From: Candidatus Hydrothermarchaeota archaeon
GTDB lineage: Archaea > Hydrothermarchaeota > Hydrothermarchaeia > Hydrothermarchaeales > BMS3B
Length of the DNA: 46,480 nucleotides
NCBI GenBank assembly: GCA_015521615.1
Contig: WANW01000029.1
Location: 1-46,480, forward strand
Direction: 5' to 3'
The position numbers and the translations under genes are program-made. Numbering within the stretch: the first letter of the stretch is position 1; every line of letters starts with the position of its first letter. Positions 1 to 46,480 of this stretch are shown here, in pieces. The notes below the pieces were generated by a model, which worked only from the letters and a program-made list of their open reading frames with translations, made no database searches and was not told where the DNA came from.

Positions 1-590
1 CCTAATAAAAATAGCCAATCATTAGGAAATTCATTTCTTATTTTTTTTACAACTTCTTCAAGAAATTTCTCATCTTTAACTTTTACGTATCTGCTACTAT
101 TCTCAATTTTTTTTAGTAAACCTCCTATTCCGATATATTTGAAACCTATATCTTTAAGCTCTATATAACAATCTAAGTACTCTTCTACGCTATTCCCTTG
201 AGCTACACCAACTAAATTAAAATTATAATCTCCAGAATCATACACTTCAATTGCTTCTTTAGCACTTTTTATTGTTGCATCCTTATTCTTTAAAACATCG
301 ATTATAATACCATATTCCACACACATATTTTCGTAAACTTCAAATAATTTTTCATATCCATTAGGTATACATCCATCTTTAGTAAAAACCGCAGAATCTG
401 CCATTTTTATTATATTTTCTCCTTCAAATTCGCGAAATAATCTCTGAAAATTTTTTGATGTATTTGCATGGGCCATAATTCCAACTTTAAATGGCAATTT
501 CGAAATATTACAATATCTTAAAAGTTCAAGTGACTTTGGCCTATCTACTACAAAAAATGGTATTGGATATTTAAGTTCAATCTTTTTCAC
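1..590 (-). CDS. TGT-superfamily protein, DpdA-like (3' end truncated by window edge)
   Basis: Manual reverse translation from GTG at 590: MKKIELKYPIPFFVVDRPKSLELLRYC...GIMAHANTSKNFQRLFREFEGENIIKMADSAVFTKDG...NLVGVAQGNSVEEYLDCYIELKDIGFKYIGIGGLLKK... 'ADSAVF' resembles the TGT 'DSGGF' motif, and 'GVAQG...GFKYIGIGGL' resembles TGT 'GIVQGG...FDGYAIGGL'. Not in the supplied ORF track. Confidence 0.6.
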   Translation of the reverse strand, partial: MKKIELKYPIPFFVVDRPKSLELLRYCNISKLPFKVGIMAHANTSKNFQRLFREFEGENIIKMADSAVFTKDGCIPNGYEKLFEVYENMCVEYGIIIDVLKNKDATIKSAKEAIEVYDSGDYNFNLVGVAQGNSVEEYLDCYIELKDIGFKYIGIGGLLKKIENSSRYVKVKDEKFLEEVVKKIRNEFPNDWLFLL

Positions 591-772
591 ATTATCCCCT
601 CTCTGTGTTTTAGGAAGAGAGGTTTTTAAAGAAATGTGTATTATAAGAAATATTTAAATTTTATTATTTGCAACAATAATATCTTAGAATACTAAAATTT
701 TTTCTCTACCAGTAAATTAAGAAAAGAATAATTAAAATTATGTTTTCCTTATGATTAGTTTGCTTATATTTC

Positions 773-1132
773 TCACCCATACAAAACCGCGGGACTCTTT
801 TGCCTGATGTCCGGCACCGTTAGAGCTATATTTTTCTCTTCTTTTTCTCCCTGAAGTATAATCAGTATTAAAATTGCATTTCCATACAATTTTGTTCTTA
901 CATTACACTTTTTTAATGTGCACAAAATCTCTCTCACTCTTTCCCTGCTCAGATTCAATACCTCAGACAGATACTCGGTGGCATTAATTATCTCTATTCC
1001 AACAAGATTTTTCTTATAATCGAAGTCCAGTATTAAATTTCCCAGTTCAACACTGCCCTTGGACTTCGAATCTCTGCGAAATATGAACAGATTGTCATTA
1101 TCTCTGTCGTAGCTGAATTCGAATTCCTTCAT
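773..1132 (-). CDS. DUF2283-like protein (putative antitoxin partner)
   Basis: N-terminus 'FSYDRDNDNLFIFRRDSKSKGSVELGNLILDFDYKKNLVGIEIINATEYL' has DUF2283 character; 4-nt overlap with the upstream ORF. Confidence 0.55.
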   Translation of the reverse strand: MKEFEFSYDRDNDNLFIFRRDSKSKGSVELGNLILDFDYKKNLVGIEIINATEYLSEVLNLSRERVREILCTLKKCNVRTKLYGNAILILIILQGEKEEKNIALTVPDIRQKSPAVLYG

Positions 1133-1452
1133 CCTTTATCCACCATCCGCTGCCATCTTCGATTGATTTTTATCACGGTGGGCACTATTATCTTGTTACC
1201 GCTAAATACTAAAATGTAACGGTGAGCCTGAGTTTTACTATAGCCAAAGTAGCAGTCATACTTTTCCTCATCGGGATTACTCGACTTCTGTTTCGCGGCA
1301 AAAATCAACCTATCTGGGTTAATTATATTTTCTATGACTTCATCTATATCTATACCTCTAAACTCTGCTCGTAATTTTGCATGTCTCGTTATTATTATAT
1401 CGCTTCTTTTATACTGTTTCAATTTAGATTTTACATGATCCCTGTAATTCAT
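1129..1452 (-). CDS. DUF4258-like / RelE-type putative toxin
   Basis: 'ITRHAKLRAEFRGIDIDEVIENIINPDRLIFAAKQ...RYILVFSGNKIIVPTVIKINRRWQ' resembles DUF4258; operon with the DUF2283-like ORF. Confidence 0.5.
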   Translation of the reverse strand: MNYRDHVKSKLKQYKRSDIIITRHAKLRAEFRGIDIDEVIENIINPDRLIFAAKQKSSNPDEEKYDCYFGYSKTQAHRYILVFSGNKIIVPTVIKINRRWQRMVDKG

Positions 1453-1631
1453 GATTAACCTCTTTTTTATTTACCGGTTGTACTATAAAAATTAAGAGGT
1501 AACTGATAAATCAGAGGCAAAGATATTCCGCACACTATTTATAGTTTACACCACCAACCTGATTAAACCTAAACCACAGTTTAATTTTAACCCTGCTAAA
1601 ATTTAAATACAATTAAGGAAAAGTTAGGTTC

Positions 1632-2798
1632 ATGTATGTGGAGAGGGATGTGGAGGAAACCTTTGACAAGGTCGCTGAGGTTTACAGCATAGTGGCTCTG
1701 GTTGGAGCGAGGCAGGCTGGCAAGACCACACTCCTTAAGAAAAAGCTTGAAGAAGTGCCAAAAAGCGGATACGTTGCTTTGGACGACCCCGATGCCAGGG
1801 ACATCTTCAATGAGGACATAAAAAAATTTGAGAAGCAGTATGTAGAAGGAAATGCAATCACGGGCATAGACGAGGTACAGTACGGAAGAGACGCGGGGAT
1901 AAAGCTGAAATATCTCGCAGACAGGGGGCATAAAATCTGGGTAACTTCCTCCTCCGAAATTCTCCTCAGCAGAGATGTGCTCTCCTACCTCGTGGGAAGG
2001 GTGTCAATAATAAGACTTTACCCCTTCTCTCTGCGTGAGTTCCTGCGTGCAAAGGATATCAGGGTTTTAACCGATAGGATAAAGAGCCGAGCCGTGTGGG
2101 AGCACATAAATTATGGTGGCTATCCCAGAGTAGTTTTAACCGACGACGCTGAAATCAAGCAGATAATTCTCCGGGACCTGATAGAAACCATGCTCCTGAA
2201 GGATGTTTCCAGAAGCTTCTCAATAGAGGACATGGACGCCCTTGAAAGGTTGACAAAATATCTTGCGGCAAACACAGGAGCACTGCTCAACTATGAGTCT
2301 ATAATGAAGGCTCTGGACATATCCTTCCAGACTCTCAGGAAGTATCTAAATGCCATGGAGAAGAGCTACATCATAACCAGAGTTCCACCCTTCTATACGA
2401 ACAAAACAAAGGAGCTCACAAAAAGGTCAAAGGTCTATTTTACCGATACCGGGCTGAGAAATGCCGTTCTCAGGAGGAGCTATACCGAGCCTTCTGGGAA
2501 GATTTTTGAGAATTATGTTCTCATGGAACTCAGAAAGGCTGGCTTAGAGGTTAAATACTGGCGTACAAAAAGCGGTGCCGAGGTGGACTTTGTTGTGGAA
2601 GTGGATGGAAATCCCATGCCAGTGGAAGTTAAAACCCCCTCTCCTTCAATGAGCAGGAGCCTGGCTTCCTTTATCAGAACCTACTCCCCCGAAGAAGCCT
2701 TCGTTATATTTTACAGGGGAAATAGGGAGGAGCATGAGGTGGAAAACTGCAGAGTGGTGTTTACCGATGTTTTTGAGCTGCTGGAGAGGTGGGGCTAA
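1632..2798 (+). CDS. AAA family ATPase with C-terminal DUF4143 (COG1373 type)
   Basis: Walker A 'GARQAGKTTLLKK', Walker B-like region, C-terminal 'GKIFENYVLMELRKAGLEVKYWRTKSGAEVDFVVEVDGNPMPVEVK'. Confidence 0.9.
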   Translation: MYVERDVEETFDKVAEVYSIVALVGARQAGKTTLLKKKLEEVPKSGYVALDDPDARDIFNEDIKKFEKQYVEGNAITGIDEVQYGRDAGIKLKYLADRGHKIWVTSSSEILLSRDVLSYLVGRVSIIRLYPFSLREFLRAKDIRVLTDRIKSRAVWEHINYGGYPRVVLTDDAEIKQIILRDLIETMLLKDVSRSFSIEDMDALERLTKYLAANTGALLNYESIMKALDISFQTLRKYLNAMEKSYIITRVPPFYTNKTKELTKRSKVYFTDTGLRNAVLRRSYTEPSGKIFENYVLMELRKAGLEVKYWRTKSGAEVDFVVEVDGNPMPVEVKTPSPSMSRSLASFIRTYSPEEAFVIFYRGNREEHEVENCRVVFTDVFELLERWG

Positions 2799-2821
2799 AC
2801 AGACACCTCGCCCTTCCCGCG

Positions 2822-3421
2822 CTATAACCCCTCCCTCGCAATAAGCTCATACAACCTAGTAACCCGGTAGTACTTGTGGTGGGTTCTTGTCTCCCTTTTT
2901 AGCTTTGCTCTTCTGTGCTTTCTCTTCAGCACCTTTGCCCTGCAGAGATCAACAAGCCCCTCATCTCTCAGAGTTTCAAGCAGAATCCTTGTTCTCTCAG
3001 CTGGGATGGAGAGAGCCTTCGAAATATGGAGGTGGTTCTCGCATCCCGCCTTTTTAAGAAACTCAAGAAGCTCAAAAGCTTCCTCTGAATAGCGTTCCTT
3101 GAAGTACTGGGCAACCCCCCTCTTCAACAGGCTTCTCAGAAGGTGCTCGCCCTCTCTGCTCAGGGAGAAGTACAGGTGGTGCTTTCTCACCTCAAGGGTG
3201 AGCTTAAATCTAGCCTCACTTTTCTTTATCGCCGAGCCCGGAGTGCGCTCAACAATGCATGCCTCTTCAAAACGTCTCAGGGTGTGCATCACCTCTTCCC
3301 TTGGAAATTTGAGCCTCTTTGCAATTGCATTTGCGTAGTCTGCATTCGCCCTCCTCAGGTGGATAAGGATGTAAAGCTCCAGAGGCGAAAGCTCAAGCAT
3401 AAAATGCCTCTTCCATTGCAA
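2822..3421 (-). CDS. Winged-helix protein, DUF2250-like
   Basis: Two HTH-like segments ('LSPLELYILIHLRRANADYANAIAKRLKFPREEV', 'CENHLHISKALSIPAERTRILLETLRDEGLV'). Confidence 0.5.
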   Translation of the reverse strand: MQWKRHFMLELSPLELYILIHLRRANADYANAIAKRLKFPREEVMHTLRRFEEACIVERTPGSAIKKSEARFKLTLEVRKHHLYFSLSREGEHLLRSLLKRGVAQYFKERYSEEAFELLEFLKKAGCENHLHISKALSIPAERTRILLETLRDEGLVDLCRAKVLKRKHRRAKLKRETRTHHKYYRVTRLYELIAREGL

Positions 3422-3432
3422 TCCATAAAAGC

Positions 3433-3825
3433 TTACTCAAACACCCTCTTAAGCGGGCACCTTTCAAAATCTGAATCGTTGGAGTATATTGCCTCTGCGT
3501 TGTACTCCAGAGCGGTGGCGAGGTGAATGCTGTCTTCTAAGTCAAGCTGATACCTGCTCATAAGTTCTGCTGCCTTCTGGTAAGTACTCATTCTGAGGGG
3601 AGCGATTTTTAGATTTCTTATCTCCGCAAGCCTCTCCATCAAAACCCTTTCATCAAAGCTCTCAGCCTCTCTCTTAAGAACCACACTCACCAGCCACGGA
3701 GTAAGCGAGGAAGTTACAGCCTTTTCAGAGCCTTCTATCCTCTCCATTATTCTTGTGGCGACTTCCCCGTGCTCCGGATGATCACCAATCCAGTAAACAA
3801 TAACATTCACATCAACATACCTCAT
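3433..3825 (-). CDS. vapC: PIN-domain ribonuclease, VapC-type toxin
   Basis: 'MRYVDVNVIVYWIGDHPEHG', 'DLEDSIHLATALEYNAEAIYSNDSDFER' PIN acidic motifs. Confidence 0.85.
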   Translation of the reverse strand: MRYVDVNVIVYWIGDHPEHGEVATRIMERIEGSEKAVTSSLTPWLVSVVLKREAESFDERVLMERLAEIRNLKIAPLRMSTYQKAAELMSRYQLDLEDSIHLATALEYNAEAIYSNDSDFERCPLKRVFE

Positions 3826-4100
3826 ACTTCCCCGGATGCCTCCTCATAGGAATATTTCTCAATAAGTTCGTCGATATCCTCCTTTATATGCCTCTTTAGT
3901 TTAAAAATGCCCCTTGATTCTCTTACAACGCTCTTCCTCTTCTTGAGGATGATTTTATCATCAGAAAACTCAATTTCAAGGATCGTATTTGGTTTGAGAT
4001 TCGCCTTCTCTCTAATACTTTTCGGCAGGTACACTCTTCCAAGTCTGTCAATGGCGGTTGTTTCCATAAACTCACCATTACCATAAAATAAAATTACCAT
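3822..4100 (-). CDS. vapB: AbrB/SpoVT/MazE-type antitoxin
   Basis: 'METTAIDRLGRVYLPKSIREKANLKPNTILEIEFSDDKIILKKRK' AbrB fold; 4-nt overlap with vapC. True start is probably the internal Met (METTAI). Confidence 0.85.
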   Translation of the reverse strand: MVILFYGNGEFMETTAIDRLGRVYLPKSIREKANLKPNTILEIEFSDDKIILKKRKSVVRESRGIFKLKRHIKEDIDELIEKYSYEEASGEV

Positions 4101-4142
4101 TGTAAAATTAATACCATCAATAACAAAGCATTCGTCCGAAAA

Positions 4143-4511
4143 TCAACCCCTCTCAACCCTTACCCTGTCCCCATCTTTTGCTTTCCTTAGAACACTTACA
4201 TCGCCCGTAACTCTTCCTATTAGATTCACAGGTTCAACGGCACGGGGCTCTCCCGAGATGCTTACGGGCGTAGGTCCGAAAAATATGGCTATAGCCCTGC
4301 CGGCACACCAGAAGCAGATGTTCCCCACCTCCTGCTCCTCCCTTGCATCCTCCTCCAGCTCAGCCTCCACCGGGACGTAAAAGTACACCTCATCGCCCCA
4401 GCGGTTAACCTCTGACTCAAGGGGCAGACTCCGGTAAACCTTTCTTGCCGTTGGTGTGTCAAAGAGCTCACCCTCAAGTTCAATATCCCCAATGGTTATC
4501 CTCACCCTCAC
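4143..4511 (-). CDS. Cyclophilin-like fold protein (DUF369-like)
   Basis: 'ELFDTPTARKVYRSLPLESEVNRWGDEVYFYVPV...VGNICFWCAGRAIAIFFGPTPVS'. Confidence 0.75.
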   Translation of the reverse strand: MRVRITIGDIELEGELFDTPTARKVYRSLPLESEVNRWGDEVYFYVPVEAELEEDAREEQEVGNICFWCAGRAIAIFFGPTPVSISGEPRAVEPVNLIGRVTGDVSVLRKAKDGDRVRVERG

Positions 4512-4526
4512 CTGAGCACCCCGCGG

Positions 4527-5144
4527 CTAATTCTCCTCAAAATATTTCTTCAGAACCTTCTTCATACCGCGCCGGAGCATATCGGATGCGGTTGAGATAC
4601 TTATGCCGAAGTGCTTTGCTATCTTACGAATTCCCACCTTCTTTGGAGTATCAAAGTAACCATTAACCAGCGCATACTCCAGTATTTCCTCCTCTTTCTC
4701 TGTGAGAAGCTCCTTCTCGCCCTCAAGCTCACCTATGCGTTTAATCTCAAAGGAGTAATTCTTCTCCTCAAGAATCTTCGCAAGCTTTATCAGCGAGGAG
4801 CGCTTGGCAATTATGTCCCATTCCACCCCTTCCTCGGTGTGTCTCGCCGACTTTATAAAACAGCCCGCTTCAAGGATGCTCCTGGCAGGTATGCACTGGT
4901 GCACAGTCAGCGCCGCCTTTGCCTTACTCGCCGAAACCTTGTTGATATCCTCAAGGCTATCTGCATTTATCGCACTGAGCACGTCATCGAGGCAGGCATC
5001 GCTCTCTATCTGGAGAAGACTCTTCACCCCCTCGTTGTCGTAAGGTGCAGCATCAAGAAGCTTCACCTTTGCCTTGTTAAAAGCACGCACTGCAGCGACA
5101 GCACAGGTTTCGGGCATCCTTATCTTAAGCTTAGCCTCAATCAC
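4527..5144 (-). CDS. Bat-like HTH-10 family transcription regulator
   Basis: C-terminal 'LLTEKEEEILEYALVNGYFDTPKKVGIRKIAKHFGISISTASDMLRRGMKKVL' is a bacterio-opsin-activator-type HTH. Confidence 0.8.
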   Translation of the reverse strand: MIEAKLKIRMPETCAVAAVRAFNKAKVKLLDAAPYDNEGVKSLLQIESDACLDDVLSAINADSLEDINKVSASKAKAALTVHQCIPARSILEAGCFIKSARHTEEGVEWDIIAKRSSLIKLAKILEEKNYSFEIKRIGELEGEKELLTEKEEEILEYALVNGYFDTPKKVGIRKIAKHFGISISTASDMLRRGMKKVLKKYFEEN

Positions 5145-5179
5145 ATTGTTTTATTAATAAATTACCCTCGATAAATATT

Positions 5180-5196
5180 CCGAACATTTTCGCCAA
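5180..5196 (-). promoter_or_regulatory. Semi-palindromic motif TTGGCGAAAATGTTCGG, candidate TF site (shared with 28370-28386)
   Basis: Identical 17-mer in two intergenic regions; core CGAA-AATG-TTCG is an inverted repeat. Confidence 0.4.
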
Positions 5197-5198
5197 GT

Positions 5199-5507
5199 TT
5201 ACTGGTACTCCCGCCAGGTGTACCTGCACTTGGTGCAGCGATAGAAACGCGTCTCGGCTTCGTCAGCCTTGCGCGTCTGCAGAAGCCACCACTCTGCCTC
5301 GAGGTTGCCGCACTTGGGGCACTCAGCGCGGGTGGTGGGCAGTGTCCTTACCTCCTCGTCAACGACGACCACGCCTTCCTTCTTCTCCTCCTTGCTCACA
5401 ATTTTGTAGTCGTCCTCATTATCTATACCAGCCTCCGCACCGCAGCGCTGGCATACCAGCTTCTTGTTCTTTGGCAGCATTAAACCTCCGCACTTGTCAC
5501 AGAACAT
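5199..5507 (-). CDS. Transcription factor S (TFIIS/Rpb9-like Zn-ribbon)
   Basis: N-terminal 'CDKCGGLMLPKNKKLVCQRCG', C-terminal 'CPKCGNLEAEWWLLQTRKADEAETRFYRCTKCRYTWREY'. Confidence 0.95.
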   Translation of the reverse strand: MFCDKCGGLMLPKNKKLVCQRCGAEAGIDNEDDYKIVSKEEKKEGVVVVDEEVRTLPTTRAECPKCGNLEAEWWLLQTRKADEAETRFYRCTKCRYTWREYQ

Positions 5508-5928
5508 GCTTCTTCCTCATGTAGTCTTTTATTATATCAGCATGATCAAAGGCGAGTCTCTGCCTCATCGCCTCCTCGGGCGGAAACAATCTCGCTTCAG
5601 TGGCATCATCCTTACCCTTTAACTCGCCCTCGCCGCGGGCGATAAAGCAAACGCTAACCACATGTCCTCGGGGATCTCGCTCTGGAGCTGAGTAAACGCC
5701 AAGCAATTCCTTAACCTCAACATCCAAATTTGTCTCCTCCTTTGCTTCGCGTTTTGCTGCCTCCTCCACGCGTTCACCGCACTCCACAAAGCCTCCCGGT
5801 AAAGCCCAGGAACCAGCGAAGGGCTCGTGTTTCCTGCGGATTAGCACTATTCTCGAGCCCACCTCGATTACTATATCCACCGCCAGGGCAGGCGCCTTGC
5901 GGGAACCGCATATGCAGGGACAGCGCAT
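5497..5928 (-). CDS. NUDIX hydrolase
   Basis: Nudix box 'GGFVECGERVEEAAKREAKEETNLDVE'. Start taken at MRCPC (5928), which shares TAATG with the DUF531 stop. Confidence 0.9.
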   Translation of the reverse strand: MRCPCICGSRKAPALAVDIVIEVGSRIVLIRRKHEPFAGSWALPGGFVECGERVEEAAKREAKEETNLDVEVKELLGVYSAPERDPRGHVVSVCFIARGEGELKGKDDATEARLFPPEEAMRQRLAFDHADIIKDYMRKKHVL

Positions 5929-6461
5929 TACCCCACCTCCCTGTAGGCATGGAGCAGTGCGGGCAGCATTCCTATAACAGTGCACGTCTCAAAAGGTATG
6001 CCCTTACCCGAGAGCTCCAGATGATGCTTCGTCATCCCCAGCACCTCCCGCGGCAAGCCGCGCCTTCCCAGGCCCATAACCACGAGAAATGACCTGCCCT
6101 GCCTCGCCTGCCTGGCAAGTGCTCTGGGTGAGAGGAGCTTTTCCCTCGCCGGTTTGGACGTCGCCGCAACGGCCACGCCGAGTTGCGGCGGAAAACCACG
6201 CCCTGGAAAATCGAAGATACCAAATCTTCCCTCCTCTGCAAGAAGTTTGATATAGCGTCCGCCCTCGCCTATGGTGGTGTCTCTAGCAAGAGATTCCACA
6301 ACGCCCGAGAAGCTACCCTCTAAGGGAAAGCCAAAGAGAGCGAGGTTCATCTCAAAGGCATAACACACAGGTGCCGCTCTGGCAATACTCCGCCTGTGGA
6401 TGTCGTGTAACCTCACAGGATCATAGCTGTTGTATAACCCCAGGGTTATTCTTCCTCCCAT
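5928..6461 (-). CDS. DUF531 family protein
   Basis: 'MGGRITLGLYNSYDPVRLHDIHRRSIARAAPVCYAFEMNLALFGFP' recalled as the DUF531 N-terminal signature; track ORF extends to 6569 but MGGR is the likely start. Confidence 0.75.
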   Translation of the reverse strand: MGGRITLGLYNSYDPVRLHDIHRRSIARAAPVCYAFEMNLALFGFPLEGSFSGVVESLARDTTIGEGGRYIKLLAEEGRFGIFDFPGRGFPPQLGVAVAATSKPAREKLLSPRALARQARQGRSFLVVMGLGRRGLPREVLGMTKHHLELSGKGIPFETCTVIGMLPALLHAYREVG

Positions 6462-6895
6462 ACCGCATCCCTCGCTCTCGAAAGGAGTGCTGCAAAGGCG
6501 GTCACAGAAGCTTCTCTTAGCTCTTCTTTGCGAGAGAAACGAAGCTCCCTTGCGAGCAGAGAAACGCATTCTTCAAGGGTCAGTGCTTCCTGAAGAAACG
6601 CCTGGGCGAGTAAACTCTCTGCAAAGTCCCCGAGGCTCTGCTTATCCATGCGCGTACCAGCATGCTCACGCAGTCCTGCCTTAACCACTGCCTCTGCAAG
6701 GATTGAGTTTGAAACTTTCTTCCCCACCACTCTACCAAGAACCCTTGAAAGGGCGAGAGAGTAGATTAAGTTGGCTATGCTATCTCCGAGGGGAGAAAGC
6801 TCAGCAAAGCTGGTCTCAAAGCCCAGTGCCGGGTAGCTTTTTTTCTCCTCCCTAACTTTCCAGCTTCTTCTGCAGCTCATCAAACTCCTTCGCAA
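6446..6895 (-). CDS. Ribonuclease III family-like protein (archaeal)
   Basis: 'LSPLGDSIANLIYSLALSRVLGRVVGKKVSNSILAEAVVKAGLREHAGTRMDKQSLGDFAESLLAQAFL'. Start overlaps rpoL and is uncertain. Confidence 0.55.
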   Translation of the reverse strand: MRRSLMSCRRSWKVREEKKSYPALGFETSFAELSPLGDSIANLIYSLALSRVLGRVVGKKVSNSILAEAVVKAGLREHAGTRMDKQSLGDFAESLLAQAFLQEALTLEECVSLLARELRFSRKEELREASVTAFAALLSRARDAVWEEE

Positions 6896-7337
6896 TCTCT
6901 TTGAGCACCTGCTTCAGAACAAAGCGAGGAGGCGAGGGAATGCCGTAGTCCAGCTTTTTTGCCTCGCTCACATAGCGCTCCAGTATGCTTTTGGTTATGC
7001 CAGTCTTCTCTGCCAGTTCGTCAAGGTCTGCCTTCAGCAGGGCATTGGCTGTTGTAATCCCTGCACCTGCGAGCTGCTCCTTTCGCTTTGGGCCTATGCC
7101 GGGCACCGCAGTAATCTCAACCTCCTTCTCGCCGCTGCGGGGCACCTCTATCCCTGGCTTAACCCTGAGGTAGACCACAGGCTGGGAGAGGAGAGGATGG
7201 GCTATGCGGTAGGACGCGGCCTCAACCGCCTCGTTATCTGTAAGCGCCTCTCTGAGGAGATTGCAGAAGGTGTGATCCTCGCCTACAAGCTCAAACTCCA
7301 GCTCGGTGTCGTTCTCCCTGATAACCTTTATCTCCAC
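6852..7337 (-). CDS. rpoL: DNA-directed RNA polymerase subunit L (Rpb11-like) with internal helix-hairpin-helix insertion
   Basis: 'MEIKVIRENDTELEFELVGEDHTFCNLLREAL...ASYRIAHPLLSQPVVYLRVK' and C-terminal 'KQVLKEIAKEFDELQKKL' match RpoL. The middle 'AVPGIGPKRKEQLAGAGITTANALLKADLDELAEKTGITKSILERYVSEAKKL' is HhH-like. Confidence 0.85.
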   Translation of the reverse strand: MEIKVIRENDTELEFELVGEDHTFCNLLREALTDNEAVEAASYRIAHPLLSQPVVYLRVKPGIEVPRSGEKEVEITAVPGIGPKRKEQLAGAGITTANALLKADLDELAEKTGITKSILERYVSEAKKLDYGIPSPPRFVLKQVLKEIAKEFDELQKKLES

Positions 7338-7349
7338 TTTGCAACCTCC

Positions 7350-7925
7350 TTATATAACGCCCTTGCCGTACTCAGAGGAGTACTTTCGCGACTCATACCT
7401 GCCGCAGTTCGGGCACACCAGGCGCTTGCCCTCCAGCTTAAGCGCTATGTTGCAGTTGGTGCAGTATGCCTTAATGGCGCCGAGAGGTCGCTCAACTGTG
7501 CTAAGTGCAATTGGCACCCTTCGCGTATTTGTAACCTTCGCTAGGACAACATCCCCGATCTTAATCTCGCGGTCAATGTCCTGAACGTAGGTGCTGCGAA
7601 GCTGAGAGATGTGTATCGTGCCATATACATTGCCCGGGAGCTCTCGGCGGCTTCGCAGGAGGCGGATAAGCTTCACAAGTGCGAACTGCTGCTTTACATC
7701 CACCACCTTGCATACCGCAATATCGCCCACGCGGGGCTCTGGTATGGTGTTTGTCTTCGGCTCAACTTCAATTTTGCGCTCCTTCATGTCTATTTTGAGC
7801 ACACCCGTCAGAGAGGCAAATATCCTGCCATTCTCCTCATAGGTGCCCCTGCCCGGGATGAACTCTTCACTGAACCCCAGCTCCTCGCCGGGTACAACGA
7901 ATTCACCTGCCTCAACCATTTCCAA
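7350..7925 (-). CDS. Exosome complex RNA-binding protein Csl4
   Basis: N-terminal 'FVVPGEELGFSEEFIPGRGTYEENGRIFASLTG', S1-like middle, C-terminal Zn-ribbon 'CTNCNIALKLEGKRLVCPNCG'. Confidence 0.93.
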   Translation of the reverse strand: MEMVEAGEFVVPGEELGFSEEFIPGRGTYEENGRIFASLTGVLKIDMKERKIEVEPKTNTIPEPRVGDIAVCKVVDVKQQFALVKLIRLLRSRRELPGNVYGTIHISQLRSTYVQDIDREIKIGDVVLAKVTNTRRVPIALSTVERPLGAIKAYCTNCNIALKLEGKRLVCPNCGRYESRKYSSEYGKGVI

Positions 7926-8523
7926 GCCTCCTTATCCGGTATATATCCACATTTATAAACTTCCTCTCCTTCCTGTGAAAATCATAGCTTCTGGGAAGTT
8001 CAAAGCGCTTCTCGACAACCTCTTCCACTCTACCTCCAAGCGCACGCACATAGCGGTGAATAAACTCCCGTGTCTCGCGCTTGTGAATTGAGTAAACCAC
8101 CGGCGCAATCTCCAGCGCCTTCTCAAGAAATGCTCTATCAGCACCTCTAACGTGGACTCCAAAAGGCGGATTCTGAACCACCGTCTCTGCTCTCCCACTT
8201 ATATCTCTGACGTCAGCCAGAATAAACTCTATGTTATCGAGAGCAAATTTTTCGGCATTTTTCTGTGCAATGCTCAGAGCTTCTGCATCACTGTCAACAC
8301 AGACCACCTGCTTCGCCCCAAGAAGTGCTGCGCCTATACCCAGCCTGCCGGTGCCACACCCCAGGTCAAAGACAGTCTTTGCATATATATCTCCCTTCAG
8401 ATGTGCCAGTATTAAAAGCTCAGCTGCAAGCGGTGCTGGTGTGGAGTACTGCTCCAGACTGAGCCTGGGCCTGCGAAATCCCGAACAGCGCTGGAGCATC
8501 ATCTCAAGCTCTTTCTTGTCCAC
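7912..8523 (-). CDS. METTL5-family SAM methyltransferase
   Basis: 'LEQYSTPAPLAAELL', 'VFDLGCGTGRLGIGAALLGA', 'VVQNPPFGVHVRGADRAFLEKALE'. Confidence 0.88.
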   Translation of the reverse strand: MDKKELEMMLQRCSGFRRPRLSLEQYSTPAPLAAELLILAHLKGDIYAKTVFDLGCGTGRLGIGAALLGAKQVVCVDSDAEALSIAQKNAEKFALDNIEFILADVRDISGRAETVVQNPPFGVHVRGADRAFLEKALEIAPVVYSIHKRETREFIHRYVRALGGRVEEVVEKRFELPRSYDFHRKERKFINVDIYRIRRLGNG

Positions 8524-8600
8524 ATTCTAAACTTGTCCGCAAATTTTATAAACTCTTTATGTTCTAATATGTTCACCATATTATAACAGGAGGTGCTGAA

Positions 8601-8957
8601 GTGGGTAAGATCTTGGTAACAGCTTCCCACGGTACTGACGATCCGAACCGCGCCACACTCGCGTTTCTTGCTGCGAAGGCCGCGAAGGAGAATGGCGATG
8701 AAGTTACAGTGTTCCTCATGAACGACGCTGTCATGCTGGCAAAGAAGGGTGTGGCGGAGCACATACAGGGTGTTGGTCTTGCGCCGTTCCCAGAACTTCT
8801 GGAAGTGCTGCAGATATTGGAGGTACCGCTGCTGGTGTGCAAGCCCTGTGCCGAGGCGAGGGGCATAGCCAAGGAAGACCTGGTAGAAGGAGCAAGCTTC
8901 GCGGGTATGTATGATCTGACCAAGCTTGCCAGAGAGAGCAGCGTTCTGAGCTTTTAG
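8601..8957 (+). CDS. DsrE family protein
   Basis: 'KILVTASHGTDDPNRATLAFLAAKAAKENGDEVTVFLMNDAVMLAKKGVAEHIQGVG...CKPCAEARGI'; GTG start with RBS aggaggtg. Confidence 0.85.
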   Translation: MGKILVTASHGTDDPNRATLAFLAAKAAKENGDEVTVFLMNDAVMLAKKGVAEHIQGVGLAPFPELLEVLQILEVPLLVCKPCAEARGIAKEDLVEGASFAGMYDLTKLARESSVLSF

Positions 8958-8995
8958 CTCTCCCTATTTATTTTTGTCTGGAAAATATCGGACGC

Positions 8996-9568
8996 TCATT
9001 TAAACCTTGGAAGAATCGCCGGTACACGGGAGCGATAACTCTCATATTCTGGGCCAAAGCTTGCGAGCAGGCGGCGCTCCTCAATGTATATGCCAAAGGC
9101 GAAGTACAGTGTGGCTAAGGTGTAGAGCAGGGCATCAAGGTAGCGAAGCTCTGGCGAAGCCCAGATAAAAACAATCGCACCGAGGTACATCGGGTGGCGC
9201 ACCCTTGCGTATAAGCCGGTGGTAACCAGCCTTCTGCGCTCTGGTCTGAGACCCAGAAATTCACCTATACCTGTCTGAAGGAGGCTTGCAACGAGAATAG
9301 CAGCGCCGACAAACTTAGCAAGCAGCACAAGTATGGCGGTAAAGCCTGTAACATGAAAAAGCACAGGCGTTTTCCCACGCGTCACAAACCAGAAAGCAAC
9401 AAAGGGCAGGGCCGAAGGAAAGCTGAGCAGAGTATAAAGCAAGCGATACCTCGCTCCACGAATCCCGAACATGGTCTCCGCCCGCTGTTTAAAGAAGTCT
9501 GCGGCGGTAAGAGAGTGAACAAAAGCAAAAAGTCCAAAAAGTAGAGTAAGTGTCACGTAGGCGTTCAT
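8996..9568 (-). CDS. Integral membrane methyltransferase (isoprenylcysteine carboxyl methyltransferase/NnrU-like)
   Basis: 'RRLVTTGLYARVRHPMYLGAIVFIW...IYIEERRLLASFGPEYESYRSRVPAILPR'. Confidence 0.85.
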   Translation of the reverse strand: MNAYVTLTLLFGLFAFVHSLTAADFFKQRAETMFGIRGARYRLLYTLLSFPSALPFVAFWFVTRGKTPVLFHVTGFTAILVLLAKFVGAAILVASLLQTGIGEFLGLRPERRRLVTTGLYARVRHPMYLGAIVFIWASPELRYLDALLYTLATLYFAFGIYIEERRLLASFGPEYESYRSRVPAILPRFK

Positions 9569-9572
9569 GCGT

Positions 9573-12500
9573 TCAGCCCCTTAAAGCGGGAAGCACAATC
9601 CTGAAGGTGCTACCCCTTCCCAGCTCACTCTCCACAGTTATCTCCCCACCGTGGCGCTTTATTATACTGTGACTAACCGCAAGGCCCAAGCCGGTGCCGT
9701 TCCTCTCCTTGGTGGTGAAGAACGGGTCGAATATCCGCGAGAGATGCTCCTTCTTTATACCAACACCTGTGTCGCTTATCTCAATCTCAACCCTGCCGTC
9801 ACTCTTTCGTGTGGTTATGCGTATCTCTCCACCCTTTGGCATAGCCTGGCATGCGTTGGTTATGAGGTTCACAAGCACCTGCTGGAGCATCGTCTTATCT
9901 CCCGCGACCTTTGGCACGGCCTCAAGCTTTTTCACAATGCGTACACGGTGCCTCTTAATTATATCTCCGAGGAAATCGAGCATCTCCTCTATAGCTGAGT
10001 TTACATCCACCTCCTCAAAGTTCACGAACCCCTCCCTGGAGAACTCCAGCAGTCCGCGGATTATATTTGAGGCACGCTGCACCTGCTGGAGTATCATCTC
10101 CACATCCTCCTCCTTTACTTTGCCGGAGCGCAGGTCTTCCCTTATAAGCTGCGCAAGCAGGTAGATGTTATTAAGAGGATTGTTCAGCTCATGGGCAATG
10201 CCAGCAGCAAGTACACCGAGCGAAGCCAGCTTCTCTGAAATTATAATCTGACGCTCCATCTGCTTGCGCTGGGAGACATCGCGCGAAATCGCAAGAACAA
10301 CCTTTCTACCACGGAATTCCATGAGCCTTGCACTTACCTCCACAGGATAGGTGGTACCATCCCTGCGAAGGTGCTCAGACTCAAAAAATATGCTCTTTTT
10401 CTCAAGAAGCTCCTTTACAACCTCAGGATACTTCCTTCGTCTGTCCTCGGGGATAATATCCTGAATCCTCATATTAAGGAGCTCTTCTTTGGTATAACCC
10501 AGACGCTTTGCTGCTGCCATGTTTGCTTCGAGAATATTGCCATTCAGGTCGTGCAGAAATATGGAATCAAGGGCGCTATCTATAAGGGTTCTGTACTTCT
10601 CCTCACTCTCACGCAGCGCCTCCTCAGTGCGCTTGCGCTGGGTTATATCTCGCATTATCGCCTGAATTCCAACAACTTCACCATTCTTCAGTATTGGCCT
10701 GCCTCTCGCTTCAACCCATCTGCTTCTACCCTCTGCATCAACAATCCGATACTCCTGGAAACTCTCTGGAGACCTTTTTATCTTCACCATGAGAGCCACT
10801 CTTTCTCTAAGCTCATTGTGAAAATCAGGGTGAATAAAATCTGCAACCCGCTTACCCACAATCTCATCTCTACTCAGGCCCAGCGTCTCCTCAACTGCAC
10901 GATTCACCTCCTCTATAACTCCATCTATGTCGAAAACAACAATTAAGTCGTTGGCATTTTCAAACAGCTCCCTGTACTTCTCCTCGCTCTCTCGCAACGC
11001 CTCCTCTGCGCGTTTGCGCTCTATAACAAAAGCGATGTGGCTGGCGATAGTCTTTGCAAGACGCACCTCCTCCTCACTGAAGTTGTGGGGTTTGTTGTAG
11101 TAGCTCATGAACTTCCCCAGCAGTCTGCCCTGATACACAAGAGGAATAAACCCCATTGCATGGATGCCCTCACGGAGGATTACTGGCCTCAATTCGCCCA
11201 GGCTGGGATCCTCTGCCACATTGGGTATGAGAATCGGCTCTGGCTTTTTTTCCTCCCGTGGCCAGGGCGAATGGCCTTCAACCGCTTTTCTGTACTCCTC
11301 TGATAGCCCCCGCCAGGCTTTGAAACGCATTACCCCATGCCTGTCGAACAGAAGTATGGCTGCTCTATCAGCCTTAAGTGTTCGCTGCAGTGCATTTAAT
11401 GCCTCCTCGTATATCTCATCAATAGCCCCTGCCCTGCTCACTGCATCCGCCATGTGGTAGATAGTCTGAAGCTGATCCAGGCGACGGTGGAGCTCCTCCT
11501 CGGCACGCTTGCGCTGGGTTATATCCCGCATTATAGATATGAAACCCTTAATCTCACCCTTATCGTCTCTCAGAGCAGTGGCAGTGAGTTCCACAGGAAA
11601 CCTTTCTCCGCTCTTCTTCACCCTTTCAGTCTCAAAGCCGGAGATGTACCCCCTCTCAGAGGCAAGCTTCATGCAGTACTCAATCTCTCCCTTCCTGTCC
11701 TCGGGCACAAGCACGGATATGTGCTTCCCTATTATCTCCTCCTTTGTATAGCCGAAGAGCGTCTCAGCGTAGGCATTCCAGTATGTTATTCTACCCTCAA
11801 GGTCCATACTGCATATAGCCTCTGAAACATTCTCAACTATGCTTGCCAGTAGCTTCAATTTTTCCTGCGCCCTTTTAATGTCTGTGATATCTATGAGATT
11901 CCCCTGCACCGCAGGTCTGCCCTTGTATATTATCGGCACAGAATAGACCAGTGCATCACGTCTCTCTCCATCTTTGCGCAACCCCTTAAACTCAAAGCAT
12001 GCAGCACCCGCCTCTCCACGCTGCCTCTTAAGGGAGTCCTCGATTATATGGCTGCTCTCAGGTGCTATTAACTTGCGGAAATCCATGCCGATAAGCTCCT
12101 CCCTCGAGTAGCCGGTTATCTCACACAGCTTCTGGTTAACAAACTTGTAAACCCCATCCTGAATGATGTATATGCCGGTATGGGAGTTCTCCACCAGAGA
12201 GCGATACTTCTCCTCACTCTCACGCAGCGCCTCCTCAGTGCGCTTGCGCTGGGTTATATCTCGCATTATCACCTGGATCCCAACCACCTCTCCATCCCTT
12301 ATAATAGGTCTCCCCCTGGCTTCCACCCAGAAGGTTTTGCCCTTTGCGTCTATAACCTGATACTCCTCATAGCTCTCGGGCGACCTCTTTGTTTTCAGTA
12401 TCTCAGAAATTCTCTCCCTGAGCCTGGGATGAAAATCTGGGTGAATAAATTCTTCTATGCGCCTTCCAACTATCCTATCCCTGCTCAACCCCACTCTTTC

Positions 12501-12659
12501 CTCAACGGCACGGTTTACCTCTTCTATAACGCCTTCCATGTTAAAAATAAGAATTAAATCGTTTGCATTCTCAAATAAATCCCTGTACCTCTGCTCAGAT
12601 TCTCTAAGCTTTTCGATAAGCTTTTTCAACTCCTGGTTATTCTCACAGGCCATGCCCAC
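9573..12659 (-). CDS. Multi-PAS/GAF sensor histidine kinase
   Basis: About five PAS domains ending 'MRDITQRKR', one GAF, HisKA 'AAGIAHELNNPLNNIYLLAQ', HATPase_c 'ISDTGVGIKKEHLSRIFDPFFTTKERNGTGLGLAVSHSII'. Confidence 0.97.
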   Translation of the reverse strand: MGMACENNQELKKLIEKLRESEQRYRDLFENANDLILIFNMEGVIEEVNRAVEERVGLSRDRIVGRRIEEFIHPDFHPRLRERISEILKTKRSPESYEEYQVIDAKGKTFWVEARGRPIIRDGEVVGIQVIMRDITQRKRTEEALRESEEKYRSLVENSHTGIYIIQDGVYKFVNQKLCEITGYSREELIGMDFRKLIAPESSHIIEDSLKRQRGEAGAACFEFKGLRKDGERRDALVYSVPIIYKGRPAVQGNLIDITDIKRAQEKLKLLASIVENVSEAICSMDLEGRITYWNAYAETLFGYTKEEIIGKHISVLVPEDRKGEIEYCMKLASERGYISGFETERVKKSGERFPVELTATALRDDKGEIKGFISIMRDITQRKRAEEELHRRLDQLQTIYHMADAVSRAGAIDEIYEEALNALQRTLKADRAAILLFDRHGVMRFKAWRGLSEEYRKAVEGHSPWPREEKKPEPILIPNVAEDPSLGELRPVILREGIHAMGFIPLVYQGRLLGKFMSYYNKPHNFSEEEVRLAKTIASHIAFVIERKRAEEALRESEEKYRELFENANDLIVVFDIDGVIEEVNRAVEETLGLSRDEIVGKRVADFIHPDFHNELRERVALMVKIKRSPESFQEYRIVDAEGRSRWVEARGRPILKNGEVVGIQAIMRDITQRKRTEEALRESEEKYRTLIDSALDSIFLHDLNGNILEANMAAAKRLGYTKEELLNMRIQDIIPEDRRRKYPEVVKELLEKKSIFFESEHLRRDGTTYPVEVSARLMEFRGRKVVLAISRDVSQRKQMERQIIISEKLASLGVLAAGIAHELNNPLNNIYLLAQLIREDLRSGKVKEEDVEMILQQVQRASNIIRGLLEFSREGFVNFEEVDVNSAIEEMLDFLGDIIKRHRVRIVKKLEAVPKVAGDKTMLQQVLVNLITNACQAMPKGGEIRITTRKSDGRVEIEISDTGVGIKKEHLSRIFDPFFTTKERNGTGLGLAVSHSIIKRHGGEITVESELGRGSTFRIVLPALRG
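10594..10659. repeat. 66-nt perfect direct repeat, copy 1 (within PAS kinase gene)
   Basis: tacttctcctcactctcacgcagcgcctcctcagtgcgcttgcgctgggttatatctcgcattatc, identical to 12205-12270. Confidence 0.95.
12205..12270. repeat. 66-nt perfect direct repeat, copy 2 (within PAS kinase gene)
   Basis: Identical to 10594-10659. Confidence 0.95.
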
Positions 12660-12665
12660 TCCTAT

Positions 12666-13253
12666 TCAAAATTTATCTTCAAGCTTTTTAAATATTAAGT
12701 AGTAGAGGCAGAGGAAAGATGCCAGGGCAAACACCAGAGGGAGGCGCATCTCCATGGGCATTCCCACGCCGCCGGGATGAAGCTGCCAGGTGTCGAGGCT
12801 GCGGAGGCGCAAGTAGAGCAGGAGATTTGTGATTATCAAGAGTGCTGAGGCAGAGGCAAGGAGTCTGCGCTCATTGAGCAAGTGAAGAAGCAGCAGAAGC
12901 GGTAGCATCGCATAACTTATAACGAGGAAGTAAAAGCGTGGCTCACTCGCAGTAAATGCGCCCCAGGTGATGTGCTCAAAGAAGTAGATTACCACCAGGT
13001 TTGCAAGGGCGAAGGGCAGCGCAGTTACTGCAAGCTTAAAGGAGGTCTTCCTGTATTTCTCCCTCTTCGCGGAAAAAATTCCGAGAAGCGCCGCGAGATA
13101 GAGGGAGCCCAGAGAGATGTAGAGCAGAGGAAGGTGCAGGTAGAGCAGCTTGTAGCTCGCGCCCAGAAACTCCTCCTCGGGGGCGAGGTAGGCCAGAACA
13201 GATGCCACGCCGGCGAAGACAAAAAGGGCGTAAACACATCTCCATTCAGCCAT
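12666..13253 (-). CDS. CcmC-like cytochrome c biogenesis membrane protein
   Basis: 'LLYLHLPLLYISLGSLYLAAL', 'HITWGAFTASEPRFYFLVISYAML', 'LDTWQLHPGG' in a ~6-TM protein; resembles a degenerate WWD/CcmC layout. Confidence 0.6.
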   Translation of the reverse strand: MAEWRCVYALFVFAGVASVLAYLAPEEEFLGASYKLLYLHLPLLYISLGSLYLAALLGIFSAKREKYRKTSFKLAVTALPFALANLVVIYFFEHITWGAFTASEPRFYFLVISYAMLPLLLLLHLLNERRLLASASALLIITNLLLYLRLRSLDTWQLHPGGVGMPMEMRLPLVFALASFLCLYYLIFKKLEDKF

Positions 13254-14361
13254 TTCCCGCTCTCCTGAACCTCCTTATGAAGTCTTCCATAAACTCCACG
13301 AACTCGCCCTTGCGAATCGCCCGCCTCGCATCGCGCATCAGGCGCTGCATGAAATGCAGGTTGTGCAGAGTAACCAGGCGCATTCCCAGCGCCTCTCCGG
13401 AGCGCATGAGGTGGCTCACGTAGGCGCGGGTGTAGTTTCTGCAGGTGTAGCAGGTGCAGCCCTCCTCCAGGGGCAGGTCGCTGCTCAGGTGCTTCGCCTT
13501 GGTGATGCTGTACTTGCCCTGGCGGGTGTAAACGGCGCTGTGCCGCGCATTGCGCGTGGGAAAGGCGGAGTCGAATATATCCACGCCCCGCGCTATTGCC
13601 TCGAGCACCTCTACCGGGGAGCCCAGGCCCATGAGGTAGCGGGGCTTCTCCTCCGGCAGCGCGGAGATGCTCACCTCCAGCATCTCGAGCATAGTGCCAT
13701 GGGGCTCGCCTATGCTCAGCCCGCCTATGCCGTAGCCGTCAAAGTCCAGCTTGGCGAGCTGCTCGGCGCTCTCTCTGCGCAGGTCTGCGAAGGTTCCTCC
13801 CTGTGCGATGGCAAAGAGCAGCTGCCCATCGCAGGAGTGCGCAGCCTTGCACTGCCTCGCCCACCGTGTGGTTCTTGCCACGCTCTCCACATAGCGCTCC
13901 CTCGCCTCACCGTAGGGGGGGCAGTCGTCCAGCGTCATGGCAACGTCACTGCCGAGCGCCTCCTGCACGGCGATGCACAGCTCCGGTGAAAACACGTGCC
14001 TCGAGTTGTCGAAGGGAGAGCGGAAGGCAATACCTCGCCTGGTAAACTCCGGCTTGAACTCCCGCCTCAGAGCCTGAAATCCGCCTGAGTCGGTGAAAAT
14101 CGTGTGATGAAAGTTCATAAAGCGGTGGAGTCCACCCTGCTGGGCAATCACCTCCACACCTGGCTTGAGGTACAGCACCAGGGCGTTGCATATTATCGCC
14201 TCGAAGCCAAGCTCCAGGAGCTCATCGCTGGCGAGGGTCTTGACGCTCGCCTTTGTGGCTACAGGCATGAAGCAGGGCGTCTCCACGGTGCCATGGGCTG
14301 TGCGCAGCTTTCCCGCCCTTGCCTTAGTTGAGGAATCCTCGCAGCTAACGGAGAAGCTCAT
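13246..14361 (-). CDS. tgt: tRNA-guanine transglycosylase, bacterial (queuosine) type
   Basis: 'TDSGGFQ', 'AIAQGG', '[12 protein letters not shown]', '[13 protein letters not shown]', Zn site '[36 protein letters not shown]'; no PUA extension. Start taken at MSFSVSCED (14361). Confidence 0.9.
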
Positions 14362-14473
14362 TGCCCTTAAACCGCAGAGGAACGTCGGCAAAGCCTGCGC
14401 TGGAAAAAGCTTATTAATGCTTGCTACGAGCTTTCACGTAACTGCAACAGGAGAATTGCAAGGAGGCATGGTC

Positions 14474-15652
14474 ATGAAGGCTGTTCTCGCATACTCAGGC
14501 GGACTCGATACCAGCGTTTGCGTTAAGCTGCTTCAGGAGAAGTATGGCTGCGAGGTTGTAACCGTCACCGTGGACGTGGGTTTAGCCAGAGAGGAGCTTC
14601 GCGAGGTTGAGGAGAAGGCGCGCTCTCTGGGGGTGGTGGAGCACTACACCATCGACGCAAGGGAGGAGTTCGCCCGGGAGTACATCTTCAGAGCGATAAA
14701 GGCCAATGCAAGCTACCAGGGCTACCCGCTGAGCACGGCGCTCGCGAGGCCGCTGATTGCAGAGAAGGTGGTGGAGGTGGCGGAGCGCGAGAACGCAGAG
14801 GCTCTCGCACATGGCGCCACCGGAAAGGGCAACGACCAGTTCCGCTTTGAGGCTGTGTTCAGGGCCCTGGCGCCGGATAAGAGGATAATCGCCCCCATAC
14901 GCGAGCTCAACCTCACGCGGAGGGAGAGCATCGCCTATGCCAAGAAGCACGGCATCGCCGTGCCAGTGGATGTGGAGAAGCCCTACAGCATAGACGAGAA
15001 CCTGTGGGGCAGGAGCATTGAGGGCGGTGCCCTGGAGGACCCCGCCTTTGTGCCGCCGGAGGAGATATACGAGTGGACACAGCTGCGCAGGCATAAGCCA
15101 GAAGTTGTGGAGGTGGAGTTTTCCCAGGGCACGCCTGTGAAGCTCAACGGAAGGGCACTTAAGCCGGTGGAGCTCATCCTGGAGGCGAACCGCCTAGCGG
15201 GTGAGCACGGCGTGGGCAGGATAGACATGATAGAGGACCGCATCCTGGGGCTCAAGGCGAGGGAAAACTACGAGTGCCCCGCGGCGGAGTTGCTTATAAC
15301 CGCCCACAGGGCGCTTGAGGCGCTGGTGCTCACGCGCAGGGAGCTCGCCTTCAAGGCGCAGGTGGAGGCGAGGTGGAGCGAACTGGTGTACTTTGGCTTG
15401 TGGAATGAACCACTGCGCCTCGCGCTGGACGCCTTTATAGACAGAACCCAGGAGCGCGTCTCAGGCAGGGTGAAGCTCAGGCTTCACCAGGGCAGTTGCA
15501 GAGTCGTTGCGAGAGAGTCGGAGAATGCCCTCTACTCCCTTGAGGCGGTCTCCTTCGATGACAAGAGCATGGACCAGCGCAGCGTGGAGGGAATGCTCCG
15601 CTACCACTCCCTTCAGGCGGAGATGTACTGGCGCACCCTGCGGAAGCGCTAA
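14474..15652 (+). CDS. argG: Argininosuccinate synthase
   Basis: '[36 protein letters not shown]', '[15 protein letters not shown]'; RBS aggagg at 14461-14466. Confidence 0.97.
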
Positions 15653-16701
15653 TCCTCGCCTCTCACAAAGATGCGTACAAAGCCCAGCGCGGCGAAGATT
15701 ATTATAGGGCCGAGCAGAATGCCCTTGGCTCCGAGGCTTGCGGTGCCCGCGATGAACCCTATGAGGAGAGGCACCACCGGCACCCTGCCGGAGAAGCTCG
15801 CCACCAGCGGGCGGATCACCAGGTCTGGAAGCACACTGAGCACCGCAACGCATGTTATGAAGAAGAAGGCCGCCTTCGCGGCGCCATGGGCGAAGTACAG
15901 GTAGCCTGTCATCGGCGCGTAAACCAGCCAGCCACCCACGATGGGTATAAGCGTAAGCACGCCCGTGAGTGCCGCCAGCAGCCCCGCGAAGGGCAGTGCA
16001 AAGGCGTAGTAGACGCCGTAGGACAGCAAACCGGTGAAGAGGGCAGTGAGGAAGATACTGTAAACTATCTGCCTCAGCAGGGCGTCGAGGTAGCGGAAGT
16101 AGGTGACAATACGGGGGTCTGCTATGCCTGAGGCGAAGTTTTTGATGTCCTCCGCCCTCGTCACCAGGTAGAGCGCCACGAAGGTGCCCAGAAAGAGCTG
16201 GAAGAAGGCGCCGCCCAGAGCCTTGAAGAAACTCACCACCCCGCCGAACAGTGCCTGGAGCAGAGTCTCGTAGCCCTTTAGGCTGGTGAGCAGCTGCTGC
16301 ATTTCCTCAATGCTGAGCTTTGCAAGGCTGCTAATCTCCTGCTGAAGCAGGGCAATATACTCCTGAGCATTTACTCCTGCCACAGCAAGGGCCTGCTTCG
16401 CCTCTGGGGTGCTCAGCAGAAATAGCGCCTCCATCGCAACCCTGTATATCACATAAAAGAAGAAGATAAACCCGGGAAGAAGTACAAAGATAATAGTGAG
16501 GAGCATCGCCAGCCATCTACGCTTCAGGTGTGCCTCCAGATACGCCTCTATGGGATAAAGGAGGTAGAACACCACAAGCGCTATTGTCAGCGCAGGGTAA
16601 ATTGGCCTGAGCATGTAGAGCAGGAGAAGGAAGCCAAGAAAGATAAAACCTGCGAGAAGGAGTCCCTTCACCTGCCTCAAAGTCAGAGCTTCTCCAGCCA
16701 C
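15649..16701 (-). CDS. AI-2E family transporter (PerM-like)
   Basis: Multi-TM; '[22 protein letters not shown]', C-terminal '[43 protein letters not shown]'. Confidence 0.9.
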
Positions 16702-16892
16702 TCCTTCATCGCCTCCATTGTCTGATTGAGAATTATCTCTGTATTGTTCACAAAGGCTGCGCCCGCGCTCTTCACTATCTCCATATATGTCCAGATTACA
16801 ACGATTACAATAACAATTATTCCCCCGAGGATTAGTATGTACTCAAGGGACGCCTGAGCACCTCTTTCTTCGAGTGGATTCATATGAAACAA
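16683..16892 (-). CDS. Class III signal peptide (type IV pilin-like) small protein
   Basis: 'RGAQASLEYILILGGIIVIVIVVIWTYMEIV': QxSxEYI motif followed by a hydrophobic stretch. Confidence 0.85.
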   Translation of the reverse strand: MFHMNPLEERGAQASLEYILILGGIIVIVIVVIWTYMEIVKSAGAAFVNNTEIILNQTMEAMKEWLEKL

Positions 16893-16970
16893 TAAGATTA
16901 TTTAAAAGTCTCTTTAAAAAAGCTTTCCGGATTTTGCAGGAGATTTTTCCCTCCACCCAGAAGAGGTTCA

Positions 16971-17852
16971 TCAATCCAATCCCACCTCTATATTTAAAAG
17001 ACCTCTTATAATAAACCCTATAATAAACGTGAGAGACGCTATCCCCAGGCTAATTAGTGCCATTTCAAGAAATCTCTTTCTGAAGGGTATATCTCTGGCA
17101 ACAGAGATATAAAATGTGAATATGAGAATGACCAGAATCGCATTGAAAACTGTTATGCCAAGACATAGGTACAGGTTTTTGAAAATCAGATACGGAAGGA
17201 TTAAAAATAAAACCGTCATCACGTAGGTGATGCCTGTATAGACTGCTGCTTTGAACGGATTCCTGGCACCACCTTCAGATTTCACTGAGAGATACTCGGA
17301 TGCGGCCATTGAAAGGCTTGCTGCTATGCCGGTTATCAGGCCTGTTGCTGCTATGAGCCGGGTGTTTTGAAGGGCAAAGGTGAACCCCGCAAGGGCACCG
17401 GTGAGTTCCACCAGGGCGTCGCTGAGACCGAGAACCATGGAGCCAATGTATTTCAGCCGCTCCTCATCTATTAGATTTATGAGCTGCCTTTCATGCTCAT
17501 TTTCATCCTTAATTACAATCTGTGCCTCAGGCATTGACCTGGAAATTTCCTCATAGGTAAGCTGTGCCTGTTTTTCTCCTCTCTCCAGCAGCTTTATCCC
17601 GAATGTTATCCCGAATATTTTGGAAATTAAAAAATACTTCCAGACCTTCAATCTATTCGGTCCCACATCCCTGTGTGTATGCCTCTTCCAGAAGTTGTAG
17701 TGCTTAAGCTCATCCTGTGATATCCGACGTAAGATATTTCTGTTGTGGGGGTTCTTCACAGACCGGGACAGCTTCCTGTATATAAAATATTCTGTAATCT
17801 CATTCTTCTGTGCAGCGAGTAACTTCACAAAGTCTGGGGAGCCCTCCTTCAT
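16971..17852 (-). CDS. VIT1/CCC1 transporter with N-terminal ferritin-like/rubrerythrin-type domain
   Basis: N-terminal 'QKNEITEYFIYRKLSRSVKNPHNRNILRRISQDELKHYNFWK', C-terminal 'MVLGLSDALVELTGALAGFTFALQNTRLIAATGLITGIAASLSMAASEYLSVKSE'. Confidence 0.92.
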   Translation of the reverse strand: MKEGSPDFVKLLAAQKNEITEYFIYRKLSRSVKNPHNRNILRRISQDELKHYNFWKRHTHRDVGPNRLKVWKYFLISKIFGITFGIKLLERGEKQAQLTYEEISRSMPEAQIVIKDENEHERQLINLIDEERLKYIGSMVLGLSDALVELTGALAGFTFALQNTRLIAATGLITGIAASLSMAASEYLSVKSEGGARNPFKAAVYTGITYVMTVLFLILPYLIFKNLYLCLGITVFNAILVILIFTFYISVARDIPFRKRFLEMALISLGIASLTFIIGFIIRGLLNIEVGLD

Positions 17853-17910
17853 GCTGAGACCTACGTATTGCTGATATTTAACTTATGTCGTTATCCTGCA
17901 GGTTTTTTAT

Positions 17911-18174
17911 ATGAGACTCAAAGGCATCGCCTGCTTTTCGGGCACCTGTGGCGGCGCGACGAGCAGGGTTAAAATCTACTTTGAGGAGAGGGGCAACATT
18001 TTCTACTGGGATGAGCTTTTTCCCCGCAGAGTTAAACGCTCACCTGCGGGAAAAGTTGGAAAAGCAGAAATTAAAAAGGTGATTTCAACCCTGAGACGCG
18101 AACTTTCAAAGCGCCGCTTCACCAGCGATGCCTACTATCTCCGCAAGGCGTTACATGGGCTTACGGGAGAGTAG
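17911..18174 (+). CDS. Hypothetical small protein
   Basis: 87-aa ORF with ATG, upstream AT-rich promoter, no antisense competitor. Confidence 0.6.
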   Translation: MRLKGIACFSGTCGGATSRVKIYFEERGNIFYWDELFPRRVKRSPAGKVGKAEIKKVISTLRRELSKRRFTSDAYYLRKALHGLTGE

Positions 18175-18225
18175 CCAAAAGTATATATACCACCAACTCC
18201 AGTCTTAGAAATTGGAGGTAGTAAT

Positions 18226-18354
18226 ATGGGACAGTATTACCACTGTGCAAGATGTAATGGCATCTTTGAGCACACTGAGGGTGCCTGGGCCAAGTGCCCG
18301 AGCTGCGGAGCTATGGCGGTGACCCAGGTAGAGGTCACCGGCAGGCACGGCTAA
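18226..18354 (+). CDS. 42-aa Zn-ribbon microprotein
   Basis: Manual translation MGQYYHCARCNGIFEHTEGAWAKCPSCGAMAVTQVEVTGRHG*; CxxC...CxxC; RBS ggaggt; palindromic TATA box gtatatatac at 18181. Below the ORF track cutoff. Confidence 0.85.
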   Translation: MGQYYHCARCNGIFEHTEGAWAKCPSCGAMAVTQVEVTGRHG

Positions 18355-18380
18355 ACCTTTCACCCTCTTTTTATTTTTGT

Positions 18381-18397
18381 GTTACATTTCACGTAAC
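18381..18397. promoter_or_regulatory. Inverted repeat GTTAC-N7-GTAAC upstream of the XRE regulator/ppsA operon
   Basis: GTTACATTTCACGTAAC directly upstream of the TATA-like TTTATATT at 18404-18411. Confidence 0.4.
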
Positions 18398-18448
18398 AAA
18401 AGGTTTATATTGTACGGGGGGCATTCTCTATTTGCTGTGTGATGTGAC

Positions 18449-18886
18449 ATGGTAGTAACACTTTCCAGGGTTGAGGAGCTGTTTGACAGGCTTGTTAAGG
18501 AGATTGGCGGCAGGGTGGTCGCCTCTCCGGAGCCTGGTAAGTATCTGAAGAAGCTGAGGGAGGATGCTGGCATAACCCAGGAGGAGCTTGCCAGGCTCCT
18601 CGAACTGCGCAGGGAGAGCATCTCTCGCATAGAGAACGGTACAATAACACCCACGCTGAGCTATGTGCGCAGATTTGCGAGGGTGATAGCAGCGCTGAAG
18701 ATAGTGCGTGAACTTCTGGCTCAGGAAGAAATGTCGATGCTCGCAGGGCAGCGTGGTGCAAGCTTTTCACTGCGCCTCCTCAGGCTTTGCCTGGACTTCT
18801 CTGCGCAGGAACTCAAGCAAATATCAGAACTGGGGGTTAGGGGTTATCAACGCACAAAGAAAAAAGCGTTAAGGAGGATAAAATGA
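18449..18886 (+). CDS. XRE-family HTH transcription regulator
   Basis: 'YLKKLREDAGITQEELARLLELRRESISRIENGTITPTLSYVRRFARVI'. Confidence 0.92.
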   Translation: MVVTLSRVEELFDRLVKEIGGRVVASPEPGKYLKKLREDAGITQEELARLLELRRESISRIENGTITPTLSYVRRFARVIAALKIVRELLAQEEMSMLAGQRGASFSLRLLRLCLDFSAQELKQISELGVRGYQRTKKKALRRIK

Positions 18887-21153
18887 TGAACATAGCATGG
18901 TTTGAGGATCTGGGTAAGGACGACGTAGCGATAGCTGGCGGCAAGGGTGCCAACCTGGGGGAGATGGTGAAAGCAGGCCTGCCCGTACCTCCCGGCTTTG
19001 TTGTTACGGCACAGGCATACTCCTACTTCCTGAAGGAGAGCGGCCTTGCCGAGAGGATAATGGAGATTCTGCGCGACACCGATGTGGATAACAACGACGA
19101 GCTTACAAAGGCTTCACAGGAGATACGCGAGCTTATAACCTCCTCGCCTATGCCAGAGGCTCTTGCAAAGGAGATACTTGAGAACTACCACAAGCTATCG
19201 CAGAGGGTGGGTAAAGAGGAGGAGTTCGTGGCTGTTAGAAGCTCTGCCACTGCCGAGGACCTGCCAGGTGCAAGCTTCGCTGGGCAGCAGGATACCTTTT
19301 TGAATGTAAAGGGCGATGAGGTAATAGAGTACGTGCGCCGGTGCTGGAGCTCTCTTTTCACCCCCCGCGCCATCTTCTACCGCGAGAAGAAGGGTTTCGC
19401 CCATGAGCGCGTGGCTATTGCAGTGGTTGTGCAGAAGATGGTCAACGCAGAAAAGGCAGGGGTTATGTTCTCAGTGCACCCGGCGACTGGAGAGAAGGAC
19501 AAGATTGTGATAGAGGCTGCCTGGGGACTAGGTGAGGGAGTGGTCTCCGGTACGGTTACGCCGGACCACTACGTGGTTGACAAGAATAGCAACAAGCTCC
19601 TGCACAAGGAGATTGCCATGAAGGAGATAATGTTCACAAAGGACGAGAAGACTGGCAAGACAGTCAAGGTTAAGCTCCCACCCGAGCGCGCGGGGGCGCA
19701 GGTGCTCACCGAGGAGGAGATTGCCCAACTCGCGGAGCTTGGCAAGAAGGTGGAGGAGCACTTTGGCTCACCCCAGGATATAGAGTGGGCCTATGAGGCG
19801 GGTGAACTATACCTGCTGCAGTCGAGGCCTATAACTGTGCTTTACGAGAAGGAGGCCGAAGAAGAGGAGGAGAGCGAAGCGAAAGAGGTGCTTGTCAAGG
19901 GTTTAGCCGCAAGTCCCGGGATAGGCTCCGGTAAGGTTAAGGTAATATTCAGTGTAGATGAGCTGGACAAGATAAAGGAGGGAGACGTGCTCGTTACGAC
20001 GATGACAAACCCTGACATGGTGCCCGCAATGAAGCGTGCCTCGGCAATAGTCACCGACGAAGGCGGAATGACTTGCCACGCTGCTATTGTGAGCCGTGAG
20101 CTCGGCATACCCTGCGTCGTGGGTACCGGAGAGGCAACGAAGGTGCTGAGCGACGGGATGGAGGTGACCGTAGACGGCACCCGAGGCGTTGTGTACCGCG
20201 GGCTGACGAAGGTGAAGGAAGAGAAGCGGGAGGAGGCGGTGGCGGCGGCGCCGCCCAAGATAGTAACTGCCACAGAGATAAAGGTGAACATCAGCATACC
20301 CGAGGTTGCACCCAGGGTCGCGCCCATTGCGGATGGCGTTGGCCTGCTGCGCGTGGAGCACCTCATTCTGGGCATAGGCAAGCATCCGATGAAGTTCATC
20401 CGCGAGGGCAGAGAGGAGGAGCTGATAGAGAAGATTGCCGAGGGCGTGCGCAAGGTGGCGCAGCCCTTCTATCCCAAGCCGGTGTGGTACCGCACCCTCG
20501 ACGCACCCACAGATGAGTTCCGTGGTCTTGAGGGAGGCGAAGATGAGCCTGTGGAGCACAATCCCATGCTCGGCTGGCGTGGTGTTCGCCGCGCCATAGA
20601 CCAGCCGGAGCTGCTCAGAGCTGAATTCAAGGCTATCAAGAAGCTTGTGGACGAAGGCTACACCAACATCGGCGTTATGATACCCCTGGTGCAGCATCCT
20701 GAGGAGCTGCGCAGGGCGAAGGAGATTGCCCGCGAGGTGGGACTTGAGCCTCACCGTGACGTCAAGTTCGGTATAATGGTGGAGATTCCAGCGGCGGCGC
20801 TGATTATAGAGGACTTCATCCGTGAGGGCGTGGACTTCATAAGCTTTGGCACCAACGACCTTACTCAGTACACCCTTGCGGTGGACAGGAACAACGAGCG
20901 CGTAGCAAAGCTGTACACCGAGAAGCACCCGGCAGTGATGAAGCTCATAGAGATGGTGATAAAGGCGTGCCGCGCCCACGGCGTGGAAACAAGCATCTGC
21001 GGCCAGGCGGGTAGCGACCCGGAGGTTGCAAAGCGCCTTGTGGAGTTCGGAATCTCCAGCATCTCCGCAAATCCTGATGCGGTGCAGGCGATACGTGAGA
21101 TGGTCGCGAGAACGGAGCTCAGGTTGCTGCTGGACAGGGCACGGGAGGGGTAG
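18883..21153 (+). CDS. ppsA: Phosphoenolpyruvate synthase
   Basis: 'GGKGANLGEMVKAGLPVPPGFVVTAQAY', swivelling-domain His 'DEGGMTCHAAIVSRELGIPCVVGTG', C-terminal 'CGQAGSDPEVAKRLVEFGISSISANPDAV'. Confidence 0.97.
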   Translation: MMNIAWFEDLGKDDVAIAGGKGANLGEMVKAGLPVPPGFVVTAQAYSYFLKESGLAERIMEILRDTDVDNNDELTKASQEIRELITSSPMPEALAKEILENYHKLSQRVGKEEEFVAVRSSATAEDLPGASFAGQQDTFLNVKGDEVIEYVRRCWSSLFTPRAIFYREKKGFAHERVAIAVVVQKMVNAEKAGVMFSVHPATGEKDKIVIEAAWGLGEGVVSGTVTPDHYVVDKNSNKLLHKEIAMKEIMFTKDEKTGKTVKVKLPPERAGAQVLTEEEIAQLAELGKKVEEHFGSPQDIEWAYEAGELYLLQSRPITVLYEKEAEEEEESEAKEVLVKGLAASPGIGSGKVKVIFSVDELDKIKEGDVLVTTMTNPDMVPAMKRASAIVTDEGGMTCHAAIVSRELGIPCVVGTGEATKVLSDGMEVTVDGTRGVVYRGLTKVKEEKREEAVAAAPPKIVTATEIKVNISIPEVAPRVAPIADGVGLLRVEHLILGIGKHPMKFIREGREEELIEKIAEGVRKVAQPFYPKPVWYRTLDAPTDEFRGLEGGEDEPVEHNPMLGWRGVRRAIDQPELLRAEFKAIKKLVDEGYTNIGVMIPLVQHPEELRRAKEIAREVGLEPHRDVKFGIMVEIPAAALIIEDFIREGVDFISFGTNDLTQYTLAVDRNNERVAKLYTEKHPAVMKLIEMVIKACRAHGVETSICGQAGSDPEVAKRLVEFGISSISANPDAVQAIREMVARTELRLLLDRAREG

Positions 21154-21779
21154 TGCCTCCTTTTATTCTTTTTCCTATGGCGAAGGGTATGCATGGAATT
21201 TTCCCGGAGAGGCGGGACTTCATCGAGGGGCTGGCACTTCTCACTCTCGGGAGCGTTGCAGGCAGTATATTCATAACTCTGCTATATCTTGTGCATCCAG
21301 GATCCGCTCCTGCCGTGGCCAGCGTCGCAATGCAGGTGGTTAACACAAAGGTTGAGGCGGCGAGAAGCGCAGGTCTCGGGATGGAGGCCGGAATTTTTTT
21401 CGCCAACTTACTGGCAGTGTGCATAATCATCCTTTTTCCCGCATTCGCATATCGTGTTGAGAGGGACAGGAGGTTTGCCTACTCCACTGTGCCAAGGCTC
21501 ATGATGGTACTCATAGGCTTTGAGAGCATAGGCCTGACCTCCCCACCACTCCTGGACCTCAAGGGCTATGTACTCTTCCTCCTCTACCTCCTTCCCCATG
21601 GCACATTTGAGCTCAGCTCCCTCGCAATAGCATACACCATAGCAAGGAAAGGAGGTTTTTCCCAGGGCGCTGGAGCAAGGGCTCTCCTCGCCCTTCTACT
21701 TCTAATCCCTGCAGCTTATATAGAGGTGCACATCTCTCTGAGCTTTGCGCAGCACACCATCCAGGCACTGCCCGGCTAG
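21153..21779 (+). CDS. Stage II sporulation protein M-like (SpoIIM/DUF95) membrane protein
   Basis: 'LYLLPHGTFELSSLAIAYTIA' signature, multi-TM. Start may be ATG at 21177. Confidence 0.8.
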   Translation: MPPFILFPMAKGMHGIFPERRDFIEGLALLTLGSVAGSIFITLLYLVHPGSAPAVASVAMQVVNTKVEAARSAGLGMEAGIFFANLLAVCIIILFPAFAYRVERDRRFAYSTVPRLMMVLIGFESIGLTSPPLLDLKGYVLFLLYLLPHGTFELSSLAIAYTIARKGGFSQGAGARALLALLLLIPAAYIEVHISLSFAQHTIQALPG

Positions 21780-22537
21780 TCCACCTGATTCAGCCTTATC
21801 CTTACCGTCGCCACGGGGTCTATGGGGTCATTGCTGTATATGTACACCTCACGGATGATGTAGCCTCTCAGGTCAGGGTGAACAGTGGGGTCATAGTACA
21901 CCTTCAGGATAGCGGTCTCACCAGGCGCAAGCCTTGCACTCCAGTCAGCAGGCCCGCTGCCCTCGCCCATGTCCATTCCAAACCTTGGTCCCTCAACACC
22001 GTTAACCACAAGCGAGGCGGTTGTGCACCCGCAGGAGGTGGCCAGGTTTGTGATTACCAGCTCCTTCTTGCCCTCATTCTTAATGTGGAATATGGTTTCA
22101 ATCACTCCGCCTCGAACGCTCACATTGCCCAGGTCAGCACTAACCGGAAACACGTTTATCTGTGGTCTATCCTTTGGAGCGTTTTTAATCAGGTACTCCC
22201 TGAACTCTGCCTTTGCGGCCTCATCCCTGAAGGAGTCCATGCCGTACCTCGCAACATACTTGCTAATCACCTGCATTTTACTCATACCAGAGTCTATTAA
22301 ACCATCGGCATAGGCCTTGCGCTCTATGGCAAGTTCACAGCACTTTGCACTTATAGGTTCACCACAGCACGGACACTGAAAGATGTTGTAAATCTCATCA
22401 TAGCTTACCTGAACCCCATTGCTAGAAGGTAAAGCCGAAAATTTGGCCGCCACAAGTCCACTTGCACCGCCGAGAAGAAAAACCAGCATAAGGAGAGCGG
22501 CAATGTATCTTCTATCAGCCGGGATTCCTATCATCAT
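21776..22537 (-). CDS. DUF1573 protein with CcmH-like N-terminal domain
   Basis: 'DEIYNIFQCPCCGEPISAKCCELAIERKAYADGLIDSGMSKMQVISKYVARYG' (CcmH-like) then 'FPVSADLGNVSVRGGVIETIFHIKNEGKKELVITNLATSCGCTTA' (DUF1573). Confidence 0.8.
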   Translation of the reverse strand: MMIGIPADRRYIAALLMLVFLLGGASGLVAAKFSALPSSNGVQVSYDEIYNIFQCPCCGEPISAKCCELAIERKAYADGLIDSGMSKMQVISKYVARYGMDSFRDEAAKAEFREYLIKNAPKDRPQINVFPVSADLGNVSVRGGVIETIFHIKNEGKKELVITNLATSCGCTTASLVVNGVEGPRFGMDMGEGSGPADWSARLAPGETAILKVYYDPTVHPDLRGYIIREVYIYSNDPIDPVATVRIRLNQVD

Positions 22538-22557
22538 TAACTCTTTGCTGGTGCCTT

Positions 22558-23823
22558 TTATCTCCTTTTTCCCAAATTTCTACCAATTTCCCTCCTGATG
22601 CCTATAAGTGAGGCAACACCTGCGAAAGTCAGGCTGAGCGACGATGCAATGGCAGCGCCTGTTGTGCCGAATCCTGGAATGAGAAGGAGGTTGAGGAGCA
22701 CATCCAGGACAGCGGCAGCAGCAAGAATCTTCATCGGCGTAGTGGGCTTACCCAGGCCCTGAAATATTCCAGAATTCACCGTGAAAAATCCATAAAAGAA
22801 ACTGCCCACTGTCAGGATTCTGAAGGGCAATGCCGCCTCGGCATATGCTGAGCCGAAGAGCAGGATGATTATCTGCTTTGCAAATAGCAGGGCTATAGCA
22901 GTGGCGACGCCTAGGATTGGAAAAAGCAGCCTGTAGGATCCTTCCACCTGCTTCCTCAGCGCCGTGACGTCGTTTTTTGCGCTCAGCGCAGCTACTCTTG
23001 GGAGCAACGCGGCGGTGAGTGCCGATGCAAAGGCCAGGCCGAGCCTTGCAGTTGGCGAGGCAGCACTGTAAATGCCCACTTCCTGGGGCGGAAGGAAAAC
23101 ACCAAGCAAAAGGATGTCCACATAGGCGAGGGCAAAGGCGGCGACAGAAGTCAGGGAAACAGGGACAGAAAAAAGGAAAACCTCCTTGAAGGCGGAAAAA
23201 CTTCTTCCTGCACAAGAGATTCCAAGGTTACGGAAGATGAAATACGCGAGCAATGTTGTTACAGCAAATCCCAGAGTTGAGCCCAGAATTGCGCTATTCG
23301 CGGTGGCTGAGATGAATAGCACGAGAGAGAGCGCAAATGCTATCCTCAGCGCCTGCTGTGCCGCCAGGGTTAAGGAGAGAGTGCCAAATCTCTTTAGCCC
23401 CTGAAGTACACCGGAGATTGCAGCAATGGCAAAGCCAAAGGGCAGTGCAATGGCGGAGATGCGAATTGTGGTAACAAGTGAGGGCTCATGGAATACCTCA
23501 ATTGCGAGCGGGGCTAAAGCAAAGAAAACTGCACCAAGAAGTGCCCCTGCCAGGGTGTAGTAGAGCAGCGAGGAGGTGGCGATTTCGTCCCGCCGGCGAA
23601 GCTCACCCTTTGCCTGCCCTTCAGCGATGAACTTTGCCAGGCTCGGTGCTATTCCTGATGAGGCGAGCACGACCACGAGAAACTGCAGGGGCAGCGCTAG
23701 GTTGAGGAGACCGAACTCATAGGGGGAGAGCAGCCTTCCCATAAGAATACGGTACACATAGCTGCCAAAGCGCACTGCAAGGTTGCTCAGAGTGAGCAGC
23801 AGGCTCGACCTGAGGAGGCTCAT
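22558..23823 (-). CDS. Flippase / polysaccharide biosynthesis membrane protein
   Basis: Multi-TM; 'LLSPYEFGLLNLALPLQFLVVVLASSGIAPSLAKFIAEG', 'PTTPMKILAAAAVLDVLLNLLLIPGFGTTGAAIAS'. Confidence 0.92.
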   Translation of the reverse strand: MSLLRSSLLLTLSNLAVRFGSYVYRILMGRLLSPYEFGLLNLALPLQFLVVVLASSGIAPSLAKFIAEGQAKGELRRRDEIATSSLLYYTLAGALLGAVFFALAPLAIEVFHEPSLVTTIRISAIALPFGFAIAAISGVLQGLKRFGTLSLTLAAQQALRIAFALSLVLFISATANSAILGSTLGFAVTTLLAYFIFRNLGISCAGRSFSAFKEVFLFSVPVSLTSVAAFALAYVDILLLGVFLPPQEVGIYSAASPTARLGLAFASALTAALLPRVAALSAKNDVTALRKQVEGSYRLLFPILGVATAIALLFAKQIIILLFGSAYAEAALPFRILTVGSFFYGFFTVNSGIFQGLGKPTTPMKILAAAAVLDVLLNLLLIPGFGTTGAAIASSLSLTFAGVASLIGIRREIGRNLGKRR

Positions 23824-23905
23824 CCCTTAAGCTTGGGGGAGGGTGGATAATAAGGGTTTTGCCGCAGAGGCAAAGGTAACATATGGATAAGGTCAATTTA
23901 TCAGC

Positions 23906-24778
23906 ATGCGGGCGCAGGCTTCCTACGATGCACAAGCCACAGAAATCGCCGCACGCAAAATCTCCGAGCTCAGGCGCAGGCTGGGCGTAAGCCTGGAAAT
24001 CACCACACCGAAGGTGTACACCTACAGCGTTTCGCTCGTCGCAGAGCTGCTCAGGTTTTTTCTGGAGCTGGTGCTCTGGCCCCTGTGGCTTCGCGCAGGT
24101 GCGCCCTGGCGGGGCAGCTACCTCCCAGACTGCGAGGAGGCGAAGATAACCTGCCCCCGGGGCGATGCCGCCACTCTGGAGCACGAGGTGAGGCATCACT
24201 TCTGCCACCAGCTCAGGTGCAGGGGCTATGCCCTCCCGCGGGTGCAGAAATTTATGCGGGAGTACTACTGGAGCGATAGGCATGCCGCAATAGCGGCTAG
24301 AAAAGCGAGGGTGAGCGAGGACTCAGAGGAGGCGAGAGTTTTACTTATGCTTTCGAAGGGTGTGTTCCCCGGGAGCAGGCGCCTGAGCGAGGTGCTCGCA
24401 GACATCATCGCCGAGGCGTCGCCCTGGGTAAGTGAGGGCTTCGCCTCCGAGGGCAGCCTCCTTGACCTAGCAAGGGCGCCCCTCAAGATTCTGCTCGCTT
24501 TCGCGGCAGTTATGCTAATAGCCTCGCTTCTCCTCATGCTTCCCGCGCTCTCACCCATCAAGGCGGCAGGCGCCGCCTACTTAGCTGGAGGCGTCGCAGC
24601 GGTGAGCTACCGCTTCCTGCGCACTCTGGGCTTGGACATAGGAGCGCTCAGGTGGAGGTGGCTCCGCCTCAGCGTCGACGATGTCCAGGCTGCGAAGCTG
24701 CTGCTCTTCCCCCCGGGGCACGGGAGGAGTGCGCGGCAGATACTCGAAAAGCTGGAAGATTACCGCATCACCCTCTGA
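23906..24778 (+). CDS. Uncharacterised membrane protein with HExxH motif
   Basis: 'ATLEHEVRHHFCHQLRCRGYALPRVQKFMREYYWSDRHAAIAARKA' contains HEVRH; hydrophobic segments near the N-terminus and C-terminal half. Confidence 0.65.
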   Translation: MRAQASYDAQATEIAARKISELRRRLGVSLEITTPKVYTYSVSLVAELLRFFLELVLWPLWLRAGAPWRGSYLPDCEEAKITCPRGDAATLEHEVRHHFCHQLRCRGYALPRVQKFMREYYWSDRHAAIAARKARVSEDSEEARVLLMLSKGVFPGSRRLSEVLADIIAEASPWVSEGFASEGSLLDLARAPLKILLAFAAVMLIASLLLMLPALSPIKAAGAAYLAGGVAAVSYRFLRTLGLDIGALRWRWLRLSVDDVQAAKLLLFPPGHGRSARQILEKLEDYRITL

Positions 24779-25742
24779 GTATCCTCAGGGTGTTGAGAAC
24801 CACCTCAGGCTTTAAAGAGTACAGAAGCGAGGTCTCGGCGTAGCCCGAGAACATGCAACGCCTGCAGCTGCGCATGAGCTGCCTCGCCTCCCTCGCCGCA
24901 GGAGAGCGCCACAGCTCGGCTAAGCTATGCTCCCTTATGCTGCCCACCCTGCCGAAGCAGGTCTCCACGTGTCCCGCCGCATCAACGTGAAGCATCAGCG
25001 CATGAACTGCGCATTTAAACCCTGGCTCAAGGCGCTTCATCATTTTAAGATAGGTGAGGGAGTTCAGCACCCTTCTGCCCGCCTTTTTCATTCTGATGAG
25101 CTCCTCTACAGCACGCTCGTACCTCTCCCTGCTCCTTATCTCCAGCCACCTCCACTCCCGCTCCGGCACCTCCTCAAACCTGTGCACCGGCTCAAAGCTT
25201 ATCCCCGCATTGTAGCGCTCCGCCAGCTCCACCAGCTTTTCAAGCTCCCCCAGGTTTGCCTCGCACACCACGCAGTTTATGCCCACCTTTACTCCACGCC
25301 TGCGCGCCTCCTGAAGGCTGCGCAGGGCATGCTCTATCTCCACCCCTCTCAGCCTGCGGTACACCTGAGAGGTGCCGTCTATGGAGACGCTCATGTAGTC
25401 CAGGTAGGGGGCAGCGCTGGCAACCCGCCTCCAGAGCACGCCGTTGGTGATGAGGTAGGTGCGCATCCCCAGGCTCTTCGCATGCCTGAGGCACTCCTCT
25501 AGGTCCTTTCTCAGCAGCGGCTCGCCGCCCCAGACGGTGTAAACAGCACAGCCGAGCTTAGCTGCATGCGCTATGAGCCCCTTCACCTCCCGCGTGCCAA
25601 GCTCCTCCCCGCTCTGCCGGCGCCAGAAGGGGCAGAAGGGACAGCGCAGGTTGCAGCGCAGCGTAATCTGGTGGCACAGCACAACCGGCGTGGGAGCGCC
25701 CAGATAGCTCCTAACAAATCCCCTCAGAACCCTCAGCAGCAT
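24768..25742 (-). CDS. Radical SAM/SPASM-like protein
   Basis: 'CHQITLRCNLRCPFCPFWRR' radical SAM cluster; C-terminal 'CAVHALMLHVDAAGHVETCFGRVGSIREHSLAELWRSPAAREARQLMRSCRRCMF'. Confidence 0.92.
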   Translation of the reverse strand: MLLRVLRGFVRSYLGAPTPVVLCHQITLRCNLRCPFCPFWRRQSGEELGTREVKGLIAHAAKLGCAVYTVWGGEPLLRKDLEECLRHAKSLGMRTYLITNGVLWRRVASAAPYLDYMSVSIDGTSQVYRRLRGVEIEHALRSLQEARRRGVKVGINCVVCEANLGELEKLVELAERYNAGISFEPVHRFEEVPEREWRWLEIRSRERYERAVEELIRMKKAGRRVLNSLTYLKMMKRLEPGFKCAVHALMLHVDAAGHVETCFGRVGSIREHSLAELWRSPAAREARQLMRSCRRCMFSGYAETSLLYSLKPEVVLNTLRILRG

Positions 25743-25813
25743 GGCATAAATAAAACTTCTGCACCACAGCGCTTAAAGGTTGGGGGTTTGGTAAGCGCCT
25801 GCCAATTACCCTT

Positions 25814-27193
25814 TCAAAGCCCCATCAAATACTCGTGCATCGCCTGCGCGGCGCGCTTACCCGCGCCCATCGCGGCTATAACCGTGGCCTGCCCCGTGGT
25901 TATATCTCCGCCAGCGAAGACACCCTGCTTTGAGGTCCTGCCCTGCTCATCCACCACTATGGTGCCCCACCTGGTGGTCTTCAGCTCGGGGTGCTTCATC
26001 GCTATTATGGGGTTGGGGCTCTGCCCTATGGCTATTATCGCCGTGCTTGCTTCAACCTCAAACTCCGAGCCCTGCACGGGTACAGGGCGGCAGCGCCCGC
26101 TCTCATCAGGCTCGCCCAGCTCGCAGTGCAGACAGCGCACCGCTCGCAGGGAGAAGCGCTTATCGCCCAGAAAGGCCACCGGCTGGGTGAGGAACCTGAA
26201 CTTTATGCCCTCCTCGCGTGCATGCATAACCTCCTCCCTGCGCGCAGGCATCTCAGCCTCGCTCCTGCGATAGAGCACCGTCACCTCTGCACCAAGGCGG
26301 CGTGCGCAGCGCGCCGCGTCCATGGCAACATTGCCTGCGCCTATAACAACAGCTTTGTCGCCCACCTTCACTGGGGTGTCGTACTCCGGGAAGAGGTAGG
26401 CCTTCATCAGGTTAACCCTGAAGAGGAACTCGTTGCCCGAGTAGATGCCATTCAGGTTCTCCCCGGGTATGCCCAGGAAGCGCGGCAGCCCTGCACCAGT
26501 GCCCAGGAAGACCGCGTGGTAGCCGAGCTCAAACAGCTCGTCTATGTCGTAGGTTGCGCCTATGAGCACATTCGTCTCAATCTCCACCCCCAGGCTCCTA
26601 ACGTACTCCAGCTCAGCGCTCAGCACAGCTCTGGGCAGGCGGAACTCGGGTATCCCGTAGGCGAGTACCCCTCCTGGCTCGTGCAGTGCCTCAAAAATTG
26701 TAACCCTGTGCCCCCTCTCGGCTAAGTAGGCGGCTACGGTTAAGCCTGCGGGACCAGAACCCACGACGGCTGCGCTCTTTCCGCTCGGCTTTGCCACCTC
26801 GGGCTTTCTCACCCCCTTCGCACGCTCCCAGTCGGCAGCAAAGCGCTCCAGCCTGCCTATGGCGAGGGGCTCAAAGCGCTTCCCCAGCCTGCACCTCGCC
26901 TCGCACTGCTTCTCCTGAGGACACACCCTGCCAGTTATTCCCGGAAGGTAGTTGCTCTCCCTTATAATCGCTATAGCACCTTCAAAATCTCCCTCGCGTA
27001 TCGCCTGCACAAAGGCGGGGATGTCTATGCCAACGGGGCAGCCGCTGACACAGGGCTTGTCCTTGCACTGCAGGCAGCGGCTCGCCTCCTGCATCGCCTC
27101 TTCTTCATTGTAGCCCAGGGCTACCTCCGCAAAGCTCTTCACCCTCTCCTCAGGAGAGAGTTCCCTCATTGGTACGCGTTTCTCCCTGCTCAT
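25814..27193 (-). CDS. Glutamate synthase small subunit-like / NfnB-like NAD(P)H oxidoreductase
   Basis: 'ASRCLQCKDKPCVSGCPVGIDIPAFVQAI', 'VVGSGPAGLTVAAYLAERGHRVTIFEALHEPGG'. Confidence 0.93.
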   Translation of the reverse strand: MSREKRVPMRELSPEERVKSFAEVALGYNEEEAMQEASRCLQCKDKPCVSGCPVGIDIPAFVQAIREGDFEGAIAIIRESNYLPGITGRVCPQEKQCEARCRLGKRFEPLAIGRLERFAADWERAKGVRKPEVAKPSGKSAAVVGSGPAGLTVAAYLAERGHRVTIFEALHEPGGVLAYGIPEFRLPRAVLSAELEYVRSLGVEIETNVLIGATYDIDELFELGYHAVFLGTGAGLPRFLGIPGENLNGIYSGNEFLFRVNLMKAYLFPEYDTPVKVGDKAVVIGAGNVAMDAARCARRLGAEVTVLYRRSEAEMPARREEVMHAREEGIKFRFLTQPVAFLGDKRFSLRAVRCLHCELGEPDESGRCRPVPVQGSEFEVEASTAIIAIGQSPNPIIAMKHPELKTTRWGTIVVDEQGRTSKQGVFAGGDITTGQATVIAAMGAGKRAAQAMHEYLMGL

Positions 27194-28017
27194 GTTCCCT
27201 CCTCGTAAAGCTCAAACGCTAAGCGCTCCTCCTCCTTGAAGAACTCCTGCCTGCGCTGCAGCTCGTCAAAGTCAACCTCCGTGGCGTCGAACTCCGGTCC
27301 GTCAACGCAGGCGAACTTTGTGCTCCCCGCAACGGTAACCCTGCAGGCGCCACACATGCCGGTGCCATCCAGCATTATCGCCCCGAGGCTCGCGGTAGCC
27401 TTTATTCCATGCTCCCTTGCGATTCTCCCCACCGTCTTCATCATCTTCGTCGGGCCTATCGCGAGAATGTAGTCAACGTGGTTGTGCTTCAGGTACTCCC
27501 GCAGCGCTGCCACGGCGTAGCCCTTCATGCCAGCGCTGCCGTCGTCGGTGGCAACAACAACCTCATCGCACAGCCTGCGCATGCGCTCCTCAAAGATAAG
27601 GTAGTCCCTGCTCTTGGCACCCATTATCACGGTAACCCTGTTGCCCGCTCGCTTAAGCGCCCTCACTATGGAATACAGTGCCCCCGCGGTGCCCTGCCGG
27701 CATATCGCGACGACGTTGCCGTATTTTTTAATCTCACTGGGCTTGCCGAGAGGGCCTAGAAGGTCAAGTATGGTGTCGCCCTCCTTCAGGCTTGCCAGCA
27801 TCCTGCTGGTCTTCCCCACCTCATGCACCACCATTGTGATGGTGCCCGCCTCGCGGTCGAAGTCGGAGACGGTCATGGGTATGCGCTCGCCCTTCTCATG
27901 CACCCTCACCATCACAAACTGCCCGGGCTGAATCTTCCTCGCAATCACGGGCGAGCGAATCACAAAAAGCTTATAACCTGGAGCAAGCTCTTCCCTGCGG
28001 ACAATCTCATGACGCAT
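27190..28017 (-). CDS. Sulfide dehydrogenase/NfnA-like ferredoxin-NADP reductase subunit
   Basis: FAD/NAD-binding reductase layout; C-terminal cluster 'MLDGTGMCGACRVTVAGSTKFACVDGPEFDA'. Confidence 0.93.
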   Translation of the reverse strand: MRHEIVRREELAPGYKLFVIRSPVIARKIQPGQFVMVRVHEKGERIPMTVSDFDREAGTITMVVHEVGKTSRMLASLKEGDTILDLLGPLGKPSEIKKYGNVVAICRQGTAGALYSIVRALKRAGNRVTVIMGAKSRDYLIFEERMRRLCDEVVVATDDGSAGMKGYAVAALREYLKHNHVDYILAIGPTKMMKTVGRIAREHGIKATASLGAIMLDGTGMCGACRVTVAGSTKFACVDGPEFDATEVDFDELQRRQEFFKEEERLAFELYEEGT

Positions 28018-28079
28018 AACAACAACCTCTGGCAGAAGCTAACGCTGGGGCGATGCCTAACAAGTTAAAATTAGTAGCA

Positions 28080-28331
28080 CTAATCGCCGCGAAGGGCTTT
28101 AAGCTTTTCGCTGCCCACGCACTTCTCGGCGTACTCGCACCAGTTTATGCACAGGTTCTCCCTAGTCTTCTTCACAATGGTGCCGCACTCCTCGCACTCA
28201 GCCTCGCTCTCATCGGTCCAGATCTCAACCTCGGCCTTGCAGTTCGGGCAGAGCACATACTCTGGCTTGGGGCGCTTTATCTCCTCGCTGCCGGGACAGC
28301 TCGCCTTTATTGCACTTATATCTTCTGGCAT
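28080..28331 (-). CDS. Archaeal Zn-ribbon protein (hypothetical)
   Basis: 'CPNCKAEVEIWTDESEAECEECGTIVKKTRENLCINWCEYAEKCVG'. Confidence 0.8.
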   Translation of the reverse strand: MPEDISAIKASCPGSEEIKRPKPEYVLCPNCKAEVEIWTDESEAECEECGTIVKKTRENLCINWCEYAEKCVGSEKLKALRGD

Positions 28332-28369
28332 ACTAAAGCTACCTTTAAAAATTAACCTTAATTACATTA

Positions 28370-28386
28370 TTGGCGAAAATGTTCGG
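28370..28386. promoter_or_regulatory. Semi-palindromic motif TTGGCGAAAATGTTCGG, second copy
   Basis: Identical 17-mer to 5180-5196 (opposite strand), 38 nt upstream of the 28331 start. Confidence 0.4.
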
Positions 28387-28515
28387 CTACCTCTTCCCCG
28401 CTCTGCATGCTGTACAGGTGCCTCCTGCATAGTGCTGCTCGCACACCAGGCGCCCGCACAGCGCGCAGGTGAAGCGCGCGGGTTTGCCGCAGATGTGACA
28501 CAGTCCTGCTATCAT
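28387..28515 (-). CDS. 42-aa zinc-finger microprotein
   Basis: Manual translation MIAGLCHICGKPARFTCALCGRLVCEQHYAGGTCTACRAGKR*; four CxxC-type Cys pairs plus His; immediately downstream of 28517-28789. Not in ORF track. Confidence 0.75.
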   Translation of the reverse strand: MIAGLCHICGKPARFTCALCGRLVCEQHYAGGTCTACRAGKR

Positions 28516-28516
28516 C

Positions 28517-28789
28517 CTAATCCCCCAGGTGCTCCTCCAGTTCTTCGATCAGCTCATCCAGCCTTTCGAGCGCTTCAAACTCCTCCTTCTCCAGCTTCCT
28601 GCGCTTCGCCTCTAGCACGGTGCCCGAGCCGTAGCTTTCAATTAGCGCACGGAGCTCACTCTGCGCCTCGTACAGCTCCCCGAGCCAGTAATCCAGCTCC
28701 TTGAACAGGTGCTCGCAGGCAGAGCAGGAGTTGTGAGCGCGCTTCCTGAGCCCCTCAACAGCTCTGCTGTACTCCTCGTGGCTCTCCAT
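28517..28789 (-). CDS. Hypothetical coiled-coil protein with Cys pair
   Basis: 90 aa, charged helical 'LEKEEFEALERLDELIEELEEHLGD'; operonic with the 42-aa ORF. Confidence 0.65.
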   Translation of the reverse strand: MESHEEYSRAVEGLRKRAHNSCSACEHLFKELDYWLGELYEAQSELRALIESYGSGTVLEAKRRKLEKEEFEALERLDELIEELEEHLGD

Positions 28790-28819
28790 AACTATCTTTT
28801 CTCCTGGAAGGATAAAAGC

Positions 28820-30019
28820 TTAACCCGGGCTGTACGCCAGGCCAAGCACGCGGTCTAAGTCGAGGAGCACACTCCTCACCTCCTCCACCTCCTCTCCGCT
28901 TAGCTTAGTTTCAAGCATCTCCTCCACAAAGCCCCAGTAGACGGCGAGCGCCCTCTCCACGTCGAGGTCGTCCCTCATCGCGCTCTCAAACTCTCGCCTG
29001 AGGCTCTCAATGGCGGTGCGTATTCGCACCCTCATCCCGCCCCTTCGCTCCGGCGCTTTGCCGAGCAGCTCGTCCAGAGCCTTAAGCTTTGTCCTCACAA
29101 TCTCGAGCTTTTCGAAGGTGAAGTCCAGGTGCCTGCGGTAGTGCTCCTGGAGTAGCAACAGGCGGACCTCGCGGGGTGAGTATCCCTGCCTCAGAATCTC
29201 CTCAAGGGTGTGGTAGTTGCGCAGCGTCTTGCTCATCTTGCGCCCGTGCCACAGCAGGTGCTTCACGTGCACGAAATACTTCACCTCCCCTCCCACAGCC
29301 TCGCACAGGGCTAAGCTGTTCTCGTGGTGGGGGAAGACCAGGTCCTCCCCTCCCGAGACGATGTCAACCCGCTCGCCCAGGTAGCGAAGGCTCAGCGCCG
29401 CGCACTCCACATGCCACCCCGGTCTGCCCCTCCCCAGGCGGCTCTCCCAGCAGAAGCTCTCGTCCGCGCTGCACCTTATCCAGAGCGCAAAGTGCTTCGC
29501 CTCGTCGTAGTCCTCTCGCACCGTCTTTGCTCTCAGGCGACGCTTCGGCCTCTTCCCCGAAAGCCTGCCGTAGCGCGTGCTGAGCACGTCGAAGAAGACG
29601 TTGCCCTTCTCATCTCTGAAGGCGTGTCCCCGCTCAAGGAGCCTCTCAGCCAGCTCAGCCATCGCCGGGATGTGCTCCCTCGCAGAGGGGTAGTGCTCCG
29701 CCCTCTTAATATTCAGGAGCTCAATATCCCGGAAGAAAGCTTGGGTGTACTTCCGGGTAATCTCCTCCAGCGCAACGCGCTTTCGCCTGGCACGCTCTAT
29801 CGTCTTTTCGTCCACATCAGTTATGTTCATCACGTGAAGCACGCGGTAGCCGAGATACTCTAAAAACCGCCGCAGCAGGTCCTGCGCCACAAAGGTGCGG
29901 AAGTTGCCCACGTGGGCGTAATCGTGCACCGTTGGACCGCAGGTGTAGAGGCGCACCTCCCCCTCGCGGAAGGGCGTAAAACGCTCTTTCCTGCGCGTCA
30001 GCGTGTTGTACAGCAGCAT
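28820..30019 (-). CDS. cysS: Cysteinyl-tRNA synthetase
   Basis: 'LYTCGPTVHDYAHVGNFRTFVAQDLLRRFLE', 'GGEDLVFPHHENSLALCEA', 'HGRKMSKTLRNY'. Confidence 0.97.
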   Translation of the reverse strand: MLLYNTLTRRKERFTPFREGEVRLYTCGPTVHDYAHVGNFRTFVAQDLLRRFLEYLGYRVLHVMNITDVDEKTIERARRKRVALEEITRKYTQAFFRDIELLNIKRAEHYPSAREHIPAMAELAERLLERGHAFRDEKGNVFFDVLSTRYGRLSGKRPKRRLRAKTVREDYDEAKHFALWIRCSADESFCWESRLGRGRPGWHVECAALSLRYLGERVDIVSGGEDLVFPHHENSLALCEAVGGEVKYFVHVKHLLWHGRKMSKTLRNYHTLEEILRQGYSPREVRLLLLQEHYRRHLDFTFEKLEIVRTKLKALDELLGKAPERRGGMRVRIRTAIESLRREFESAMRDDLDVERALAVYWGFVEEMLETKLSGEEVEEVRSVLLDLDRVLGLAYSPG

Positions 30020-30097
30020 CCTAATAGCTCAACAAGCTACCGTCGTAATCAGAAAGTTTATTATTGTCAGCTTCCTTTTAATCCCCGAGGGAAGCGC

Positions 30098-30814
30098 ATG
30101 ATTATCACAAGGCAGAAGCCCATGAAGGAGATACTGGAGATGCTCTCCCCCTACAGGGGGGTGGCTCTCCTCGGATGCGGGGGCTGCGTGGCCTTCTACC
30201 AGACAGGTGGAGCCAAGCAGACAAAGGAGATGGCAGAAAAGCTTCGCGAGGCTGGAGTCAGCGTCGTTGCTCTGGGCATAGCCAACAGGCAGTGCTACCT
30301 GTGCGAGGAGCGCGAGGTCGCAGGCTTGAGCGACGCGGAGAGGATAAGAAAGGTTGCGCGCGAGCTTGAGGGCTTCTCAGAGCTCGAGAATGCCGAGGCG
30401 GTGCTCAGCCTGGCCTGCGGCGTTGGTGTGCAGAACCTGGCGAACATCTTAGATATTCCCGTTCTGCCCGCGCAGAACACCCTCTTCATGGGGCGGCGCA
30501 GGGTTGAGGGCGACTTCGACCTGGAGCAGTGCGTGGGCTGCGGGGACTGCATCCTCGCCTTCACAGGCGGCATCTGCCCCGTGACGCGCTGTGCCAAGTC
30601 GCTGATGAACGGCCCCTGCGGCGGGGTTTTCAACGGAATGTGCGAGGTGAGCAAGAGCAGGGTTGTTGAACATGCTGTACCCTGCGCCTGGATAGAGATA
30701 TACAACAAGCTCAAAAAGCAAGGCAGGGTGGATGAGCTGCGCAGGATACGCCCGCCCAAGGACTTCACCAAGGCGGCGAACATGCGAAAGGTTGCGTGGG
30801 GGGTGCAGAAGTGA
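30098..30814 (+). CDS. metV: MetV-like methylenetetrahydrofolate reductase C-terminal-type iron-sulfur protein
   Basis: 'GCGGCVAFYQTGGAKQTKEMAEKLREAG', 'CVGCGDCILAFTGGICPVTRCAKSLMNGPCGG'. Start ATG 30098 rather than 29912, which overlaps cysS antisense. Confidence 0.88.
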   Translation: MIITRQKPMKEILEMLSPYRGVALLGCGGCVAFYQTGGAKQTKEMAEKLREAGVSVVALGIANRQCYLCEEREVAGLSDAERIRKVARELEGFSELENAEAVLSLACGVGVQNLANILDIPVLPAQNTLFMGRRRVEGDFDLEQCVGCGDCILAFTGGICPVTRCAKSLMNGPCGGVFNGMCEVSKSRVVEHAVPCAWIEIYNKLKKQGRVDELRRIRPPKDFTKAANMRKVAWGVQK

Positions 30815-31698
30815 AGGAGGTTTACAGCAACTTCATGCGCAGCCTTTTAAGCAGCGAGTTCACCATAAGCGGGGAGATAGACCCGCCCAAGGATGCGAAC
30901 CGCACCGCAGTGGAGGAGCAGGTGAGGCACCTCAAGGAGCACGTGGTGGCGGCAAACGTCACCGACAACCCGATAGGCGACGTGATAATGAACACCCTGG
31001 CGCCCTGCGTTATAATGCAGGAGCTGGGCTTAGAGGCGATTTACCAGGCGACCTGCAGGGACCGCAACAGGATAGCGCTTCAGAGCGACATAATAGGTGC
31101 GGCCGCGCTGGGAATAAAGAATGTACTCGCTCTCACCGGTGACCACCCAAAGATGGGCAACCATCCCCAGGCGAAGCCGGTGTTCGATCTGGATTCAGTG
31201 CTTCTTACCCAGGTGCTGCGAAGGCTGCGCGAGGGTGAGAACATGGCGGGCGAGAAGCTGGAGCACCCGCCGAAGATACACATAGGCGTCGGCCTCAGCC
31301 CGGGCGTTGAGCCGCTTGAGCCGGAGATTATAAAGCTGGAGAAGAAGATTGAGGCAGGCGCAGAATTTGTGCAGACCCAGTGCATCTACGACGAGAAGGT
31401 GCTGGAGCGCCTTAAGGAGGCGACCTCCCACCTGGACGTCCCCATCCTGCCGGGAATAGCGCCGCTGCGCAGCGTTGGAATGGCTAAGTTCATGCTCGCC
31501 AACGTGCCCGGGATAAGCATCCCCGAGGAGATGATGAAGAAGCTTGAGAGCAGCAGCAACCTCACCGAGACGGCGATAGACATTGCAGCAGAGCTTATCT
31601 CTGCCGTCAAGGACTACGGCTTCCCCGGAGTGCACATAATGCCGGTGGGCATGGACAAGTACGTGGGCGAGATGATCGCGAGAAGTGGTGTGAGATAG
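30811..31698 (+). CDS. metF: Methylenetetrahydrofolate reductase (MetF family)
   Basis: 'FTISGEIDPPKDANRTAVEEQVRHLKEHVVAANVTDNPIGDV', 'NVLALTGDHPKMGNHPQAKPVFDLDSV', 'FVQTQCIYD'; GTGA overlap with metV stop. Confidence 0.93.
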   Translation: MKEVYSNFMRSLLSSEFTISGEIDPPKDANRTAVEEQVRHLKEHVVAANVTDNPIGDVIMNTLAPCVIMQELGLEAIYQATCRDRNRIALQSDIIGAAALGIKNVLALTGDHPKMGNHPQAKPVFDLDSVLLTQVLRRLREGENMAGEKLEHPPKIHIGVGLSPGVEPLEPEIIKLEKKIEAGAEFVQTQCIYDEKVLERLKEATSHLDVPILPGIAPLRSVGMAKFMLANVPGISIPEEMMKKLESSSNLTETAIDIAAELISAVKDYGFPGVHIMPVGMDKYVGEMIARSGVR

Positions 31699-31702
31699 AG
31701 GA

Positions 31703-31951
31703 ATGACAAGGCTGCGCAGGCGCGATGACGGGAGCTACGAGCTCGACCTGAGAGAGTATGATGACTTCTGGCTCGGGGTTTACATCTCCCAGTACTTCAG
31801 GCGCTTCAGGAGTGGAGACATGGTGGAGCTGATCTTCGACGACCTCAGCGTTGAGGAGGGCGCAATAACGGCGCTGCAGGAGTGGGGCTACCGCCTGCTT
31901 GAGCGAAGCCAGCGCGGCAAGGACGTTCATCTCGTGGTGGAGAAGATATAA
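31703..31951 (+). CDS. Hypothetical small acidic protein between metF and mfnA
   Basis: 82-aa ORF, 4 nt after the metF stop, colinear with metVF and mfnA. Confidence 0.65.
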   Translation: MTRLRRRDDGSYELDLREYDDFWLGVYISQYFRRFRSGDMVELIFDDLSVEEGAITALQEWGYRLLERSQRGKDVHLVVEKI

Positions 31952-31982
31952 GCCTGCCTTCGTTATCTTTTCCTTCCCGCCT

Positions 31983-33137
31983 GTGCAGGAGAAGGGCAGA
32001 AGCGAGGAGGAGGTAAGAAGCCTCCTGCGGGAGGCGAGGAGGAAGGACCTGAGCTACGCCAGCGGGCGCATCCTCAGCTCGATGTGCACCTCCCCTCTGG
32101 AGGTGGCCTCGCGCGCCTTCTGCGAGTTCCTGGAGACCAACCTGGGTGACCCAGGGTTATTCCCTGGCACGCGCGAGCTTGAGGAGCGCGCGGTTAGGGC
32201 GATTGCCTCTCTCCTGGGCTGCGTCGAGGCGAAGGGCTTTATAGTGAGCGGGGGCACGGAGGCGAACATCACCGCCCTGTTCGCCGCGCGGGAGGCGGCA
32301 AAGCGCTCAAGGCCGGAGGTGGTTGTGCCAGAGACTGCGCACTTCTCCTTCGAGAAGGCTGCGCGGATGCTTGGCTTGAGGCTGGTGAAGGCGAGGGTGG
32401 GCGAGGACAACACCGTCATCGTCGAAGACGTGGAGAGAAGGATAACCCGGAGCACAGTGGCAATCGTGGGTATAGCCGGCAACACGGAGTATGGCGCTGT
32501 CGACAACATCCCCGCCCTGAGCGAGATTGCGCAGGAGCACGGGCTCTACCTCCACGTGGATGCCGCCTTCGGGGGCTTTGTGCTCCCCTTCCTCAAGGAG
32601 CTGGGCTTCCCGGCGCGGGAGTTCGACTTTTCCCTCGGGGGAGTGTGCTCCATAACGGTGGACCCCCACAAGATGGGTCTCGCTCCCGTGCCGAGCGGCT
32701 GCATACTCTTCCGCGATCCCGGCTACCTGGAGCTGCTGCAGGTGGAGTCGCCCTACCTCACGCAGCCAAGGCAGTGCACCCTCCTGGGGACAAGGAGCGG
32801 CGCCAGTGCAGCGGCAGTCTTCGCGGCGCTCACCTTTTTGGGTAAGGAAGGGTACCGCAGGGTGGTGAAGCGCTGCATGGAGACCACGCTCTACCTGCGC
32901 GACGGTCTCAGGAGTTTAGGCATGCACGTGCACGAGCCCTGGATGAACCTCCTGGTCTTTGACCACCCACGCAGGCGGGAGATAGCTCAAGAATTGCGCT
33001 CCAGAGGCTGGGCGATTTCTCGAACGCGTCGCGGGGAGATACGCCTGGTGATAATGCCCCACGTTAAGAGGGAGCACGCGGAGAAGTTCCTCAGCGACGT
33101 GGAGGAGGTTGCTGAGAAGCTTAAGAAAAGCCGATGA
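31983..33137 (+). CDS. mfnA: L-tyrosine/aspartate decarboxylase (PLP), MfnA family
   Basis: 'GGTEANITALFAAREAA', 'LHVDAAFGGFVLPFL', 'SITVDPHKMGLAPVPSGCILFRD'. GTG start 31983 inferred. Confidence 0.92.
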   Translation: MQEKGRSEEEVRSLLREARRKDLSYASGRILSSMCTSPLEVASRAFCEFLETNLGDPGLFPGTRELEERAVRAIASLLGCVEAKGFIVSGGTEANITALFAAREAAKRSRPEVVVPETAHFSFEKAARMLGLRLVKARVGEDNTVIVEDVERRITRSTVAIVGIAGNTEYGAVDNIPALSEIAQEHGLYLHVDAAFGGFVLPFLKELGFPAREFDFSLGGVCSITVDPHKMGLAPVPSGCILFRDPGYLELLQVESPYLTQPRQCTLLGTRSGASAAAVFAALTFLGKEGYRRVVKRCMETTLYLRDGLRSLGMHVHEPWMNLLVFDHPRRREIAQELRSRGWAISRTRRGEIRLVIMPHVKREHAEKFLSDVEEVAEKLKKSR

Positions 33138-33243
33138 TACGCCACCAAAAAATATTTATGATGTAGATTTGCTGACAAAGAAATCCATAAGCCCCTATCT
33201 TATTGAAAGAATCGAAAAAGAAGCCCGGGTGATTTTTGGATGA
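33133..33243 (+). pseudogene. C-terminal remnant of MNT-type nucleotidyltransferase (HEPN/MNT system)
   Basis: Frame reads ...NIYDVDLLTKKSISPYLIERIEKEARVIFG*, matching the MNT C-terminus ('vDlvt..sl.pyl...ilkEa'). Confidence 0.6.
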
Positions 33244-33380
33244 AAAAAGATGATACAGTGTATTTAAGAGATAAGCTAATACACGGCTACTTTGGCGTTG
33301 ACCTGGATGTCGTATGGGAGACTGCCACTAGGGACATTTACGATTTAGAAGCGAAAATCAAAATGTTGATTAAGCAGTAA
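33240..33380 (+). pseudogene. Internally deleted HepT-like (DUF86/HEPN) ORF
   Basis: MKKDDTVYLRDKLIHGYFGVDLDVVWETATRDIYDLEAKIKMLIKQ*; retains the RX4HXY motif but lacks the usual N-terminal helices; ATGA overlap with the MNT remnant. Confidence 0.65.
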
Positions 33381-34622
33381 CTACTCGTAAATCCCCCTGA
33401 GCTCCCTCACCTTAGCCACGCGCTCAACCGCGAGCAGGTAGGCGGCGAGGCGAAGGCTTATCTCCTCCCGCTCAGCCCGCGAAAAAACCTCCTCGAAGCT
33501 CCTGCTCATAACCCTTTCCAGCTCCGTGTTGAAGCGCTCCTCGCTCCAGTAGAAGCCGTTTCTGTTCTGCACCCACTCGAAGTAGCTCCCCGTAACTCCA
33601 CCCGCGTTGGCGAGGATGTCGGGCACCACAACAACGCCCCGCTCTTCCAGGATTCTATCAGCACTAGGCGTAACCGGGCCGTTTGCCCCTTCCACCACCA
33701 TCTTTGCATTAACATCGTCGGCGTTTCTGCGGGTTATAACGCGCTCAAGCGCGGCCGGCACCAGGATGTCCACCTCCAGGCTAAGAAGCTCCTCATTTGT
33801 AATCTCCTTCGCCCCCGGGAAGCCCATCACGCTCCCGTGCTTAAGCTTGTGCTCCAGCACCGCCTCAGGCTTGAGGCCGCTCTCACAGAAGATTCCACCC
33901 TTCGAGTCGCTCACCGCAAGAATGCGGTAGCCCGCCTCGTGCAGCAGCTTAGCTGAATGGTAGCCCACGTTTCCAAAGCCCTGCACAGCGGCGCACCTGC
34001 AGCTTAGCCCAAGTCGCTCAGCAGCGGCCCTCGCAACCGTGGCAACGCCCCTCCCGGTGGCAGCTTCTCTACCCGGAGCGCCGCCTATCTCCACCGGCTT
34101 GCCGGTGACCACTGCGGGCACGGGATAGCCCACGTGTGCCGAGTAGGTGTCCATAATCCACGCCATTACCCGCGCATTGGTATAAACATCCGGCGCCGGT
34201 ATGTCGCGCTCTGGGCCAATAAAGTCCATTATCCGCGAGGTGTAAGTGCGGGTGAGTCTCTCAAGTTCTGCTTGGGAAAGCTCCTTTACGTTTACTGCAA
34301 CGCCGCCCTTTGCCCCGCCGAAGGGAATCCCGACGACAGCGCACTTCCATGTCATCCACATCGCCAGCGCTTTGACCTCGCTGAGGGTGAGTTCGGGATG
34401 GTAGCGTATGCCTCCCTTGAAGGGCCCCCTCGCATTGTTGTGCTGCACCCTGTAGCCGGTGAACACTCGAATCTCGCCGTTGTCCAGGCGGAGGGGCACA
34501 GAGACCTCGATGACACGCTGGGGCTGCTTGAGAACCTCGCATATCCCACGCTCAAGCTCGAGCAAGCTGCACGCCTCGGTAAGCTGCCTCACCGCCATTT
34601 CGTAGGAATTGTTACCGCCCAT
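33381..34622 (-). CDS. gdhA: Glutamate dehydrogenase
   Basis: 'FTGYRVQHNNARGPFKGGIRYHPELTLSEVKALAMWMTWKCAVVGIPFGGAKGG', 'VQGFGNVGYHSAKLLHEAG'. Confidence 0.97.
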   Translation of the reverse strand: MGGNNSYEMAVRQLTEACSLLELERGICEVLKQPQRVIEVSVPLRLDNGEIRVFTGYRVQHNNARGPFKGGIRYHPELTLSEVKALAMWMTWKCAVVGIPFGGAKGGVAVNVKELSQAELERLTRTYTSRIMDFIGPERDIPAPDVYTNARVMAWIMDTYSAHVGYPVPAVVTGKPVEIGGAPGREAATGRGVATVARAAAERLGLSCRCAAVQGFGNVGYHSAKLLHEAGYRILAVSDSKGGIFCESGLKPEAVLEHKLKHGSVMGFPGAKEITNEELLSLEVDILVPAALERVITRRNADDVNAKMVVEGANGPVTPSADRILEERGVVVVPDILANAGGVTGSYFEWVQNRNGFYWSEERFNTELERVMSRSFEEVFSRAEREEISLRLAAYLLAVERVAKVRELRGIYE

Positions 34623-34693
34623 CCACCTCTTCTGTAACTCAACAGCAAAGTTTTTATCTTTTGTGGTTTAATAATTGAGAGAGGAGGGAAGAG

Positions 34694-35071
34694 GTGGAAA
34701 TTCTACTCGTTGATGATGAAAGGGTGACGGGCAGGCTGGTAAAGAAACTGCTGGAAAGGTATGGATACAGCGTTAGGGTTGTTAATTCTGGGGATGAAGC
34801 TCTGGCTCTGCTCAAGTCGGGCTACAAGCCAGCGCTCATCCTAATGGATGTATTCATGCCGGAGATGAGCGGAATAGAGGTAAGCAAAAAGATAAAGGCC
34901 AACCCTGCCACCACCGGTATACCCCTGCTGCTTTTTACAGTCCTTGGCCTGGTACCCGGAATAAGACATGCTATTAAAGAAAGTGGTGCCGATGACTATG
35001 TGGCAAAACCCTTTGAGAAAGACACTCTCCTGAAGAAAATAAGGCATCATATCACTAAAACTACTTCCTGA
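34694..35071 (+). CDS. CheY-like response regulator
   Basis: 'MEILLVDDERVTGRLVKKLLERYGY', 'ALILMDVFMPEMSG', 'DDYVAKPFEKDTLLKKI'. Confidence 0.93.
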   Translation: MEILLVDDERVTGRLVKKLLERYGYSVRVVNSGDEALALLKSGYKPALILMDVFMPEMSGIEVSKKIKANPATTGIPLLLFTVLGLVPGIRHAIKESGADDYVAKPFEKDTLLKKIRHHITKTTS

Positions 35072-35489
35072 GAAGCTCAGTGTACTTCTTTAAATTCTTG
35101 CTGCTTTCAAAAGCAGATGAAAGGCTCACAAGATACTCCCCATCCTCACCTGCGACAATTATCGGCTCTTTCATCATCAAGCTTGCGATGTCGATCTCAT
35201 ACACACCATCCTTGACCTTGATATTCCAGATATCCCCCTTAGGCTTTCCTGAAACCTTCGCCTTAAGCTTCTGCCACCCGCTCCTCCGTTTTTTCTCTGC
35301 CTCATGTATTATCTCAGCAAATCTCTTACTCGCCACCCTCCTGAGCTTCTTTTCCTTAAGCTGGGTGGCTTCGCTGGAAGAGAGCTTCCTGAAATACAGG
35401 AACATGCGGTTCCCGCATTCACACCCTCTCAAAACTCTTTCATCGTCCTCCTGGTAGATTTTACCACACCGGGTGCACTTATGGGGCGT
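35061..35489 (-). CDS. Zn-ribbon protein, COG3364/OapC-like
   Basis: Extending the track ORF upstream gives (ACG)PHKCTRCGKIYQEDDERVLRGCECGNRMFLYF, restoring the CxxC half of the Zn-ribbon; no ATG/GTG/TTG start available. Confidence 0.75.
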   Translation of the reverse strand, partial: TPHKCTRCGKIYQEDDERVLRGCECGNRMFLYFRKLSSSEATQLKEKKLRRVASKRFAEIIHEAEKKRRSGWQKLKAKVSGKPKGDIWNIKVKDGVYEIDIASLMMKEPIIVAGEDGEYLVSLSSAFESSKNLKKYTELLRK

Positions 35490-35491
35490 TT

Positions 35492-35899
35492 CTATTTCCC
35501 TCCTTTCTTCTTCCTTCCCCTCTTCCTCTTTTCCTCCTCAGGCACATCCACCTTCGCGAGCATGGAAATGTAGTCAGGCTCCCGCTTTATCGCCTCTATT
35601 AAGCGGGTGGGTCCAACTATGGTTAAGCCGTGCCTTCTACCAGCGATATACTCGGCTATCTTCTCACGCAGCCCCTTTGCGCGCGAGTCTATACGATAAA
35701 ATTCTATGCCATGAAATTCCTCTGTATCTATCTCGCGCATCGTGGCCTCAATAAGCTCTGCCTCTTCCTGTGGCTCCAGCGCCTCCTCGAGCACTACGAT
35801 AATGTTTCTCTTAATCTTGTCAAGAATGAAACTGATCTTTTCGGCACTGCCCTTCCTCGCAAGGGTTTCCGCACTCACAAAATCCAGTTGGATCTCCAT
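35492..35899 (-). CDS. DUF2073 family protein (OapB-like)
   Basis: 'MEIQLDFVSAETLARKGSAEKISFILDKIKRNIIVVLEEALEPQEEAELIEATM'; sits between the GTPase and Zn-ribbon genes. Confidence 0.85.
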   Translation of the reverse strand: MEIQLDFVSAETLARKGSAEKISFILDKIKRNIIVVLEEALEPQEEAELIEATMREIDTEEFHGIEFYRIDSRAKGLREKIAEYIAGRRHGLTIVGPTRLIEAIKREPDYISMLAKVDVPEEEKRKRGRKKKGGK

Positions 35900-35908
35900 A
35901 GCTCCACC

Positions 35909-36556
35909 TCAGGTAAGGTGTTCCTGAATAGCCTCGTACAGCTTCTCTATGTTCTCCCCCGTGGCGGCGCTTATTGGCACCACAACATGCTGCGGAAAGG
36001 CATTTGCTATGCTCTCGGGCTGTGCTTCGGGCAGGTCTATCTTGTTTGCCACAATTATCATTGGTATCCCCCTCGCTTCCAGATTGCCTATAATCGTAAC
36101 ATTTACCTGGGTATAGGGGTCCTGGGTGGAGTCAAGCACCACAAGAACTGCGTCGACATTATCCAGCCATTTTATCGCTTCTATTACACCCTTCGTGGCT
36201 TCTCTTGCCCTTGCCTTTGCCTCTTCCTCACTCATGCCAAAAGCCTTGAAGCTCTTGTAGTCTACCTGCGTGGCTATGCCTGGCATGTCCACAATGTTCA
36301 TTCTCAGCTCTCCATTGTTCGTTGTAACAACAATATTCTCAATCTTCTGCACATGCCTGGTCTCATGGGGCACCTCCGAAACGGTGCCCACCTCCTTGCC
36401 CAGCCAGTCCAGAGAGATGCGATTCGCCAGCGTTGTCTTACCCGCGTTGACAGGACCGTAAAACCCCAGCTGTATCTGCTTCTTCCTCTTGAATATCTTA
36501 AGAAGTTTCCGTAGGCTCTTTTTGAGCTCGCTTAACATGGTGATACCTCTTTTCAT
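35909..36556 (-). CDS. Era-like GTP-binding protein (OapA-like)
   Basis: '[17 protein letters not shown]', '[11 protein letters not shown]', 'ANKIDLPEA'. Confidence 0.93.
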
Positions 36557-36602
36557 TAGATTTTTATTGTAGATTTATATAGGTTGTGGTAGAGGTGTTC
36601 AC

Positions 36603-37400
36603 ATGAGGCTTAACCCGGACGAGGAGGAGCTGGAGCGCGCAAGGCGGGAGATAGTGAGTTTTATCCGTGAGGAGGTGACCAGCGCTGGTGCTGAAGGCGG
36701 CGTATTGGGAATAAGTGGGGGGATAGACTCTGCCCTGACGGCGGCACTCGCTAAGGAGGCGCTTGGCAATAAACTTCTCGCGTTGATAATGCCGGAGCAC
36801 GGGGTTACAAGAGAGGAGGACGTGAGGGACGCGGAGGAACTCGCCTCCAGGCTGGGAATAGACTACCACGTGGTGGAGATTTCAGAGAGCGTGGCCAAGG
36901 TGCTGCACGGCTTCCCCTTTGACGCCTTCCCGGAGGAGCGGAGGAAGCTAGCTGTTGCCAACGTAAAGCCCAGACTGAGGATGATCAACCTCTACCTGGC
37001 AGCGAACCTGAGCAACCGCCTGGTGATTGGCACCGGCAACAAGACGGAGCTACTGCTGGGCTACTTCACCAAGTACGGCGATGGTGGCGTTGATATGCTG
37101 CCCATAGGCGGGCTATACAAGACACAGGTGCGCGCCCTCGCGAGGTACGTGGGCATACCCGAGAAGATAATCCGCAAGACCCCCAGCGCGGGGCTGTGGC
37201 GCGGTCAGGAGGACGAGGCGGAGCTGGGGATGAACTACTCAGAGCTCGACCGCATACTCTACGCGCTGTATGAGGAGAAGCTCTCACCCGAGCAGGCTGC
37301 AGAGAGGCTGGGGATAGGCGTGGAGAAGGTGCTCACCGTGGAAGCAAGGGTTAAAGCGAATGAGCACAAGCGCAGGATGCCAAGGATAAAGGAGTTTTAG
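36603..37400 (+). CDS. nadE: NAD+ synthetase
   Basis: 'GISGGIDSALTAALAKEALG', 'VIGTGNKTELLLGYFTKYGDGGVDMLPIGGLYKTQVRALARYVG'. Confidence 0.97.
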   Translation: MRLNPDEEELERARREIVSFIREEVTSAGAEGGVLGISGGIDSALTAALAKEALGNKLLALIMPEHGVTREEDVRDAEELASRLGIDYHVVEISESVAKVLHGFPFDAFPEERRKLAVANVKPRLRMINLYLAANLSNRLVIGTGNKTELLLGYFTKYGDGGVDMLPIGGLYKTQVRALARYVGIPEKIIRKTPSAGLWRGQEDEAELGMNYSELDRILYALYEEKLSPEQAAERLGIGVEKVLTVEARVKANEHKRRMPRIKEF

Positions 37401-37988
37401 CTACTCAATAGTCGCGTGCCTGGTGCGCATCTCCTCTTCGGTCTTGCCCAGCCTCACCATGAGCTCCACAATAAGCGCATCAAGGAAGATGAGCACCGCT
37501 ATCTCAAAGAGCGTGCCCAAGGGCGCCAGCGGATAGTGCTCCCCCTTTATCTGGCGCATCACGAAGTCCTTCTCTCCCCTCAGCTTTGTCCTGCCCTTGA
37601 CCACCACCACAATATCCGCTAACCTACCAAGGGAGGAATTGGGGTAGGTGGTGATGAGCGCCACCTTTGCACCGACGTTCTTTGCTATCTTTGCGGCGTT
37701 CACAACACTTGTGGTCTCACCCGAGCCTGAGATGGTTATCAGAAGGTCCTCTTTCTCTATAGCAGGGGTTATAATTTCTCCAACCACAAAGACGTTTATG
37801 CCTAGATGCATGAGGCGCATGGCGAAGGCTTTGGCCACTAGGCCACTCCTGCCAGCGCCGTACACAAAAACCTTCTTAGATGAGAGTATTGCATCAATGA
37901 GCGCCTCCACCTCCTCCTCTCCGAGTTCTTCAGCCACATCCTCAACGTGCTTGGTTATGGTGAAAATGGCATCCTTCAAAACTTCCAT
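37401..37988 (-). CDS. hxlB: 6-phospho-3-hexuloisomerase (SIS domain)
   Basis: 'KKVFVYGAGRSGLVAKAFAMRLMHLGINVFVVGEIITPAIEKEDLLITISGSGETTSVV'. Start MEVLKDA (37988) preferred over 38039. Confidence 0.9.
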   Translation of the reverse strand: MEVLKDAIFTITKHVEDVAEELGEEEVEALIDAILSSKKVFVYGAGRSGLVAKAFAMRLMHLGINVFVVGEIITPAIEKEDLLITISGSGETTSVVNAAKIAKNVGAKVALITTYPNSSLGRLADIVVVVKGRTKLRGEKDFVMRQIKGEHYPLAPLGTLFEIAVLIFLDALIVELMVRLGKTEEEMRTRHATIE

Positions 37989-38060
37989 GCATGCAAGTTG
38001 CGCTTCCCAATTATAAATTTTTTCCGGGCCGGCGGACACATGTTAAAATTTAAGTATAAT

Positions 38061-38200
38061 TGTGGCTCGGCAAAACCGGAGGGCGTGAGAAGCATGATCG
38101 CCCTTGACTTGGCCGAGCTACAGGGCTGAGGGAGCAATCCCCGTTCTCGCGCCCGGGTGATAAAGCATGATCCCGGGTCGGTTAGCGGGGGAACATCCCC
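38061..38200 (+). ncRNA. Candidate tandem two-hairpin H/ACA guide RNA
   Basis: Hairpin 1: lower stem 38064-38071/38112-38119, upper stem GGGCG/CGCCC with loop UGAGAAGCAUGAU, ACA at 38120-38122. Hairpin 2: lower stem UCCCC/GGGGA (38138-38142/38188-38192), upper stem CCCGGG/CCCGGG with loop UGAUAAAGCAUGAU, ACA at 38193-38195. Confidence 0.7.
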
Positions 38201-38204
38201 GGCC

Positions 38205-38780
38205 CTACCAGAAATTTCCACAGTAGTGTCCTGTAACAGGACATCCAAGACAACGTCCTATTCTGTAGTAGTCACACTCTGCACACCTACTCTCGCTGCC
38301 GCAGGGTGGAGAGTCAGACTTCTCAATCTTCATCTTTACAGGAAAGATGAGGTCTTTATAAGAGGTTATTACAACATTTACCTCAACATCCTCCACGTCA
38401 TCCCTGCTGCGTATGTGTGCATCCACCAGTGCGTCGATGGTGGTGAGGTCCTCGCTAACAAAGAATAGTGAGAGATTCCTCTTGCCAGAGATCACAAATC
38501 CGTTTAGAAAGTAGGGACACCCGCGGAATTTTTTGAGAATTTCAGTAGAGTTCTGAGCGGTGAGCTCAACGTTTACCAGATAGAGGTCTATCTTCTTGAA
38601 ATTCATACCTATTAGGAAGGAGAGGGCACCCTTTTCCTTGAGCTTTCTCAGCCTCACGCCAACGCTGGGCTGGCTTATCCCCACCTGCTTGGCAATTTCA
38701 CTCTGGGAGAGGTCAGGATTCTCCTCGAGAAGGGAGATTATCTTCTTATCCTTCTCGTCCAGGTCCAGCCATTCTCTTAT
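38205..38780 (-). CDS. Lrp/AsnC family transcription regulator with C-terminal Cys-rich tail
   Basis: Upstream extension gives REWLDLDEKDKKIISLLEENPDLSQSEIAKQVGISQPSVGVRLRKLKEKG (HTH); C-terminal 'CGSESRCAECDYYRIGRCLGCPVTGHYCGNFW'. The track starts at an internal GTG (38684); an in-frame ATA at 38780 follows an SD. Confidence 0.8.
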   Translation of the reverse strand: MREWLDLDEKDKKIISLLEENPDLSQSEIAKQVGISQPSVGVRLRKLKEKGALSFLIGMNFKKIDLYLVNVELTAQNSTEILKKFRGCPYFLNGFVISGKRNLSLFFVSEDLTTIDALVDAHIRSRDDVEDVEVNVVITSYKDLIFPVKMKIEKSDSPPCGSESRCAECDYYRIGRCLGCPVTGHYCGNFW

Positions 38781-38861
38781 GTCTCTTCCTCCTTTTATTT
38801 AAAAAATACTGATGCATTTTCTGTTTAATGTAAATGAACAATACCTAATATTTAAGGTTTG

Positions 38862-40640
38862 TCACTCCACCGTCACCGACTTGGCGAGAGCTCGAGGCTT
38901 GTCCACATTGCGCCCCAGCTTCAGCGCCACGTAGTAGGCGAGCAGCTGAAACACCGGGGCGAAGATTATGGGCGAGAGCTCCTCGCTGCACTTTGGCACG
39001 ACCAAACAGGCGTCGCTCGCCACCGGCGAACCTGAGGCCACTGCTATAACCCTCCCCTCCCTGGCCTTGACTTCCTGGATGTTGCTGATTATCCGCTTCC
39101 TGTTCTCCCCCTCCGCAGGCACGAAGGCGACGGTATGCATGTGCTCGTCGATTAGCGATATGGTGCCATGCTTGAGCAGGCCGGAGCTCATACCTTCAGC
39201 GTGCAGGTAGGATATCTCCTTGAGCTTGAGCGCACCTTCAAGAGCAGTTGGGTAGTTTATGCCCTTGCCTATGAAGAGGTAGTTGCTGACGTCAAACTGC
39301 TCCTCCGCCACCCGCTTGATCTCCTGCTCCAGGGCGAGCACCTCCTCAAGCTTTGCTGGCAGGGAGCGCAGCTCCTCCTCCAGGGGCTCCACCTTCCTCC
39401 CCCGCAGCCTTGCCAGCTCAATTGCTGTGCGCAGCAGCAGCGTGAGCTGTGATGTGTAGGTTTTTGTGGCGCAAACAGCGATCTCAATGCCCGAGCCCTG
39501 CATCAGCACATGCTCAACTATGCGCGTGGCCGTGGAGCCTATCACATTGACTATTGCCGCTGTGCTCGCACCCTGCTGCTTCGCATAGCGCAGCGCCGCC
39601 AGGGTGTCGTAGGTTTCGCCGCTCTGGGTGATGCCAACCACCAGCGTGCCCTCGTCCAGGACGCCTTTGTTCTTGAGCTCCGAGGAGTCTATGGCGATGA
39701 CCACTTTGCTGGCGAGCTGCGAGAACCAGTACTCGGCCACCATCGCCGCGTGCAGGCTGGTGCCCGCTCCGGCGAGGTACACCCTCTCCGCACCTGCCAC
39801 CATCTCAGCCAGCTTCCTCACATCCTCGCGGTAAATCTTTAAAGCACTGGCAACTGTGCGGGGCTGCTCGTGGATTTCCTTGAGCATGAAGTGGGGATAG
39901 CCCTCCTTCCTCGCCTCCTCGTCGCTCCACTCAACCACCATTTCCTTCTTCCGCTTAACCTCGCCGGTGGCCAGGTCCTTAACCACAACTCCATCGCGGG
40001 TAACCACTGCGTACTCCCCGTCATCCAGGGGCAGAGCCCTGCGGGTGTGCCTGAGGAAGGAGAAGATGTCAGAAGCCACAAACATCTCGCCATCGCCCAC
40101 GCCGACCACCAGGGGCGACTCCCTGCGCGCCGCGATTATCTTATCCGGCTCCCGGGCGGAGATTACCAGCACCGCGTAGGTGCCCTCCACCTCTGCGAGA
40201 GCGCAGCGCACCGCCTCCTCAAGGCTTGAGTCGTAGTACTCCTCTATCAGGTGCGGGATGACCTCAGTATCAGTGCCCGAGGCGAAGCTGTGCCCCCTCG
40301 CCTCAAGCCTTCTCCGGAGCTCCTCGTGGTTGGAGATTATGCCGTTGTGCACTACCGCAATCTCTCCGGAGCAGTCCAGGTGGGGATGCGCATTTTCCTT
40401 TGTCACACCTCCGTGGGTGGCCCAGCGGGTGTGCCCTATGCCGGGGCTCCCCTCCAGGCGGCTCAGCCCGAGCTTTGCCTCTATCTCGTCTATTTCGCCC
40501 ACGTCCTTCTTGACCACCAGCTCGCGGTTTATGCACGCGATGCCGCAGGAGTCGTAGCCCCTGTACTCCAGGCGCTTCAACCCCTGCAGTATAATCCCGC
40601 CGGCGTTTTTATCTCCGATGTATCCCACTATCCCACACAT
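38862..40640 (-). CDS. glmS: Glutamine-fructose-6-phosphate aminotransferase
   Basis: 'MCGIVGYIGDKNAGGIILQGLKRLEYRGYDSCGIA', two SIS domains, C-terminal 'VDKPRALAKSVTVE'. Confidence 0.98.
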   Translation of the reverse strand: MCGIVGYIGDKNAGGIILQGLKRLEYRGYDSCGIACINRELVVKKDVGEIDEIEAKLGLSRLEGSPGIGHTRWATHGGVTKENAHPHLDCSGEIAVVHNGIISNHEELRRRLEARGHSFASGTDTEVIPHLIEEYYDSSLEEAVRCALAEVEGTYAVLVISAREPDKIIAARRESPLVVGVGDGEMFVASDIFSFLRHTRRALPLDDGEYAVVTRDGVVVKDLATGEVKRKKEMVVEWSDEEARKEGYPHFMLKEIHEQPRTVASALKIYREDVRKLAEMVAGAERVYLAGAGTSLHAAMVAEYWFSQLASKVVIAIDSSELKNKGVLDEGTLVVGITQSGETYDTLAALRYAKQQGASTAAIVNVIGSTATRIVEHVLMQGSGIEIAVCATKTYTSQLTLLLRTAIELARLRGRKVEPLEEELRSLPAKLEEVLALEQEIKRVAEEQFDVSNYLFIGKGINYPTALEGALKLKEISYLHAEGMSSGLLKHGTISLIDEHMHTVAFVPAEGENRKRIISNIQEVKAREGRVIAVASGSPVASDACLVVPKCSEELSPIIFAPVFQLLAYYVALKLGRNVDKPRALAKSVTVE

Positions 40641-41692
40641 CAGCGCTGCCTCAGGAAGTCGACAAGTATACTGCTAAATTCAACAACCTCATTTATATCT
40701 ATTCGCTCCTCCTTCGTGTGCGCAAGCTCGGGTTTACCCGGGCCAAAGATAACCGCAGGTATCCCTGCAGAGTGGTAGTAGGAGGCGTCTGTCGTGGCCA
40801 TGCTTACGCCGTATCTAAGCTCCCTGTGCCTGGAAATCGCCTCCGCCAGCGCCTTCACAAAGGGGTGCTCCCTCTCCAGGAGGAAGGGTTTTGAATATTC
40901 GCCGTTCACCAGCTTCGCCTCGTAGTCGAGCCCCGCCAGAGCGTGGTGCACCTGGCGCAGCGCTTGCTCTGGAGTCTCTCCCAGCGTGAGGCGCCTGTCT
41001 ATGGTAAAGGTGCACACCTCGGGTACAACGTTGGAGGCAATGCCAGCGCTTATCTCCGTAATCTCCAGGCCTGCGCTGCCCAGCTGCGGGTGCTCTGCCA
41101 TGGGGAGAAGGCGTAGCCTCTCTATGGCGTCCATGGCTCTGTAGATGGCGTTTACCCCCAGGTCTGCCCTGCTCGCATGCGCCGCCCTGCCTTTAACGGC
41201 GACGCTTATGGTAACCCTGCCCCTCTGCCCCAGGTGGAGCGCCAGCGACGTGGGCTCAGCCACAATCGCAAAGCTTGCCCTGCAGCGCCCTGCAAGTGCC
41301 GCGGAGCCCGAAGCTTGAGCGGCCTCCTCACCCACCACGAAGTGCACCTCGGGCGAGTACCTCAGCTCCTCCCCCGCGAGGGCGTGCATCGCCTCCACTA
41401 TTCCAGCCAGCCCCGCCTTCATGTCCACCGCTCCCCTTGCGCAGAGCATGTCGCCCTCCTCGGCCACGCCGTAGTAGCCGGGCACTGTATCGAGATGTCC
41501 GTTGAGCACCACCCGCTTATGCGTCCGCTTCATTGTTGCGATGAGGTTGCCCTGCTCATCTACCTTTGTCTCCATCCCCGCCTCCTCAAGCCACGCCTTG
41601 AGGAGCTCCCTGACCTCGCCCTCGCTGCCGCTCTCGCTCCTCAAAGCAAGAAGCTCGTGAAGCCTGCGCTTAACTCTTGGCTTTGAAATCAT
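40640..41692 (-). CDS. M20 family peptidase (ArgE/DapE-like)
   Basis: 'VVLNGHLDTVPGYYG', 'GAVDMKAGLAGIVEAMHAL', 'VVGEEAAQASGS'. Confidence 0.9.
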   Translation of the reverse strand: MISKPRVKRRLHELLALRSESGSEGEVRELLKAWLEEAGMETKVDEQGNLIATMKRTHKRVVLNGHLDTVPGYYGVAEEGDMLCARGAVDMKAGLAGIVEAMHALAGEELRYSPEVHFVVGEEAAQASGSAALAGRCRASFAIVAEPTSLALHLGQRGRVTISVAVKGRAAHASRADLGVNAIYRAMDAIERLRLLPMAEHPQLGSAGLEITEISAGIASNVVPEVCTFTIDRRLTLGETPEQALRQVHHALAGLDYEAKLVNGEYSKPFLLEREHPFVKALAEAISRHRELRYGVSMATTDASYYHSAGIPAVIFGPGKPELAHTKEERIDINEVVEFSSILVDFLRQR

Positions 41693-43560
41693 GACCCCAG
41701 GAATCTCCTCAGCTCCTCCTGCAGGATTTTCATCACAACCTTACCCTCAACGCGTCCGCGCAACTCCTTCATAAGCACCCCCATGAGAGGCTTCGCCGCA
41801 CCCTTGCCCCGCTCGCGGACAAATTCGCTGCGCTCCTCTATAACCCTCCTCGCCAGGCTGCGCACCTCTTCCTCGGAGAAGCCCTTCAGACCGAGCCTCT
41901 CCATGGCCTGAGCCACGCTCAGCTCCGGCGAGGAGCACAGCGCCCTGAGCACCTCGGGCACAGCCTCCCTGGTGAGCTTCCCCTTCGCAAGCGTAGAGAA
42001 CAGCTCCCTGAAGCTCTGCTCCCTGAGGCGCTCCACTTCACAGCCTTCGCGCCTGAGCTCGCGGAGCGTCGCCGTGAGCGTTGTAGCAACCAGGCGGGGC
42101 TTTGCACCGGTTGCGACAAGCTCCTCGAAGAGTTCGGCGCGCCCGCTCCTCACCACCTGGGCTGCCAGCTCCTCGCTAAGCTTATATTGCTCCACAAACC
42201 TGGAGATCTTCTCCTCGTACAGCTCCGGCAGATTTGCTCTCAGGCGCTCCACCAGCTCCTGCGTAACCACGAAGGGTGGAAGGTCTGTCTCTGGGTACAT
42301 CCTCGCGGCCCCTGGCAATGGACGCATGTAGCGCGTGCTTCCGTCACCCTGGGCCATTCGCGTTTCCTCGGGCACGCCCCTGAGCGCTAGCCTCGCGCGC
42401 TCCACCACCGCCTCGATTGCCTTCTCCGCCCTCTCTCTAGCCTCTGCCACGAGCACGAAGGCATCGCTCTCGCCCAAGCCGAGTCTTTCAGCAACCGCTC
42501 CAACCTCCTCTGCGGAGATGCCGTAGGCGGGGAGCTCGTCGGAGTGGAAGATTCCCCCCACACCAGCCTTAACTCTGGCGTACTGCGCCAGCTCGCTGCC
42601 CAGGCGCGGCTCATCCCTGGCGCCGCCTATCAACCCGCGGAAGCCGGGCAGCTTCACCGCTAGCACTACGCCACCCCTGCTCAGGGTTCTGCGCACAACC
42701 TTTGACTGGGTGGAGGAGAAGACATCGGAAACCTCCACCGGCGAGGGCTTGAGCTGGGCCTCACCCACGCCACGCCTTTTGAGCTCCCCGGCGATCGCTA
42801 TGAGCCTCTTCTGCCTCGCAACCTCTCCCTCTATAATCTTCGGAATCATGTTCAGCTCCTGCACACCCTTTATCTCCACCCTGGCTCCGCCCTCTATGGA
42901 GACATTTATGTCCTGGCGTATTGTGCCTATACCGCGCCTCACCCTGCCTGTAGCGCGCAGCACCTCGCCTATTTTCAGGGCGACCTCCCTCGCCTCCTCG
43001 GGGGAGGTTATGTCCGGAGAGGTGCTTATCTCTATTAGCGGAATTCCCAGGCGGTCGAGGCGGTAGATGGTCTTGTTCTCCCCTTCGCCAACCTTTCGCG
43101 CCGCCTCCTCTTCAAGGCAAATCGTGGGGATGCGCACCTTCCCGCGGGAGGTCTCTATGTAGCCATCCAGAGCGATGATAGCGGTGCGCTGAAAGCCCGA
43201 GGTGTTGCTGCCGTCTATCACAATCTTGCGCATGAAGTGGATTTCATCCACAGGCTGAGCGTTGAGGAGCAACGCCACCTGGAGCGCTATCTCCACCGCC
43301 TCGCGGTTCACCTCATGGGGCGGCTCCTCGTCCATCTCCACCAGGCAGGAGACTTCCTCCGGCACCTGGTACACAAAGTGCCTGCCCTTCATGTACTCCT
43401 GCAATGCTGCGCGGTCGATCTCGCCGAGCTCACTCTGCGTCGGCCTCAGGCGGCGCACTATCTTCAGCTCGGGCTCTGCCTCGACGAGCTCGCTCTCGCA
43501 GTTGCAGAAGAGCTTCCTAGTTGCAAGCTGCTGGTGCACCTCGAAGCCAACTCTGAGCAT
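41689..43560 (-). CDS. gatE: Glutamyl-tRNA(Gln) amidotransferase subunit E
   Basis: 'GFEVHQQLATRKLFCNCES', 'RKIVIDGSNTSGFQRTAIIALDG', GatB/YqeY C-terminal domain. Confidence 0.97.
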   Translation of the reverse strand: MLRVGFEVHQQLATRKLFCNCESELVEAEPELKIVRRLRPTQSELGEIDRAALQEYMKGRHFVYQVPEEVSCLVEMDEEPPHEVNREAVEIALQVALLLNAQPVDEIHFMRKIVIDGSNTSGFQRTAIIALDGYIETSRGKVRIPTICLEEEAARKVGEGENKTIYRLDRLGIPLIEISTSPDITSPEEAREVALKIGEVLRATGRVRRGIGTIRQDINVSIEGGARVEIKGVQELNMIPKIIEGEVARQKRLIAIAGELKRRGVGEAQLKPSPVEVSDVFSSTQSKVVRRTLSRGGVVLAVKLPGFRGLIGGARDEPRLGSELAQYARVKAGVGGIFHSDELPAYGISAEEVGAVAERLGLGESDAFVLVAEARERAEKAIEAVVERARLALRGVPEETRMAQGDGSTRYMRPLPGAARMYPETDLPPFVVTQELVERLRANLPELYEEKISRFVEQYKLSEELAAQVVRSGRAELFEELVATGAKPRLVATTLTATLRELRREGCEVERLREQSFRELFSTLAKGKLTREAVPEVLRALCSSPELSVAQAMERLGLKGFSEEEVRSLARRVIEERSEFVRERGKGAAKPLMGVLMKELRGRVEGKVVMKILQEELRRFLGS

Positions 43561-43569
43561 AACCTCACC

Positions 43570-44858
43570 TCAGTAGAAGGTGTCTGGAAGGGTGCGCGGG
43601 GTTATCTCCCCGGCAAGGTTGCGCAGCATCAGCGAACGCACCTCCTCTTCGTCCTGCGCAACCGCGAGCACGTGCATCAGCTTGACGTAGGCCACCTCCG
43701 GGAGCATGTCTTCCCCAGGGATAACGCCCAGGTTGAGGAGCCTCCTTCCCGTGGAGTAAACCTTCATGTCCACCCTCCCGTAGAGGGTGGAGGTGGTCAT
43801 CACCACAGCTTTGCCCTCATCGCGGGCGCGCTCTATCGCCGGGAAGAGCTGCTCCGGCACGTGCCCCAGACCTGTGCCCTCCAGCACAATCCCGCGGTAC
43901 CTGTCCACGCAGTACTCCAGAAGCTCCGGGTCAACGCCCGGGTAGGCCTTGAAGAGCGCCACCCTCTCTTCTAGGCGGGTGTCGGCATAAACCTCCCCCT
44001 CGCTCCGCCTCCTGTAGCTCCCGAAGAGTTTAACCTCCTCGCGCACCTCGCCTATAGGGGGAGCATTAATGCTCTTGAAGGCATCCCTGCGGGAGGAGTG
44101 CATCTTTCTCACCTTCGTCGCCCTGTGCACAGCGCATGCCTCGTCGCTGCTCGTGGCGTGCATAACCACAACCACCTCGGCGAGGTCGCTCGTCGCAACC
44201 CTCGTGGCGGCGATTAAGTTGAGCGCTGCATCGCTGCTCGGCCTGTCGCTGGAGCGCTGGGAACCAACGAGCACCACGGGCTTTGTCAGGTTCTTGAGCA
44301 TAAACGCAAGCGCGGCGCCGGTGTAGCTCATGGTGTCTGTGCCGTGTGCCACCACCACACCCCATGCTGAGCCGTTGAGCTCCTTCACCACCTCCTCAGC
44401 TATTCTGCGCCAGTGCTTCGGGGTCATGTTCTCGCTCAGGATGTTGAAGAGCACCCTCGCCTTAATCCTGGCAATGTCCGCAAGCTCGGGCACGGCGTTT
44501 ATAATCTCGGCGGTGGAGAAGGAGGGGTGCACCGCACCCGTGACGTAGTCTATCTTCGAGGCTATTGTGCCGCCTGTGCCCAGAATCGTCACCTCGGGCT
44601 TCGCGGGGGAGAACTCGGGCTCGGGAAAGGCGGCCTGCTTTCTTGGCTCCGCTGGGGAAAGCCTCTCCACCCTTGCTCCAGAAATCTCGACGCCTATGTT
44701 GTAGCCGCTGTCCAGCTTTATAACCACGTGCCTGTCATCGCCCAGCTCGCTCCTGGGCATGAGCACACCCTCGTAGCTCCTCTCTCCTTTAACTATGCGC
44801 ACCCTCTCGCCAACTTTCGCTCCAGCGAGCACCTTCTCAGCTTCGCCTCTGTACATCT

Positions 44859-44862
<4 letters not shown>
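43570..44862 (-). CDS. gatD: Glutamyl-tRNA(Gln) amidotransferase subunit D
   Basis: 'PEVTILGTGGTIASKIDYVTGAVHPSFSTAEIINAVPEL', 'VVAHGTDTMSYTGAALAFML' asparaginase-like. Confidence 0.97.
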
Positions 44863-46328
<1,466 letters not shown>

Positions 46329-46399
46329 TCCACCACCAGTAGAAAGTTACGCCTGCTGATATAAAAAGTCATGCCAGTCGACATTCAGCATAATAAAAA

Positions 46400-46427
46400 G
46401 GGGGGAGGGAGGTGTTGGGGAGGGGGG
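46400..46427 (+). other. G-quadruplex-forming motif
   Basis: GGGGGG-A-GGG-AGGTGTT-GGGG-A-GGGGGG satisfies G3+N1-7 x4. Confidence 0.55.
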
Positions 46428-46472
46428 CCCTTGGAGATTAGAAGAAAAAGCAGTTCCTAACACTCCAAGGGC
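46427..46472. repeat. Perfect 10-bp inverted repeat (hairpin)
   Basis: GCCCTTGGAG (46427-46436) / CTCCAAGGGC (46463-46472), with an inner TTAG/CTAA pairing. Confidence 0.85.
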
Positions 46473-46480
46473 ATTCATTC

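What the first reader, a model, noticed from the sequence alone, without database searches (positions are those of the whole stretch)
38061..38200. Unannotated tandem H/ACA guide RNA
Two consecutive hairpins in the gap between hxlB and an Lrp-type gene each have a lower stem, a bipartite internal loop, a GC upper stem capped by a K-loop (UGA...UGAU with a shared AAGCAUGAU), and an ACA box directly 3' of the lower stem (38120-38122, 38193-38195). Top-of-pocket-to-ACA spacing is ~15-16 nt in both, as expected for pseudouridine guides. Implied targets are roughly 5'-CAAGUCA-UN-CCGGUUUU-3' (hairpin 1) and 5'-CUAACCGA-UN-CGCGAGAA-3' (hairpin 2).
Basis: partly seen in the sequence, partly recalled or inferred. 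Interest (0 to 1): 0.8.

Follow-up and report, generated by a model that had tools for sequence, protein, structure and literature searches.

The report
Two-headed archaeal pseudouridine guide RNA
This is an unannotated small RNA gene of a deep-sea hot-vent archaeon whose two hairpins most likely steer the cell's pseudouridine enzyme to one site in each ribosomal RNA, both sites already known in Pyrococcus; it is a real new gene of a well-known kind, with an unusual extra helix around its second hairpin.

Summary
Window 38064-38195 (+) encodes two consecutive canonical archaeal box H/ACA guide hairpins. Both satisfy the published 'productive' geometry: 10 stacked layers from pocket to K-loop, and 14 nt from the pocket-closing pair to ACA. 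A strict descriptor finds exactly these two in the 46-kb window and none in 46.8 Mb of simulated sequence.

The gene is conserved as a tandem in five genomes of its genus (Ca. Pyrohabitans, Hydrothermarchaeota) and in two further families of the class. Its stems show compensatory changes, and its protein neighbours are not conserved. A model of hairpin 2 recovers Pab91, the experimentally proven guide of Pyrococcus 23S Psi2685.

Corrected, hairpin 1 pairs 11 of 11 around 16S U906 of the sister genome G001, equivalent to P. abyssi S922. Hairpin 2 pairs 5+5 (two wobbles) around 23S U2681, the Pab91 site.

One odd feature is a 10-11 bp helix, found only in this genus, that encloses hairpin 2 together with its ACA box. 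Transcription and modification are untested. I rate it a new member of a known kind.

The parts
38064..38122 (+). H/ACA hairpin 1 (fold type 10/6/8): lower stem 38064-38071 with 38112-38119 (8 bp); upper stem 38079-38085 with 38099-38105 (7 bp, G.U closing pair); ACA 38120-38122
   Evidence: Fold; descriptor hit; CM R1 hits in 5 genus genomes and G021; closing pair to ACA = 14 nt, read from sequence
38072..38078 (+). Hairpin 1 5' guide strand AAAACCG; pairs 3' of the target (16S CGGUUU)
   Evidence: Six consecutive Watson-Crick pairs with the 16S of G001
38086..38098 (+). Hairpin 1 K-loop UGAGAAGCAUGAU (L7Ae site)
   Evidence: U.U + tandem G.A read from sequence; invariant in five genus genomes, and in G021 except the last base (UGAG)
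38106..38111 (+). Hairpin 1 3' guide strand GACUUG; pairs 5' of the target (16S AAGUC)
   Evidence: Five consecutive Watson-Crick pairs with the 16S of G001
38138..38195 (+). H/ACA hairpin 2 (fold type 10/5/8-9): lower stem 38138-38145 with 38184-38191; upper stem 38151-38157 with 38172-38178 (G.U closing pair); ACA 38193-38195
   Evidence: Fold; descriptor; Rfam Pab91 sub-threshold hit 24.5 bits, E 0.014; CM R2 recovers Pab91 loci
38146..38150 (+). Hairpin 2 5' guide strand CUCGC; pairs 23S GUGAG (one G.U)
   Evidence: aligned to the Pab91 guide
38158..38171 (+). Hairpin 2 K-loop UGAUAAAGCAUGAU (L7Ae site)
   Evidence: U.U + tandem G.A read from sequence; in G021 U.U becomes C-G
38179..38183 (+). 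Hairpin 2 3' guide strand CGGUU; pairs 23S GACCG (one G.U)
38122..38133 (+). Outer helix, 5' arm (AGGGCUGAGGGA)
   Evidence: MFE and centroid fold; duplex -19.7 to -23.8 kcal/mol in all 5 genus genomes with two fully compensated pairs; absent in G021
38196..38206 (+). Outer helix, 3' arm (UCCCCGGCCCU); overlaps by 2 nt the stop codon of the convergent gene
38205..38684 (-). Convergent neighbour, Lrp-like regulator by resemblance (no Pfam or NCBIfam hit); ends at the outer helix
   Evidence: no lrp hit in L005/L038 (G001)
37401..38039 (-). Divergent neighbour hxlB (6-phospho-3-hexuloisomerase); listed start GTG 38039 is probably too long
   Evidence: TIGR03127, E 8e-65; no hxlB hit in L003/L035 (G003) or L006/L037 (G021)

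Best explanation
A free-standing gene for a two-headed box H/ACA guide sRNA. Each hairpin binds L7Ae at its K-loop and Cbf5-Nop10-Gar1 at the lower stem and ACA box. Hairpin 1 directs pseudouridylation of 16S rRNA at the position equivalent to P. abyssi S922 (E. coli 950): 5'-AAGUC-Psi-G-CGGUUU-3'. Hairpin 2 directs pseudouridylation of 23S rRNA at the Pab91 site, P. abyssi Psi2685: 5'-GACCG-Psi-C-GUGAG-3'. In Ca. Pyrohabitans an extra helix clamps the two sides of hairpin 2, ACA box included; it probably protects or defines the RNA's 3' end, or serves in maturation. Shown by sequence: anatomy, conservation, covariation, homology of hairpin 2 to Pab91, and complementarity. Inferred: transcription, RNP assembly, modification, and the role of the outer helix.
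For: Anatomy: 10-layer GA stem, 14-nt spacing, 8-9 bp lower stem and ACA in both hairpins, which is the 'productive' class of PMC4652768. Only these two descriptor hits in the window and 0 in 46.8 Mb of simulated sequence. Conservation: tandem in G000-G004, G021 and G020. Compensatory changes: 11/15 pairs of hairpin 2 over 12 relatives, score 0.575 vs 0.239 in shuffles and at most 0.171 when slid; 2 pairs of hairpin 1. Homology: model R2, built only from these RNAs, recovers two loci (E 6e-9, 2e-8) that Rfam calls Pab91 above its gathering score. Pab91 makes Psi2685 in vitro and targets it in vivo (PMC6138745). Targets: hairpin 1 scores 19.0 at 16S U906 against 11.0 for the next best; 0 of 4000 shuffled pockets reach it anywhere in the two rRNAs. 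U906 is 16 nt before the E. coli-966 equivalent, and P. abyssi's 966-equivalent is 938 (PMC7005279), so it is S922, listed as a true target in PMC4652768. In G028 the R1 relative L046 has 3' guide GGCUCC where 16S reads GGAGCC instead of GAAGUC, so guide and target change together. Machinery: Cbf5 (E 3e-145) and Nop10 (E 1e-24) are in this genome. Flanking genes differ in G021, G003 and G001 while the RNA stays.
Against: No transcript or pseudouridine data exist. The window's own genome lacks rRNA contigs, so targets were read from the sister genome G001. Hairpin 2's pairing alone is not unique: 5.8% of shuffled pockets score as high somewhere, and 16S U1461 scores nearly as well (15.3 vs 15.6). 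The G021 hairpin 2 pairs only 3 bp plus a wobble on the 5' side of the target, and G020's pairs 3 bp. Sister genera G005-G019 gave no convincing hit, so the gene is patchy. No convincing promoter was resolved.
Confidence: 0.94

Rival explanations
1. A cis-acting RNA element (terminator, leader or attenuator) of hxlB or of the convergent regulator gene, whose stems only resemble H/ACA hairpins.
For: It lies in the gap between the two genes, and its 3' arm touches the regulator's stop codon.
Against: The RNA persists where hxlB or the regulator gave no hit next to it, and in G021 next to unrelated genes. It is on the plus strand, both neighbours are on the minus strand, and K-loop geometry is strand-specific. 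Guides match rRNA.
Confidence: 0.02
2. A genuine H/ACA RNA, but hairpin 2 guides 16S U1461 (5'-UAACCG-U-A-GCG, near the 3' end of 16S) instead of, or as well as, 23S U2681.
For: Six Watson-Crick pairs on the 3' guide strand if the lower stem opens, and a total score close to that of the 23S site (15.3 vs 15.6).
Against: Only three pairs on the 5' guide strand. The 5' guide CUCRC is shared from Pyrohabitans to the Pab91 loci and fits GUGAG of 23S. Pab91 is proven for the 23S site.
Confidence: 0.07
3. A degenerate or pseudogenised guide that no longer forms an active RNP because the outer helix blocks access of Cbf5's PUA domain to the ACA box of hairpin 2.
For: The ACA of hairpin 2 lies in an internal loop between two helices in this genus.
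Against: Guides, K-loops and both ACA boxes are conserved in the genus while stems vary by compensation, which points to purifying selection.
Confidence: 0.03

Closest known systems
Pab91 (Rfam RF02795), Pyrococcus H/ACA sRNA for 23S Psi2685
   Same: Hairpin 2 has the same guide strands apart from wobble-compatible changes (CUCGC vs CUCAC; CGGUU vs CGGUC), the same geometry, and is recovered reciprocally by covariance models.
   Different: Pab91 is a single hairpin with a shorter K-loop. Here it is the second head of a two-headed RNA and, in this genus, is enclosed by an extra helix. It scores only 24.5 bits against the 71-bit Rfam cut-off, which is why annotation misses it.
Pyrococcus guide of 16S Psi S922 (one of two candidate guides; PMC4652768)
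   Same: Same target uridine for hairpin 1.
   Different: The guide must differ in sequence because the 16S flank differs (GAGCG in the genomes that carry Rfam Pab91, AAGUC here). No Rfam family matches hairpin 1. I did not retrieve the Pyrococcus sequence.
Multi-hairpin archaeal H/ACA sRNAs (Pab35/HgcF, Pab40/HgcG, Pab105/HgcE, Afu4)
   Same: Several H/ACA units head to tail in one RNA, each with its own K-turn or K-loop and ACA.
   Different: Different units and targets. I found no report of a helix enclosing a unit together with its ACA box, but much of that literature was not readable here.

Membership tests
archaeal box H/ACA guide sRNA | Hairpin with lower stem (7-9 bp), bipartite pocket and upper stem | tested here: met
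   two units
archaeal box H/ACA guide sRNA | ACA (ANA) box 14-15 nt 3' of the pocket-closing pair | tested here: met
   14 nt in both; rule from PMC4652768
archaeal box H/ACA guide sRNA | K-turn or K-loop at 10 stacked layers from the pocket | tested here: met
   7 pairs + U.U + 2 G.A = 10 in both; rule from PMC4652768
archaeal box H/ACA guide sRNA | Conserved helices with compensatory changes | tested here: met
   (the G021 rows in A3 and A4 were shortened or padded by one base to keep register; A5 is unedited)
archaeal box H/ACA guide sRNA | Guide strands complementary to a UN dinucleotide site in rRNA or tRNA | tested here: met
   16S U906 and 23S U2681 of G001
archaeal box H/ACA guide sRNA | Cbf5 and Nop10 present in the host | tested here: met
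   Cbf5 and Nop10 found
archaeal box H/ACA guide sRNA | L7Ae and Gar1 present in the host | not tested
archaeal box H/ACA guide sRNA | Expressed, RNP-bound, and its target U is pseudouridine | not testable with these tools
   no RNA-seq or modification data
Pab91 (RF02795), hairpin 2 | Rfam gathering score (71 bits) | tested here: not met
   24.5 bits, E 0.014; none of the Hydrothermarchaeota members scanned reaches it
Pab91 (RF02795), hairpin 2 | Guides 23S Psi2685 | tested here: inconclusive
   Complementarity to the homologous site (4 WC + 1 GU on each side) and reciprocal CM detection; modification not tested

The most novel reading that the evidence does not exclude
Ca. Pyrohabitans has evolved a 'clamped' H/ACA RNA in which a covarying 10-11 bp helix closes over hairpin 2 and its ACA box. 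Cbf5 must then read an ACA box held in an internal loop rather than a free 3' tail. The clamp could be a thermostabilising or maturation device, or a switch on guide activity. The two-headed RNA would also couple one small-subunit and one large-subunit modification in a single transcript.
Probability: 0.35. Interest if true: 0.5.

Novelty: new member of a known kind. Interest (0 to 1): 0.37.

Why it matters
It adds a well-supported H/ACA guide for an uncultured archaeal phylum (Hydrothermarchaeota). It shows that the Pab91 guide of the peptidyl-transferase region is older and wider than its Rfam family, and that the guide for 16S S922 changes together with its target. It also gives a concrete, testable case of an H/ACA unit whose ACA box is enclosed by a helix. 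Practically, Rfam scanning misses it: no match at gathering score anywhere in the window.

Tried and rejected

Own rRNA: absent from the MAG, so G001 was used.

Pattern search for the S922 guide in six other archaeal genomes: uninformative. The pattern did not cover the CGCUC guide expected for G026 and G088, and the hits are at chance level by the tool's own control.

Weak R1/R2 matches in G008, G078, G042, G052, G016 and G006: judged chance; those of G016 and G006 were not inspected by eye.

Promoter: a GTTAARATT element 21-22 nt upstream of hairpin 1 is conserved in the genus but sits too close for an archaeal TATA box of a transcript starting at the stem. TTATAAATT at 38011-38019 could equally serve a leaderless hxlB. 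Left open.

Minus strand as the RNA: the near-palindromic hairpin 1 also matches R1 in reverse (E 2e-4), but the minus strand folds worse.

Full report
WHAT IS THERE. The window is contig C29 of a 1.8-Mb archaeal draft genome. Its closest relatives are Ca. Hydrothermarchaeota MAGs, including Ca. Pyrohabitans jungbluthii JdFR-16. In the gap between hxlB (minus strand, 37401-38039 as listed) and an Lrp-like gene (minus strand, 38205-38684; no Pfam or NCBIfam hit), the plus strand folds at -82.4 kcal/mol, z = -5.25, into two hairpins. Hairpin 1 is 38064-38122 and hairpin 2 is 38138-38195.

GEOMETRY. Counting by the rules of Toffano-Nioche et al. 2015 (PMC4652768), both upper stems have 7 pairs, including a G.U pair closing the pocket, plus a U.U and two sheared G.A layers, which makes 10 layers. 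Both have 14 nt from the closing pair to ACA. Guide strands are 7 and 6 nt (hairpin 1) and 5 and 5 nt (hairpin 2), with 8-bp lower stems. This is the 'productive' class, in which 14 of 15 active Pyrococcus guides have 10 layers and all have 14-15 nt. A script with this descriptor finds these two places and nothing else in the window, and none in 46.8 Mb of Markov sequence.

CONSERVATION. Nucleotide search finds the RNA in all four other genomes of the genus at 86-97% identity and partly in G021 of the same class. Covariance models of each hairpin add G020 of the same class (R2 E 5e-11, with an R1 match immediately upstream), so the tandem exists in three families. Stems vary by compensation: 6 of 15 hairpin-2 pairs within the class, and 11 of 15 over 12 relatives on an alignment with no edited rows (score 0.575; shuffled mean 0.239; best slid version 0.171). 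Hairpin 1 has two compensated pairs over four sequences. The alignment for one search was fitted to the model, which leans toward the structure, but the slid controls stay far below. G021 carries the RNA beside unrelated genes; the loci from G003 and G001 gave no hit for hxlB and lrp respectively. The RNA is therefore its own gene, not a cis element.

HOMOLOGY. Rfam at its cut-offs reports nothing in the window. With relaxed thresholds the top match is hairpin 2 to Pab91 (E 0.014, guide strands aligned). In reverse, the model built only from these RNAs finds, at E 6e-9 and 2e-8, two loci in complete genomes G088 and G026 that Rfam labels Pab91 above its gathering score. Pab91 guides Psi2685 of P. 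abyssi 23S rRNA, shown in vitro and stated for in vivo (PMC6138745).

TARGETS. The MAG has no rRNA, so I used G001 of the same genus. Hairpin 1 pairs AAGUC-[UG]-CGGUUU of 16S at U906 with 5+6 Watson-Crick pairs. The next best site scores 11.0 against 19.0, and none of 4000 shuffled pockets reaches it. U906 is 16 nt upstream of the base equivalent to E. coli 966. That base is 938 in P. abyssi (PMC7005279), so the target is P. abyssi S922, one of the redundant 'true targets' in PMC4652768. The 16S flank varies between lineages (AAGUC here, GAGCC in G028, GAGCG in G026). The R1 relative in G028 (L046) carries GGCUCC, complementary to its own GGAGCC. That is guide-target co-change, although L046 has one extra C in its 5' guide and needs a third unpaired target base.

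Hairpin 2 pairs GACCG-[UC]-GUGAG of 23S at U2681 with 4 Watson-Crick pairs and one wobble on each side. By itself this is not significant over all uridines (234 of 4000 shuffled pockets do as well). At this one prior site it is (22 of 20,000, or 3 of 20,000 with the longer pocket). Its force comes from the independent Pab91 homology. From my own knowledge the site corresponds to E. coli 23S Psi2605.

THE OUTER HELIX. In all five genus genomes the sequence just after ACA1 pairs with the sequence just after ACA2 (10-11 bp, up to 13 in G003; -19.7 to -23.8 kcal/mol). Against the window, G002 and G001 replace two G-C pairs by A-U and C-G. G021 has only a short linker and no such helix. The ACA box of hairpin 2 thus lies in an internal loop. 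I found no description of this arrangement, but the library lacks much of the primary literature (for example Muller et al. 2008). Function is inferred only.

MACHINERY. Cbf5 and Nop10 are encoded in the genome. L7Ae and Gar1 were not searched.

VERDICT. It is an ordinary, previously unannotated member of a known class, with one genus-specific structural oddity that deserves a test.

Noticed in passing
   Followed up: partly
window 38061-38119, minus strand: Hairpin 1 is nearly palindromic, so its reverse complement also matches the H/ACA model (E 2e-4) and ends in a fortuitous ACA; the K-loop geometry is lost on that strand.
   Followed up: partly
window 35492-36556, minus strand: OapB-family gene (PF09846) next to a small GTPase; from memory, such pairs lie near replication origins in some archaea.
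   Followed up: no
L046:1501-1560: In G028 a separate H/ACA hairpin whose guide matches that genome's own 16S at the S922 site, so the two heads are separate genes there (the other is L056).
   Followed up: partly
L047:1501-1560, minus strand: In G070 the hairpin-2 orthologue lies directly upstream of a tRNA gene, possibly co-transcribed.
   Followed up: no
L060:1501-1563, minus strand: G092 carries a hairpin-2-like H/ACA RNA with altered 5' guide (UCCCC); target not checked.
   Followed up: no
window 37976-38039: The listed hxlB start (GTG 38039) is probably too early; ATG near 37989, about 22-30 nt from TTATAAATT at 38011-38019, would make it leaderless.
   Followed up: no
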